Of a stretch of DNA of 42,737 nt, positions 1-42,737 are shown piece by piece. The notes beneath the pieces were generated by a model, which worked only from the letters and a program-made list of their open reading frames with translations, ran no database searches and had not been told where the DNA came from. The stretch's first letter is position 1. Each line of letters starts with the position of its first letter. The stretch is taken from assembly GCA_017645645.1 (NCBI GenBank), contig JAGCOB010000005.1, positions 1-42,737 of the forward strand, read 5' to 3'. Source of the DNA: Prevotella sp. (GTDB taxonomy: Bacteria; Bacteroidota; Bacteroidia; Bacteroidales; Bacteroidaceae). Position numbers and translations under genes: made by a program.

Positions 1-719
1 CGCTGAGCAGCACCGATCAGCTTACCGTTCAGCTCGGGGATAACGAGACCGATAGCCTTAGCAGCACCAGTTGAGTTAGGAACGATGTTCTGAGCACCAG
101 CACGGGCACGCTGAACATCACCCTTGCGCTGAGGACCGTCGAGAATCATCTGGTCACCAGTGTAAGCGTGAACAGTTGTCATGATACCGCTCTGGATAGG
201 AGCAAAGTCATTCAGAGCCTTGGTCATAGGAGCCAAGCAGTTGGTGGTGCAAGAAGCAGCTGAGATAACAGTGTCAGCAGGAGTCAGAGTCTTGTGGTTT
301 ACATTGTAAACGATAGTGGGCAGGTCATTGCCAGCAGGAGCAGAGATAACAACCTTCTTGGCACCAGCAGTCAGGTGAGCAGAAGCCTTCTCCTTAGAAG
401 TATAGAAACCTGTGCACTCCAGAACAACGTCTACATCCAGCTTACCCCAAGGCAGCTCAGCAGCGTTAGGAATAGCATAGATGGTGATTTTCTTGCCATC
501 AACCACGATAAAATCCTCACCAGCCTCAACAGTGTGCTTGTTCTCGCCGAACTTGCCACAGAAACCACCCTGAGCGGTGTCATACTTCAACAAATGAGCA
601 AGCATTTTAGGGCTTGTCAAGTCGTTGATAGCTACTACCTCATAACCTTCAGCCTCGAACATCTGACGAAATGCGAGGCGACCGATACGGCCAAAACCGT
701 TAATTGCTACTTTTGTCAT
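1..719 (-). CDS. gap: Glyceraldehyde-3-phosphate dehydrogenase, 5' part
   Basis: Type I NAD-dependent GAPDH of glycolysis, which oxidises glyceraldehyde-3-phosphate to 1,3-bisphosphoglycerate in the cytoplasm. Only the first 239 codons are in the window; the 3' end lies beyond base 1. The frame starts at the ATG complementary to 717-719 with [19 protein letters not shown], the Rossmann dinucleotide-binding motif. The active-site motif [12 protein letters not shown] is present with the catalytic cysteine near residue 157, followed by the family motif [10 protein letters not shown]. Family identity is certain. A Bacteroidota -7 box lies about 55 bases upstream. Nothing is odd except the truncation by the window edge. 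Confidence 0.97.
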
Positions 720-771
720 TTTTACTAATATTATTTTAAAGGGTTTATAAAAATTTTCTCGTTTTCGGGCA

Positions 772-779
772 CAAAGTTA
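772..779 (-). promoter_or_regulatory. -7 box for gap
   Basis: The minus strand reads TAACTTTG, matching the Bacteroidota -7 consensus TAnnTTTG, about 50 bases before the gap ATG. No clear TTTG was found at the expected -33 position. Confidence 0.5.
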
Positions 780-791
780 CGAAAAAATATC

Positions 792-799
792 TATATTTG
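792..799 (+). promoter_or_regulatory. Possible -7 box for mscL
   Basis: TATATTTG matches TAnnTTTG on the plus strand, about 140 bases before mscL. A -33 element at normal spacing is not evident, so this is a weaker candidate and implies a long leader. Confidence 0.4.
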
Positions 800-940
800 C
801 ACTTGATTTCTGTCTTAATTAAGATTAAAGATTTAACATTAAACATTAAAAATGAGATAAATCAAGGACGAGAGTCTGAGATTGTAAAACATAGATAGCA
901 ATTTGTACATTTATAATTAATCATTTAAATTTTAAACGCT

Positions 941-1363
941 ATGGGATTTATTAAAGAATTCAAAGAGTTTGCCATGAAGGGCAACGTGATGGACATGGCA
1001 GTCGGCGTCATCATCGGTGGTGCTTTCGGTAAGATCATTTCCAGTTTAGTAGAGGATGTCCTGATGCCTATCATCAGTTTAGCAACAGGTAACATCAGCT
1101 TTACAGATCTTTTCGTTACACTGGATGGAAGCAAGTACAACACACTTGCCGCTGCCAAGGAAGCCGGTGCAGCCGTCTTTGCCTATGGTCAGTTCATTCA
1201 GAATATCATTGACTTCATTATCATCGCATTCTGTATCTTCCTGATGATTAAGGCAATGAACAAACTCAACCGCAAGAAGGAAGAGCCTGCTCCTGAGGCT
1301 CCAGCAGGACCAACCCAAGAAGAACTGCTCGCAGAGATCCGTGACCTGCTGAAGACGAAATAA
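941..1363 (+). CDS. mscL: Large-conductance mechanosensitive channel MscL
   Basis: A 140-residue inner-membrane channel that opens on membrane tension and releases solutes during osmotic downshock. It has the family's N-terminal amphipathic helix ([20 protein letters not shown]), a first membrane helix rich in glycine and valine ([17 protein letters not shown]), a periplasmic loop around residues 50-75, a second helix ([18 protein letters not shown]), and the conserved charged cytoplasmic helix at the C terminus ([11 protein letters not shown]). The length is normal for the family. It stands alone as a transcription unit closed by a strong hairpin at 1389-1420. Confidence 0.96.
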
Positions 1364-1388
1364 ATCAAGAAATTCGTCCTATTATATA

Positions 1389-1426
1389 ATATAAGGTGGC
1401 AAATGTTTGCCACCTTATATTTATTG
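1389..1426 (+). terminator. Hairpin terminator after mscL
   Basis: A perfect 15-bp inverted repeat (arms 1389-1403 and 1406-1420, 2-base centre) is followed by TTTATT. It lies 26 bases after the mscL stop. Its right arm also contains the TTTG of the next promoter. Confidence 0.85.
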
Positions 1427-1436
1427 TATAACTTTG
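1406..1436 (+). promoter_or_regulatory. Promoter of the SulP transporter gene
   Basis: TTTG at 1406-1409 and TAACTTTG at 1429-1436, separated by 19 bases, match the Bacteroidota sigma-ABfr consensus. The -33 element is embedded in the right arm of the mscL terminator. The transporter ATG is 28 bases further on. Confidence 0.75.
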
Positions 1437-1463
1437 CAACCGAAAATCGAATGATTTAGGATA

Positions 1464-3146
1464 ATGAAGACTTTGGACTTTAAGCCGAAGATGGTTTCGG
1501 CACTCAAGAATTACAACAAGAAAACATTTGTTGCCGATTTAATGGCGGGTATTATTGTGGGCATCGTGGCCCTTCCCCTTGCCATTGCCTTTGGTATTGC
1601 CAGTGGTGTTTCCCCTGAGAAAGGTATCATCACTGCTATCGTTGCCGGACTCATGATCTCCCTCTTCGGAGGCAGCAAGGTACAGATAGGCGGACCGACC
1701 GGTGCATTTATCGTCATCGTCTACGGCATCATCCAACAATATGGTATGCAGGGGCTGACCGTCGCCACGCTGATGGCAGGTGTCTTCCTCATTCTCTTGG
1801 GAGTCCTTCGTCTCGGTACTATCATCAAGTATATCCCCTATCCAATCGTTGTCGGCTTCACCAGCGGTATCGCCGTCACCATCTTCACTACACAAATCAA
1901 AGACCTCTTCGGCATGACGATGGATGTCGTGCCCAGTGACTTCATTGAGAAATGGATTGCCTATATCTCTCACATCGGGAATATAGATCCCTGGAGTGCC
2001 GTCATGGGTATTGCCAGTGTGATTATCATTGCCGTGATGCCCCGTTTCTCGAAGAAAGTACCTGGCTCCTTGGTTGCAATTATCATCATCACGATTGCTG
2101 CTTTGTTGCTGAAGCAATATGCTGGTGTGACTTCTATCGAGACCATTGGTGACCGTTTCAGTATTAATTCGCAACTACCCGGTGCCGTCGTTCCTGCCCT
2201 CTCATGGGAGACCATCAAGGGACTGGTAGGACCTGCCGTCACCATCGCCGTACTCGGTGCCATTGAATCGTTGCTCTCCGCCACCGTTGCCGACGGTGTT
2301 ATCGGCGACCATCATAACTCCAATACAGAACTCATCGGACAGGGTATCGCCAACATCGCCTCTCCACTCTTTGGTGGTATTCCTGCAACAGGAGCCATTG
2401 CCCGTACGATGACGAACATCAACAATGGAGGACGTACCCCGATGGCCGGCATCATCCATGCCGCCGTTCTGTTGCTCATCTTCCTGTTCCTCATGCCCCT
2501 TGCACAGTATATTCCGATGGCATGTCTTGCTGGAGTGCTGGTCGTCGTCTCCTATGGTATGAGCGGTTGGCGTTCTTTCCTCGCCATGCTGCGCAACCCG
2601 AAAAGTGACATCACCGTATTACTGATTACTTTCTTCCTCACCATCATCTTCGACCTCACCGTCGCCATCGAGTTCGGTCTTATCTGTGCCTGTCTTTTGT
2701 TCATGCGCCGTATGGCTGAGACCACAGAGGTACATGCCATTCTCAACGAAATTGACCTTAACGAGGATGCGGATATGGAGCGCGGTAACCTGGAGCACCT
2801 TACCATTCCCGAGGGTGTGGAGGTCTATGAGATTAACGGTCCATATTTCTTCGGGGCCGGTAACCGTTTCGAAGATATCATGGCACGCTATGGTAACCGT
2901 CCGAAGGTACGTATCATCCGAATGCGCAAGGTTCCGTTCATCGACTCCACCGGTCTGCATAATCTGGAGAACATGTGTCTGATGAGCCAAAAGGAAGGCA
3001 TTACCGTTGTCCTTTCCGGTGTTAACGAGAAAGTCGAGGCTGTCCTGAAGCGTAACAATTTCAATGCCCTTTTAGGCGAGGAGAACATCTGTAACCACAT
3101 CGACCTTGCCTTGGCACGTGCCAACGAGATTGTAGCGGAGCGCTAA
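1464..3146 (+). CDS. SulP (SLC26-like) inorganic anion transporter with STAS domain
   Basis: A 560-residue inner-membrane transporter of the SulP family, whose bacterial members move sulfate, bicarbonate or dicarboxylates. Residues about 20-430 form the hydrophobic core with repeated membrane segments, including the N-terminal family signature (IVGIVALPLAIAFGIASGV) and the GGSKVQIGGPTGAF region. Residues about 445-555 form a cytoplasmic STAS domain, including the conserved loop VPFIDSTGLHNLENM. Substrate cannot be told from sequence; bicarbonate or sulfate are the usual suggestions. It has its own promoter. Its stop overlaps by 3 bases the stop region of the convergent propeller gene, so no separate terminator exists between them. 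Confidence 0.92.
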   Translation: MKTLDFKPKMVSALKNYNKKTFVADLMAGIIVGIVALPLAIAFGIASGVSPEKGIITAIVAGLMISLFGGSKVQIGGPTGAFIVIVYGIIQQYGMQGLTVATLMAGVFLILLGVLRLGTIIKYIPYPIVVGFTSGIAVTIFTTQIKDLFGMTMDVVPSDFIEKWIAYISHIGNIDPWSAVMGIASVIIIAVMPRFSKKVPGSLVAIIIITIAALLLKQYAGVTSIETIGDRFSINSQLPGAVVPALSWETIKGLVGPAVTIAVLGAIESLLSATVADGVIGDHHNSNTELIGQGIANIASPLFGGIPATGAIARTMTNINNGGRTPMAGIIHAAVLLLIFLFLMPLAQYIPMACLAGVLVVVSYGMSGWRSFLAMLRNPKSDITVLLITFFLTIIFDLTVAIEFGLICACLLFMRRMAETTEVHAILNEIDLNEDADMERGNLEHLTIPEGVEVYEINGPYFFGAGNRFEDIMARYGNRPKVRIIRMRKVPFIDSTGLHNLENMCLMSQKEGITVVLSGVNEKVEAVLKRNNFNALLGEENICNHIDLALARANEIVAER

Positions 3147-5725
3147 TCATCCATTAAGACAGCCTCTTCCACATCCTCATCGTCTACAGGAATAACGTCT
3201 TCGTCTTTTCTTTCCCTAGACTCTTCAGCCTGCTGGGGTGTAAGTAGTTGCTTTATTTGTTCTCTTTGCAGCCACCCCCAAACGGCAAAGCCAAGTAACA
3301 ATACATAGATGAGGAACGCCCACCAGGATGTATACCACGGACCTTCGATAGTGATGTCTAGTTGGCTTTCAGTATCTCCCATCGTCCCGTCATCTTTCAG
3401 CATCCGCACACAAAGGGTATAACTGCCTGCAGGAAGCCCCATATAGGTGATGTCAGAATTGGAGGAAGTGGTTTTGATCCACTTGTCATTAAAGCCTTTC
3501 AGTCGATAGACGAAACGGGTATGGTTCTTGACACCGCCATTATTCGATGCCATTTGTATCGTAAACTGATTCTCACCGGACTTCAAAGTAATAGAACGTT
3601 CCAAGTCAAGTGCTTTTTTCAAAAGGACACGTCCGTTATACTTCGTGCCGACCTCTATTTCATCATTAAAGAGAACCAAGCCGCTGAATACCGGTTTCTC
3701 ATCATTTCCGCCGTCATCCAGATGACGGGTATTGATGATATCCAGTCCATCCTGACCTCCTACCAACAAATATCCAGTACGGGTATAACAGATGGCACGT
3801 TGATTGAACGGACCAGGTTGCAGACCGTCACGGTCATTATAGCTGCGCACAGCAAAAGACCAACGCCCGTCCTCTTCCTTCTGTGGGGTGACATTGGAGA
3901 TACCATGATCGGTGACTACCCACATCGAGTGTCTGGCATCCTCAGCGAGTGAAACAACATTGGAGCCATAGAACCCGGATTTCATATCCAGCAACTGCAT
4001 TTGTCCCGCTTTCCGGTCATACACGCTCACACCTGACGGAGATGCCTGCCATAGCAAGCCACGACTATCCATCAGTGCCTGCGTTGTTGCCGAGGAAATA
4101 GTAACAGTATTGTCATCGTGAGGTTTTGCCAGATTGATGACCTTCATCGTCTTGGGGTTGATGAGTGCACAGTATTCCGAATTACCTGCCAATATCCATC
4201 CGTTGGATGCGCGGGAAATACTATTCGTCCATACCGTCTTGATAGTAGAATTATCTTCTGTGAAAGAACGCTGACGACCTGTATGTTTATCCATCCGTAC
4301 TACGCCACCACCCAGGACACCAATCCAGATATTTCCCCAGTAGTCTTCTGTAATCCCCCAGATATTATTGGTCATAAATGCACTGCCCGGTGTAGATACC
4401 GTGTAATTCTTCCATTGTCCGTTCTTGTATCTCAGCAAACCTCCTTCCCATGTTCCAAACCATAGACTGCCGTCACTTGCCGCATAATTACCTACCACGA
4501 TATCACTGGACACCCCAAGGGTCTGCTTGGTATAGGTCTCAACAACCTCCAGCGTCTTCGGCTCTACTTTTAGGATACCACCACTGTTCAATCCCAGCCA
4601 GTAATAACCTTCATTATCTTCACATATACCATTGATATCTCCCAGGGCAAGACTGTTGAAATTGGTCATGGCATCCGCACTCATGGCTATTCCGTTTTTA
4701 TAGGTAGTTATCCACATCCTGCCAAGCTGGTCCTGATACAGATGCTTTGCCGTAATATCCGGCAAGGATGTTTCGTCGCCTTTGACATTCGTGAACTGAC
4801 GCCATTCTTTGTTCTTGAAATCGAGCAACAAGACTCCCATGTGGTCTGTTGCCACCCACAGCAAACCTTTCTGGTCATAACGGACTTCCCAGACTATGAT
4901 GTCGTCAGGTACGTTAGTAAATCCTTGAGCACGCATCAGTTCTGTCAAGGAAGTATACCAGCGTTTCTCCTGAGGAACATAGATATAGGTGCCTACAGAA
5001 TGGGTAATCACCCATATAAGTCCCTGATGGTCCACATAAACCCAATAGTCATTATAGGCATTCAGGTTTTTCTTCACATGGTCTTCTTTCCACAACACCT
5101 TGCCCTGCTCACCGTTCACACACATCAGTTCGCCAAGGTTTGATACCATCAGCATGCCTTCCTTGGTCTCAGCATAGGCAGTGATGCCAAATTCCTTGGT
5201 GAAAGCCAACGGTCCATAGCCGAAAGGAATCTGTTTGATGTACTTACGATGGGGGTCGTAATAGTAGAAACCGTTATCGTATGTCTTAATCCAATAGTTT
5301 TTCTTAGAGTCGACATACATGCTCTCCACTCCTCCTTTGATGCCTTGTTGGGCAAGCCATACAGAGGGAGAACGGTCTACTTTCTCTGTCACGGGATCGT
5401 ATATGGAATAGTTCATTCCATGATCTATCCATAAGCGTCCGTCATGTCCCTCCTGAATCTCGTCAATACGATTACTACGCAACGTCATGGTGTCGCGCTC
5501 AAAAGAGTAGAAAGTCCTGAACCGATAGCCATCATAACGGCATAAACCGAACTGTGTACCCAGCCAGACATATCCGTGGGAATCCCGCAAGACACTGTTT
5601 ACCTGAGAGTTCGATAATCCATCACGGGTATCTAAACGGCGGAACTTCACATCTGGAATCACTGCCATGGCGACAGATGAAACCAAGAGTAATAGAAGAA
5701 CTATACAGAAGGACTTTTTGTTCAT
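3143..5725 (-). CDS. Propeller-domain membrane sensor lacking an output domain
   Basis: An 860-residue protein with a signal peptide (about residues 1-22), then repeated two-component-regulator propeller motifs of the G-W-GT type (for example GYVWLGTQFGLCRYDG and GSLWFGTWEGGLLRYKNG) to about residue 670, a Y_Y_Y-type immunoglobulin-like domain (about 700-785), and one membrane helix (WWAFLIYVLLLGFAVWGW). It is the periplasmic sensor half of Bacteroidota hybrid two-component systems. After the helix there are only about 45 residues, ending in an acidic tail. Histidine kinase, receiver and HTH domains are absent. The stop is a clean TAG and no kinase-like sequence follows in any frame before the SulP gene, so this is a stand-alone sensor and not a visible frameshift. 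It has a good promoter of its own. Confidence 0.9.
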   Translation of the reverse strand: MNKKSFCIVLLLLLVSSVAMAVIPDVKFRRLDTRDGLSNSQVNSVLRDSHGYVWLGTQFGLCRYDGYRFRTFYSFERDTMTLRSNRIDEIQEGHDGRLWIDHGMNYSIYDPVTEKVDRSPSVWLAQQGIKGGVESMYVDSKKNYWIKTYDNGFYYYDPHRKYIKQIPFGYGPLAFTKEFGITAYAETKEGMLMVSNLGELMCVNGEQGKVLWKEDHVKKNLNAYNDYWVYVDHQGLIWVITHSVGTYIYVPQEKRWYTSLTELMRAQGFTNVPDDIIVWEVRYDQKGLLWVATDHMGVLLLDFKNKEWRQFTNVKGDETSLPDITAKHLYQDQLGRMWITTYKNGIAMSADAMTNFNSLALGDINGICEDNEGYYWLGLNSGGILKVEPKTLEVVETYTKQTLGVSSDIVVGNYAASDGSLWFGTWEGGLLRYKNGQWKNYTVSTPGSAFMTNNIWGITEDYWGNIWIGVLGGGVVRMDKHTGRQRSFTEDNSTIKTVWTNSISRASNGWILAGNSEYCALINPKTMKVINLAKPHDDNTVTISSATTQALMDSRGLLWQASPSGVSVYDRKAGQMQLLDMKSGFYGSNVVSLAEDARHSMWVVTDHGISNVTPQKEEDGRWSFAVRSYNDRDGLQPGPFNQRAICYTRTGYLLVGGQDGLDIINTRHLDDGGNDEKPVFSGLVLFNDEIEVGTKYNGRVLLKKALDLERSITLKSGENQFTIQMASNNGGVKNHTRFVYRLKGFNDKWIKTTSSNSDITYMGLPAGSYTLCVRMLKDDGTMGDTESQLDITIEGPWYTSWWAFLIYVLLLGFAVWGWLQREQIKQLLTPQQAEESRERKDEDVIPVDDEDVEEAVLMDD

Positions 5726-5753
5726 TGGTATGAATTATTTCAGTTTGTATCTG

Positions 5754-5785
5754 CAAATATACACCTTTTTCGCAATACTACCAAA
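5754..5785 (-). promoter_or_regulatory. Promoter of the propeller sensor gene
   Basis: On the minus strand TTTG (5782-5785), a 20-base spacer and TATATTTG (5754-5761) match the Bacteroidota consensus. The ATG at 5723-5725 follows about 30 bases downstream. Confidence 0.75.
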
Positions 5786-5820
5786 CAAATCTCGATTATT
5801 GTTTTTGACAGCGGAGATAT

Positions 5821-6802
5821 TTAGAATATGATTCTTTCAGCCTCGGCACGGGCTGGTTTACCTGTTTCCGTCATGGGAAGACGGTCAATATGGAGGTATT
5901 GGCGAGGCTTCCAGTATTTGGGTAATACCGCTTGGCAACATTGGCGGACGGTATCAAGATTTTGGGACTCCGTCAACAAGACAACCTGTTCGCCGAGTTT
6001 CACATCAGGTGCCTTGGTAATCATAAAGGGAACGGAGAGATGAGGTCGCAGAAGTCGCTCCACTTCTTCTATCTGTATCTTGATACCACCTGAGCAGATG
6101 ATATTGTCCTTACGACCAAGGATGCGGAATTGTTTAGTGGAGAGTGGAGAGTTCGGCGATATCGTTAGTGACCAAGGGACCGTCGTGGACGGCAGGAGCA
6201 TTGATGACGAGGCAATTCTCCTCGTTAAGGGACACATCAACGCCCTCGAAGGGTGTGTACCAATCGCTACGCTCTGGTCCGTTGAGACGACGGAGAGCAA
6301 TATGCGATAGCGTTTCCGTCATGCCATAGGTGCTCCATATATTATTGGGAAAATCTTTCAATGCGTCCGCTAACTCATCGCTGATAGCACCGCCTCCAAT
6401 GATAAGGTGGCGGATATTCTTCAGACATTCTCGCTCCTCTGGTACCTGCAGGGAATTCCATACCTGCATGGGTACCATTGCAGCGAAATCTATAGGGACG
6501 TTACATTCGGGGTGTTTGGAGGCTCCAAACGGGTGACTTGAAGGCTCCAAACACATCAAATGGAGGCTCCAAACCAAAGCACGTACCACCACCATCTTGC
6601 CTGCGATATAGTCGAGGGGCATACACAGCAGGGCGGTATCACCCTCCTTTAATCCGAGGAACTGACACGTGATCCGTGCCGAAGCCTCCATGCGTCGTTT
6701 CTCCACCAGCATCGGCTTTGGTTGCCCAGTGCTTCCACTTGTATGCACCAGCACCGTCTCCGAGGGGTTATTCCACTCCTCAAGGAATTCCTTCAGTGTC
6801 AA
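5821..6802 (-). pseudogene. menE: o-Succinylbenzoate-CoA ligase, split by a 7-bp tandem duplication
   Basis: MenE activates o-succinylbenzoate with ATP and CoA in menaquinone synthesis. The first part (6802-6134, 222 codons) carries the adenylation-family P-loop VHTSGSTGQPKPM and the STYGMTET motif, then stops at TAA 6134-6136. The rest continues in another frame down to 5821 with the hinge (FRILGRKDNIICSGG) and the C-terminal catalytic lysine region (MTETGKPARAEAE). The break lies at a perfect tandem repeat of GTGGAGA (plus strand 6137-6150). Removing one copy restores an unbroken reading frame of about 324 residues, reading AELSTKQFRI across the joint. The truncated form lacks the hinge and catalytic lysine and is expected to be inactive. 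The start is TTG within TTGA, overlapping the menC stop. It could be a slippage-switched gene, a fresh mutation or an assembly error. Confidence 0.85.
6137..6151. repeat. Two perfect 7-bp repeats in menE
   Basis: GTGGAGA occurs twice in tandem at 6137-6143 and 6144-6150, with one further matching base. Two copies shift the menE frame; one copy, or four, would keep it open. Confidence 0.9.
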
Positions 6803-7866
6803 CTATGAATTGAATTATGAACTACCCAAAGCTTATCTCCTCTTATCTCCAAAGGCATGGTGATATTATCCGTAAAGAGTTGTCCTGTGCCCAATCCTTG
6901 TGACATACGGATATCAGGACCATAGATGTCTGCTGTCAATTGAGCAATGGCATTCAGTCCCACATTACTCTCCAAGGCAGAGGTAATCCAAGAACCGATA
7001 CCCATATCGTTGGCAATGTCAATCCACTCACGTACACCCATCATGCCACCATGTAACGACGGTTTGAGGATGATATAACGGGGACGGATGATGTTCAACA
7101 TCTGCCGTTTCTGGTCAGGATCGTTCACGCCTATCAGTTCCTCATCCAATGCAATGGGCAATGGAGACTCACGACAAAGTTCCGCCATATTCGCCCACTG
7201 TTTCGCCTTGATGGGTTGTTCGATGGAATGCAGGGCGTATTGTGACAATAGTTCAAGTTTATAGAGTGCCTCTTCGAAGGGAAAAGCTCCATTGGCATCC
7301 ACCCGTAACTCCACCTCATGATAACTATATCGCTCGCGGATCTTCTTGATGAGTTCCAGTTCGGCATCGAAGTCAATGGCACCAATCTTCAATTTGACAC
7401 AACGAAAACCCTGCGCCAGTTTCTGTTCGATGCGCTCCTGCATTTCCTCATAGGTCCCCATCCATACCAAGCCATTGATAGGAATACCAACTTCACCCCT
7501 ACTAAAAGGAGTTGAGTGTTGAGTTTTAGCAAAATTCAACATGGCTGTTTCCAATCCGAAAAGCATGGATGGATAGTCACGCATCGTCTCGAAAAATGCC
7601 GATACAGCTGCAGCGCCCTGTTGATAGGCGGCAGCAAATTCTTCACTCTTCACTCTTAACTTTTCACTATAATCGGGGATATCGTCGCAACTCAATCTCG
7701 GCAAGGGGGCACACTCTCCTATTCCGACAGCATCACCATCCGTCATCTTTACCAGCCAAATCTTCCGTTCCGTATAGACACCACGGGAAGTTCCTGCCGG
7801 CTGTTTGAAATGGAGTACACGCTCCTCAATATCAATTTTCAATTCTTCAATCCTTAAATTCTTCAA
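6799..7866 (-). CDS. menC: o-Succinylbenzoate synthase MenC
   Basis: Enolase-superfamily dehydratase that converts SHCHC to o-succinylbenzoate in menaquinone synthesis. Visible active-site elements are the KxK motif (VKLKIGAIDF), metal ligands in VDANGAF, SIEQPI and ALDEEL, and the second lysine in ILKPSLHGG. Its 355 residues fit the family. It starts with TTG 5 bases after menB, or possibly at a later alternative codon; no ATG is available near the 5' end. The N-terminal 17 or so codons, two internal stretches (residues about 65-77 and 114-119) and the last 6 codons are encoded by 7-bp repeat arrays and are likely not ancestral. Its TGA overlaps the TTG of menE. Confidence 0.93.
   Translation of the reverse strand: MKNLRIEELKIDIEERVLHFKQPAGTSRGVYTERKIWLVKMTDGDAVGIGECAPLPRLSCDDIPDYSEKLRVKSEEFAAAYQQGAAAVSAFFETMRDYPSMLFGLETAMLNFAKTQHSTPFSRGEVGIPINGLVWMGTYEEMQERIEQKLAQGFRCVKLKIGAIDFDAELELIKKIRERYSYHEVELRVDANGAFPFEEALYKLELLSQYALHSIEQPIKAKQWANMAELCRESPLPIALDEELIGVNDPDQKRQMLNIIRPRYIILKPSLHGGMMGVREWIDIANDMGIGSWITSALESNVGLNAIAQLTADIYGPDIRMSQGLGTGQLFTDNITMPLEIRGDKLWVVHNSIHS
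6800..6825. repeat. 7-bp-type repeat at the menC/menE junction
   Basis: The plus strand shows AACTATG, AATTG, AATTATG, AACTACC in succession, a degenerate 7-bp pattern. It encodes the C-terminal residues of MenC and supplies the TTG start of menE. Confidence 0.55.
7511..7524. repeat. Two perfect 7-bp repeats inside menC
   Basis: GTTGAGT is repeated twice in tandem. It encodes part of KTQHSTP just before the conserved FSRGEVGIPINGL segment of MenC. Confidence 0.7.
7642..7669. repeat. Four 7-bp repeats inside menC
   Basis: Units TTCACTC, TTCACTC, TTAACTT, TTCACTA (plus strand) encode YSEKLRVKSEE. The deviating third unit reads TTA in the sense frame where the consensus unit would give an in-frame TGA stop. 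Confidence 0.8.
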
Positions 7867-7869
7867 TCC
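7825..7869. repeat. 7-bp repeat array at the menC 5' end
   Basis: Units CTCAATA, TCAATTT, TCAATTC, TTCAATC and CTTAAAT, plus a partial unit, cover the menC start region and encode its first residues. The array ends at the menB stop. Confidence 0.75.
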
Positions 7870-7871
7870 TC

Positions 7872-8693
7872 CTACGGGATCTTTGGATACTGCTCGAAAT
7901 CCGGCTTACGCTTCTCCAAAAACGCCTTACCACCTTCTTGTGCCTCATCCAAGAAATAATAAAGCATGGTGGCATCGCCAGCCAGTTGCTGGATACCAGC
8001 CTGTCCGTCGAGTTCGGCATTCAATCCTGCCTTAATCATACGCAGGGCAATGGGTGAACGTTCCATCATCTCCTCTGCCCAAGCAACACACTCATCTTCC
8101 AACTGATCGAAAGGCACGACTTTATTCACCATACCCATCTCCTCAGCCTCCATGGCAGAATACTGACGACAAAGGAACCATATCTCACGCGCCTTCTTCT
8201 GTCCGACGATACGGGCAAGGTATGACGAGCCGAAGCCTGCGTCAAACGAGCCTACCTTTGGACCTGTCTGTCCGAAGATGGCATTCTCGGAGGCAATAGT
8301 CAAATCGCATACCAGATGCAACACATGTCCACCACCAATGGCATAGCCGTTGACCATCGCAATAACGGGTTTGGGAAGTCGACGAATCTGCATCTGCACG
8401 TCCAGTACACTCAAACGGGGTACCCCTTCGTCATCGACATAACCACCACGTCCCTTCACATGCATGTCACCACCAGAACAGAACGCCTTATCGCCAGCAC
8501 CTGTCAACAATACCACCCGGATGTTCTGCATCTCACGACAAAGGGCAAATGCCTGACTCAGCTCCAATGTCGTCTTGGGTGTAAACGCATTCCGATAGCG
8601 AGGACGATTGATGGTAATCTTCGCAATCCCATGATACTCCTCGAAGAGTATCTCCTCAAACTTCCTGATTTCTTTCCACGTTCTTTGTGCCAT
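7872..8693 (-). CDS. menB: 1,4-Dihydroxy-2-naphthoyl-CoA synthase MenB
   Basis: Crotonase-superfamily enzyme that cyclises o-succinylbenzoyl-CoA to DHNA-CoA, the first naphthoquinone intermediate of menaquinone synthesis. Its 273 residues are typical. Recognisable features are the oxyanion-hole segments ([18 protein letters not shown] and [19 protein letters not shown]), the active-site loop [19 protein letters not shown], and the conserved C-terminal region [13 protein letters not shown]. It lies 20 bases after greA and 5 bases before menC, so it belongs to the same transcript. The reading frame is intact and free of the 7-bp arrays seen in menC, menD and menE. Confidence 0.97.
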
Positions 8694-8713
8694 AACCTTT
8701 ATTATATTTATAC

Positions 8714-9184
8714 TTACCCATTCAACTGGATGCTCTCAATGCGGAGTTTTATCTGACCTGCAGGGACACGGACTTCCACAATATCACCCACCTTCTTGTT
8801 TAATAACGCCTGTGCTATAGGCGACTTGACAGAGATTTTCCCTTCACGGAGGTTTGCCTCATGGGGACTGGCTATCGTGTATGTCATCTTGCTATTGTTA
8901 GTCAGATTGGTCATCTCCACCTTACAGAGCAGTTGCACACTATCTGTTCCAAGTCTCGACATATCAATGACACGAGCATTGGCAAGGACTCTTTGCTTGA
9001 AACGAATCCTACTTAACAGTCGTCCCTGTTCACGTTTGGCTGCATGATATTCGAAGTTCTCGCTAAGGTCACCTTTATCACGTGCCTCAGCGATAGCCTC
9101 TCTTACCTGAGGCAGTTCCACGCTCTCTAATTGACGGAGCTCGGCAACGAGTTTATCGTAGCCCTCCTGTGACATATATTCCAT
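8714..9184 (-). CDS. greA: Transcription elongation factor GreA
   Basis: A 156-residue Gre factor that inserts its coiled coil into the RNA polymerase secondary channel and stimulates cleavage of backtracked RNA. The N-terminal coiled coil (residues about 1-75) holds the conserved [20 protein letters not shown] segment with the acidic tip; the C-terminal FKBP-like domain contains [18 protein letters not shown]. The length fits GreA. The gene sits between menD (7-base gap) and menB (20-base gap) on the same strand, an unexpected place for a transcription factor gene and probably co-transcribed with the menaquinone genes. Confidence 0.95.
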
Positions 9185-9191
9185 AATCTTT

Positions 9192-10739
9192 TTATTTCTT
9201 CAATGAATGATAATAATCTCTGAATACTCGCTCATCCTCTGCTGCATCGGTGAAGACCTCCAAGAGCATCGGGCATTCACTCTCTTCCTGAAGCAGGCGG
9301 TCGATGCCCTTTTGCATTTCTTGCATATTCTCCGCTTTCATATAGAAGACGTTGTTCTGCTGGCATATCCCAACAGCAGAAGTATGATGTTCTGCTGCCA
9401 CAAAACGGTCACGAACGGGACTTTGTTCCAGTCCTGGCAACATATTGAAGATACCGCCCTTGCCATTATTCATCAATAAGATGCGGAAGTTACCACGCAG
9501 GTTCTGATTCCATAACGCATTCTGGTCATAGAAGAAACTGAGGTCGCCGATGACACAGAACACAGGGGCGTCCGTCACACATGAGAAGCCTGCCGCTGTA
9601 GATAACGATCCATCAATGCCATTGACACCGCGATTGCAATATACCTCATGACAGGCATAGATGTTCGCAAGGCGAATAGAAGTGCTGTTCGCATAGTGAA
9701 CTGAAAATTGAGAATTGGAAATTGAAAATTCATGTTCCAACCACTTCACGGTTGCCATCTGGGAATAGGCAGGCTGATAGGCTATGGCATGCTGGCGCAC
9801 TTTCTCCAAGAGTTCATCCCATTGCTGAACAAAGGGATGTGGCTGTTGCTCCAGCATAAAACGAATCTGGTCGGCAAGCACTTTTCCATCGCCTTGGATG
9901 ACATGTGTGAGATTCATGAAGGTATCGTTTACCTCACCAGTCTCGTTCACTGCCCATGTCTCTTTTGCCTTCCGCAAGAAATGCTTCACACGTTTGCTGA
10001 CGATGGAACCTCCTATATACAACACGAAATCAGGAACGTACCTTTCATCATCTCCAACCAGACAGACCGCCTCATCCATATTCGGATTCATCGGCTGTCC
10101 TGTAATGAACATCGGACGCTTTGACTGCATGAACATCCGCACCACATGACTCATGGTGTGATTCGGCATATCTGCAGGCAACAGTTCTATTTTCCGCTCT
10201 TCTGGTAAGGTGGATACTGAAAAATCAAATAAAGGTTCACTGATAGGCACATTGATATGCACAGGGGCATGACGTACCATCAGTACCTCGTTCACAAGAC
10301 GGTTGCAGTACCAATGTTGCTCGTCAGTCGTAGGCTCTGGCAAGGAAACAGCCTTCTTGACAAAACGTCCTAAAGCATCAGACTGCGGTAATGTCTGACC
10401 ATCCAACTGGTCTATCCACTGGGGAGGACGGTCGGCACTGATGACAACTAAAGATACATGTTGATAATAGGCCTCAGCGACAGCAGGGGCAAGATTGAGC
10501 AATGCTGTACCACTGGTGACACAGACAGCAACAGGATTGTTATAAGCCTGTGCCATTCCCAACGCATAGAATCCTGCACTGCGCTCATCCGTTACAGACC
10601 AGCACTGGATATCCGGACACTCGTTCAGGTTATGCACAATAGGCGCATTACGACTACCCGGGCATACCACCGCATGACGAATGCCATGAGCCACCAACAA
10701 TGAGGTTAATATGTTTACATTCTCCTTATTACTATACAT
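9192..10739 (-). CDS. menD: SEPHCHC synthase MenD
   Basis: Thiamine-diphosphate enzyme that joins 2-oxoglutarate-derived succinic semialdehyde to isochorismate in menaquinone synthesis. N-terminal cofactor glutamate motif SVTDERSAGFYALGMA, conserved substrate-binding segment VVISADRPPQW, and C-terminal ThDP/metal motif GDLSFFYDQNALWNQN are all present. At 515 residues it is somewhat shorter than the E. coli enzyme. Bases 9702-9729 in the linker before the ANSTSIR segment are a four-unit 7-bp array, read as a serine- and phenylalanine-rich stretch. The ATG overlaps the menF 3' end by 8 bases, indicating translational coupling. Confidence 0.95.
   Translation of the reverse strand: MYSNKENVNILTSLLVAHGIRHAVVCPGSRNAPIVHNLNECPDIQCWSVTDERSAGFYALGMAQAYNNPVAVCVTSGTALLNLAPAVAEAYYQHVSLVVISADRPPQWIDQLDGQTLPQSDALGRFVKKAVSLPEPTTDEQHWYCNRLVNEVLMVRHAPVHINVPISEPLFDFSVSTLPEERKIELLPADMPNHTMSHVVRMFMQSKRPMFITGQPMNPNMDEAVCLVGDDERYVPDFVLYIGGSIVSKRVKHFLRKAKETWAVNETGEVNDTFMNLTHVIQGDGKVLADQIRFMLEQQPHPFVQQWDELLEKVRQHAIAYQPAYSQMATVKWLEHEFSISNSQFSVHYANSTSIRLANIYACHEVYCNRGVNGIDGSLSTAAGFSCVTDAPVFCVIGDLSFFYDQNALWNQNLRGNFRILLMNNGKGGIFNMLPGLEQSPVRDRFVAAEHHTSAVGICQQNNVFYMKAENMQEMQKGIDRLLQEESECPMLLEVFTDAAEDERVFRDYYHSLKK
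9702..9729. repeat. Four 7-bp repeats inside menD
   Basis: Units TGAAAAT, TGAGAAT, TGGAAAT, TGAAAAT (plus strand) run without interruption. The sense strand carries TCA instead of TGA, so no stop codon arises in menD. Confidence 0.85.
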
Positions 10740-11775
10740 GATTGATGATATTACGCATGGTATCCATTTTTATTTCCGTCTCCTGCCATTCCTGTTCCTC
10801 CGTGCTGTCTTTCAGGATACCACCGCCTGCATACAGGCGATAGCCATTCGAGAAAATCTCCATACAACGGAGGGTGACAAAAAGACTCGTCTTGTTCTCC
10901 ACCATCAACGGGCCCATAAAACCACTATAGTAACGACGGTCGTGATGCTCATTTTGCAGAATGAAACGGAAGGCTTCCTGTTTGGGTAAGCCACAGACGG
11001 CAGGCGTGGGATGAAGAACCTGCAAGAGCTCCCCGATCCTCTTTTCCTCCAATCTGAAATGGAAGTCGCTGCGTAAATGAGCAAGATGACCAGCCCGGAT
11101 GGTCTTCGGTCCTTCTTCTTTGAAATCAGACGTGAACCGCTCCAACTGTTCCGTGATATACGTCGCCACATACCGTTGTTCCTGGATATTCTTGTCGCTC
11201 CAGCGAACATCATCCTCATAGGGCATCGTACCAGCAAGGGCAACCGTCTGCCATTTCTCTCCACTGCCTGCCAACAGTATCTCCGGGGTTGCCGTCAGCC
11301 ACGTCCCACTCTGCGAGGTATACACAAGACTGACAAACACACGAGGATAACGCTCGCAGGCCTGTAAAAACAATTCAATAGGAGATATATCGTTCTGACA
11401 ATCCACCCATAGACTTCTTGACAAAACCAACTTGGTGAAGTCATCATTCATCAGATGGGCATGGAAATTGGCAAAGTCAATATGATAGTCTTGACGAGAA
11501 TCCGCAGTGGGAATCAAGGGGACAGATTTCTGATTGGGTTGAAAACCATAACCATGCAACCTATCCCCTTGATTCTCTGGAAGCACATCTATAACCACTC
11601 TGTCAGGACGTATCAATAACAGAGACTGCTTATCACTATCAAAAGGAGCCACCACGAATCCCGTCCTCCCACTCAACTCCGTACATGACACCAGTTCAAG
11701 CGGATCACCTGAGATTTGCTCTACCAAGGTATAGTGTTGCTCATACGGTAGACGGAAAAGGGCAAAAGCCGACAT
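10732..11775 (-). CDS. menF: Isochorismate synthase MenF
   Basis: Chorismate-utilising enzyme that isomerises chorismate to isochorismate, the committed step to menaquinone. The 347-residue protein keeps the C-terminal catalytic core: FTKLVLSRSLWV with the lysine general base, ALAGTMPYEDD, LHPTPAVCGLPKQEA, YYSGFMGPL, and the glycine-rich metal-site segment LYAGGGILKDSTEEQEWQET. Isochorismate synthase is preferred over anthranilate or salicylate synthase because of the flanking men genes. It starts 2 bases after the thioesterase stop and overlaps menD by 8 bases. Confidence 0.94.
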   Translation of the reverse strand: MSAFALFRLPYEQHYTLVEQISGDPLELVSCTELSGRTGFVVAPFDSDKQSLLLIRPDRVVIDVLPENQGDRLHGYGFQPNQKSVPLIPTADSRQDYHIDFANFHAHLMNDDFTKLVLSRSLWVDCQNDISPIELFLQACERYPRVFVSLVYTSQSGTWLTATPEILLAGSGEKWQTVALAGTMPYEDDVRWSDKNIQEQRYVATYITEQLERFTSDFKEEGPKTIRAGHLAHLRSDFHFRLEEKRIGELLQVLHPTPAVCGLPKQEAFRFILQNEHHDRRYYSGFMGPLMVENKTSLFVTLRCMEIFSNGYRLYAGGGILKDSTEEQEWQETEIKMDTMRNIINHV

Positions 11776-11777
11776 AC

Positions 11778-12191
11778 TTACTTATGGTTTTTGATAATAT
11801 AGTTTGTCACCCTGACAGTAGAAATCAGTTCTTCTGCTGAGTTCCTGATCTCCACATGCCATACATGAAGTGTAGTTCCACGATGCTGTAGACGGGCATA
11901 GGCTGTCACCGTATCACCTTCACTGACAGCCTGTACATGACTGCCGCTGACCTCAATGCCGACACAGGCACATCCAGGGCATAAGGCAGACGAGCCTACC
12001 CCTGCGACATTCTCCGCTAGGGCCAGAGAGGCACCGCCGCTCAGAAAGCCAAACGGCTGACGGTTGCGCTCATCCACCTTCATCTGTGCCAGACACGTAT
12101 CGTCCTCGGGCGTGGAGATAAACTCCATTCCGAGGACGGTACTCAAATTGGGCTTGGCATTAATAATCTCGTTAATTCTCTCTACGTCCAT
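11778..12191 (-). CDS. menI: Hotdog-fold thioesterase, probable DHNA-CoA thioesterase
   Basis: A 137-residue PaaI/YdiI-type acyl-CoA thioesterase. The hotdog helix motif reads FGFLSGGASLALAENVAG, with the glutamate at residue 60 in the position of the YdiI catalytic acid. In this place between sugar kinases and menF the likely job is hydrolysis of DHNA-CoA to DHNA, the step missing between MenB and MenA. That assignment is by context; the family itself is clear. The ATG lies inside a phased 7-bp repeat array that also spans the ROK1 stop, so translation initiation could depend on the array. Confidence 0.8.
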   Translation of the reverse strand: MDVERINEIINAKPNLSTVLGMEFISTPEDDTCLAQMKVDERNRQPFGFLSGGASLALAENVAGVGSSALCPGCACVGIEVSGSHVQAVSEGDTVTAYARLQHRGTTLHVWHVEIRNSAEELISTVRVTNYIIKNHK

Positions 12192-12212
12192 TTTTCACTA
12201 TTCACTTTTCAC
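12192..12212. repeat. Three 7-bp repeats directly before the thioesterase ATG
   Basis: Units TTTTCAC, TATTCAC, TTTTCAC (plus strand; GTGAAAA type on the sense strand) fill the space between the ROK1 stop and the thioesterase start, where a ribosome binding site would lie. Confidence 0.85.
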
Positions 12213-13189
12213 TTAAACAGTGAATATTCAGGAACCTCCCATGCAAGGGCACTGGCACCTAACACGTCACGTTCCCTGTCATCCAACTTTGAGACAAATA
12301 TCTTGACTCTGCCCCGCATATTACCAAACACTTGCTGTTCAAATACTTCACGAGTAGGCTCCAAAAGCCACTTGCCAGCATGTGAGATACCGCCCGTCAA
12401 GATGATGGCCTGCGGATTGATAATACTTGCATAGTTTGCCAAACCGATACCAAAGACTTGTCCTGTACGACGGTACACCTCTATCGCCATTGCATCACCC
12501 TTGTCACAACACTCGGTAATCGTACGGGGCGACAATTTCTCAAGACTACGCATCAAAGAAGGTTCATCAGACTCTTCCATCAATTCACGGGCCGTCTGTA
12601 CGATACCCTTTGCACCAACATAAGCTTCAAGGCATCCTTTCTTTCCGCATCCACAGAGTCGCCCTTCTTTTTCAATACAGGTATGACCGAACTCACCGGC
12701 AAAGCCTTCATGGCCCAAATGCTCATATCCTCTGGAGAAGAAGCAACTGCCTAGTCCTACGCCCAGATTGATGATGATAAAATCTTTCATACCATGAGCA
12801 GACCCAAAAGCATGTTCTCCTAAGGCAGACACATGGGCATCATTGGCCACAGCGACAGCTAGTCCCAGTCGGTCACGGATCATGGCTGCCAAGGGTACCA
12901 CACCCTTCCATGGCAGGTTGGGGGCATTCACGATACAACCGGTGATAGAACTGGCACTAGGACAACTGATACCTATTGAACGAATAGTCTCATATCCACC
13001 GTTCGCCTCAACCATCATGATGATTCTCTCACTCAAGACCGTCACAAAGTTGTTGATCTCATCACAATCTTCCGTTGCGAAACTATCTTCCGCTATGATA
13101 TTCCCACGAATATCAACAATCGCGTAGGTTGTCAACTCATTACTGATATCAACACCTACAACTCTCGTTTTAATGTTCTCTTCTTCCAT
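12209..13189 (-). CDS. ROK-family sugar kinase, copy 1
   Basis: A 326-residue ROK (repressor/ORF/kinase) protein, probably a cytoplasmic ATP-dependent glucokinase or related hexose kinase. It has the N-terminal phosphate loop (VGVDISNELTTYAIVD), the catalytic ND motif with aspartate 117 (VANDAHVSALGE), a glycine-rich loop (LGVGLGSC), and the zinc site (histidine 169 with cysteines 179, 181, 186 in GRLCGCGKKGCLEAY). No N-terminal HTH is present, so it is not a NagC/XylR-type repressor. It is the copy with the most canonical residues among three tandem paralogues and lies directly upstream of the menaquinone genes. Confidence 0.88.
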   Translation of the reverse strand: MEEENIKTRVVGVDISNELTTYAIVDIRGNIIAEDSFATEDCDEINNFVTVLSERIIMMVEANGGYETIRSIGISCPSASSITGCIVNAPNLPWKGVVPLAAMIRDRLGLAVAVANDAHVSALGEHAFGSAHGMKDFIIINLGVGLGSCFFSRGYEHLGHEGFAGEFGHTCIEKEGRLCGCGKKGCLEAYVGAKGIVQTARELMEESDEPSLMRSLEKLSPRTITECCDKGDAMAIEVYRRTGQVFGIGLANYASIINPQAIILTGGISHAGKWLLEPTREVFEQQVFGNMRGRVKIFVSKLDDRERDVLGASALAWEVPEYSLFK

Positions 13190-13216
13190 GAAATAAGAAT
13201 AACAATTGATTTTTAT

Positions 13217-14200
13217 CTATTTAAACAGCGAATACTCTTTTACCTCCCAGGCTAGGGCACTGGCTCCCAACGCATCACGCTCACTATTGTTCAATGGTGA
13301 AATGAGTATTTTAACCTTGCCCTTCAGATTCTGGAATATATTTGCCTCAAAAGACTCCCTTAGCACATCCATAATCCATTTGCTAAAGAGCGTCATATCA
13401 CCCGTCATGATAATGGCTTCCGGATCAAGCAGTGACGCATAGGTTGCCAAGGCACTTCCCAGGAAACGACCTGTCTGCTGAAAAGTCTCAAGGGCTACTT
13501 CATCACCTTGTTCACAAGCATCTGCGATGACTTGTGGAGTTATTTCCTCCACTTCCTGTAAGATACTTTTCTTTCCTGTTGTCTGAATAATCTCCTTAGC
13601 CGTCTTCGCCATACCACGGGCGGAGGCATATTCCTCCAAACAGCCACGATGACCACAGTTGCACTGTCGTCCGTTTTCATCAATACAGATATGGCCGAAC
13701 TCTCCGGCAAAGCCCTCTGTCCCTAAATAGGGATGACCGTCTATGAAAATACAACTCCCCAATCCGCCATGGCTGAATGAGATTACAATGAAATTCCGGA
13801 AACCATGAGCTGCACCAAAAGCTTTCTCACCGACAGCCGTCACATGGGCGTCATTACCCAGGGCAACAGCCAATCCCATCCGGTCGCGCAACATGGCTGC
13901 CAAAGGTACATGTCCTTTCCATGGCATATTAGAAGCGTTCTCCATACTGCCCGTAACAAAATTACCACTGGGAGCACTCACACCTACCGAACGGACACTT
14001 TCATATCCGCCATTTTGCTCGACAAGTGCGATAATTTTCTCGCTAAGTACAGTGACATATTCATTCACGTTAGGATAATCAGAAGTCCGGAAGCTCTCTT
14101 TGGCGAGAATTCCACCTTGAATATCCACAACAGCGTAGGTCGTTTGCTCCGTATTGATGTCAACGCCTATCACGTGTCTTTTAACTACATTCTCACTCAT
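13217..14200 (-). CDS. ROK-family sugar kinase, copy 2, altered glycine loop
   Basis: A 327-residue paralogue of its two neighbours, sharing the segments NGGYESVRSVGVSAPSGN, PWKGHVPLAAMLRDRMGLAV and the C-terminal ASALAWEVKEYSLFK. Aspartate 117 of the ND motif and the zinc site (GRQCNCGHRGCLEEY) are retained. The glycine-rich phosphate loop is changed: where copies 1 and 3 read LGxGxGSC, this one reads FSHGGLGSC with one extra residue. Activity is therefore uncertain. It starts 12 bases after copy 3 and ends 27 bases before copy 1. Confidence 0.86.
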   Translation of the reverse strand: MSENVVKRHVIGVDINTEQTTYAVVDIQGGILAKESFRTSDYPNVNEYVTVLSEKIIALVEQNGGYESVRSVGVSAPSGNFVTGSMENASNMPWKGHVPLAAMLRDRMGLAVALGNDAHVTAVGEKAFGAAHGFRNFIVISFSHGGLGSCIFIDGHPYLGTEGFAGEFGHICIDENGRQCNCGHRGCLEEYASARGMAKTAKEIIQTTGKKSILQEVEEITPQVIADACEQGDEVALETFQQTGRFLGSALATYASLLDPEAIIMTGDMTLFSKWIMDVLRESFEANIFQNLKGKVKILISPLNNSERDALGASALAWEVKEYSLFK

Positions 14201-14212
14201 AAATTATCATAT

Positions 14213-15193
14213 TTATAAAAATAGAGAATATTCCTTCACTTGCCAGGCAAGAACACTGGCACCCAGTACATTGAGATCCTTTTCATCACAGAGAGAAGTC
14301 AGAATCTTGACCTTACCTTTCATATTATGGAACACATGTTCCTCAAAAGCCTTATCCGCAGGTTCCAGCAACCATTTGCCAGCCTTAGAGACCGTCCCTG
14401 CCAGGATGATGGCCTCAGGATTCACCATTGAAGCATAATTGGCAAGGCCAATTCCTAATGCATGTCCTGTCCGGCGCATGACTTCTATGGCAAGTTCATC
14501 ACCTTGGTTACAGAATTCTATAATCAGTTTTACGGTTAACTGTTGGACTTGCCTCATCACAGAAGGCGTGTCACATTCTTCCATCACCTCTCTTGCAGTC
14601 AGGAGGACACCCTTTGCTGCCGTATAAGCCTCCAGACAGCCCTGTTTTCCACAGCCGCACTGACGACCTCCGGGAATATAGGTAGTATGCCCTATCTCAC
14701 CGGCAAAGCCGTTCGATCCCTGATAGACTATTCCATTACTGAACAAGCAACTTCCCATTCCACTGCCTAGGGTCACCAAGATAAAATCCTTCATGCCATG
14801 AGCTGCACCAAAGGCATGCTCCGCCATGGCTATCACATTCGCATTATTATCAACAGCAACTGCTAGTCCTAAACGGTCACGCAACATCGCTGACAAGGGG
14901 ACGATACCTTTCCAGGGGAAATTCGGAGAATTCTCAATACACCCCGTACGGAAATTACCGCTCGGAGCACTGATACCTATAGAACGGACACTCTCAAATC
15001 CGCCATTTGCCTCCATCAAGATTACTATGGAATCTGCCAGTTTGGTAATAAATTCACTGATATTAGGATAATCAGTCGTCACAAACTCATCACGGGCCAA
15101 TAGTTCTCCTCGTATGTTGACAATGGCGTACATCGTCTTGTCAATACGGATATCCACCCCTATGACATTTGTCTTTAAATTATTGTCTATCAT
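14213..15193 (-). CDS. ROK-family protein, copy 3, catalytic Asp replaced by Asn
   Basis: A 326-residue ROK protein, first gene of the long minus-strand string. The overall fold markers and zinc site (histidine 169; GRQCGCGKQGCLEAY) are kept, as is the glycine loop LGSGMGSC. The catalytic-base position reads DNNAN instead of xNDAH, so residue 117 is asparagine; the codon is a clean AAT. In ROK kinases this aspartate deprotonates the sugar hydroxyl, so catalysis should be lost or strongly reduced while sugar binding may remain. A regulatory or scaffold role is possible but not shown. Confidence 0.86.
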   Translation of the reverse strand: MIDNNLKTNVIGVDIRIDKTMYAIVNIRGELLARDEFVTTDYPNISEFITKLADSIVILMEANGGFESVRSIGISAPSGNFRTGCIENSPNFPWKGIVPLSAMLRDRLGLAVAVDNNANVIAMAEHAFGAAHGMKDFILVTLGSGMGSCLFSNGIVYQGSNGFAGEIGHTTYIPGGRQCGCGKQGCLEAYTAAKGVLLTAREVMEECDTPSVMRQVQQLTVKLIIEFCNQGDELAIEVMRRTGHALGIGLANYASMVNPEAIILAGTVSKAGKWLLEPADKAFEEHVFHNMKGKVKILTSLCDEKDLNVLGASVLAWQVKEYSLFL

Positions 15194-15217
15194 TATTAAG
15201 CGTTAGTATTAATTTCG

Positions 15218-15249
15218 CAAATATAGGAAGAATTCCTCATCTAACCAAA
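15218..15249 (-). promoter_or_regulatory. Promoter of the ROK-men gene string
   Basis: On the minus strand TTTG (15246-15249), a 20-base spacer and TATATTTG (15218-15225) match the consensus closely. The ROK3 ATG follows about 25 bases later. It is the only strong promoter seen for the ten genes down to menE. Confidence 0.8.
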
Positions 15250-15399
15250 TAATGTCCGTTTTTTTAGCAATTATTTAACGTCGCAATAAGAATGAATGAT
15301 AAAAAAACATAAAATGGAAGATGTCTCAAATAATTTTCGTAACTTTGCTGAATAAAATCCTGCGAAAGTAGGCCACACTTAGGAAAAACTCAAATAAAA

Positions 15400-15431
15400 T
15401 TTGGTTTTTCACTCAGTTTGCACTACCTTTG
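15400..15431 (+). promoter_or_regulatory. Promoter of lysS
   Basis: TTTG (15400-15403), 20 bases, TACCTTTG (15424-15431). The lysS ATG is 29 bases further on. Together with the divergent promoter at 15218-15249 it fills the 267-base intergenic region; between the two lies AT-rich sequence without a recognisable gene. Confidence 0.8.
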
Positions 15432-15460
15432 CAACCATATATGTATAATAGAAAAACAAT

Positions 15461-17191
15461 ATGAATGTTTTAGAACTCAGTGAACAAGAGATTGGCAGGC
15501 GCGAGAGTCTGCAGGAGTTACGCGAGATGGGCATCAATCCCTACCCTGCCGCAGAATACCCGACAAACGCATTTTCTACCGACATACGTGACAACTTCCG
15601 TGATGAAGACGAGCCCCGACAGGTTTGTATTGCCGGTCGTATGATGAGTCGCCGTGTCATGGGAAAGGCCAGTTTTGCGGAAATTCAGGATAGCAAAGGA
15701 CGAATCCAAGTATATATCTCCCGTGACGACCTCTGTCCGGGAGAAGACAAAGACCTCTATAATAAAGTCTTTAAGCGTTTACTAGACATCGGCGACTTCA
15801 TCGGTGTCAAGGGATTTGTATTCCGTACACAGACCGGTGAGATTTCCGTCCATGCCCAAGAGCTGACCTTATTGTCAAAGGCATTGAAACCACTCCCTAT
15901 TGTAAAATATAAAGACGGTGTGGCTTACGACAAATTCGAGGACCCGGAGCTCCGCTATCGCCAACGCTATGTTGATCTAGTAGTGAACGAGGGTGTCAAG
16001 GACACCTTCCTACAGAGGGCAACTGTCATCAGGACACTCCGGAGAGTGTTGGATGAAGCCGGGTATACCGAGGTGGAAACTCCCACCCTGCAGATGATTG
16101 CCGGTGGTGCCTCCGCACGTCCGTTCATCACCCATTTCAATGCCCTCGACCAGGATATGTATATGCGTATCGCCACCGAGCTTTATCTGAAGCGACTCAT
16201 CGTGGGCGGTTTCGAGGGAGTCTATGAGATTGGCAAGAACTTCCGTAACGAGGGAATGGACCGTAACCATAACCCGGAGTTCACCTGCATGGAACTCTAT
16301 GTCCAGTATAAGGACTACAACTGGATGATGTCATTCACCGAAAAGCTACTCGAGACCATTTGTATCGCTGTGAACGGCAAGCCCGAGCGTGAGATTGACG
16401 GTAACATAGTATCGTTCAAAGCTCCATATCGCCGTCTGCCTATCCTCGAGGCTATCCAAGAGAAGACCGGCTTCGACTGCAATGGTAAGACAGAGGAAGA
16501 AATCCGTGCCTTCTGCAAGGAAAAAGGGATGGAGGTGGACGAGACCATGGGCAAGGGAAAGTTGATTGACGAGCTCTTCGGAGAGTTCTGTGAGGGCACC
16601 TTTATCCAACCGACTTTCATCACTGACTATCCCGTGGAGATGTCTCCCCTCACCAAGATGCACCGCTCTAAGCCAGGACTCACCGAGCGTTTTGAGTTAA
16701 TGGTGAATGGAAAGGAGTTGGCTAATGCCTACTCGGAGTTAAACGACCCCATCGACCAGGAGGAGCGTTTCATTGAACAGATGAAACTTGCCGACAAAGG
16801 AGACGACGAGGCGATGATTATCGACCAAGACTTCCTGCGTGCACTGCAGTATGGCATGCCGCCTACCAGCGGTATCGGTATTGGTATTGACCGCCTCGTG
16901 ATGTTGATGACCGGCAAGACCTTCATCCAGGAGGTACTGTTCTTCCCACAGATGAAACCTGAGAAAAAGATTCCCCAGAGTACTGTTGCCGAGTGGACTG
17001 AAATTGGTGTTTCCGAGGAATGGGTACCAGTCCTTCGCAAAGCAGGCTTCAACCTCATCTCCAACATTGCCTCAGAGAAGGCTCAGGGATTACAACAGAA
17101 AATCGGCGATATCGTCAAGAAATACAAGCTCGAACTTCAAAAGCCAAGCGTAGATGAAGTTCAGCAATGGATTGAGGCTGCAAACAAATAG
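15461..17191 (+). CDS. lysS: Lysyl-tRNA synthetase, class II
   Basis: Class II aminoacyl-tRNA synthetase charging tRNA-Lys, 576 residues. The N-terminal OB-fold anticodon-binding domain (about 50-150) contains VCIAGRMMSRRVMGKASFAE; the catalytic domain has motif 1 (DTFLQRATVIRTLRRVLDE), motif 2 (NFRNEGMDRNHNPEFTCME) and motif 3 (GIGIGIDRLVMLMTG). The C terminus extends about 70 residues past motif 3, as in other Bacteroidota enzymes. It heads a plus-strand group with gpsA, pgi and a HAD phosphatase. Confidence 0.98.
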   Translation: MNVLELSEQEIGRRESLQELREMGINPYPAAEYPTNAFSTDIRDNFRDEDEPRQVCIAGRMMSRRVMGKASFAEIQDSKGRIQVYISRDDLCPGEDKDLYNKVFKRLLDIGDFIGVKGFVFRTQTGEISVHAQELTLLSKALKPLPIVKYKDGVAYDKFEDPELRYRQRYVDLVVNEGVKDTFLQRATVIRTLRRVLDEAGYTEVETPTLQMIAGGASARPFITHFNALDQDMYMRIATELYLKRLIVGGFEGVYEIGKNFRNEGMDRNHNPEFTCMELYVQYKDYNWMMSFTEKLLETICIAVNGKPEREIDGNIVSFKAPYRRLPILEAIQEKTGFDCNGKTEEEIRAFCKEKGMEVDETMGKGKLIDELFGEFCEGTFIQPTFITDYPVEMSPLTKMHRSKPGLTERFELMVNGKELANAYSELNDPIDQEERFIEQMKLADKGDDEAMIIDQDFLRALQYGMPPTSGIGIGIDRLVMLMTGKTFIQEVLFFPQMKPEKKIPQSTVAEWTEIGVSEEWVPVLRKAGFNLISNIASEKAQGLQQKIGDIVKKYKLELQKPSVDEVQQWIEAANK

Positions 17192-17215
17192 TCAAATTAT
17201 AATTGTCCAATAGTC
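17187..17215. repeat. 7-bp repeat array between lysS and gpsA
   Basis: Units AATAGTC, AAATTAT, AATTGTC and CAATAGTC (one of 8 bases) start at the lysS stop and end two bases before the gpsA ATG at 17218, covering the ribosome-binding region. Confidence 0.65.
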
Positions 17216-17217
17216 AA

Positions 17218-18213
17218 ATGTACGACTGCGGAAAAATAGCCATCATCGGAGGCGGTAGTTGGGCTACCGCCATCGCTAAGATTGTGGTGGGACATACCCG
17301 TCACGTCGGATGGTATATGCGTCGCGACGACCGTATTGAGGACTTCAAGCGTCTGGGCCATAACCCTGCCTATCTGATGAGTGTCCATTTCAATACGGAA
17401 GAGATTTTCTTCTCCTCAGACCTCAACAAGATTGTACAGATGTACGACACGCTGGTGTTTGTCACACCCTCTCCTTATCTGAAGAGTCACCTGAAGAAAC
17501 TGAAGACCCGTATCCGCGACAAGTTCATCATTACTGCCATTAAAGGAATCGTCCCTGACGAGAATCTTGTCTGTTCTGAATATTTCCACCAAGTATATGA
17601 TGTTCCCTATGATAACCTTGCCTGCATAGGAGGTCCCTCCCATGCAGAAGAAATTGCTTTGGAGCGTCTCAGTTATCTGACGGTGGGATGTGCCGACAGA
17701 GAAAAGGCACAGGCTTTTGCCGACATCATGACCAGTGACTATATCAAGACAAAGACATCTACCGATGTGATTGGTATTGAATACTCCTCTGTCCTGAAAA
17801 ATGTCTATGCCATAGCCGCAGGTATCTGTAACGGACTCAAGTTCGGTGATAACTTCCAGGCCGTCCTGATGGCAAATGCCGTACAGGAAATGGCACGATT
17901 CCTAAAGGTGGTGCATCCCATAGAGCGTAATATCGTGGACAGTGTCTATCTAGGTGACCTCCTTGTGACGGGTTATTCCAATTTCTCTCGCAACCGTACC
18001 TTTGGAACGATGATCGGCAAAGGCTATTCCGTCAAATCGGCACAGATAGAGATGGAGATGATAGCAGAAGGCTATTTCGGTACCAAGTGCATGAAGGAAA
18101 TCAACCGTCATTGTCATGTTAACATGCCGATTCTCGATGCAGTCTACAACATCCTGTATGAACGTATCTCCCCACAGATTGAAATCAAACTACTAACAGA
18201 TTCATTTAGATAA
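17218..18213 (+). CDS. gpsA: Glycerol-3-phosphate dehydrogenase (NAD(P)+)
   Basis: Reduces dihydroxyacetone phosphate to sn-glycerol-3-phosphate for phospholipid synthesis. The 331-residue protein has the N-terminal nucleotide-binding motif IAIIGGGSWATAIAK, the segment CIGGPSHAEEIA, and the catalytic lysine and substrate-binding helix region KNVYAIAAGICNGLKFGDN. I chose the ATG at 17218; a TTG at 17203 would add five residues encoded by the 7-bp repeat array, and the conserved sequence begins right after the ATG. It lies 26 bases after lysS and 9 before pgi. Confidence 0.95.
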   Translation: MYDCGKIAIIGGGSWATAIAKIVVGHTRHVGWYMRRDDRIEDFKRLGHNPAYLMSVHFNTEEIFFSSDLNKIVQMYDTLVFVTPSPYLKSHLKKLKTRIRDKFIITAIKGIVPDENLVCSEYFHQVYDVPYDNLACIGGPSHAEEIALERLSYLTVGCADREKAQAFADIMTSDYIKTKTSTDVIGIEYSSVLKNVYAIAAGICNGLKFGDNFQAVLMANAVQEMARFLKVVHPIERNIVDSVYLGDLLVTGYSNFSRNRTFGTMIGKGYSVKSAQIEMEMIAEGYFGTKCMKEINRHCHVNMPILDAVYNILYERISPQIEIKLLTDSFR

Positions 18214-18222
18214 TAAACAATT

Positions 18223-19578
18223 ATGAAGAACATTAAACTTGACATTTCAAAGGCTGCTTGTTTCCTTGAGGCAGGAGCCGTAAAGGCTTTCGAGCCTAAA
18301 GTGAAAGCAGCCCAAGAGGCTTTGGAAAATGGCACATGCCCTGGTAATGATTTCTTAGGATGGTTACATCTGCCCACAGAGATTACTCCAGCTTTCCTCA
18401 ACGAGATTGAAGCTACCGCCAAAGTGCTGCGCGACAACTGCGAGGCTATCGTCGTAGCAGGTATCGGAGGCTCGTACTTAGGCGCCCGTGCCGTCATCGA
18501 GGCATTGAGTAACTCTTTTGGCTGGCTGATTCAGGATCAGAAAAAACCCACTATCCTCTTTGCCGGTAACAACATCGGTGAGGACTATCTGTTTGAACTG
18601 ACAGAATACCTGAAAGACAAGAAGTTCGGTGTCATCAACATCTCGAAATCAGGAACGACAACAGAGACAGCCCTGACCTTCCGTCTGCTGAAAAAGCAGT
18701 GTGAAGCTCAGCGGGGTAAGGAAGAAGCTAAGAAAGTGATTGTGGCCGTGACGGATGCCAAGCGCGGTGCTGCCCGTACATGCGCCGACAAGGAAGGTTA
18801 CAAGAGCTTCATCATCCCCGACAATGTAGGCGGCCGTTTCTCAGTACTGACTCCTGTAGGACTATTGCCCATCGCCTGTGCAGGTTTTGATATCAAGGCT
18901 CTGGTACAAGGTGCTCAGGATATGGAGAAAGTATGTGGCAAGGACGTTGCCTTCGACGAGAATCCCGCAGCCCAATATGCTGCCGTTCGTAACGCACTCT
19001 ATGGCAAGGGCAAGAAGATTGAGATCATGGTGAACTACCAGCCCAAGTTACATTTCGTCAGCGAGTGGTGGAAACAGCTCTACGGAGAATCTGAGGGTAA
19101 GGACAAGAAGGGTATCTTCCCTGCCAGTGTTGACTTCACGACCGATCTGCACTCAATGGGTCAGTGGATTCAGGACGGTGAGCGCACCATCTTTGAAACG
19201 GTCATCTCTATCGAGGAGCCTGAGAAGAAATTGCTGTTCCCTGAGGATGAGGAGAATCTGGACGGTCTGAATTTCCTTGCAGGCAAGCGTGTCGACGAGG
19301 TGAACAAGATGGCTGAACTGGGTACACGTCTGGCTCATGTTGACGGTGGTGTGCCCAATATCCGTATCAGCGTACCGAAGTTAAACGAATATTATATCGG
19401 ACAACTCATCTACTTCTTCGAGATTGGTTGCGGTATCAGCGGAAATGTCTTAGGTGTGAACCCCTTCAACCAACCAGGTGTCGAGGCATACAAGAAGAAT
19501 ATGTTCGCCCTGCTTGACAAACCCGGCTATGAAGCTGATTCAAAGGCTATCAAGGAGCGTTTGGCAAAAGAGCAATAA
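18223..19578 (+). CDS. pgi: Glucose-6-phosphate isomerase
   Basis: Interconverts glucose-6-phosphate and fructose-6-phosphate. The 451-residue length is that of the short bacterial form. Active-site segments visible are [53 protein letters not shown], the histidine in [11 protein letters not shown], and the lysine in [14 protein letters not shown]. It follows gpsA by 9 bases. Its TAA is followed immediately by four 9-bp repeats that reach the next gene. Confidence 0.97.
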
Positions 19579-19614
19579 TCTAGATCATCTAGAATATCTA
19601 GAATATCTAGAATA
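19579..19614. repeat. Four 9-bp TCTAGA repeats filling the pgi-HAD spacer
   Basis: The 36 bases between the pgi stop and the next ATG are TCTAGATCA followed by three perfect TCTAGAATA units. Every unit contains the palindrome TCTAGA and the rare tetranucleotide CTAG; there is no other sequence in the spacer. Confidence 0.95.
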
Positions 19615-20358
19615 ATGAAAGAAGCAATTCAGCAATATTTAGAGAAGCACGGCTTCGGACAATTCTGTCCGAAAGCCGTGCTTTTCGACATGGATGGTGT
19701 TATCTATAACTCCATGCCCAATCATGCCACGTCATGGCATCAGTCGATGAAGGACTTCGGACTGGACATGCCCTACAAGGGAGCCTATCAGTATGAGGGT
19801 ATGCGAGGCGTGGAGACCATCAAGGTGCTGGCCAGAGCACAATGGAACAGGGAATTATCCGACGAGGAGGCCGGCACGATGTATGCCCACAAGGCAGAGT
19901 TGTTTGCCCTTCAGTGCAAGCAGACCCCAGCACAGATCATGCCTGGCATCAAGACATTGATGCAGTATATCAAAGATAATAAATGGAAAATCTGTGTGGT
20001 GACAGGCAGTGCACAACACGCATTACTCGACAAGTTGTTGATAGATTTCGATGGCTTACTACACAAGGACCTGATTGTGACCGCCTTCGACGTAAAACAC
20101 GGCAAACCCAATCCCGAACCTTACTTAATAGGTATGCAGAAATGTGGTGTGGAACCTTGGGAAACGATGGTCGTCGAGAACGCCCCCTTAGGGGTACGAG
20201 CCGCTGTAGCCGCCCGTTGCTTCACAATCGCCGTGAACACGGGTCCTCTACCCGATGAAATGCTGCAAAAAGAAGGTGCTAATCTTGTTCTTCCTCGGAT
20301 GACGGTTCTTGCTGAGGTGTTTCACCAGTGGTATCCATCTGCGTGTCACGCTGAATAG
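19615..20358 (+). CDS. HAD-superfamily phosphatase, beta-phosphoglucomutase-like
   Basis: A 247-residue cytoplasmic HAD-IA hydrolase acting probably on a sugar phosphate. Motif I is VLFDMDGVIYNSMP (nucleophile aspartate 25, acid/base aspartate 27), motif II VVTGSA, motif III lysine in KHGKPNPEPY, and motif IV reads VVENAPLGVRAA, with EN where most relatives have ED. A helical cap is inserted after motif I. Context with pgi suggests sugar-phosphate metabolism, but the substrate cannot be named. The last 80 bases overlap the 3' end of the convergent DUF4738 gene, so the C-terminal 26 residues may be recently acquired. Confidence 0.88.
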   Translation: MKEAIQQYLEKHGFGQFCPKAVLFDMDGVIYNSMPNHATSWHQSMKDFGLDMPYKGAYQYEGMRGVETIKVLARAQWNRELSDEEAGTMYAHKAELFALQCKQTPAQIMPGIKTLMQYIKDNKWKICVVTGSAQHALLDKLLIDFDGLLHKDLIVTAFDVKHGKPNPEPYLIGMQKCGVEPWETMVVENAPLGVRAAVAARCFTIAVNTGPLPDEMLQKEGANLVLPRMTVLAEVFHQWYPSACHAE

Positions 20359-20857
20359 TGATTTGCCCCATACGTGACAGTCGTACTATCAAGGGAATAT
20401 ACTCATCGGTCTGGGGATGACAGACACTGGCAGCAAACTCCAACCAGTCACCTTCAACCTTGTCATAGACTAATCCTTCCAGTATTCCCGTTTTACGATA
20501 GTCGTCATCCAGATAACTGTTAAAGTCTTTCTTTGTGAACTGGTGACGGTAAAAGACGGAGCCGTCCTCACGGGAAACGACTAATGCTATCACATTATCC
20601 ACAAACTTCTGTCCTGTCTCGTCGCTCACCATGGGCAGGGAATCGCTGGGATGACGGTCTATGGCAATGCGATAGGTACGTCCTATCCACCCGACTTCCT
20701 TGCTATCGGAATAAGATTGCAGGCGAACAGGCTCCTGTGGCTTAGGCTGTTCTACACGCTCAGTGATGATATCATCACTCTTTTTCTTTTCACTACATGC
20801 CATCAGTGTCAATACCAGACAGCAAACCATGAATACCTTGAATCTGTTCGTTTTCAT
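20279..20857 (-). CDS. DUF4738-type lipoprotein
   Basis: A 192-residue lipoprotein: hydrophobic signal followed by the lipobox LMAC with the cysteine near residue 21, then a hydrophilic region matching the general look of the Bacteroidota DUF4738 family (segments GRTYRIAIDRHPSDSLP and DGSVFYRHQFTKKDFNSYL). Function unknown; it should be anchored in the cell envelope. I start at the ATG directly before KTNRF; a start nine codons earlier would put a histidine-rich tail before the signal peptide. The acidic C terminus (PSSEEEQD) overlaps the convergent HAD gene by 80 bases. Confidence 0.75.
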   Translation of the reverse strand: MKTNRFKVFMVCCLVLTLMACSEKKKSDDIITERVEQPKPQEPVRLQSYSDSKEVGWIGRTYRIAIDRHPSDSLPMVSDETGQKFVDNVIALVVSREDGSVFYRHQFTKKDFNSYLDDDYRKTGILEGLVYDKVEGDWLEFAASVCHPQTDEYIPLIVRLSRMGQITIQRDTQMDTTGETPQQEPSSEEEQD

Positions 20858-20881
20858 CTTTCCCGTTTTTGTATGATGATG

Positions 20882-20889
20882 CAAAGATA
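20882..20889 (-). promoter_or_regulatory. -7 box for the DUF4738 lipoprotein
   Basis: The minus strand reads TATCTTTG, 24 bases before the chosen ATG. A matching -33 element was not found. Confidence 0.5.
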
Positions 20890-20917
20890 ATCATTTTCTC
20901 TTATATATCCTAACTTT

Positions 20918-23506
20918 TCAACGATTTTTCATCCAACGGATGCCCTCCCCTATCCATAGCACAAGGGAGGTAGAGACTACTATCACAAACCAGTCTCTGA
21001 TACTCAATGGTGTCACATTGAACATCTTTCCACCAAGGGTGACAATGATAATCTGACCGAAGAAGATGAGTTGGACGATAAACAAGAAACCACGACAACC
21101 CTTTACCTTCAACGCACTCTCACTAGTGGCAAAAGCACGGGCGTTAAACATATTCCAGAACTGCAGCATGACGAAGATCGTGAAGAACATACTCTTCTCG
21201 TGATCGCTCCAGCCCTGATGGGCGAAATAATAGAACAAGGCGATGAGGATGACAAAAAAGAGGATACCTACCGTCAGGAAGTTCCATGCCATCTGACTAT
21301 TGATGATGAAGGCACGACGGTCGCGTGGCTTCTCCTGCATCACAGCGGATGATGGTGGCAGAGAAGCCAATGCCATCGCAGCAAAGGTATCCATGATGAG
21401 GTTGACCCATAACATCTGCGTGACAGTCAGTGGAACCTCCGTACCCATGAAGGCACCAAACAAGACGACCAGACATGCCGCTACATTAACCGTCAACTGA
21501 AACAGGATGAAACGCTGGATATTCCGATAGAGCGAGCGTCCCCACATCACAGCCCTGCCGATACTGCTAAACGAGTTGTCGATGATTGTGATGTCGGATG
21601 CTTCCTTCGCTACAGACGTGCCATCGCCCATCGACAGTCCTACGTGTGCAGCTTTCAGGGCTGGTGCATCATTCGTGCCATCGCCTGTCACAGCGACGAC
21701 CTGTCCCAGCGACTGCAGAGCTTCAACGAGTCGTTTCTTATCCATCGGACGGGCACGGGCTATCACTTTCAGGCTCATCACCCGTTCTCTTAGTTCTTCG
21801 TCCGACAACGCTGCAAAGGCAGGACCAGTGATCATCTGATCTTCCGTATCTTCATTCGTCCATAGTCCTACCTGACGCGCTATCTCCTTGGCCGTGGCCG
21901 GGGTATCGCCAGTGACAATCTTCACCATGATACCTGCATCGAGACATTCGCGGACAGCCGCTGGTACATCGGGACGTACAGGATCTGAGATGGCGACGAT
22001 GCCAAGGAAGGTCATCGCATGACTTACAATCTGACCGTCAACAACAGGTTGTGCGTCATCATCCAACACCTGATAGGCAAAACCAAGTGTCCGCATACCT
22101 TGTTGCTGATAGGTCGTCAACTGGTTGGTATAGTTCTTACTGCGTTCTTCCGTAACATTGCATAAACCCATGACGATCTCAGGCGCTCCTTTGACATAGA
22201 GATATCTGCCGACATCCGTCCTAACGGTGACAGCCATCATCTTCCGCTCTGTAGAGAAAGGCAGTTCTGTTTCAACGATTACCTGTCCTCTTATCGTATG
22301 ATAGTCGATGCCTTGGTCATGCAACCACAACAATAACGCCCCCTCCGTAGGGTTGCCTAACACCATCGGGGCACCTGCAGACGATTTCCCTAACGTGGCG
22401 GTAGTATTCACGGCAATACCTTCTATCACTCTGTCATGCAACGACGCATCATCGAACACTGCCTCATAGACATGCATCTGGTTTTGCGTGAGCGTTCCTG
22501 TCTTATCCGTACAGATAACAGTAGCGGCTCCCATCGTTTCGCAGGCATGCATCTTACGCACGAGATTACTGGTCTTGAGCATCCGTCGCATGCTATAGGC
22601 AAGACTCAGCGTCACAGCCATCGGCAAACCTTCCGGCACTGCCACGACGATCAACGTGACAGCAATCATAATGGTCTGGAGGAGATAGGTGATGAAATGA
22701 ATCCATTCGAAGTCATAGTTGACAAAGAACATCAGCACACGCCCCAGGATAACCAACAAGGCTACACTATAACTGACCTTCGTCACCAAGCCACCCAGTC
22801 TTTCCAGTTGTTCATTAAGAGGCGTCTTCACGCTGTCGTCTATCTGTGCTGCCTGATATACCTTTCCGTTCTCCGTGGCATCGCCAACGGCAAAGACCTT
22901 ATATACCCCATGTCCTTCCATCACCTTCGTACCACGCAACAGATGGTTGGTAGGGAAGGTGGCATCGGCATCGAAGTCAGACGCTTCCGTACTCTTATAA
23001 CAAACGGGTTCGCCTGTCAGGGTCGACTCATCCACATGCATCGACACGGTCTCAAGCAATTCTCCGTCGGCTGGTATCTCATCACCTGTAGTCACCATTA
23101 CGATATCGCCGACCACTATATCACACTTCGGAATCTTCTGGGTCGTACCCTCGCGAATCACTATCACGGGTTCTTCATCATTCACCTGATTCAGGATGGC
23201 AAACTCCCTATCAGCCTTCACCTCGAAGATAAATGCCATTCCTGTTGCCAACATGATAGCAACGAAGATGCCTACAGGTTCGAAGAAGACCGCTGCACTT
23301 TCATTTAATAGAAGGTATTCATAAACGGAGATACCGATAGACAGGAATCCTGCTACCAGCAAGATTACGATAAGCGGGTCGGAAAACTTCGTCAGAAAGC
23401 GCTTCCACAAAGGTATACGCTCAGGTTCTGAGAGTACGTTAGCACCATATTGCGTCCTACTCTCCAGAACTTCTTTGACAGACAATCCTATATATTGTTG
23501 CTTCAT
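20918..23506 (-). CDS. Calcium-translocating P-type ATPase
   Basis: An 862-residue P2-type cation pump of the inner membrane, closest in layout to PMCA/SERCA-like Ca2+-ATPases. Seen in order: actuator loop DESTLTGEP, ion-binding helix motif VVAVPEGLPMAV, phosphorylation site CTDKTGTLTQNQM (aspartate about 334), hinge motif VTGDGTNDAPALKAAHVG, and six C-terminal membrane segments with WVNLIMDTFAAMALA. About ten membrane helices in all. I start at the ATG at 23504-23506, where the conserved N-terminal helix begins (MKQQYIGLSVKEVLESR); a further 14 codons upstream do not look like the family. Ca2+ export is the usual role; the exact cation is inferred. Confidence 0.93.
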   Translation of the reverse strand: MKQQYIGLSVKEVLESRTQYGANVLSEPERIPLWKRFLTKFSDPLIVILLVAGFLSIGISVYEYLLLNESAAVFFEPVGIFVAIMLATGMAFIFEVKADREFAILNQVNDEEPVIVIREGTTQKIPKCDIVVGDIVMVTTGDEIPADGELLETVSMHVDESTLTGEPVCYKSTEASDFDADATFPTNHLLRGTKVMEGHGVYKVFAVGDATENGKVYQAAQIDDSVKTPLNEQLERLGGLVTKVSYSVALLVILGRVLMFFVNYDFEWIHFITYLLQTIMIAVTLIVVAVPEGLPMAVTLSLAYSMRRMLKTSNLVRKMHACETMGAATVICTDKTGTLTQNQMHVYEAVFDDASLHDRVIEGIAVNTTATLGKSSAGAPMVLGNPTEGALLLWLHDQGIDYHTIRGQVIVETELPFSTERKMMAVTVRTDVGRYLYVKGAPEIVMGLCNVTEERSKNYTNQLTTYQQQGMRTLGFAYQVLDDDAQPVVDGQIVSHAMTFLGIVAISDPVRPDVPAAVRECLDAGIMVKIVTGDTPATAKEIARQVGLWTNEDTEDQMITGPAFAALSDEELRERVMSLKVIARARPMDKKRLVEALQSLGQVVAVTGDGTNDAPALKAAHVGLSMGDGTSVAKEASDITIIDNSFSSIGRAVMWGRSLYRNIQRFILFQLTVNVAACLVVLFGAFMGTEVPLTVTQMLWVNLIMDTFAAMALASLPPSSAVMQEKPRDRRAFIINSQMAWNFLTVGILFFVILIALFYYFAHQGWSDHEKSMFFTIFVMLQFWNMFNARAFATSESALKVKGCRGFLFIVQLIFFGQIIIVTLGGKMFNVTPLSIRDWFVIVVSTSLVLWIGEGIRWMKNR

Positions 23507-23622
23507 AACAGTGTGCGAAGGTACGAATAAAAAATGAAATAGCGGCACACCTGCCCCTATAAAAAAAATTTAATGAAAGACTAAAAAAAGGTTAGGGGGA
23601 TGGCTTTTTGATAAAAATTGAC

Positions 23623-23630
23623 TAACTTTG
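23623..23630 (+). promoter_or_regulatory. -7 box for the DUF4230 pair
   Basis: TAACTTTG lies 18 bases before the ATG of the first DUF4230 gene. The only TTTG upstream is 12 bases away, shorter than the normal spacing. Confidence 0.5.
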
Positions 23631-23648
23631 TAGGCAACTGGAAAAGGA

Positions 23649-24317
23649 ATGACAAGATATACACTAATCATCGCCAGCCTCCTACTATGCTGTTGTGCAT
23701 GTAGCCGACAAGGAGGAGAAGAGAAGGGTGCCGTCACGGCTACGGACTCCCTACCCTATCTGGTGACGCAGATACAGCAATGCTCCCGTATATACACGAC
23801 AGAGTATAAGGTTCATAAGATTGTCACACATGATGATGTCATCCGACTGAAAGGCAGCATCCTGGCTCAGGACTTTAACATCAGGATGCCGTTAGGTGAC
23901 CGTAAGATAGCCATACCGATGGATGCAACCCTCAAGGCATCTGTCGATATGAGCCAGTTTTCTGAGCGGAATATAGAAAAGGATGGCAATAAGATCATCA
24001 TCATCCTACCAGACCCACAGGTGACACTGACTAGTTCCAAGATTGACCAAAAGAACATCAAGGAGTATGTAGGACTCGTGCGTTCCCACTTCTCCGACAA
24101 GGAGATGACAGACTATGAGCAACAAGGTCGGGCAGCCATCATTGAGAGCATCCCACGAATCGGCATCATCGCTGCTGCCAAGGAGAATGCAGCCCGTGTC
24201 CTGATACCCCTGATCACGCAGATGGGCTATGAGGAGCAAGACATCATCATCCAGTTCCGGAAAGACTATGGGTTGAAGGACCTCCAGTCACTTATTAATA
24301 TGGAAAGCAGAAAATGA
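23649..24317 (+). CDS. DUF4230 lipoprotein
   Basis: A 222-residue lipoprotein with a cysteine-rich lipobox region (LLLCCCACS) at residues about 12-19, followed by a DUF4230 domain. The typical pattern of this family is visible: a beta-rich stretch (AIPMDATLKASVDMSQFSE), a segment on pH-like charge alternation (IIIILPDPQVTLTSSKID), and a C-terminal helix with PLITQMGYEEQDIIIQF. Biochemical role unknown. It overlaps the next gene by 4 bases (ATGA), and both encode the same domain, so they probably act as a pair at the membrane. Confidence 0.8.
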   Translation: MTRYTLIIASLLLCCCACSRQGGEEKGAVTATDSLPYLVTQIQQCSRIYTTEYKVHKIVTHDDVIRLKGSILAQDFNIRMPLGDRKIAIPMDATLKASVDMSQFSERNIEKDGNKIIIILPDPQVTLTSSKIDQKNIKEYVGLVRSHFSDKEMTDYEQQGRAAIIESIPRIGIIAAAKENAARVLIPLITQMGYEEQDIIIQFRKDYGLKDLQSLINMESRK

Positions 24318-24910
24318 AAAAGCGTAATACGTTCTCCCTCTACCTCATCGCGCTTGCCACAGGAATCATCCTTCTGGCAATCCTTGTTGGCTGGATCTAC
24401 AGGGATGTCAAGAACAGTAGCATAGAAATCGGTGCCGACCAGACCATTGATATCACACCAGAACAGATAAAGAGTATCAAAGCCATCGGGGAATGGGAGT
24501 TCTTGTCCATCAGTGACGAGGAGATGGTGGACACCATCCGCAAGGGTATCTTCTCCGACGACCATCTGGTGAGAATCTACTACGGAACGATGCGACTAGG
24601 CATCAACCTCAAACAGGTGGAGCCGGGATGGATTGTGACCAGGGGAGACACCATCAGCGTCACCCTGCCCCCTATCGGACTCCTAGACCGTGACTTCATC
24701 GACGAAGCCCGTACGAAGAGTTTCTATGAGAGTGGTTCCTGGGAGGCAAAGGATCGCGAGGCACTGCTTAAGAGAGCTTATCATAGAATGTTGCGACGCG
24801 GACTGACTCCCCAGAATCTGCAAAGCGCAAGAGAAAACGGAGACGCACAGGTACGACAGGTCCTGCGTAGCATGGGCTTTCAAAAAATAAGCATCAAATA
24901 CAAAGATTAA
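24314..24910 (+). CDS. DUF4230 membrane protein
   Basis: A 198-residue protein with one N-terminal membrane anchor (LYLIALATGIILLAILVGWI) and a DUF4230 domain parallel to that of its upstream partner: GEWEFLSISDEEMVDT, GINLKQVEPGWIVTRGDTI, ISVTLPPIGLLDRDF and the closing motif VRQVLRSMGFQKISIKY. Unlike its partner it keeps an uncleaved helix and not a lipobox. Function unknown. Translationally coupled to the first gene through ATGA and followed 6 bases later by the AGCS symporter gene. Confidence 0.8.
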   Translation: MKKRNTFSLYLIALATGIILLAILVGWIYRDVKNSSIEIGADQTIDITPEQIKSIKAIGEWEFLSISDEEMVDTIRKGIFSDDHLVRIYYGTMRLGINLKQVEPGWIVTRGDTISVTLPPIGLLDRDFIDEARTKSFYESGSWEAKDREALLKRAYHRMLRRGLTPQNLQSARENGDAQVRQVLRSMGFQKISIKYKD

Positions 24911-24916
24911 CCAGAC

Positions 24917-26299
24917 ATGGAGATATTCAGTCATTTTTTCACAGAACTTAGTAGTCTGCTATGGGGATGGCCCATGATCATCCTATTGTTGGGCACTCAC
25001 CTCTACCTGACCGTCATCCTGCGTTTCCCTCAACGTCATATCTTCAAGGCCATCCGTCTTTCCATCAAACGCGACAAGGAGTCAACGGGGGATGTCTCCC
25101 AGTTTGCCTCTCTTTCCACGGCCCTTGCCGCCACCATCGGAACGGGAAATATCATTGGAGTGGCAACAGCCATTGCCTTAGGAGGTCCCGGTGCAGTGCT
25201 GTGGTGCTGGTTGACAGGTGTCCTCGGTATCTCCACCAAGTATGCGGAAGGACTCCTTGCCATCAAATACAGAAAGAAGAACGCCGACGGGAAGATGTCA
25301 GGCGGTCCTATGTATGCCTTGGAATACGGACTGGGCTGGAAATGGCTCGCCATCCTCTTTGCTATTTTCACCACCTGTGCCTCCTTCGGTCTTGGCAACA
25401 CCGTACAGGCTAATGCCATTGCCACACTGACCAAAGAGACCTATGAGGTATCACCCTATATCACTGGTATTGTAATCAGTGTGTTAGTAGGAGCCGTGGT
25501 ATTAGGCGGTATCAAGAGCATAGCCCGTGTCTGTTCGACACTGGTACCCTTCATGGCTTTCTTCTATGTGGCAGGCTGTATATATATTATAGGTGTAAAC
25601 ACTGCTTACGTGTGGCCTGCCATCAAACTGATCTGTGTCTCAGCCTTCAGTCCACATGCAGCAGGTGGAGGATTTATCGGGACGACGGTCATGATGGCGG
25701 CCCGTTACGGTATTGCCCGCGGTCTCTTTAGCAATGAGTCAGGTCTGGGCTCCGCACCTATCGTGGCAGCAGCGGCACAGACCCGTAACCCAGTCCGCCA
25801 AGCATTGGTGTCCAGTAGCGGTACTTTCTGGGACACCGTCGTTATCTGTGCCATGACAGGCATTGTCATTGTTAGCAGCGTCCTAGCCTATCCTGACATC
25901 AGCTTCGACGATGGTGCCGTCCTGACGAAAACCGCTTTCTCGAAGATTCCCGTCATAGGTACTCCCATCCTGACCTTCGGTTTACTCACTTTTGCTTTCT
26001 CCACCATCCTGGGATGGTTCTATTATGGGGAACGTGCCATAGAATACCTGAAAGGGAGAAAATGGGTTCTCGTCTATCGTATCATCTATATCGCTGCCGT
26101 CTTCCTGGGCAGTATCATACACCTGACGATTGTATGGGATTTTGCCGACTGCATGAATGCCCTGATGGCGATACCCAACTTGATGTCGCTGTTGGCATTG
26201 AGCGGTGTTTTAATCCATGAGACCCGCAAATACCTGTGGGAAGGGAATATAGACGAAAGCGAAGGGAATGATGCCGGAGCGGAAGAATCAACCTGCTAA
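24917..26299 (+). CDS. Sodium:alanine symporter family (AGCS) transporter
   Basis: A 460-residue inner-membrane symporter that takes up small neutral amino acids such as alanine or glycine with Na+. The family signature ALAATIGTGNIIGVATAIAL is present, followed by GGPGAVLWCWLTGVLG, the segment GKMSGGPMYALEYGLG, and NESGLGSAPIVAAAA. About ten membrane helices can be seen. It starts 6 bases after the DUF4230 pair and may be co-transcribed. Its 3' end overlaps the convergent trmO gene by 4 bases. Confidence 0.95.
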   Translation: MEIFSHFFTELSSLLWGWPMIILLLGTHLYLTVILRFPQRHIFKAIRLSIKRDKESTGDVSQFASLSTALAATIGTGNIIGVATAIALGGPGAVLWCWLTGVLGISTKYAEGLLAIKYRKKNADGKMSGGPMYALEYGLGWKWLAILFAIFTTCASFGLGNTVQANAIATLTKETYEVSPYITGIVISVLVGAVVLGGIKSIARVCSTLVPFMAFFYVAGCIYIIGVNTAYVWPAIKLICVSAFSPHAAGGGFIGTTVMMAARYGIARGLFSNESGLGSAPIVAAAAQTRNPVRQALVSSSGTFWDTVVICAMTGIVIVSSVLAYPDISFDDGAVLTKTAFSKIPVIGTPILTFGLLTFAFSTILGWFYYGERAIEYLKGRKWVLVYRIIYIAAVFLGSIIHLTIVWDFADCMNALMAIPNLMSLLALSGVLIHETRKYLWEGNIDESEGNDAGAEESTC

Positions 26300-26970
26300 G
26301 ACTTTCCGTCGGTAATTCCCACCACCGTCAGGACATCATCAGAAACCATGAAACGGATATCCTTGCCAGCAAAGGGCATACCGTATTCCCGTTGAGCATC
26401 ATCATGGTAATGGGGACGAGGATCCAAGGAAAGGACATCCTCAACCACCTGCCACTCTTCCTCGGAATACGCTGGACGAAGAGTATCTGGAACCTCTACC
26501 CGTAAACGCGACCACTGACGATGGTCCGTGAAACCGCCCCGTGCCTCAGGATGACTGTCTACATAGGGAAGATAGGGCTTGATGTCATAGATTGGCGTAC
26601 CATCCATCAAGTCTGCACCAGCCACCTCTATACTCGGGATCTCAGGATGGACAGCCATGATACGGACTGATGACAGGCCGAGGTTGTTGGGACGAAAAGG
26701 AGAACGGGTAGCCCAAACGCCTACCCGTTCATTTCCTCCTAACAATGGTGGACGTACCGTGGCATGTTTCTCTGCCTCCTCATGTGCTGAGAAACCCCAT
26801 ATCAGCCACAGATAGTCATAACTCTCCACACCGCGCAGTGCCTCAGCATGCGCATAATCCTTTGTGAAGATGATCTCCCCTTTCAGTTCTCCCACGATAC
26901 CGCTCTGTCGCGGTATTCCGAACTTCGAAGTGAACGGAGAGTGGAAAAAGGCTATCGGTTCTATCCTCAT
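26296..26970 (-). CDS. trmO: TrmO/TsaA-family tRNA methyltransferase
   Basis: A 224-residue member of the UPF0066/TsaA family, whose E. coli member TrmO methylates N6-threonylcarbamoyladenosine 37 of tRNA-Thr with SAM. Conserved segments are PRQSGIVGELKGEI, ESYDYLWLIWGF, VGVWATRSPFRPNNLGLSSV, and DGTPIYDIKPYLPYVD, together with the C-terminal domain region DPRPHYHDDAQREYGM. It overlaps the upstream secreted-protein gene by 4 bases (ATGA) and is the last gene of the FHA/kinase string; a functional link to signalling is not evident and it may simply share the transcript. Confidence 0.92.
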   Translation of the reverse strand: MRIEPIAFFHSPFTSKFGIPRQSGIVGELKGEIIFTKDYAHAEALRGVESYDYLWLIWGFSAHEEAEKHATVRPPLLGGNERVGVWATRSPFRPNNLGLSSVRIMAVHPEIPSIEVAGADLMDGTPIYDIKPYLPYVDSHPEARGGFTDHRQWSRLRVEVPDTLRPAYSEEEWQVVEDVLSLDPRPHYHDDAQREYGMPFAGKDIRFMVSDDVLTVVGITDGKS

Positions 26971-27965
26971 TTCACCTCACAGACATACACCTTCTTTCCT
27001 TGAGGGACGAAGAAGACATAATAGCCGGGCAACACTTGGTATTCTCTCCGCAGCGTATTCTTAACTGTCGTCGTCAGTACCGGTTTGATGGGAGAGATGA
27101 CCAGGTCCTGATAACTGAAGACCAGCGCCTCCTTTTTACCAGTGTCCTGCACCGTGGCACGGACGAGGGCTCCTTGTTGGTAGTCGGCCACGTCCTGTAC
27201 CTCTATCACCAGAGGTTCCTCTGGGGAGAAAGTGATAACGGGAGCCTGTAACGTCTCACGTTTAATCCTGAAGTCCGTATTCTTATCATTCGTGTACTTG
27301 GCAGCCATTGCCAGGTTCCTGTTGAAGAACACCTCATCATCACCCACGACGAACTCCTTGATAGGAGCATAGCTGTCATTGGGGATCCGTTGCATCTCCG
27401 TAATGGCGGCAATCTCCACTTTCTGCTGTTGACCGTCGGAGTCCTCTACACACAGGAAACTGGCTTCCTCGTCAGAGCCATAGTCCTGTAAGACGATGAC
27501 TCCCTGCCAAGTTCCATCCGGCGTGATCACCACATCCAGGAAAGGTGTCTGTTCGAAGAGGGACTGCTCCTGGTTAAGTTTCTCTTTCTTCTGACAGGCA
27601 ATCTCCTCATTCTTGATGATCTGTACGACACCATGGTCTTCCCTGAGATAGACCGACTTACCCAACAACTGCTTGACGATTTGTCCTTTGTAGATCTTCC
27701 CTCCCCTAGTCTCTATCACATCATCGATACCAGAGAGGTCGTCATTGGAACGCTGGGAGCGTTCTATTGCCAGGATATCCTCCATCGGATAGACGGTCTC
27801 CTGCTCTTCCTGAACGAAGACCAGATCCTTCCCCGGGTGCTGGACCGTGATACGTCCTTCCACCATACTGCCGTCCATCAGGATCAGCTTATCGTAGACC
27901 TTCGACTGTGCCATCGCAGTGGATGCCACCAGCCATAAAAGGAGCATCATGAATTTTCTCATCAT
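26967..27965 (-). CDS. Secreted protein of unknown function
   Basis: About 332 residues with a clear signal peptide (FMMLLLWLVASTAMAQ, cleaved after AMA). The mature part is mostly beta-like. Its beginning (KLILMDGSMVEGRITV, then KTRGGKIYKGQIV-like segments around residues 85-95) looks like two short repeats of a DGS/GG-x-GxI pattern that is common in small beta-barrel or Hfq/SH3-like folds, but I do not recognise the family. Start: two adjacent ATG codons (27963-27965 and 27960-27962); a GTG slightly upstream is less likely. It lies in the FHA/kinase string, 13 bases after the WG-repeat gene, and overlaps trmO by 4 bases. A periplasmic or surface partner of the signalling proteins is the simplest guess. 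Confidence 0.7.
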   Translation of the reverse strand: MMRKFMMLLLWLVASTAMAQSKVYDKLILMDGSMVEGRITVQHPGKDLVFVQEEQETVYPMEDILAIERSQRSNDDLSGIDDVIETRGGKIYKGQIVKQLLGKSVYLREDHGVVQIIKNEEIACQKKEKLNQEQSLFEQTPFLDVVITPDGTWQGVIVLQDYGSDEEASFLCVEDSDGQQQKVEIAAITEMQRIPNDSYAPIKEFVVGDDEVFFNRNLAMAAKYTNDKNTDFRIKRETLQAPVITFSPEEPLVIEVQDVADYQQGALVRATVQDTGKKEALVFSYQDLVISPIKPVLTTTVKNTLRREYQVLPGYYVFFVPQGKKVYVCEVK

Positions 27966-27978
27966 CACCACTTTTTAT

Positions 27979-29331
27979 TTACAATACAATAGCAGGATTC
28001 AACGTGACATTACATGAACTGGAGGCACCGCCGCCACGAGCAGTAATCGTACAACTCGTTTTCTTCGTTACCGGCACATTCACCGTCACGGAACCGCTCT
28101 TCTTGGCAGGAACCTGCAGGGAGCTCTTCTGTCCCGTACTGAGAGAGATATTGACGGTACGTGCAGAACTGCCGCGGTTGGTGACCTTGATAGCTACTGC
28201 ACAGATACCTTTCTTATTAGCTTTCACGGAAGCAGGCGCACTGACGGTGATACCGTCACTGGAACCTTTATTGACACTTGACTTATGGTCATCCACCCGA
28301 TTGAGACTACGCCAGAGAACCAGTTTCTCACAGGCCAGTTCATAGACGCGCTTGCCATTCTCGCCGGGGACATCGGCCTTCAGCGTACGTGCGGTACCGA
28401 CACCCTCCATCTCGAAATCTTTCCGGGAGGCATCATTGACGATACGCGTAAGCTTCGAGACCTTATTCTCCCATACGGAAGGAATCTCTGCCTCGGCAGT
28501 CAGTTTTCCACCAGCCTCTTTGACACTACACTCCACGGTGGCAGTATTGAACTTGACGACACCGTATAGATGATCTACCATAACGATGGCACAGTCGTCA
28601 GCCACCTTCTCAGCTTCTTCAAACTGAGTAGGAAGGAGGGTGGCACCGTCTTTCTTGTAGCCATGTCTCTTGTTTTCCGTAAACAGTTGATAGGAAGGAT
28701 CCGGAGTCGGTTCATAAGGCATGTTCACCTTACCGAGGCTCTCGGCATCAAAAGGAGCGACAACAGCCTCACTGGAACCAAGGACCTTGCCGTCCGGGTC
28801 TATCTCACTGATCTTAGCCTTACCCTTGGACAACTTGTCGAATCCGCCTTTCTCCTTCGATACCAGGGCGCGTCCGTTCCGGAAAGGACGCACTGCCGTA
28901 TAGTTGCAGGGGACAGCCAGTTTTCCGGAAGGAGTGAGGAAACCATATTTCCCCTTCTTGTTCGTCACCGCGCATCTGTCTTCTATAAAGAAAGGATAGT
29001 CACCGGCATACACCTCCTCCGTTACCGCCTCTCGTGTACCATTCTCCCTGATGATATACACGATACGGTATTTGTCCTTGTTCTTGGTCATGGCAAGGGC
29101 ATAGCCATTGGTGATGTTCGTGATGGAGTCCATCGCCAGCGACACCACCCATTTCTCATCCCCGTCACAGATACCCGTACTGGCATACGTCTTCACCTTG
29201 AAAAGGTTAGGGGCAAAATGGGTGATAGACTGATAGCTGGGAGTGATCGCCCAGTGTGCAGACTGTGCTTGCCCCACCATAGGCAGGGCAAGACACGTCA
29301 GCAATAGTATAATACTTTTCCTAATACTCAT
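27979..29331 (-). CDS. Secreted WG-repeat-like protein with C-terminal Ig-like domain
   Basis: A 450-residue exported protein. Signal peptide at residues 1-22 (IILLLTCLALPMVGQA). The middle has at least one recognisable WG-type repeat (GKYGFLTPSGKLAVPCNYT) and a second, poorer one (KRHGYKKDGATLLPTQFEEA). The last 90 residues form a beta-sandwich resembling CARDB/Ig-like adhesive modules (AVAIKVTNRGSSARTVNISL). Function unknown; WG repeats usually mediate binding. Its ATG shares one base with the stop of the FHA-protease gene, so translation is coupled. The export signal places it in the periplasm, where the protease domain of its neighbour is also predicted to lie. Confidence 0.72.
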   Translation of the reverse strand: MSIRKSIILLLTCLALPMVGQAQSAHWAITPSYQSITHFAPNLFKVKTYASTGICDGDEKWVVSLAMDSITNITNGYALAMTKNKDKYRIVYIIRENGTREAVTEEVYAGDYPFFIEDRCAVTNKKGKYGFLTPSGKLAVPCNYTAVRPFRNGRALVSKEKGGFDKLSKGKAKISEIDPDGKVLGSSEAVVAPFDAESLGKVNMPYEPTPDPSYQLFTENKRHGYKKDGATLLPTQFEEAEKVADDCAIVMVDHLYGVVKFNTATVECSVKEAGGKLTAEAEIPSVWENKVSKLTRIVNDASRKDFEMEGVGTARTLKADVPGENGKRVYELACEKLVLWRSLNRVDDHKSSVNKGSSDGITVSAPASVKANKKGICAVAIKVTNRGSSARTVNISLSTGQKSSLQVPAKKSGSVTVNVPVTKKTSCTITARGGGASSSCNVTLNPAIVL

Positions 29332-30977
29332 TATTGAACAGCTTCTTCGTCATAGATCTTCTTCAGGAACTTCGACTGTACGGCCTTGGTATAACCACCG
29401 GCAATACTCGTTCCTCCCCATAATACGCCAACCAACTGACCAGCCTCGTTGAATACGGGAGAGCCACTGCTTCCACCTACTGACTGCTCCTGGAACTCAA
29501 AGTCATACTTGCTGGGCTCCTTGCTGCACTTGGTCTCCTTGATGCTGGGCTCCAGGGACTTCGCTCTCTTGTCGAGTGCCCAAGTAAGACCGGCAGGATA
29601 ACCAATGGTGAAGAGCTTGTCCTTCAGAGGAACAAGACGCTCTGTGTTGAAGTTGCTCGGTTCGAATACCAGTTCCACGTCCTCCGGTGTCTTCTTGTCG
29701 TTCAACTGCAGGAGGGCGACATCAATCTCCTTGTCCTTGGAGTCTGCCACCACGTCACAACGCTGGAACTCATCCAGGTGTGTGTAGTTCTTACCGGCAT
29801 AACCCACCATGATATAGTCAATGGCACCCGTGATGTTATAACGGGAACGGCTCAGGCGGTCGATGATCTTATTCAGCTCACCCTGCCAGTTGGGGTATTT
29901 ACCGATATGGTCGTTGATGGCCTTGAACAAGGCAGTCTGTGCGAATGCCTGCATGGTAGGCATCGAGAAGTCCCTACCCTTGTTGCTCGTCGTCAAGCGC
30001 TCGTCACCGGTCTGCATGAACATACAGGTACGGCGCATCAGCTCAATACGATATTCTATACTCTCACGGATACGGTTGTCCTCCTCTGCGGAGCGATACT
30101 CCCAAGGTACGGCAACATGACGATTGGTACCCATATAGCCCTTGCGGTCGAGGAAGAATGCCGTGGCACTATAAGGCTGCTGGGCAGCGATATCCTCAAT
30201 CTTACCGTTCCAGGTATCAGGCATGGGGTTATCCTCGAACTCAGCGATATAGTGGTACTGTGCACCGACATACACCACCGTGTTGCGGTATTTCTCCGGA
30301 GAGACACTAGATGGAGTGGAAGGAGCCACATAGGTGGAGTCGTTGGCAACAGCCACAGGTTCTGCCTCTCCCTTGGGCCAGAGGGCGAAGATAATACCTA
30401 TCAGGGCGAGCACACCCACGGCACCGGCGATACCATAGATCAGACCCATATTGGTCTTTGGCATCACACCGGCAATCTGATCGGTCACATCCTCTGTTCC
30501 GCAGACGATGTTATCACCTTTCTTGATACGCACGTCCTTGTTGGCGGCCACCTTCACACCATTCACCATAGTACCGTTACGGCTGCCATTGTCATGGATA
30601 TAGGTCTTGCCGTCCTTGCCGATTCTGACAGACGCATGGAAGCGGCTGACTGTCTGGCTGTTCAGGATAATCTCATTACGGTAGTTGGAACCGATGTTAT
30701 ACACTGACTTATAATTCGTCAGTTTCTCAGCCACAGGGACTTTTGCCCATACCAACGGAGTATCGGCGATGGTGATACGGTCGCCGCGCTGTACGTTCAC
30801 CTCCTTGCCAGGCTCGATACGCTTGTTGCCGACCATGGTTCCGTTCTTACTGTTCTTGTCTTCCAGGATGATCTGTCCGTCGTCAAGAATCGTCATCTCA
30901 GCATGCAGGCTGCTGACGTAGTTACTGTCTAACACGATGTCGCAAGATTGCGAGCTACCAATTTTAATAATCTTCAT
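29331..30977 (-). CDS. FHA-FHA-transmembrane-trypsin-like protease
   Basis: A 548-residue fusion. Residues 1-75 and about 88-165 are two FHA phosphothreonine-binding domains (first: SSLHAE with SKNGTMV; second: SRFHAS with SRNGTMVNG). Residues 177-200 form one membrane helix. Residues about 230-545 are a chymotrypsin-fold serine protease with a complete triad by position: histidine 287 in GTNRHV, aspartate 419 in KEIDVALL, serine 504 in GGSSGSPVFN. A long helical insertion (residues about 295-400) separates histidine and aspartate. With FHA domains cytoplasmic, the protease would face the periplasm: a cytoplasmic phospho-signal could control extracytoplasmic proteolysis. There is no PDZ domain, unlike HtrA. 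Confidence 0.9.
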   Translation of the reverse strand: MKIIKIGSSQSCDIVLDSNYVSSLHAEMTILDDGQIILEDKNSKNGTMVGNKRIEPGKEVNVQRGDRITIADTPLVWAKVPVAEKLTNYKSVYNIGSNYRNEIILNSQTVSRFHASVRIGKDGKTYIHDNGSRNGTMVNGVKVAANKDVRIKKGDNIVCGTEDVTDQIAGVMPKTNMGLIYGIAGAVGVLALIGIIFALWPKGEAEPVAVANDSTYVAPSTPSSVSPEKYRNTVVYVGAQYHYIAEFEDNPMPDTWNGKIEDIAAQQPYSATAFFLDRKGYMGTNRHVAVPWEYRSAEEDNRIRESIEYRIELMRRTCMFMQTGDERLTTSNKGRDFSMPTMQAFAQTALFKAINDHIGKYPNWQGELNKIIDRLSRSRYNITGAIDYIMVGYAGKNYTHLDEFQRCDVVADSKDKEIDVALLQLNDKKTPEDVELVFEPSNFNTERLVPLKDKLFTIGYPAGLTWALDKRAKSLEPSIKETKCSKEPSKYDFEFQEQSVGGSSGSPVFNEAGQLVGVLWGGTSIAGGYTKAVQSKFLKKIYDEEAVQ

Positions 30978-30993
30978 ATGCTTAAGTTTTTAG

Positions 30994-31692
30994 TTATATT
31001 ACGACTGTTTTGTTCTTATTATTGCCAGCAGGTTGTTTGTCATTAGAAGGAGCCTTCTGCTGTTCTTTCGCCTTCTGTTCCTTGGCTTTCTGCTCCTTGG
31101 CCTTCTGCTGACGGGCGCGCTCCTCTGCCTCACGTCTCTTCTTGCTGGCACGGGCAGCGCCATAGACATCGATGACCTTGTCTTGCTGGTCAACGGCAGC
31201 ACCTTCCGAGCCGGAAGGGGAAGTAGTCTCAGGGGCAGTCTCCTCTGGGGCAGCCTCTTCCTGTTGGTCCATGGGCTGCTCCTGCGGTTTCTCACTCTCT
31301 ACAGGTTTCACCGTCTCTGTCTTCTGGACAGCAGGGGCAGGTTGTTCAGGTTCACTGCTGAAGACCTTCACCAAGAGGCTGATGACGATCAGCAGGACGA
31401 CCAGCGCACCCACCACCAGGGCACCTATCTTATAGTATTTCAAGGGGTCAGGAACCTTGGACCAGTCGAGCTGACGCACATCGGCGAAGTTGACCACGTC
31501 CTTACGGGTAACAGGGAATGGAATGTTGGGGCGCAGACGGACACCATTGACGGAGGTACCGTTCTTGCTCATGTCGACAATCTCCATGCCCCCGAAAGTA
31601 GGAATCTTGATAATCGCATGGCGGCGACTCATCATCTCGTCGTCAATGGTGATGGTACATCCCTCACCCCGACCTATTGTTACTGTCTTCAT
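30994..31692 (-). CDS. FHA-domain membrane protein with charged repeat tail
   Basis: A 232-residue protein. Residues 1-80 form an FHA domain (TIGRGEGCTITI, MMSRRHAII, SKNGTSVNGVRL). A membrane helix follows at about 88-111 (IGALVVGALVVLLIVISLLV). The rest is low-complexity: proline/glutamate/glutamine-rich, then lysine/glutamate-rich with three tandem KAKEQ units, ending in NKTVVI. It probably binds a phosphothreonine on one of the kinases or on a substrate and passes the signal across the membrane; the tail would lie in the periplasm. It lies 16 bases before the FHA-protease gene and 7 bases after the PP2C gene. Confidence 0.85.
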   Translation of the reverse strand: MKTVTIGRGEGCTITIDDEMMSRRHAIIKIPTFGGMEIVDMSKNGTSVNGVRLRPNIPFPVTRKDVVNFADVRQLDWSKVPDPLKYYKIGALVVGALVVLLIVISLLVKVFSSEPEQPAPAVQKTETVKPVESEKPQEQPMDQQEEAAPEETAPETTSPSGSEGAAVDQQDKVIDVYGAARASKKRREAEERARQQKAKEQKAKEQKAKEQQKAPSNDKQPAGNNKNKTVVI

Positions 31693-31699
31693 AGGCTAG

Positions 31700-33100
31700 T
31701 TATTTTAGTGATTGGAGTTTCTTGATCAGTATGTTGTAATGGCCCTTGCTGTTATCGGGATTGTCGGCGGCAATCTTGTCAGCCAGACGTGCCCGCACCT
31801 CATCATAGGCTGCCTTGTTCTTCGCATCCTTTTCGGCAAGGGTCTTCAACTGTTCCGAAACGGTCGAGCGCAACTGCTTACGCTGGGCATTCTCCTGCAT
31901 GTCCTTGATCTTGGTAAGCTGGGAGATGATACCGCTGCGTGACTTCTGGATGGCATCAGCGGCGGCCTGTGCCTGCTTGGCGGCATTCTGTGCCTGTTCG
32001 GCAGCAGCCTGTGCCTCCTTGGCTTTCTGCTCTGCCTCACTCTTGGCCTTCTCGGCGGCACTCTCCTTCTCCTTGGCGACCTTCATGGTAGCATCTGCGG
32101 CCTCCTGTTTGGAAGATGCCACATTTCCCCATAAGGCACTGATACTGTCCTCGAGAGCCCTGATACGCTGTCCCCTTGCGTCGTTCTCTACCAACAGGGA
32201 CTCCAGTTCCTCACTATTGGCAGCAGGCTTCTTCTGGCAAATCAACACGATGTTCAAAATCACACTAAGCAGGCAAATGGCTGCCAGTGCCAGCAGGATA
32301 TGCAATGTTTTCTTACTCATTTTCTCTTTCAGTAATGAATCTTGTTTGGTTTCTAATAATGCGATGGTCAGGTTGTCGTGCTTGTTGCCATTGGCACGTC
32401 CGATCTCATCGACTTCTATCACGGTAGAGTCTACGGCACCCGATAGCGATGCCGTCTTAGCCACCCGTCTGATCAGGTCTTTCTCTGGCATGGAACCCCA
32501 GATACCGTCGGTACATAACATGAAACGGTCGCCTTTGTCATAGGGGCGTTCCGTGACCTCGGCAAGGTTGATCAGCTTACTGCCTAAGGCCTTGGTGATG
32601 ATATTCGACTGGGACGACAGTCTTGCCTGCTCCTCTGTCAGGGTACCGTTACGTACCAGTTCTCCCACCATCGAGTGATCAGCGGTACGGAAGATCTTCT
32701 TGCCGCGACGGAACTGGTAGATACGACTGTCACCCACATGTCCCAGGATGGCGGACTGTTTGTTGATCAGTACCACGGTAGCCGTCGAACCCATGCCGCG
32801 AAGGGCGGGAGTCTCCGCCGTCTTGGCAAGGATGCACTGATGACCATACTCGATGGCATTGGCAACCATCTCCGTACGGGGCATCTCCTGAGGGGCGTTG
32901 ACCACATACTCCACAATCTTCTGGACGGCAATCGTAGAGGCAAGCCTGCCTCCGGGACCACCTCCCATTCCATCACAGACCACGGCAATCAACCCTTTGT
33001 CGGTATCCAGGAAGCCACACGAGTCCTGGTTCTCAGGTCTCCCTCCCTGGCGGGTGTCCCAGTAGCCTGCGAAAGGCATGGCTGTCTTAATTGCATTCAT
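31700..33100 (-). CDS. PP2C-family protein phosphatase, membrane-anchored
   Basis: A 466-residue protein. Residues about 8-250 are a metal-dependent PP2C phosphatase with motifs RPENQDSC, VCDGMGGGPGG, GSTATVVLI, GHVGDSRIYQFR, CTDGIWGSM and KHDNLT; the metal-binding aspartates are present. It should remove phosphate from serine/threonine, opposing the two adjacent kinases. One membrane helix (about 267-289, LHILLALAAICLLSVILNIVLI) is followed by a long alanine/lysine/glutamate-rich coiled coil (about 300-400) that would lie outside the membrane. Cytoplasmic phosphatase plus extracytoplasmic coiled coil suggests a sensor-controlled phosphatase. It lies between the kinase and FHA genes. Confidence 0.92.
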   Translation of the reverse strand: MNAIKTAMPFAGYWDTRQGGRPENQDSCGFLDTDKGLIAVVCDGMGGGPGGRLASTIAVQKIVEYVVNAPQEMPRTEMVANAIEYGHQCILAKTAETPALRGMGSTATVVLINKQSAILGHVGDSRIYQFRRGKKIFRTADHSMVGELVRNGTLTEEQARLSSQSNIITKALGSKLINLAEVTERPYDKGDRFMLCTDGIWGSMPEKDLIRRVAKTASLSGAVDSTVIEVDEIGRANGNKHDNLTIALLETKQDSLLKEKMSKKTLHILLALAAICLLSVILNIVLICQKKPAANSEELESLLVENDARGQRIRALEDSISALWGNVASSKQEAADATMKVAKEKESAAEKAKSEAEQKAKEAQAAAEQAQNAAKQAQAAADAIQKSRSGIISQLTKIKDMQENAQRKQLRSTVSEQLKTLAEKDAKNKAAYDEVRARLADKIAADNPDNSKGHYNILIKKLQSLK

Positions 33101-33105
33101 AATGA

Positions 33106-34056
33106 TTATTTCTTAAATATATCTCCTATACCAGGTACACCACTGTCCTGTACCTTTTTAAGGAATCTGTCAAACTTCGAATAATTACGGGGAGGCAGTG
33201 CCTCCTTCAGTGCCATCTTCATCGCATTGGCATTCTGATAGCGGTCAGACGGATAGATGGCTGTTGCCTTGCGTGTCACCTCAAAGACGGAGTCGGAGAT
33301 GCCGGGAACCTTCGGGAGTACCATGCCATGGTGCAGTGCCTTTGCCTCTGCAACGGTAGTCGCCGAGAAGGGGTTCTGCTTGGTAATCAACTCATACAGG
33401 GTGATGCCTGCCTCATAGATATCCGTCGCCGAAGTGAGCTGCGGCTTGGTAGCCACATCAGAGAACTGTTCCGGGGCAGCATACTTGGGCGTTCCCATCA
33501 TGCCCGATGTCGAACTGTTGATCGTCTCCGTCACGTCAGAGATACCCAGGTCCATCAACCGCACGTTACGACCCTGTTCCATCATGATGTTCGAGGGTTT
33601 GATATCCATGTGGATGATACCCTTGGAATGGATATAGGCAAGGGCATCCAGCACTGGCAGGAAGAGTTCACAGATACGGTGCTCCGCATTGGGAAGGGAA
33701 CGGACATGTCCGTTGATGAACGTGTCGATGTTCTCGCCCTTCACGAAACGGCTGATGATGAAGATGGGACCCTGATGGGGAGCCACCTCACAACAGCCCA
33801 GCATCTCCACCAGGTTAGGATGACTGAACATCAGGTCTGCCTCCTGATGGGCACGACGGCGCACCTCAGGATTATTGGCATAGCGGTCCACCACCCTCTT
33901 GACGGCAATGGCCTCGTGGGTCTGGCAGTCCTCGCCGAGATACACGACACCCATCGCCCCTGCCCCTAACGGCGGCCGGGTTTCATCATACTGATACCAA
34001 CGTCCGTAGGCATTCAGGTAGATGATATTCCCTTGTTTTTTTACCATTCCTGGCAT
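33106..34056 (-). CDS. Ser/Thr protein kinase, soluble, non-RD
   Basis: A 316-residue Hanks-type kinase without a membrane helix. Present: glycine loop GAGAMGVVYLGE, VAIK-type lysine in IAVKRV, the catalytic loop IIHMDIKPSNIM with the catalytic aspartate and lysine, the metal motif as DLG (LMDLGISD) in place of DFG, and AAPEQ for APE. The arginine of HRD is methionine here, so activation-loop phosphorylation is probably not needed in the usual way. The start could be the first ATG or that three codons later. It lies 18 bases after the membrane kinase and 5 before the phosphatase. Confidence 0.92.
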   Translation of the reverse strand: MPGMVKKQGNIIYLNAYGRWYQYDETRPPLGAGAMGVVYLGEDCQTHEAIAVKRVVDRYANNPEVRRRAHQEADLMFSHPNLVEMLGCCEVAPHQGPIFIISRFVKGENIDTFINGHVRSLPNAEHRICELFLPVLDALAYIHSKGIIHMDIKPSNIMMEQGRNVRLMDLGISDVTETINSSTSGMMGTPKYAAPEQFSDVATKPQLTSATDIYEAGITLYELITKQNPFSATTVAEAKALHHGMVLPKVPGISDSVFEVTRKATAIYPSDRYQNANAMKMALKEALPPRNYSKFDRFLKKVQDSGVPGIGDIFKK

Positions 34057-34074
34057 GGTCTGTCTTTTCTATTC

Positions 34075-35700
34075 CTATTCGGCACCAGCCAGGCTGCGGG
34101 CCTGGTCGATACGTGTCTGGAACAGTTTCACATATTCCTGATTTCCACCCAGACGGGCGAACTTCACTCCTTCCTCCAGCAACTTGGCAGCCTTGGCGAT
34201 GTCCTGCACATTGGCATCACCAGTGCGGACCTCTCCTGCCAGATAGTCGGTGGCAAGCTCGAAGACGGCCTTATAGCTCTGTGGATTGGCCTTATAGGCT
34301 GCCTCCGCATACTGATGGGCTTTCTTGGCATCACGCTTGACGGCTTTCTCCGTCAACGACCGTAACTCCTTGACTTCGTCGGAACTGATCTCTGAGTCTT
34401 CCGGCTGTGTCAGGGCAGCCAACAGGGCAATGGCATCAGCCGCATCCTTCTCACTGCCATGCTTGGCGGCAATCTCGTTGAGGATGTCGATACCCTCCTG
34501 GATAGTGGCGGCATTCGACAACTTGTCCTTGGCTTTATTGAACTCGGCAACCACGTCATAGGCAGGCTCTACCGCCTCTGTCTGCTGTGGTGCCGCCTCT
34601 TCCTTCGGGGAGTCAGAGCCTCCGCTCACGGCGATACCGATGATGATACCCAACACCACCACGGCAGCGGCAATGATACCGATGAGCTTGGTCTTGTTGC
34701 TCTTCACGTCGGCGATACTTGCCACGACCTGTCCTGTACTAGTGGCAGAGGGGACGGCATCTGCCTTCGACAGATGCTCCAAGTCGACACGCATCTCAGT
34801 AGCTGATTGATAACGGTCTGCCTGTTTCTTGGCAGTCGCCTTGGCGACGATGTTACGCACTGCCTTGTAGGGAATCATCTTCAGGGGGATCTTCTCATTC
34901 AACTGTTTCTTGATGAGTTCCGCCATCGTTCCCTCGAAGGGCATCGTTCCCGTGATAAACTGGAAGAGCATGATACCCACGGCATAGAGGTCCGTCGTCT
35001 TGTCCTGGTTATGGACATCACCCAGCACCAGTTCCGGAGCGGCGTATGCTGCCTTTCCGATAAACTGTCCCGTACTGGTCAACTGCTGATCCTGCGTATT
35101 GAGGTTATCCAACTGCTTGGCGATACCGAAGTCGATGATCTTCACCTTACGGTCCGTGGTGATCATGATATTACTCGGATCCAGGTCACGATGGATATAG
35201 CCCTTGTCATGCAGTGCCATCAGTCCCGACAGGATGTTCTTCACGATGAAGACGGCAAAGCCGAAGCGGTCGTTCTGGTATTTACTATAGAGTTCCTGGG
35301 CAAAAGGCACTTCATTGCCGTACTTGTCCGTCGTCTTACCATTCAACAAGTCGAAGAGCATCACACCCTGTAGCAGTTCACTGACGACATGGTAGCGCTT
35401 GATGGGACGGGCACTATCAGGATTCTCCACCACCTCGATGAAGCCGAACATCTCCACCAGGTTCTCGTTATGGATCTGGATGGATGCCTCACGCTTGGCA
35501 CGCTCGATGGCATGGGCTGGCAGGTCTTCAAAGAGAAACTTGATGGCGACATCCATACGAACGCCATTCGTCTCATTGACCCTGACACCTCTCAACACCT
35601 GACCCATGCCGCCCTCGCCTAACGAAGGCAGTTCCGGGTCTACCTCATAGTGTATGTGCTTCCTTTTCTCTTCTTCTCCTTGTATATATATTAAAGGCAT
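34075..35700 (-). CDS. Ser/Thr protein kinase with membrane helix and repeat-like C-terminus
   Basis: A 541-residue Hanks-type kinase. Residues about 20-300 form the kinase: GEGGMGQVLRG, DVAIKFLF, YIHRDLDPSNIMI, IIDFGIAKQL and AYAAPELVLG. The catalytic loop has HRDLDPSN, with aspartate where most kinases have lysine (HRDLKPxN), a substitution at a residue that normally contacts the gamma-phosphate. A membrane helix (about 342-364) leads to an extracytoplasmic alpha-helical region of alanine-rich, TPR- or Sel1-like character (SYKAVFELATDYLAGEVRTG). Receptor-type kinase in this cassette. It follows the free FHA gene by 21 bases. Confidence 0.92.
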   Translation of the reverse strand: MPLIYIQGEEEKRKHIHYEVDPELPSLGEGGMGQVLRGVRVNETNGVRMDVAIKFLFEDLPAHAIERAKREASIQIHNENLVEMFGFIEVVENPDSARPIKRYHVVSELLQGVMLFDLLNGKTTDKYGNEVPFAQELYSKYQNDRFGFAVFIVKNILSGLMALHDKGYIHRDLDPSNIMITTDRKVKIIDFGIAKQLDNLNTQDQQLTSTGQFIGKAAYAAPELVLGDVHNQDKTTDLYAVGIMLFQFITGTMPFEGTMAELIKKQLNEKIPLKMIPYKAVRNIVAKATAKKQADRYQSATEMRVDLEHLSKADAVPSATSTGQVVASIADVKSNKTKLIGIIAAAVVVLGIIIGIAVSGGSDSPKEEAAPQQTEAVEPAYDVVAEFNKAKDKLSNAATIQEGIDILNEIAAKHGSEKDAADAIALLAALTQPEDSEISSDEVKELRSLTEKAVKRDAKKAHQYAEAAYKANPQSYKAVFELATDYLAGEVRTGDANVQDIAKAAKLLEEGVKFARLGGNQEYVKLFQTRIDQARSLAGAE

Positions 35701-35721
35701 TGTCTTGATGAGAGATTAAGA

Positions 35722-36426
35722 TTACATCATTTCCGTTCCACCAGGCTCGTCAAAGCCAGCACCACTCAGGTCTACCGTACCCGTATCCACGTTACGATGA
35801 TCAGCACTGTAAGGACGGAAATTATTCTGTGTGGCGTCATCACCAAAACCGCCACGTGGCTGGAAGGGTGCAGGATTCTCTGCAACTTCCTTGTCCTCTA
35901 CGAACTCCTCTGCTACGGATAGTCCGTATTCCTCTGCGTCAATCAACAGGAGCAGCAACTTGTAGTTGGCACCCACGGTGATGATGTCGTTGGTCTTGCA
36001 GGAATGGTTCTCATAGTCCAGCTCCTCATCATTCAGATACATACCCGTCTTCGAGCCGGTATCACGAATACTGGCAATCAGCTTATGTGTACTCTTCATC
36101 TGCTTGATGCTCAGCGTGGCATGCTTGCCGGATACGGACATCTCCTTCAGGCAGATGTCGTTGTCTGCTGAACGACCGATGGTATTGGTACCCAGATGGA
36201 GGGGCCAGTACTCACCGATTCCCTTACGGGAGATGGAATACAGGAAACCGACAACGGGCGTGTTGGGTTTTGCCTGCGGACTTGCTGCCGATGGAGCTGG
36301 GGCACTGCCTGGCGTATAGTCGTTCATGCCAGGGATATAAGTCTCACTACCTGTACGTTGACCACCATGTGAACGTGCATAAGGATTGTTGTTACCTCCT
36401 TTTACGAATGTCTCATCTTGTTTCAT
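35722..36426 (-). CDS. FHA-domain protein, soluble
   Basis: A 234-residue protein, first gene of the kinase string. The N-terminal 55 residues are disordered and threonine-containing (QDETFVKGG), a plausible kinase target. The FHA domain (about 62-165) contains LGTNTIGRSADNDICL, VSGKHATLSI and TGSKTGMYLND. The C-terminal 65 residues are low-complexity and acidic. No membrane helix. The layout recalls small FHA regulators phosphorylated in their tails, such as mycobacterial GarA, but that comparison is by architecture only. I start at the ATG directly before KQDETF; upstream codons do not look coding. Confidence 0.85.
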   Translation of the reverse strand: MKQDETFVKGGNNNPYARSHGGQRTGSETYIPGMNDYTPGSAPAPSAASPQAKPNTPVVGFLYSISRKGIGEYWPLHLGTNTIGRSADNDICLKEMSVSGKHATLSIKQMKSTHKLIASIRDTGSKTGMYLNDEELDYENHSCKTNDIITVGANYKLLLLLIDAEEYGLSVAEEFVEDKEVAENPAPFQPRGGFGDDATQNNFRPYSADHRNVDTGTVDLSGAGFDEPGGTEMM

Positions 36427-36466
36427 ATTAATCAGTTTTAAGTTATTTAGTCTATATTCTGAATTA

Positions 36467-36474
36467 CAAAGATA
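36467..36474 (-). promoter_or_regulatory. Possible proximal -7 box for the FHA/kinase string
   Basis: The minus strand reads TATCTTTG, about 40 bases before the first FHA ATG. No TTTG at the -33 spacing. Confidence 0.45.
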
Positions 36475-36580
36475 ACAAATATCTGTGCATTTTAACCTCC
36501 TACACCACATTTTATAAAATAATTAACATCGGTTTGCGTCGTTTAACATTATTTTCACCTTTCCCCTATCTACAAACAAG

Positions 36581-36611
36581 AGGAGCCATGCATCACGCAC
36601 GGCTCCTTTTC
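36581..36611. terminator. Hairpin with short T run
   Basis: Arms AGGAGCC (36581-36587) and GGCTCCT (36601-36607) extend inward with three further pairs across one mismatch, followed by TTT on the plus strand. No plus-strand gene precedes it; on the minus strand it would lie in the leader of a transcript from the distal promoter and could act there as an attenuator. Confidence 0.45.
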
Positions 36612-36688
36612 TGATTTGAATTAGTAGCTATATGTTTCTTAAAGTAATATTTCTCTCAAAAATCCATCTAAGTTATCTTTTGTGATTG

Positions 36689-36696
36689 CAAAAGTA
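36689..36696 (-). promoter_or_regulatory. Possible distal -7 box for the FHA/kinase string
   Basis: The minus strand reads TACTTTTG, the same box as in the promoters at 41476 and 42517. A -33 TTTG is not evident. It would give a leader of about 255 bases. Confidence 0.4.
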
Positions 36697-36722
36697 ATAA
36701 AAAGATTGATTCGTTGTTCCAC

Positions 36723-36753
36723 TTTTCATGAAAAAACTTCCGTAAACGTTTAC
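36723..36753. promoter_or_regulatory. Two adjacent palindromes, candidate operators
   Basis: TTTTCATGAAAA (36723-36734) and GTAAACGTTTAC (36742-36753) are perfect 12-bp palindromes 7 bases apart. The second has the form of LacI-family operators. They lie just upstream of the distal -7 box. Confidence 0.4.
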
Positions 36754-36768
36754 ACTTTTTCCATATAA

Positions 36769-36804
36769 AAAAGCCACCGCGTTTCATGAAACGCGATGGC
36801 TTTT
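36769..36804 (-). terminator. Terminator after the second small-peptide gene
   Basis: A hairpin with two 8-bp arm segments separated by one C/A mismatch (left arm 36769-36785, right arm 36788-36804, 2-base centre). On the minus strand it is followed by a T-rich stretch, and it begins 22 bases after the small-peptide stop. Confidence 0.75.
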
Positions 36805-36826
36805 GAGGGTATATGATCCTTCGCTC

Positions 36827-37021
36827 TTACATTCCCAAGAGATTCTGCAGACCATTTATGTCATCAAGACTATTGATCTCTTCGATATCGTCGAAGAAAC
36901 GGCTGTCGGCACCACCTGGATTCACATCACCGCTTCCCATACCAAGAGAAGACGTTGCAATAATCTGCTGAGTCTCTATCTTTACGATTTCCATTTCAGG
37001 ATGTATATATGACTTTTTCAT
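36827..37021 (-). CDS. Small leaderless peptide, tandem copy B
   Basis: A 64-residue peptide starting MKKSYIHPEMEIVKIETQQ. It shares with copy A (39087-39227) the pattern MKK-S/T-YI-H/N-P-x-MEVV/EIV-x-I, a QI-L/I-A-x-S segment, a glycine-rich stretch, and SR-F/W-FDD near the end. It has no signal peptide or membrane helix. Peptides starting MKKxYIxP are seen often in Bacteroidota genomes, but I know of no assigned function. The first of two adjacent ATG codons would add one residue. It follows the second Big2 gene by 44 bases and is closed by a terminator. Confidence 0.7.
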   Translation of the reverse strand: MKKSYIHPEMEIVKIETQQIIATSSLGMGSGDVNPGGADSRFFDDIEEINSLDDINGLQNLLGM

Positions 37022-37065
37022 CATTCTTACACTTTATAATTATTACATTATATAATTTTTACATT

Positions 37066-38982
37066 CTACTTCAGTACGACTTTCTTACCATTCACAATGT
37101 AGAGACCCTTCGTCGGATAGAGTACACGACGACCATTGAGGTCGTAGTAGATATCATCCTTCTTGCTTCTTACATCTTCAATCTCACTAATTCCTGTCAC
37201 GCCACCGCCGAAGTCAAGAGAGAGTTCCATCCCACGAGAAGTAGCTGGATCAGCTTCCAGATGCAGATAAGCCTTACCTACAGGTACTTTACCAGAACTG
37301 GCATGATAGAACAAACCATCCTTCAGGACATAGTCATATTTGCCGTCACCACCAATAGTGGTCTTACCATCACCTGCCACCAAGAGATTAGATGCAGGAG
37401 CAGAGGATGTTGCAATAAAAGGAACATTATAAGTAGTACTTGCAGTACCCTCCAATACCAATGGAGTACCAGCAGGAACCGTAGTCACCTCAGCCAACGT
37501 CACAGCAGTAGCACTGGCGGCTGTAGCCACGTAAGCCTTGATGCCAAGACCCGTAAAGTCCACAGCATTTTTAGTAACATAGGTAGAATACTCTTTTGCA
37601 GGAGTAATTGTTTCATACAATGACACTGCTTCATCATAGAAGAGAGCCATCTCATAGAGGCGTGAGTTCGTTGCTGAACCATCTGCCTGGAGAGTGATCA
37701 TATATTCCTTCGAATTATCTAAGTCCAACGTCATTGTACCTATATCGTTACCACTTCCATAAGATTCATATAATGTCGTTGTTGCAGCAGGGGTTGTTCC
37801 AGAGTATTCAAATGCTGCCAACACAACTTTTTGTGTACTGTGTCTGGCAGATACAAGAGCCTGTACCTTTGAAACACCCTTTATGCGGAAAGAGTAAACT
37901 GCAGTAGTAGATTTTGTAGTAGCAGCTCTGTCTGTTTCCATATTATAGGCACTTGAGCCCTTGAACACACCTGTTGCATCCCATGACTGACCAGTAGAAC
38001 CACCACTATAAACACCTACCCATGTTTGTTCTGCAACCGACTGATATGCTCCGACAACAGAGTATGTGATATAATTACTACTTCCATCATTGCCGAATAT
38101 AGCATGTCCATAATCAGCATGCCATGTTCCATTTAACATGGTAGAAGCAGCATCTGCATCACTGAGGTCAAGTGCATCCGTTGGTAAAACGGCATTTTCA
38201 TTCCTTGCCATAGATGCTATTACGTTGACAGCAAATACTACACTGCCTGCAAGATATGTTGCGTCTGCAGCCTGTGAAACAGTAACAGTAGTAGAGCCTG
38301 CTTTCTTAGCCGTTATCAAACCATCTGAAGAAACTGTTGCGATAGTTGGATCTTCAGAAGTATATGTAAAAGCGCCCGTACTTGATGTCGTAAAGTCTGT
38401 TCCTAGAGTTAAGGTATATGTATCATCTACAACCAAAGTCTTTGTATCTTTTCCTTCGACAATTGCTATATCTGAAGCTGTTTTACTGGACTCACGAGTG
38501 ATAGTGAGAGCTGTAATAAACAGAGTTGTTCCTCCCGAATAACGTGTCAGGCGAAGAACGTTTGTTCCATTGCCGGCAGCAGTCACTGTAAGGGTGTTCA
38601 CTGTGGCAGGAGAACTCGAGCCAGCACTTGAACTACCTGCTTGCAATGTCAATGCAGATGTGAACACTTCACCTGTTATTGTTCCAAAGAACAGTCCTGG
38701 ATTAACTTCTTTACTCGTGTCACTTGCATAATAAGTAATACTTATTTTGTCACCTGTTTGGAATGTCCCAGAATTAAGTGTTAACTGCACATACTTTTCT
38801 GCTGCCGCATTGTCAGTACTTGATATTTTATACTTATTGGTATCCAAAGTACCCTTTGCAGTATATACTGCTGTTGCGCCGGTTAATGTTCCGCCACTAA
38901 ATGACAGAATGGTTTCATCTGCTCCCCACGCCGTCCCAATACTTATCAGGGCAAGCGTTAGTAAAGTAAAGATTTTTTTCAT
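37066..38982 (-). CDS. Secreted Big2-like surface protein, tandem copy B
   Basis: A 638-residue exported protein. Signal peptide FTLLTLALISIGTAWG at residues 4-19. Then a beta-rich N-terminal module, a bacterial Ig-like (Big2) domain around residues 190-265 (TYTSEDPTIATVSSDGLITA, KKAGSTTVTVSQ), a module shared with copy A that contains LNGTWHADYGHAIFGNDGSS, and a C-terminal sorting-type domain ending YDLNGRRVLYPTKGLY and VNGKKVVLK, as in proteins sent out by the type IX system in Prevotella. Likely a cell-surface adhesin or binding protein. I start at the ATG at 38980-38982 because the signal peptide begins there. Confidence 0.85.
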   Translation of the reverse strand: MKKIFTLLTLALISIGTAWGADETILSFSGGTLTGATAVYTAKGTLDTNKYKISSTDNAAAEKYVQLTLNSGTFQTGDKISITYYASDTSKEVNPGLFFGTITGEVFTSALTLQAGSSSAGSSSPATVNTLTVTAAGNGTNVLRLTRYSGGTTLFITALTITRESSKTASDIAIVEGKDTKTLVVDDTYTLTLGTDFTTSSTGAFTYTSEDPTIATVSSDGLITAKKAGSTTVTVSQAADATYLAGSVVFAVNVIASMARNENAVLPTDALDLSDADAASTMLNGTWHADYGHAIFGNDGSSNYITYSVVGAYQSVAEQTWVGVYSGGSTGQSWDATGVFKGSSAYNMETDRAATTKSTTAVYSFRIKGVSKVQALVSARHSTQKVVLAAFEYSGTTPAATTTLYESYGSGNDIGTMTLDLDNSKEYMITLQADGSATNSRLYEMALFYDEAVSLYETITPAKEYSTYVTKNAVDFTGLGIKAYVATAASATAVTLAEVTTVPAGTPLVLEGTASTTYNVPFIATSSAPASNLLVAGDGKTTIGGDGKYDYVLKDGLFYHASSGKVPVGKAYLHLEADPATSRGMELSLDFGGGVTGISEIEDVRSKKDDIYYDLNGRRVLYPTKGLYIVNGKKVVLK

Positions 38983-39025
38983 TTGTTCATTTATTATTGT
39001 TAATAGTTTATTGTTTCTCATATAA

Positions 39026-39064
39026 TGGAGTGTGAGCAGCCCCAATGAAGCAACTCACACTCCA
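39026..39064. other. 11-bp perfect hairpin between peptide A and Big2 copy B
   Basis: TGGAGTGTGAG (39026-39036) pairs perfectly with CTCACACTCCA (39054-39064) around a 17-base loop. It starts 23 bases after the peptide A stop and ends 44 bases before the Big2-B ATG, with no T run, so it may be a processing or stability element more than a terminator. Confidence 0.6.
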
Positions 39065-39086
39065 CAAACAAGTTTTGTACTAGAGA

Positions 39087-39227
39087 TCATTCATCGTCGT
39101 CGTCAAACCAGCGACTTTCTGGTACACCACCAGAATACTCTTCACCAATCTTTGAGCCAGCCAAGATTTGATTCTCTATTCTGATGTTTACCACTTCCAT
39201 AGTGGGATTGATATATGTCTTTTTCAT
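39087..39227 (-). CDS. Small leaderless peptide, tandem copy A
   Basis: A 46-residue peptide reading MKKTYINPTMEVVNIRIENQ at its start and ESRWFDDDDE at its end. It is the shorter paralogue of the peptide at 36827-37021. No signal peptide, no membrane helix, no cysteines. It follows Big2 copy A by 36 bases, and the spacer is nearly identical to that between Big2 copy B and peptide B. Small size makes it easy to miss, but the conserved ends in two copies support it as a real gene. Function unknown. Confidence 0.7.
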   Translation of the reverse strand: MKKTYINPTMEVVNIRIENQILAGSKIGEEYSGGVPESRWFDDDDE

Positions 39228-39263
39228 TGTTCTTACATTTTATAATTATTACATTTTTACATT

Positions 39264-41333
39264 CTACTTCAGTACGACCTTTTTACCATTCACGATATAC
39301 AATCCCTTCGTCGGATAGAGTACACGACGACCATTGAGGTCATAGTAGACATTGTCCTCAGTACCTACCTTGATATTCTTGATACCTGTTACTTCGCCGT
39401 CAATAGAAAGACCACGAGCACTAGAGCCAGGTTTTGGTCCGTCAGCAAGTGTAAGATATGCTTTGTTGGCACCCAAATTAGCATCAGTGCTGCCAATCCA
39501 CTGGAACTCAGCAGTGCCACCATTGTTCATCAATACATAGTTAACATCACCACCTGTACCAGCTGTAATCGTACTGGCTGTTACATTAGGCTTCATCTTG
39601 TTAGTTGCTGAGTAGTCTGTTCCACTAGCCACAACAGGAACGACATAGGACTTACCCGCAGTACCCTTAACCAGCAGACCAGTATTTTCAGCTACTGTAC
39701 CCGTAATTTTCTCTTTCACTACAGCAGTTCCGGCACCATTAGCTCCAGTTACTTGATAAGCCTCAATTTCAAGACCTGTAAAGTCAAGAGCTTGATCCGT
39801 GCTGTACGTTGCATAACCAGTGGCACCGATAGGAACATTTTCCAATCCAACAGACTCATCATAGAAGAGAGCCATCTCGTAAAGACGGGAATCATTTGCA
39901 CTAGTAAGTGCTAAAACATATTCCTTCGCAGCATCAAGGTTTAGTGTCAGTGTCTCCTTTACGCTATTAGTAGATAATGATTCATATACAATGGTTGTTG
40001 AAGCAGGAGTTCCTGCGGTTACTTCATATGCCGACATATATATCTTTTTAGAAGTTCCTCTAGTATCAGCAAGTAACTGTGCCTTTTTAACTCCCTTTAC
40101 ACGGAAGGAAAGTACTTTATTTGAACCCAAATTTGCTCTCTTTGCTGTATTCATATTATATGCAGTACTTCCTACAAAGACACCTGTAGCATCCCAAGAC
40201 TCATTACTAGAACCCAAACCGTAATTTCCTATCCATGCCTGTTTTGTGTCTCCAGCAGATGAGTAAGCTGCAACCAGAGGATAGACCATATAATTATTAC
40301 TGCCGTCATTGCCAAATAATGGGTGACCATAATTTTCATCCCATGAACCATTAAGTAAAGCAGATGCTGCAGAAGCATCTGTTAAATCAAGAGTACTGGA
40401 TGGTGTAACCATATGGGAATCCTTGGTCTGTGCAGTTATGACATTGACAGTGATAGAAGTTGTGGTGGTTTTATAGGTAGCGTCTGCTGTTGCTGTAACG
40501 GTAGCTTTAATTGTAGTTGTTCCTGCTGCTACACCAGTAACAACACCAGATGAATTAACTGTAGCGATGGCTTCGTCGTTTGAAGAATATGTTACAGAAG
40601 AGTATTTTGCCGACTCGCTTGAGATATCTGTCAAAATGCTGAAAGCAGTTGATAATGTACCACCAACTGCAATATTCTGATTATCAGGAGTAAAAGAAAG
40701 TGTCAGAGGATCACGTGTGTCTGCCACTGCATATGTTCCTGAAAGAACAACATCGCGGAAGCCAACACTTTTATTATCATCTTTTGAACCAAAATGAACA
40801 TAGAAATAAAGTGTCTCACCAGCAGCATATGATTCAGATAAGAAAGAGTTAAGTGTTAAGGTCGTTGGGTTCTGATTACTGCTATCTCCTTTACCCAATT
40901 GGTTTGTACCATTAGCTGTTTGAACTGTTGCAAAAATTTGTGCGCCCTGATTACTTGTTCCAATACCAATGGCTTGCAAAGTTACGCTTGTAGGAGTAAA
41001 GGTATAACCTTCTTTTACTGTAACAGCAAAAGTGAGATAATCATCCTTGGAATATACTCCTGCTGTACCCGTAGCTGTTGTTGGTGTATAATAACCATAG
41101 TAATGGGTTCCTCCTGTAGTATAATTTTTAGAAATAGGTCCTTCTTTGATATCAGACGATGCAGTAATATTTGCGACTGTTAGAATATCATCCACACTTG
41201 CAGTACCAGCAGTAGATGTTACAGATGCTGATGAGCCATCAGGCAACCATGTTACAGTAATGGCTTCATCTGCCCACGTTTTGCCCCCCCCAATAAACAT
41301 AAGGAGCGTTAATAAAGTAAAGATTTTTTTCAT
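39264..41333 (-). CDS. Secreted Big2-like surface protein, tandem copy A
   Basis: A 689-residue exported protein, paralogue of copy B. Signal peptide FTLLTLLMFIGGGKTWA; the GGG is encoded in a run of eight G on the sense strand (41284-41291). An N-terminal beta-rich module is followed by a Big2 domain (about 215-300; YSSNDEAIATVNSSGVVTGV, VAAGTTTIKATVTA), the shared LNGSWDENYGHPLFGNDGSN module, and the same C-terminal sorting-type domain as copy B, ending VNGKKVVLK. Threonine and alanine are very abundant. It has a good promoter. Surface display through type IX secretion is inferred from the C terminus. Confidence 0.85.
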   Translation of the reverse strand: MKKIFTLLTLLMFIGGGKTWADEAITVTWLPDGSSASVTSTAGTASVDDILTVANITASSDIKEGPISKNYTTGGTHYYGYYTPTTATGTAGVYSKDDYLTFAVTVKEGYTFTPTSVTLQAIGIGTSNQGAQIFATVQTANGTNQLGKGDSSNQNPTTLTLNSFLSESYAAGETLYFYVHFGSKDDNKSVGFRDVVLSGTYAVADTRDPLTLSFTPDNQNIAVGGTLSTAFSILTDISSESAKYSSVTYSSNDEAIATVNSSGVVTGVAAGTTTIKATVTATADATYKTTTTSITVNVITAQTKDSHMVTPSSTLDLTDASAASALLNGSWDENYGHPLFGNDGSNNYMVYPLVAAYSSAGDTKQAWIGNYGLGSSNESWDATGVFVGSTAYNMNTAKRANLGSNKVLSFRVKGVKKAQLLADTRGTSKKIYMSAYEVTAGTPASTTIVYESLSTNSVKETLTLNLDAAKEYVLALTSANDSRLYEMALFYDESVGLENVPIGATGYATYSTDQALDFTGLEIEAYQVTGANGAGTAVVKEKITGTVAENTGLLVKGTAGKSYVVPVVASGTDYSATNKMKPNVTASTITAGTGGDVNYVLMNNGGTAEFQWIGSTDANLGANKAYLTLADGPKPGSSARGLSIDGEVTGIKNIKVGTEDNVYYDLNGRRVLYPTKGLYIVNGKKVVLK
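41284..41291. repeat. Homopolymer of eight C in the Big2-A signal peptide
   Basis: CCCCCCCC on the plus strand, GGGGGGGG in the sense orientation, within codons 14-16 of the Big2-A gene. Loss or gain of one base would shift the frame inside the signal peptide. Confidence 0.9.
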
Positions 41334-41475
41334 AATTTGTTATGTTTTTAAATTAGTAATTAATATTGTCTTCGTCCATGGGGAAGCACTCTCAGGTAAC
41401 GATATACAAAAAGAGCTTCAAATTTTTTCCCACAAAATTCTGCTTCACTGCATGTGCAGTATCTCATATACTCCG

Positions 41476-41506
41476 CAAAAGTACAAAAAATATTTGTAAC
41501 AACAAA
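41476..41506 (-). promoter_or_regulatory. Promoter of the Big2/peptide unit
   Basis: On the minus strand TTTG (41503-41506), 19 bases, TACTTTTG (41476-41483). The leader to the Big2-A ATG is about 135 bases and contains a small hairpin at 41447-41460 (ACTGCA, TG, TGCAGT). Confidence 0.75.
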
Positions 41507-41609
41507 ATATTCTATGCCAAAACGTACCTAAAACGTTTACGTGAAAGCAAATGTCAAACAGACATCTTACATCTTCCCTCTTCCTTTCCAGAATTAGGGG
41601 CGGAATGCG

Positions 41610-42236
41610 CTATAGATGATTCCTATTGTAGAAATCCACCTGTTTTCTTATTTCATTCTTAATGGTTTCCCACTCAATCGGCTGTAACATGACTGGCATA
41701 GGTTGAGCGTCTGCATCCACAAAATAAGACATGCTGAGCAAAGCCCTGTATTCTGAGCCATCTGTATACTTTTGCAGATAAAACTGCATAATCTCGTCAA
41801 AAGAATAATGCTTTAACAGGAAATACATATCGACAAAATCCTTTTTTGTCCCACGTCCCATTACTGCATTAACCTTCATCGCTGCGATGTCTTTGGGAGA
41901 AGCCAGTCTTAAGTTCTCGTCTATGATAGGGTCATCAATCCATCTATAACTATAATTAACCACATCAACTTTAACACCATCAAGGAAAAATGCTTTGATT
42001 TTTTTGGTACAATTCCCTCGAACAACTTGATTGGCACAAAGGTGCATCACCTCTGTAAGCTCTTCTACATCTTCTGTTGTATCTCCAAAGAAATCCAAGT
42101 CTATAGAACGACGATGACCATATTGTAAGGCAAGCGATGTACCACCTACCAGTCTCATTTCCTGAAAGACTGGTTGACTCATCAGTTTCTTTAGGAGTTC
42201 CAGGGTGTCGGGAAAGACTGTCTGAAATGATAACAT
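41610..42236 (-). CDS. AbiEii/AbiGii-type nucleotidyltransferase toxin
   Basis: A 208-residue nucleotidyltransferase of the AbiEii family, toxin of type IV-like toxin-antitoxin pairs and of abortive phage defence in related systems. The GGTSLALQYGH motif and the metal-binding DLD in RSIDLDFF are intact; further family segments are VDVVNYSYRWID, SPKDIAAMKVNAVMGRGTKK and DFVDMYFLLKHYS. I start at the ATG at 42234-42236 because the conserved sequence begins there; a start 17 codons earlier would be encoded inside the antitoxin gene. It overlaps the antitoxin gene by 46 bases. Confidence 0.85.
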   Translation of the reverse strand: MLSFQTVFPDTLELLKKLMSQPVFQEMRLVGGTSLALQYGHRRSIDLDFFGDTTEDVEELTEVMHLCANQVVRGNCTKKIKAFFLDGVKVDVVNYSYRWIDDPIIDENLRLASPKDIAAMKVNAVMGRGTKKDFVDMYFLLKHYSFDEIMQFYLQKYTDGSEYRALLSMSYFVDADAQPMPVMLQPIEWETIKNEIRKQVDFYNRNHL

Positions 42237-42496
42237 CTGTAATCTTCTTCTTTTGTGTGTGAAATAGTTGTGATAAACGAGAGACAAACAGGATCAAGCG
42301 TCCTCATCAACTTACATTCTTCGACGATTTTGTCAAGACCGTAATATTGGTTAATGAGTCTCCAATCACTCATCTGTCCATGCTCTAATACTCGTTGAAT
42401 GATATAGGCAGAATGCTCATCCATCGACAATACCGATGAATCTGAATCCCAGAAGAGATTGGGTGAAAACTTGCTAATACATTCTTGACTACTCAT
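42191..42496 (-). CDS. DUF6922-type antitoxin of the AbiEii pair
   Basis: A 101-residue protein with the pattern of the Bacteroidota DUF6922 family that regularly precedes AbiEii toxins: FSPNLFWDSDSSVLSMDEH, AYIIQRVLEHGQMSDWRLIN, YYGLDKIVEEC and LDPVCLSFITTI. It probably binds DNA and represses its own operon while neutralising the toxin; this is known for the pairing only in outline. I start at the ATG at 42494-42496. The 3' end overlaps the toxin gene by 46 bases, indicating coupled translation. Confidence 0.8.
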   Translation of the reverse strand: MSSQECISKFSPNLFWDSDSSVLSMDEHSAYIIQRVLEHGQMSDWRLINQYYGLDKIVEECKLMRTLDPVCLSFITTISHTKEEDYRCYHFRQSFPTPWNS

Positions 42497-42516
42497 TGTT
42501 TCTTCATCTTTGACTG

Positions 42517-42547
42517 CAAAAGTACAAAAAATATTTGATTTCACAAA
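42517..42547 (-). promoter_or_regulatory. Promoter of the toxin-antitoxin operon
   Basis: TTTG (42544-42547, minus strand), 19 bases, TACTTTTG (42517-42524), 20 bases before the antitoxin ATG. The 22 bases from 42516 to 42537 are identical to those at 41475-41496 in the Big2 promoter. Confidence 0.75.
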
Positions 42548-42606
42548 ATGTGTTACACAAAATGTTTTATCAGAGACATTTTATTCACGCATAACAGACC
42601 AGATAA

Positions 42607-42662
42607 GTCACAATCACAGATCACAAATCACAGTTATGACAAATGACAAATGACAGTTTGAC
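42607..42662. repeat. Eight-unit 7-bp repeat array
   Basis: Consecutive units GTCACAA, TCACAGA, TCACAAA, TCACAGT, TATGACA, AATGACA, AATGACA, GTTTGAC. The array switches midway from TCA-type to TGA-type units and runs into the short palindrome TTGACTGTCAA. It lies in non-coding DNA; the 190 bases from 42548 to the window end hold no gene I can see. Confidence 0.85.
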
Positions 42663-42690
42663 TGTCAACCAAAATCAGGAAAAAACAAGC

Positions 42691-42716
42691 GTCAATCTCA
42701 AATCTCAGATCTCAGT
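42691..42716. repeat. Second 7-bp repeat array
   Basis: Units GTCAATC, TCAAATC, TCAGATC and TCAGT follow each other just before the window end. Confidence 0.8.
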
Positions 42717-42737
42717 TTTTTATTACCGATTTTTACG

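Follow-up and report, generated by a model that had tools for sequence, protein, structure and literature searches.

A conserved kinase, phosphatase and FHA-protein cassette of Bacteroidota as a candidate switch for proteolysis beyond the inner membrane

Introduction

The known outputs of bacterial phosphothreonine signalling are mostly transcription, metabolism, cell wall growth and secretion. The window analyzed here, the whole stretch of DNA under study, is one entire contig of 42,737 bases from a 2.09 Mb genome (29 contigs, 64% complete), and it raises the question of whether adjoining genes for kinases, a phosphatase, FHA proteins and a protease act as one system and, if so, what that system controls. 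A conserved cassette relaying a signal across the membrane, with a protease at the receiving end, would represent a distinct kind of output. No description of such a cassette was found in the titles and abstract openings of the open-access papers searched, and the combination of kinases, phosphatase and FHA proteins with a membrane protease is undescribed as far as that literature was searched.

Organization of the cassette

Eight contiguous open reading frames run along the minus strand from position 36426 to position 26967, in the transcription order H, G, F, E, D, C, B, A; trmO comes next (Table 1). An earlier note on this DNA had described eight adjoining genes preceding trmO that encode kinases, a PP2C phosphatase, FHA proteins and a protease, and both the arrangement and the domain content agree with the results obtained here. 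Pfam assigns Pkinase to F and G, PP2C_2 to E, Trypsin_2 to C and WG_beta_rep to B, finds four FHA domains in total (one in H, one in D and two in C), and recognizes the neighbouring trmO product by TrmO_N and TrmO_C. Along the cassette and into trmO the intergenic distances are 21, 18, 5, 7, 16, -1, 16 and -4 bases; the claim that no gap exceeds 24 bases therefore holds (maximum 21), whereas the "several" overlaps reduce to two, of 1 base between C and B and of 4 bases between A and trmO. The start of H was placed at 36426 because its homologues begin with MSQ or MKQ, and the most likely start of A, judged by eye, is the ATG at 27962, which provides an export signal, rather than the GTG at 27971. 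The sole indication of a promoter is the match ahead of H to TAnnTTTG, the -7 box of Bacteroidota; no -33 box was matched at that site.

Table 1. Features of the cassette and its borders, in transcription order.
Feature	Position	Strand	Length (aa)	Description
TATCTTTG	36467..36474	-		Matches TAnnTTTG, the Bacteroidota -7 box; ends 40 bases before H
H	35722..36426	-	234	Soluble FHA protein; FHA by Pfam
H tail threonine T6	36409-36411	-		Codon checked
H tail threonine T29	36340-36342	-		Codon checked
H tail threonine T217	35776-35778	-		Codon checked
H tail threonine T231	35734-35736	-		Codon checked
G	34075..35700	-	541	Hanks-type kinase (Pkinase 3.3e-34); helix 340-358; C-terminal part across membrane
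F	33106..34056	-	316	Hanks-type kinase (Pkinase 2e-39); helix-free in the window
E	31700..33100	-	466	PP2C phosphatase (PP2C_2 2.1e-17); helix 268-286; long C-terminal tail
D	30994..31692	-	232	FHA protein (9.9e-15); helix 89-107; charged, repeat-rich tail
C	29331..30977	-	548	Two FHA domains; helix 179-197; trypsin-like (glutamyl-endopeptidase-like) protease, Trypsin_2
B	27979..29331	-	450	WG-repeat protein (WG_beta_rep 1.2e-13); export-like N-terminal segment
A	26967..27962	-		Secreted protein; no Pfam match
trmO	26296..26970	-		Downstream neighbour outside the cassette, by Pfam; 4-base overlap with A

Membrane helices were called with a Kyte-Doolittle hydrophobicity window and not with a trained predictor. 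On this basis four of the proteins (G, E, D and C) carry one helix each, in agreement with the earlier count, and G shows a further, borderline peak of 1.61 within its kinase domain. Homologues of F exceed the helix threshold in 21 of 32 rows, a count that was set aside because the rows are mixed and the F of the window is helix-free. The FHA domains and the protease of C fall on opposite faces of its single helix, and the protease is predicted to sit beyond the inner membrane, in the periplasm. Export was called for B from the hydrophobicity window and for A by eye; an early hydrophobic segment passes the threshold in 7 of 22 B proteins and in 14 of 25 A proteins.

Conservation and genomic distribution

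Homologous loci were searched for with C alone as the query, so that the partner genes were free to vary in the loci recovered. The main-type set comprises 37 loci (the window, L037, L024-L029, L127-L130, L190-L205 and L281-L289). The order F-E-D-C is present in 36 of them, the exception being L205, where the contig ends inside C; H lies upstream in 33, the contig stopping before H in L026, L128, L205 and L285, and G was found in 33. Checking gene order in other Bacteroidota, as the earlier note had suggested, thus shows the order recurring in dozens of genomes, and the proposal that these genes stay together as one functional unit is upheld. Outside the nearest relative, C is only 31-49% identical among the 12 sequences aligned, and recurrence of the gene order in dozens of genomes at this divergence is more than would be expected by chance. 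A named relative, Prevotella sp. RGIG7810 from water buffalo, has a C that is 90% identical.

The distribution was assessed in family, order, genus and phylum draws of genomes, which overlap. In the family draw at 1e-10, 12 of 201 genomes match C and seven of these, the window's own included, have the cassette, and at 1e-60 matches are sparse, with 16 of 399 genomes in 9 of 30 genera. An alignment served as query in this 1e-60 family draw and in the order, genus and phylum draws. The order draw at 1e-30 yielded 10 of 393 genomes, with the main type in G000, G013, G470, G435, G310 and G545. Of a set of 80 loci, seven (L037, L038, L040, L042, L043, L047 and L069) were annotated. At 1e-30 the genus draw gave 39 of 299 genomes, 17 of them main type (again including the window's own) and one in which C is a fragment by the end of a contig, and the phylum draw gave 11 of 395, eight of which belong to one distant family. 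A cousin layout, C-H-E with other kinases before or after it, occurs in L030, L035, L040 and L042, and the distant family contributes five more examples (L206-L210). These cousin loci stand outside the count of 37, as do L211-L214, the C fragment (in G782), 21 genomes of the genus (E-values of 5e-45 to 8e-31) and partial relatives of C in G033, G026, G038, G071 (contig C174), G210, G351 and G518.

Beyond C, the cassettes differ. B is present in 28 of the 37 loci and absent from nine, A is present in 34 and absent from three (one of them, L026, at a contig end), and the downstream genes of relatives include an outer-membrane barrel X (16/37), a protein Y (15/37) and an S41 peptidase (6/37), with extra PP2C and kinase copies in some. 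The genomic site also varies. L190, L191 and L192 share both the cassette and the window's flank beside trmO; L037 has the cassette and the same flank without trmO between them, and trmO adjoins the cassette in 4 of the 37 loci. Eighteen trmO loci were compared, 16 from non-carriers and two from carriers, and three of them (L238, L239 and L244) have the window's neighbours beside trmO with the cassette absent from that place; one of these three genomes, G855, has its cassette on a different contig. Since cassette-free trmO loci keep the window's neighbours, the cassette has been gained or lost at the trmO site and occupies several sites. The cassette is a real, conserved and portable unit.

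Two vehicles for its movement were considered and found no support. At 1e-15 a single plasmid record matched, OY726067.1 of Phocaeicola massiliensis; over 13.6 kb it shares 99.4% identity with a 3.1-Mb contig of G080 and is therefore probably chromosomal DNA filed as a plasmid. For carriage by phages, no match to C appeared in phage records at 1e-10.

Conservation of catalytic and phosphothreonine-binding residues

In the alignments the kinases, the phosphatase and the protease retain their catalytic residues. Those of G are kept in 30 of 30 rows, with the catalytic-loop Lys replaced by Asp in all 30; in F the catalytic Asp, the Asn and the Asp of DFG are present in 26 of 26 rows and the Lys in 25 (one gap), and HMD replaces HRD in eight of the 26, the F of the window among them. 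Because of these two substitutions, G or F could be a weak kinase. The metal-site Asp residues of E are present in 37 of 37 rows. The His-Asp-Ser triad of C is intact in 37 of 37 rows, cousin layouts included, and in all nine sequences fetched later, amounting to 46 of 46, and the nearest solved sequences to this protease are glutamyl endopeptidases (E=2.2e-5). NCBIfam equivalog cut-offs for PASTA kinases and Stp1 were not reached (PknB_PASTA, 172 and 153 bits against 450; Stp1, 174.5 bits against 230).

The FHA domains differ in the completeness of their phosphothreonine pockets. The pocket of D is complete (Arg, Ser, His and Asn) in 27 of 27 rows. Both domains of C keep Ser and His in 35 of 35 rows and Asn in 34 and 35 of 35, respectively; at the Arg site the first domain has Arg in 23 of 35 rows and Ser in the remaining 12, the C of the window having Ser, and the second domain has Arg in 16 of 35. 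The pocket of H is degenerate, with Ser and His kept, Arg absent from 12 of 25 sequences and Asn from nine.

The tails of H, by contrast, vary in length and sequence but keep four threonines (T1, 25/25; T2, 24/25; T3, 25/25; T4, 25/25). No more than two gaps occur in 91 of the tail columns, and just seven of these are identical in at least 24 of 25 sequences, namely the four threonines, two glycines and the initial methionine. Eight H proteins fetched later retain T1, T2 and T4 in eight of eight and T3 in seven of eight, the T4 match in the divergent H of L284 depending on a C-terminal end that aligns badly. A peptide motif, composed post hoc from the alignment already in view, is borne by 22 of 25 H proteins and by none of the other cassette families, and it occurs once in 283,342 residues of other open reading frames. 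A narrow DNA pattern of this motif was run over 32 genomes (16 carriers and 16 non-carriers) and gave 11 matches versus two for the reversed pattern; eight of the 11 fall in H of six carriers, the pattern missing H in the other ten, the window's H among them. The three stray matches lie in unrelated open reading frames of G062 and G545 and at a place in G000 without a motif-bearing frame. Three matches outside H, compared to two for the reversed control, do not reveal a second family of motif-bearing proteins within these 32 genomes and with this narrow pattern, and the idea of further substrates sharing the H motif was dropped. The earlier note saw A and B as substrates or sensors; neither is universal among the loci, and H is a sharper candidate for the phosphorylated partner.

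The tails of H invite comparison with OdhI/GarA-type FHA proteins, in which a threonine at the N terminus is phosphorylated. Like them, H is small and soluble, has an FHA domain and bears threonines on a flexible tail, but it has four sites distributed over both ends and an often degenerate pocket, and the OdhI model scores 25 bits on H against a cut-off of 200.

A proposed phosphothreonine switch

The four threonines kept in the tails of H, the complete pocket of D and the retained catalytic residues suggest a model with H as the scaffold, in which the cassette would be a self-contained phosphothreonine switch that passes a cytosolic signal across the inner membrane to a protease anchored there. 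The varying Arg site of the C pockets and the unusual residues in the catalytic loops of G and F count against it. We hold this reading tentatively, with confidence approaching but not reaching an even balance. G, the outer part of which may sense, and F would phosphorylate the H tails; D and C would dock on phospho-H through their FHA domains; and docking would gather copies of C, so that the protease beyond the inner membrane is turned on or freed. E would strip the phosphates and reset the system, and B, A and, in relatives, the outer-membrane barrel, protein Y and the S41 peptidase may be envelope partners or substrates. We infer phosphorylation, docking, clustering and protease activation from the sequences, and the gating of the C protease by phosphorylation is likewise presumptive. 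A fuller and less probable version of the model is that of a horizontally spread module in which a multivalent phospho-H scaffold clusters the FHA-protease and the FHA-linker and thereby switches on proteolysis across the inner membrane, as a stand-alone envelope response that has been joined to type VI secretion in one clade.

The inside-out direction is a choice between two readings, and the protease might be an input and not the output. In the opposite direction, the protease of C or the outer part of G would be the sensor, and envelope damage or a ligand would act through the kinases to yield a phospho-H that works inside the cell. The part of G across its helix, as in receptor kinases, speaks for this alternative, and so do the outside-in precedent offered by the type VI threonine phosphorylation pathway in the parts of PMC4348357 and PMC10482370 consulted and the absence, by Pfam, of a DNA-binding output gene from the window's cassette. 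The triad intact in 46 of 46 sequences, however, fits an output enzyme at least equally well, and no cytosolic effector gene constant across cassettes was found among the loci annotated; the outside-in direction seems unlikely.

Association with type VI secretion

Four of the 37 loci place the cassette at the start of a type VI secretion system (T6SS) operon: in L027 (G196), L028 (G168), L029 (G013) and L127 (G470) it leads directly into ClpV, TssB and TssC (the TssC of L027 is matched by Pfam at E=7.9e-132, and the G470 contig stops inside TssC). Pfam further identifies, in G196, Hcp/TssD, VgrG and a DUF4280 protein that Ntox46 matches weakly, and this genome also has a kinase-FHA fusion, a second kinase and a WG protein there; the corresponding kinases of G013 and G168 lie at the far end, and that stretch also encodes a VgrG spike domain. 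On the 5.7-kb contig of L156 (G041), an A-like gene likewise runs into ClpV-TssB-TssC. No cassette genes were found in five other T6SS loci (L153, L154, L155, L157 and L158; 11-20 kb each). These loci, together with the 64% completeness of the window's genome, favour the explanation that the cassette is a T6SS control cassette, the Bacteroidota counterpart of PpkA-PppA-Fha, and that in the window organism it acts on a T6SS encoded in the third of the genome that is missing. TssC also accompanies the cassette in the family draw (4/7 versus 11/194, p=6e-4, with G041 scored as cassette-free).

Several results weigh against this explanation. The family association is driven by the T6SS-linked clade, since removal of the three linked genomes leaves 1/4 versus 11/194 (p=0.22), and no association is seen in the genus (4/17 versus 4/12, p=0.68, the counts coming from separate draws). 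TssC is present in nine of 28 main-type carriers (G080, G196, G168, G013, G470, G689, G643, G825 and G790), adjoining the cassette in four, and was not found in the other 19 by genome-wide searches. The latter include the window's genome (G000) but also seven that are at least 98% complete (G062, G435, G545, G758, G855, G853 and G879), the TssC status of G062 and G193 assuming that two family draws sampled identical genomes. Phage_base_V (VgrG) was not found in G435, G545, G310, G588, G193 and G000, and is located away from the cassette in G062 and G080; the stretches fetched around the cassette in the nine last-found carriers contain no ClpV, TssB or TssC. The T6SS-linked copies of C form a single clade (100/99) in its tree, separate from the C of the window; a PP2C tree places this clade elsewhere, with a warning from the program of long branches meeting. 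The earlier note had named a close match to a described secretion-control cluster as an argument against a distinct system, and such a link exists for the four T6SS-linked loci and not for the cassette overall. That the cassette is a T6SS control cassette acting on such a system in the window organism appears decidedly unlikely.

The cassette nevertheless appears to work like the T6SS threonine phosphorylation pathway (PpkA, PppA, Fha1 and TagQRST) without being tied to a T6SS. The two share a co-encoded membrane kinase, PP2C phosphatase and FHA protein, whereas the cassette adds a protease anchored in the membrane and an FHA linker with a membrane helix, and most of the carriers searched, as noted above, have no detected TssC. 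When membership of the TagH/Fha family was assessed with NCBIfam, TIGR03354 matched C alone, at 51.1 bits against a cut-off of 120.25. Since it opens a T6SS operon in one clade, the module resembles a control unit that can serve various envelope outputs. The T6SS-linked form would give Bacteroidota T6SS a phospho-control that goes unmentioned in the portions consulted of PMC10781749 and PMC4714493, where "kinase" and "FHA" do not occur, and of the T6SS regulation review PMC10482370, where "Bacteroid" does not.

Comparison with defence modules and described proteins

It is very improbable that the cassette is a KKP-like kinase module (PfkA, PfkB and PfpC, phage-borne) acting against phages or in the manner of a toxin-antitoxin system: it shares with KKP two kinases beside one PP2C phosphatase (PMC11341870, in the part consulted), and its patchy distribution and shifting sites would fit, but the KKP filter in that part requires fusion of one kinase to a cold-shock or FHA domain, Pfam finds neither fusion in G or F, the FHA proteins and the protease are additional, phage records do not match at 1e-10, and a protease beyond the inner membrane would be an odd weapon against a cytosolic phage. 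The suggestion that the system is invader-responsive found no support: ten flanking proteins from six loci have no PADLOC match. The PADLOC matches of the cassette proteins themselves look like common kinase, phosphatase or protease domains; those to PD-T4-6 and MAD6 were rejected as apparently generic to the kinase domain, F matching 36 families and G 34.

The FHA-FHA-Tryp protein NP_811686.1 of Bacteroides thetaiotaomicron, reported in one sentence and a table row (BMC Genomics 2008, PMC2605481), has by its description the same domain architecture as C, a trypsin-like domain preceded by two FHA domains; the consulted part of that paper describes neither a cassette, partners nor a mechanism. 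All eight genes are present in the same order in Phocaeicola massiliensis, and because this is a named species the cassette is open to testing.

Catalytic loop of kinase G and region upstream of the cassette

The motif HRD[IL]DP[ST]N was found in all 31 members of the family of the Hanks-type kinase G (34075-35700 in the window, together with its relatives), and the Lys usual in the catalytic loop is replaced by Asp in every one of them.

A terminator-like hairpin of 12 pairs followed by a T-rich tail (36607-36581) lies upstream of the likely promoter of the cassette; comparable combinations of hairpin and T-rich tail are about as frequent in shuffled sequences. Also upstream of the cassette, two neighbouring genes encode exported proteins with a common C-terminal stretch, which ends ...YYDLNGRRVLYPTKGLYIVNGKKVVLK.

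Other phospho-signalling loci

The genome carrying the window has a second phospho-signalling locus on contig C8 (about 78.3-86.9 kb), in which five genes adjoin one another.

Features of the second phospho-signalling locus (L036; the coordinates span all five genes) and of the region upstream of the cassette
Product	Length (aa)	Location
PP2C	248	L036 8322-16891
FHA protein	188	L036 8322-16891
AAA protein, several AAA domains	1105	L036 8322-16891
Kinase	982	L036 8322-16891
Zinc-ribbon protein	316	L036 8322-16891
Exported protein	659	window 37066-39045
Exported protein	689	window 39264-41333

A larger phospho cluster was observed in a Prevotellaceae host with a termite-type sample name, Nc350 (L069 483-14524). 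Along with RHS-repeat and FHA proteins, kinases and PP2C, this cluster includes an FHA gene resembling that of the soluble FHA protein H, and one of its proteins pairs an FHA domain with a weak VWA match.

The cassette-carrying record OY726067.1 of Phocaeicola massiliensis (35582-65162, L255) is labelled as a circular 'plasmid', a label that is probably wrong, since 13.6 kb of the record is 99.4% identical to part of a chromosomal contig of 3.1 Mb.
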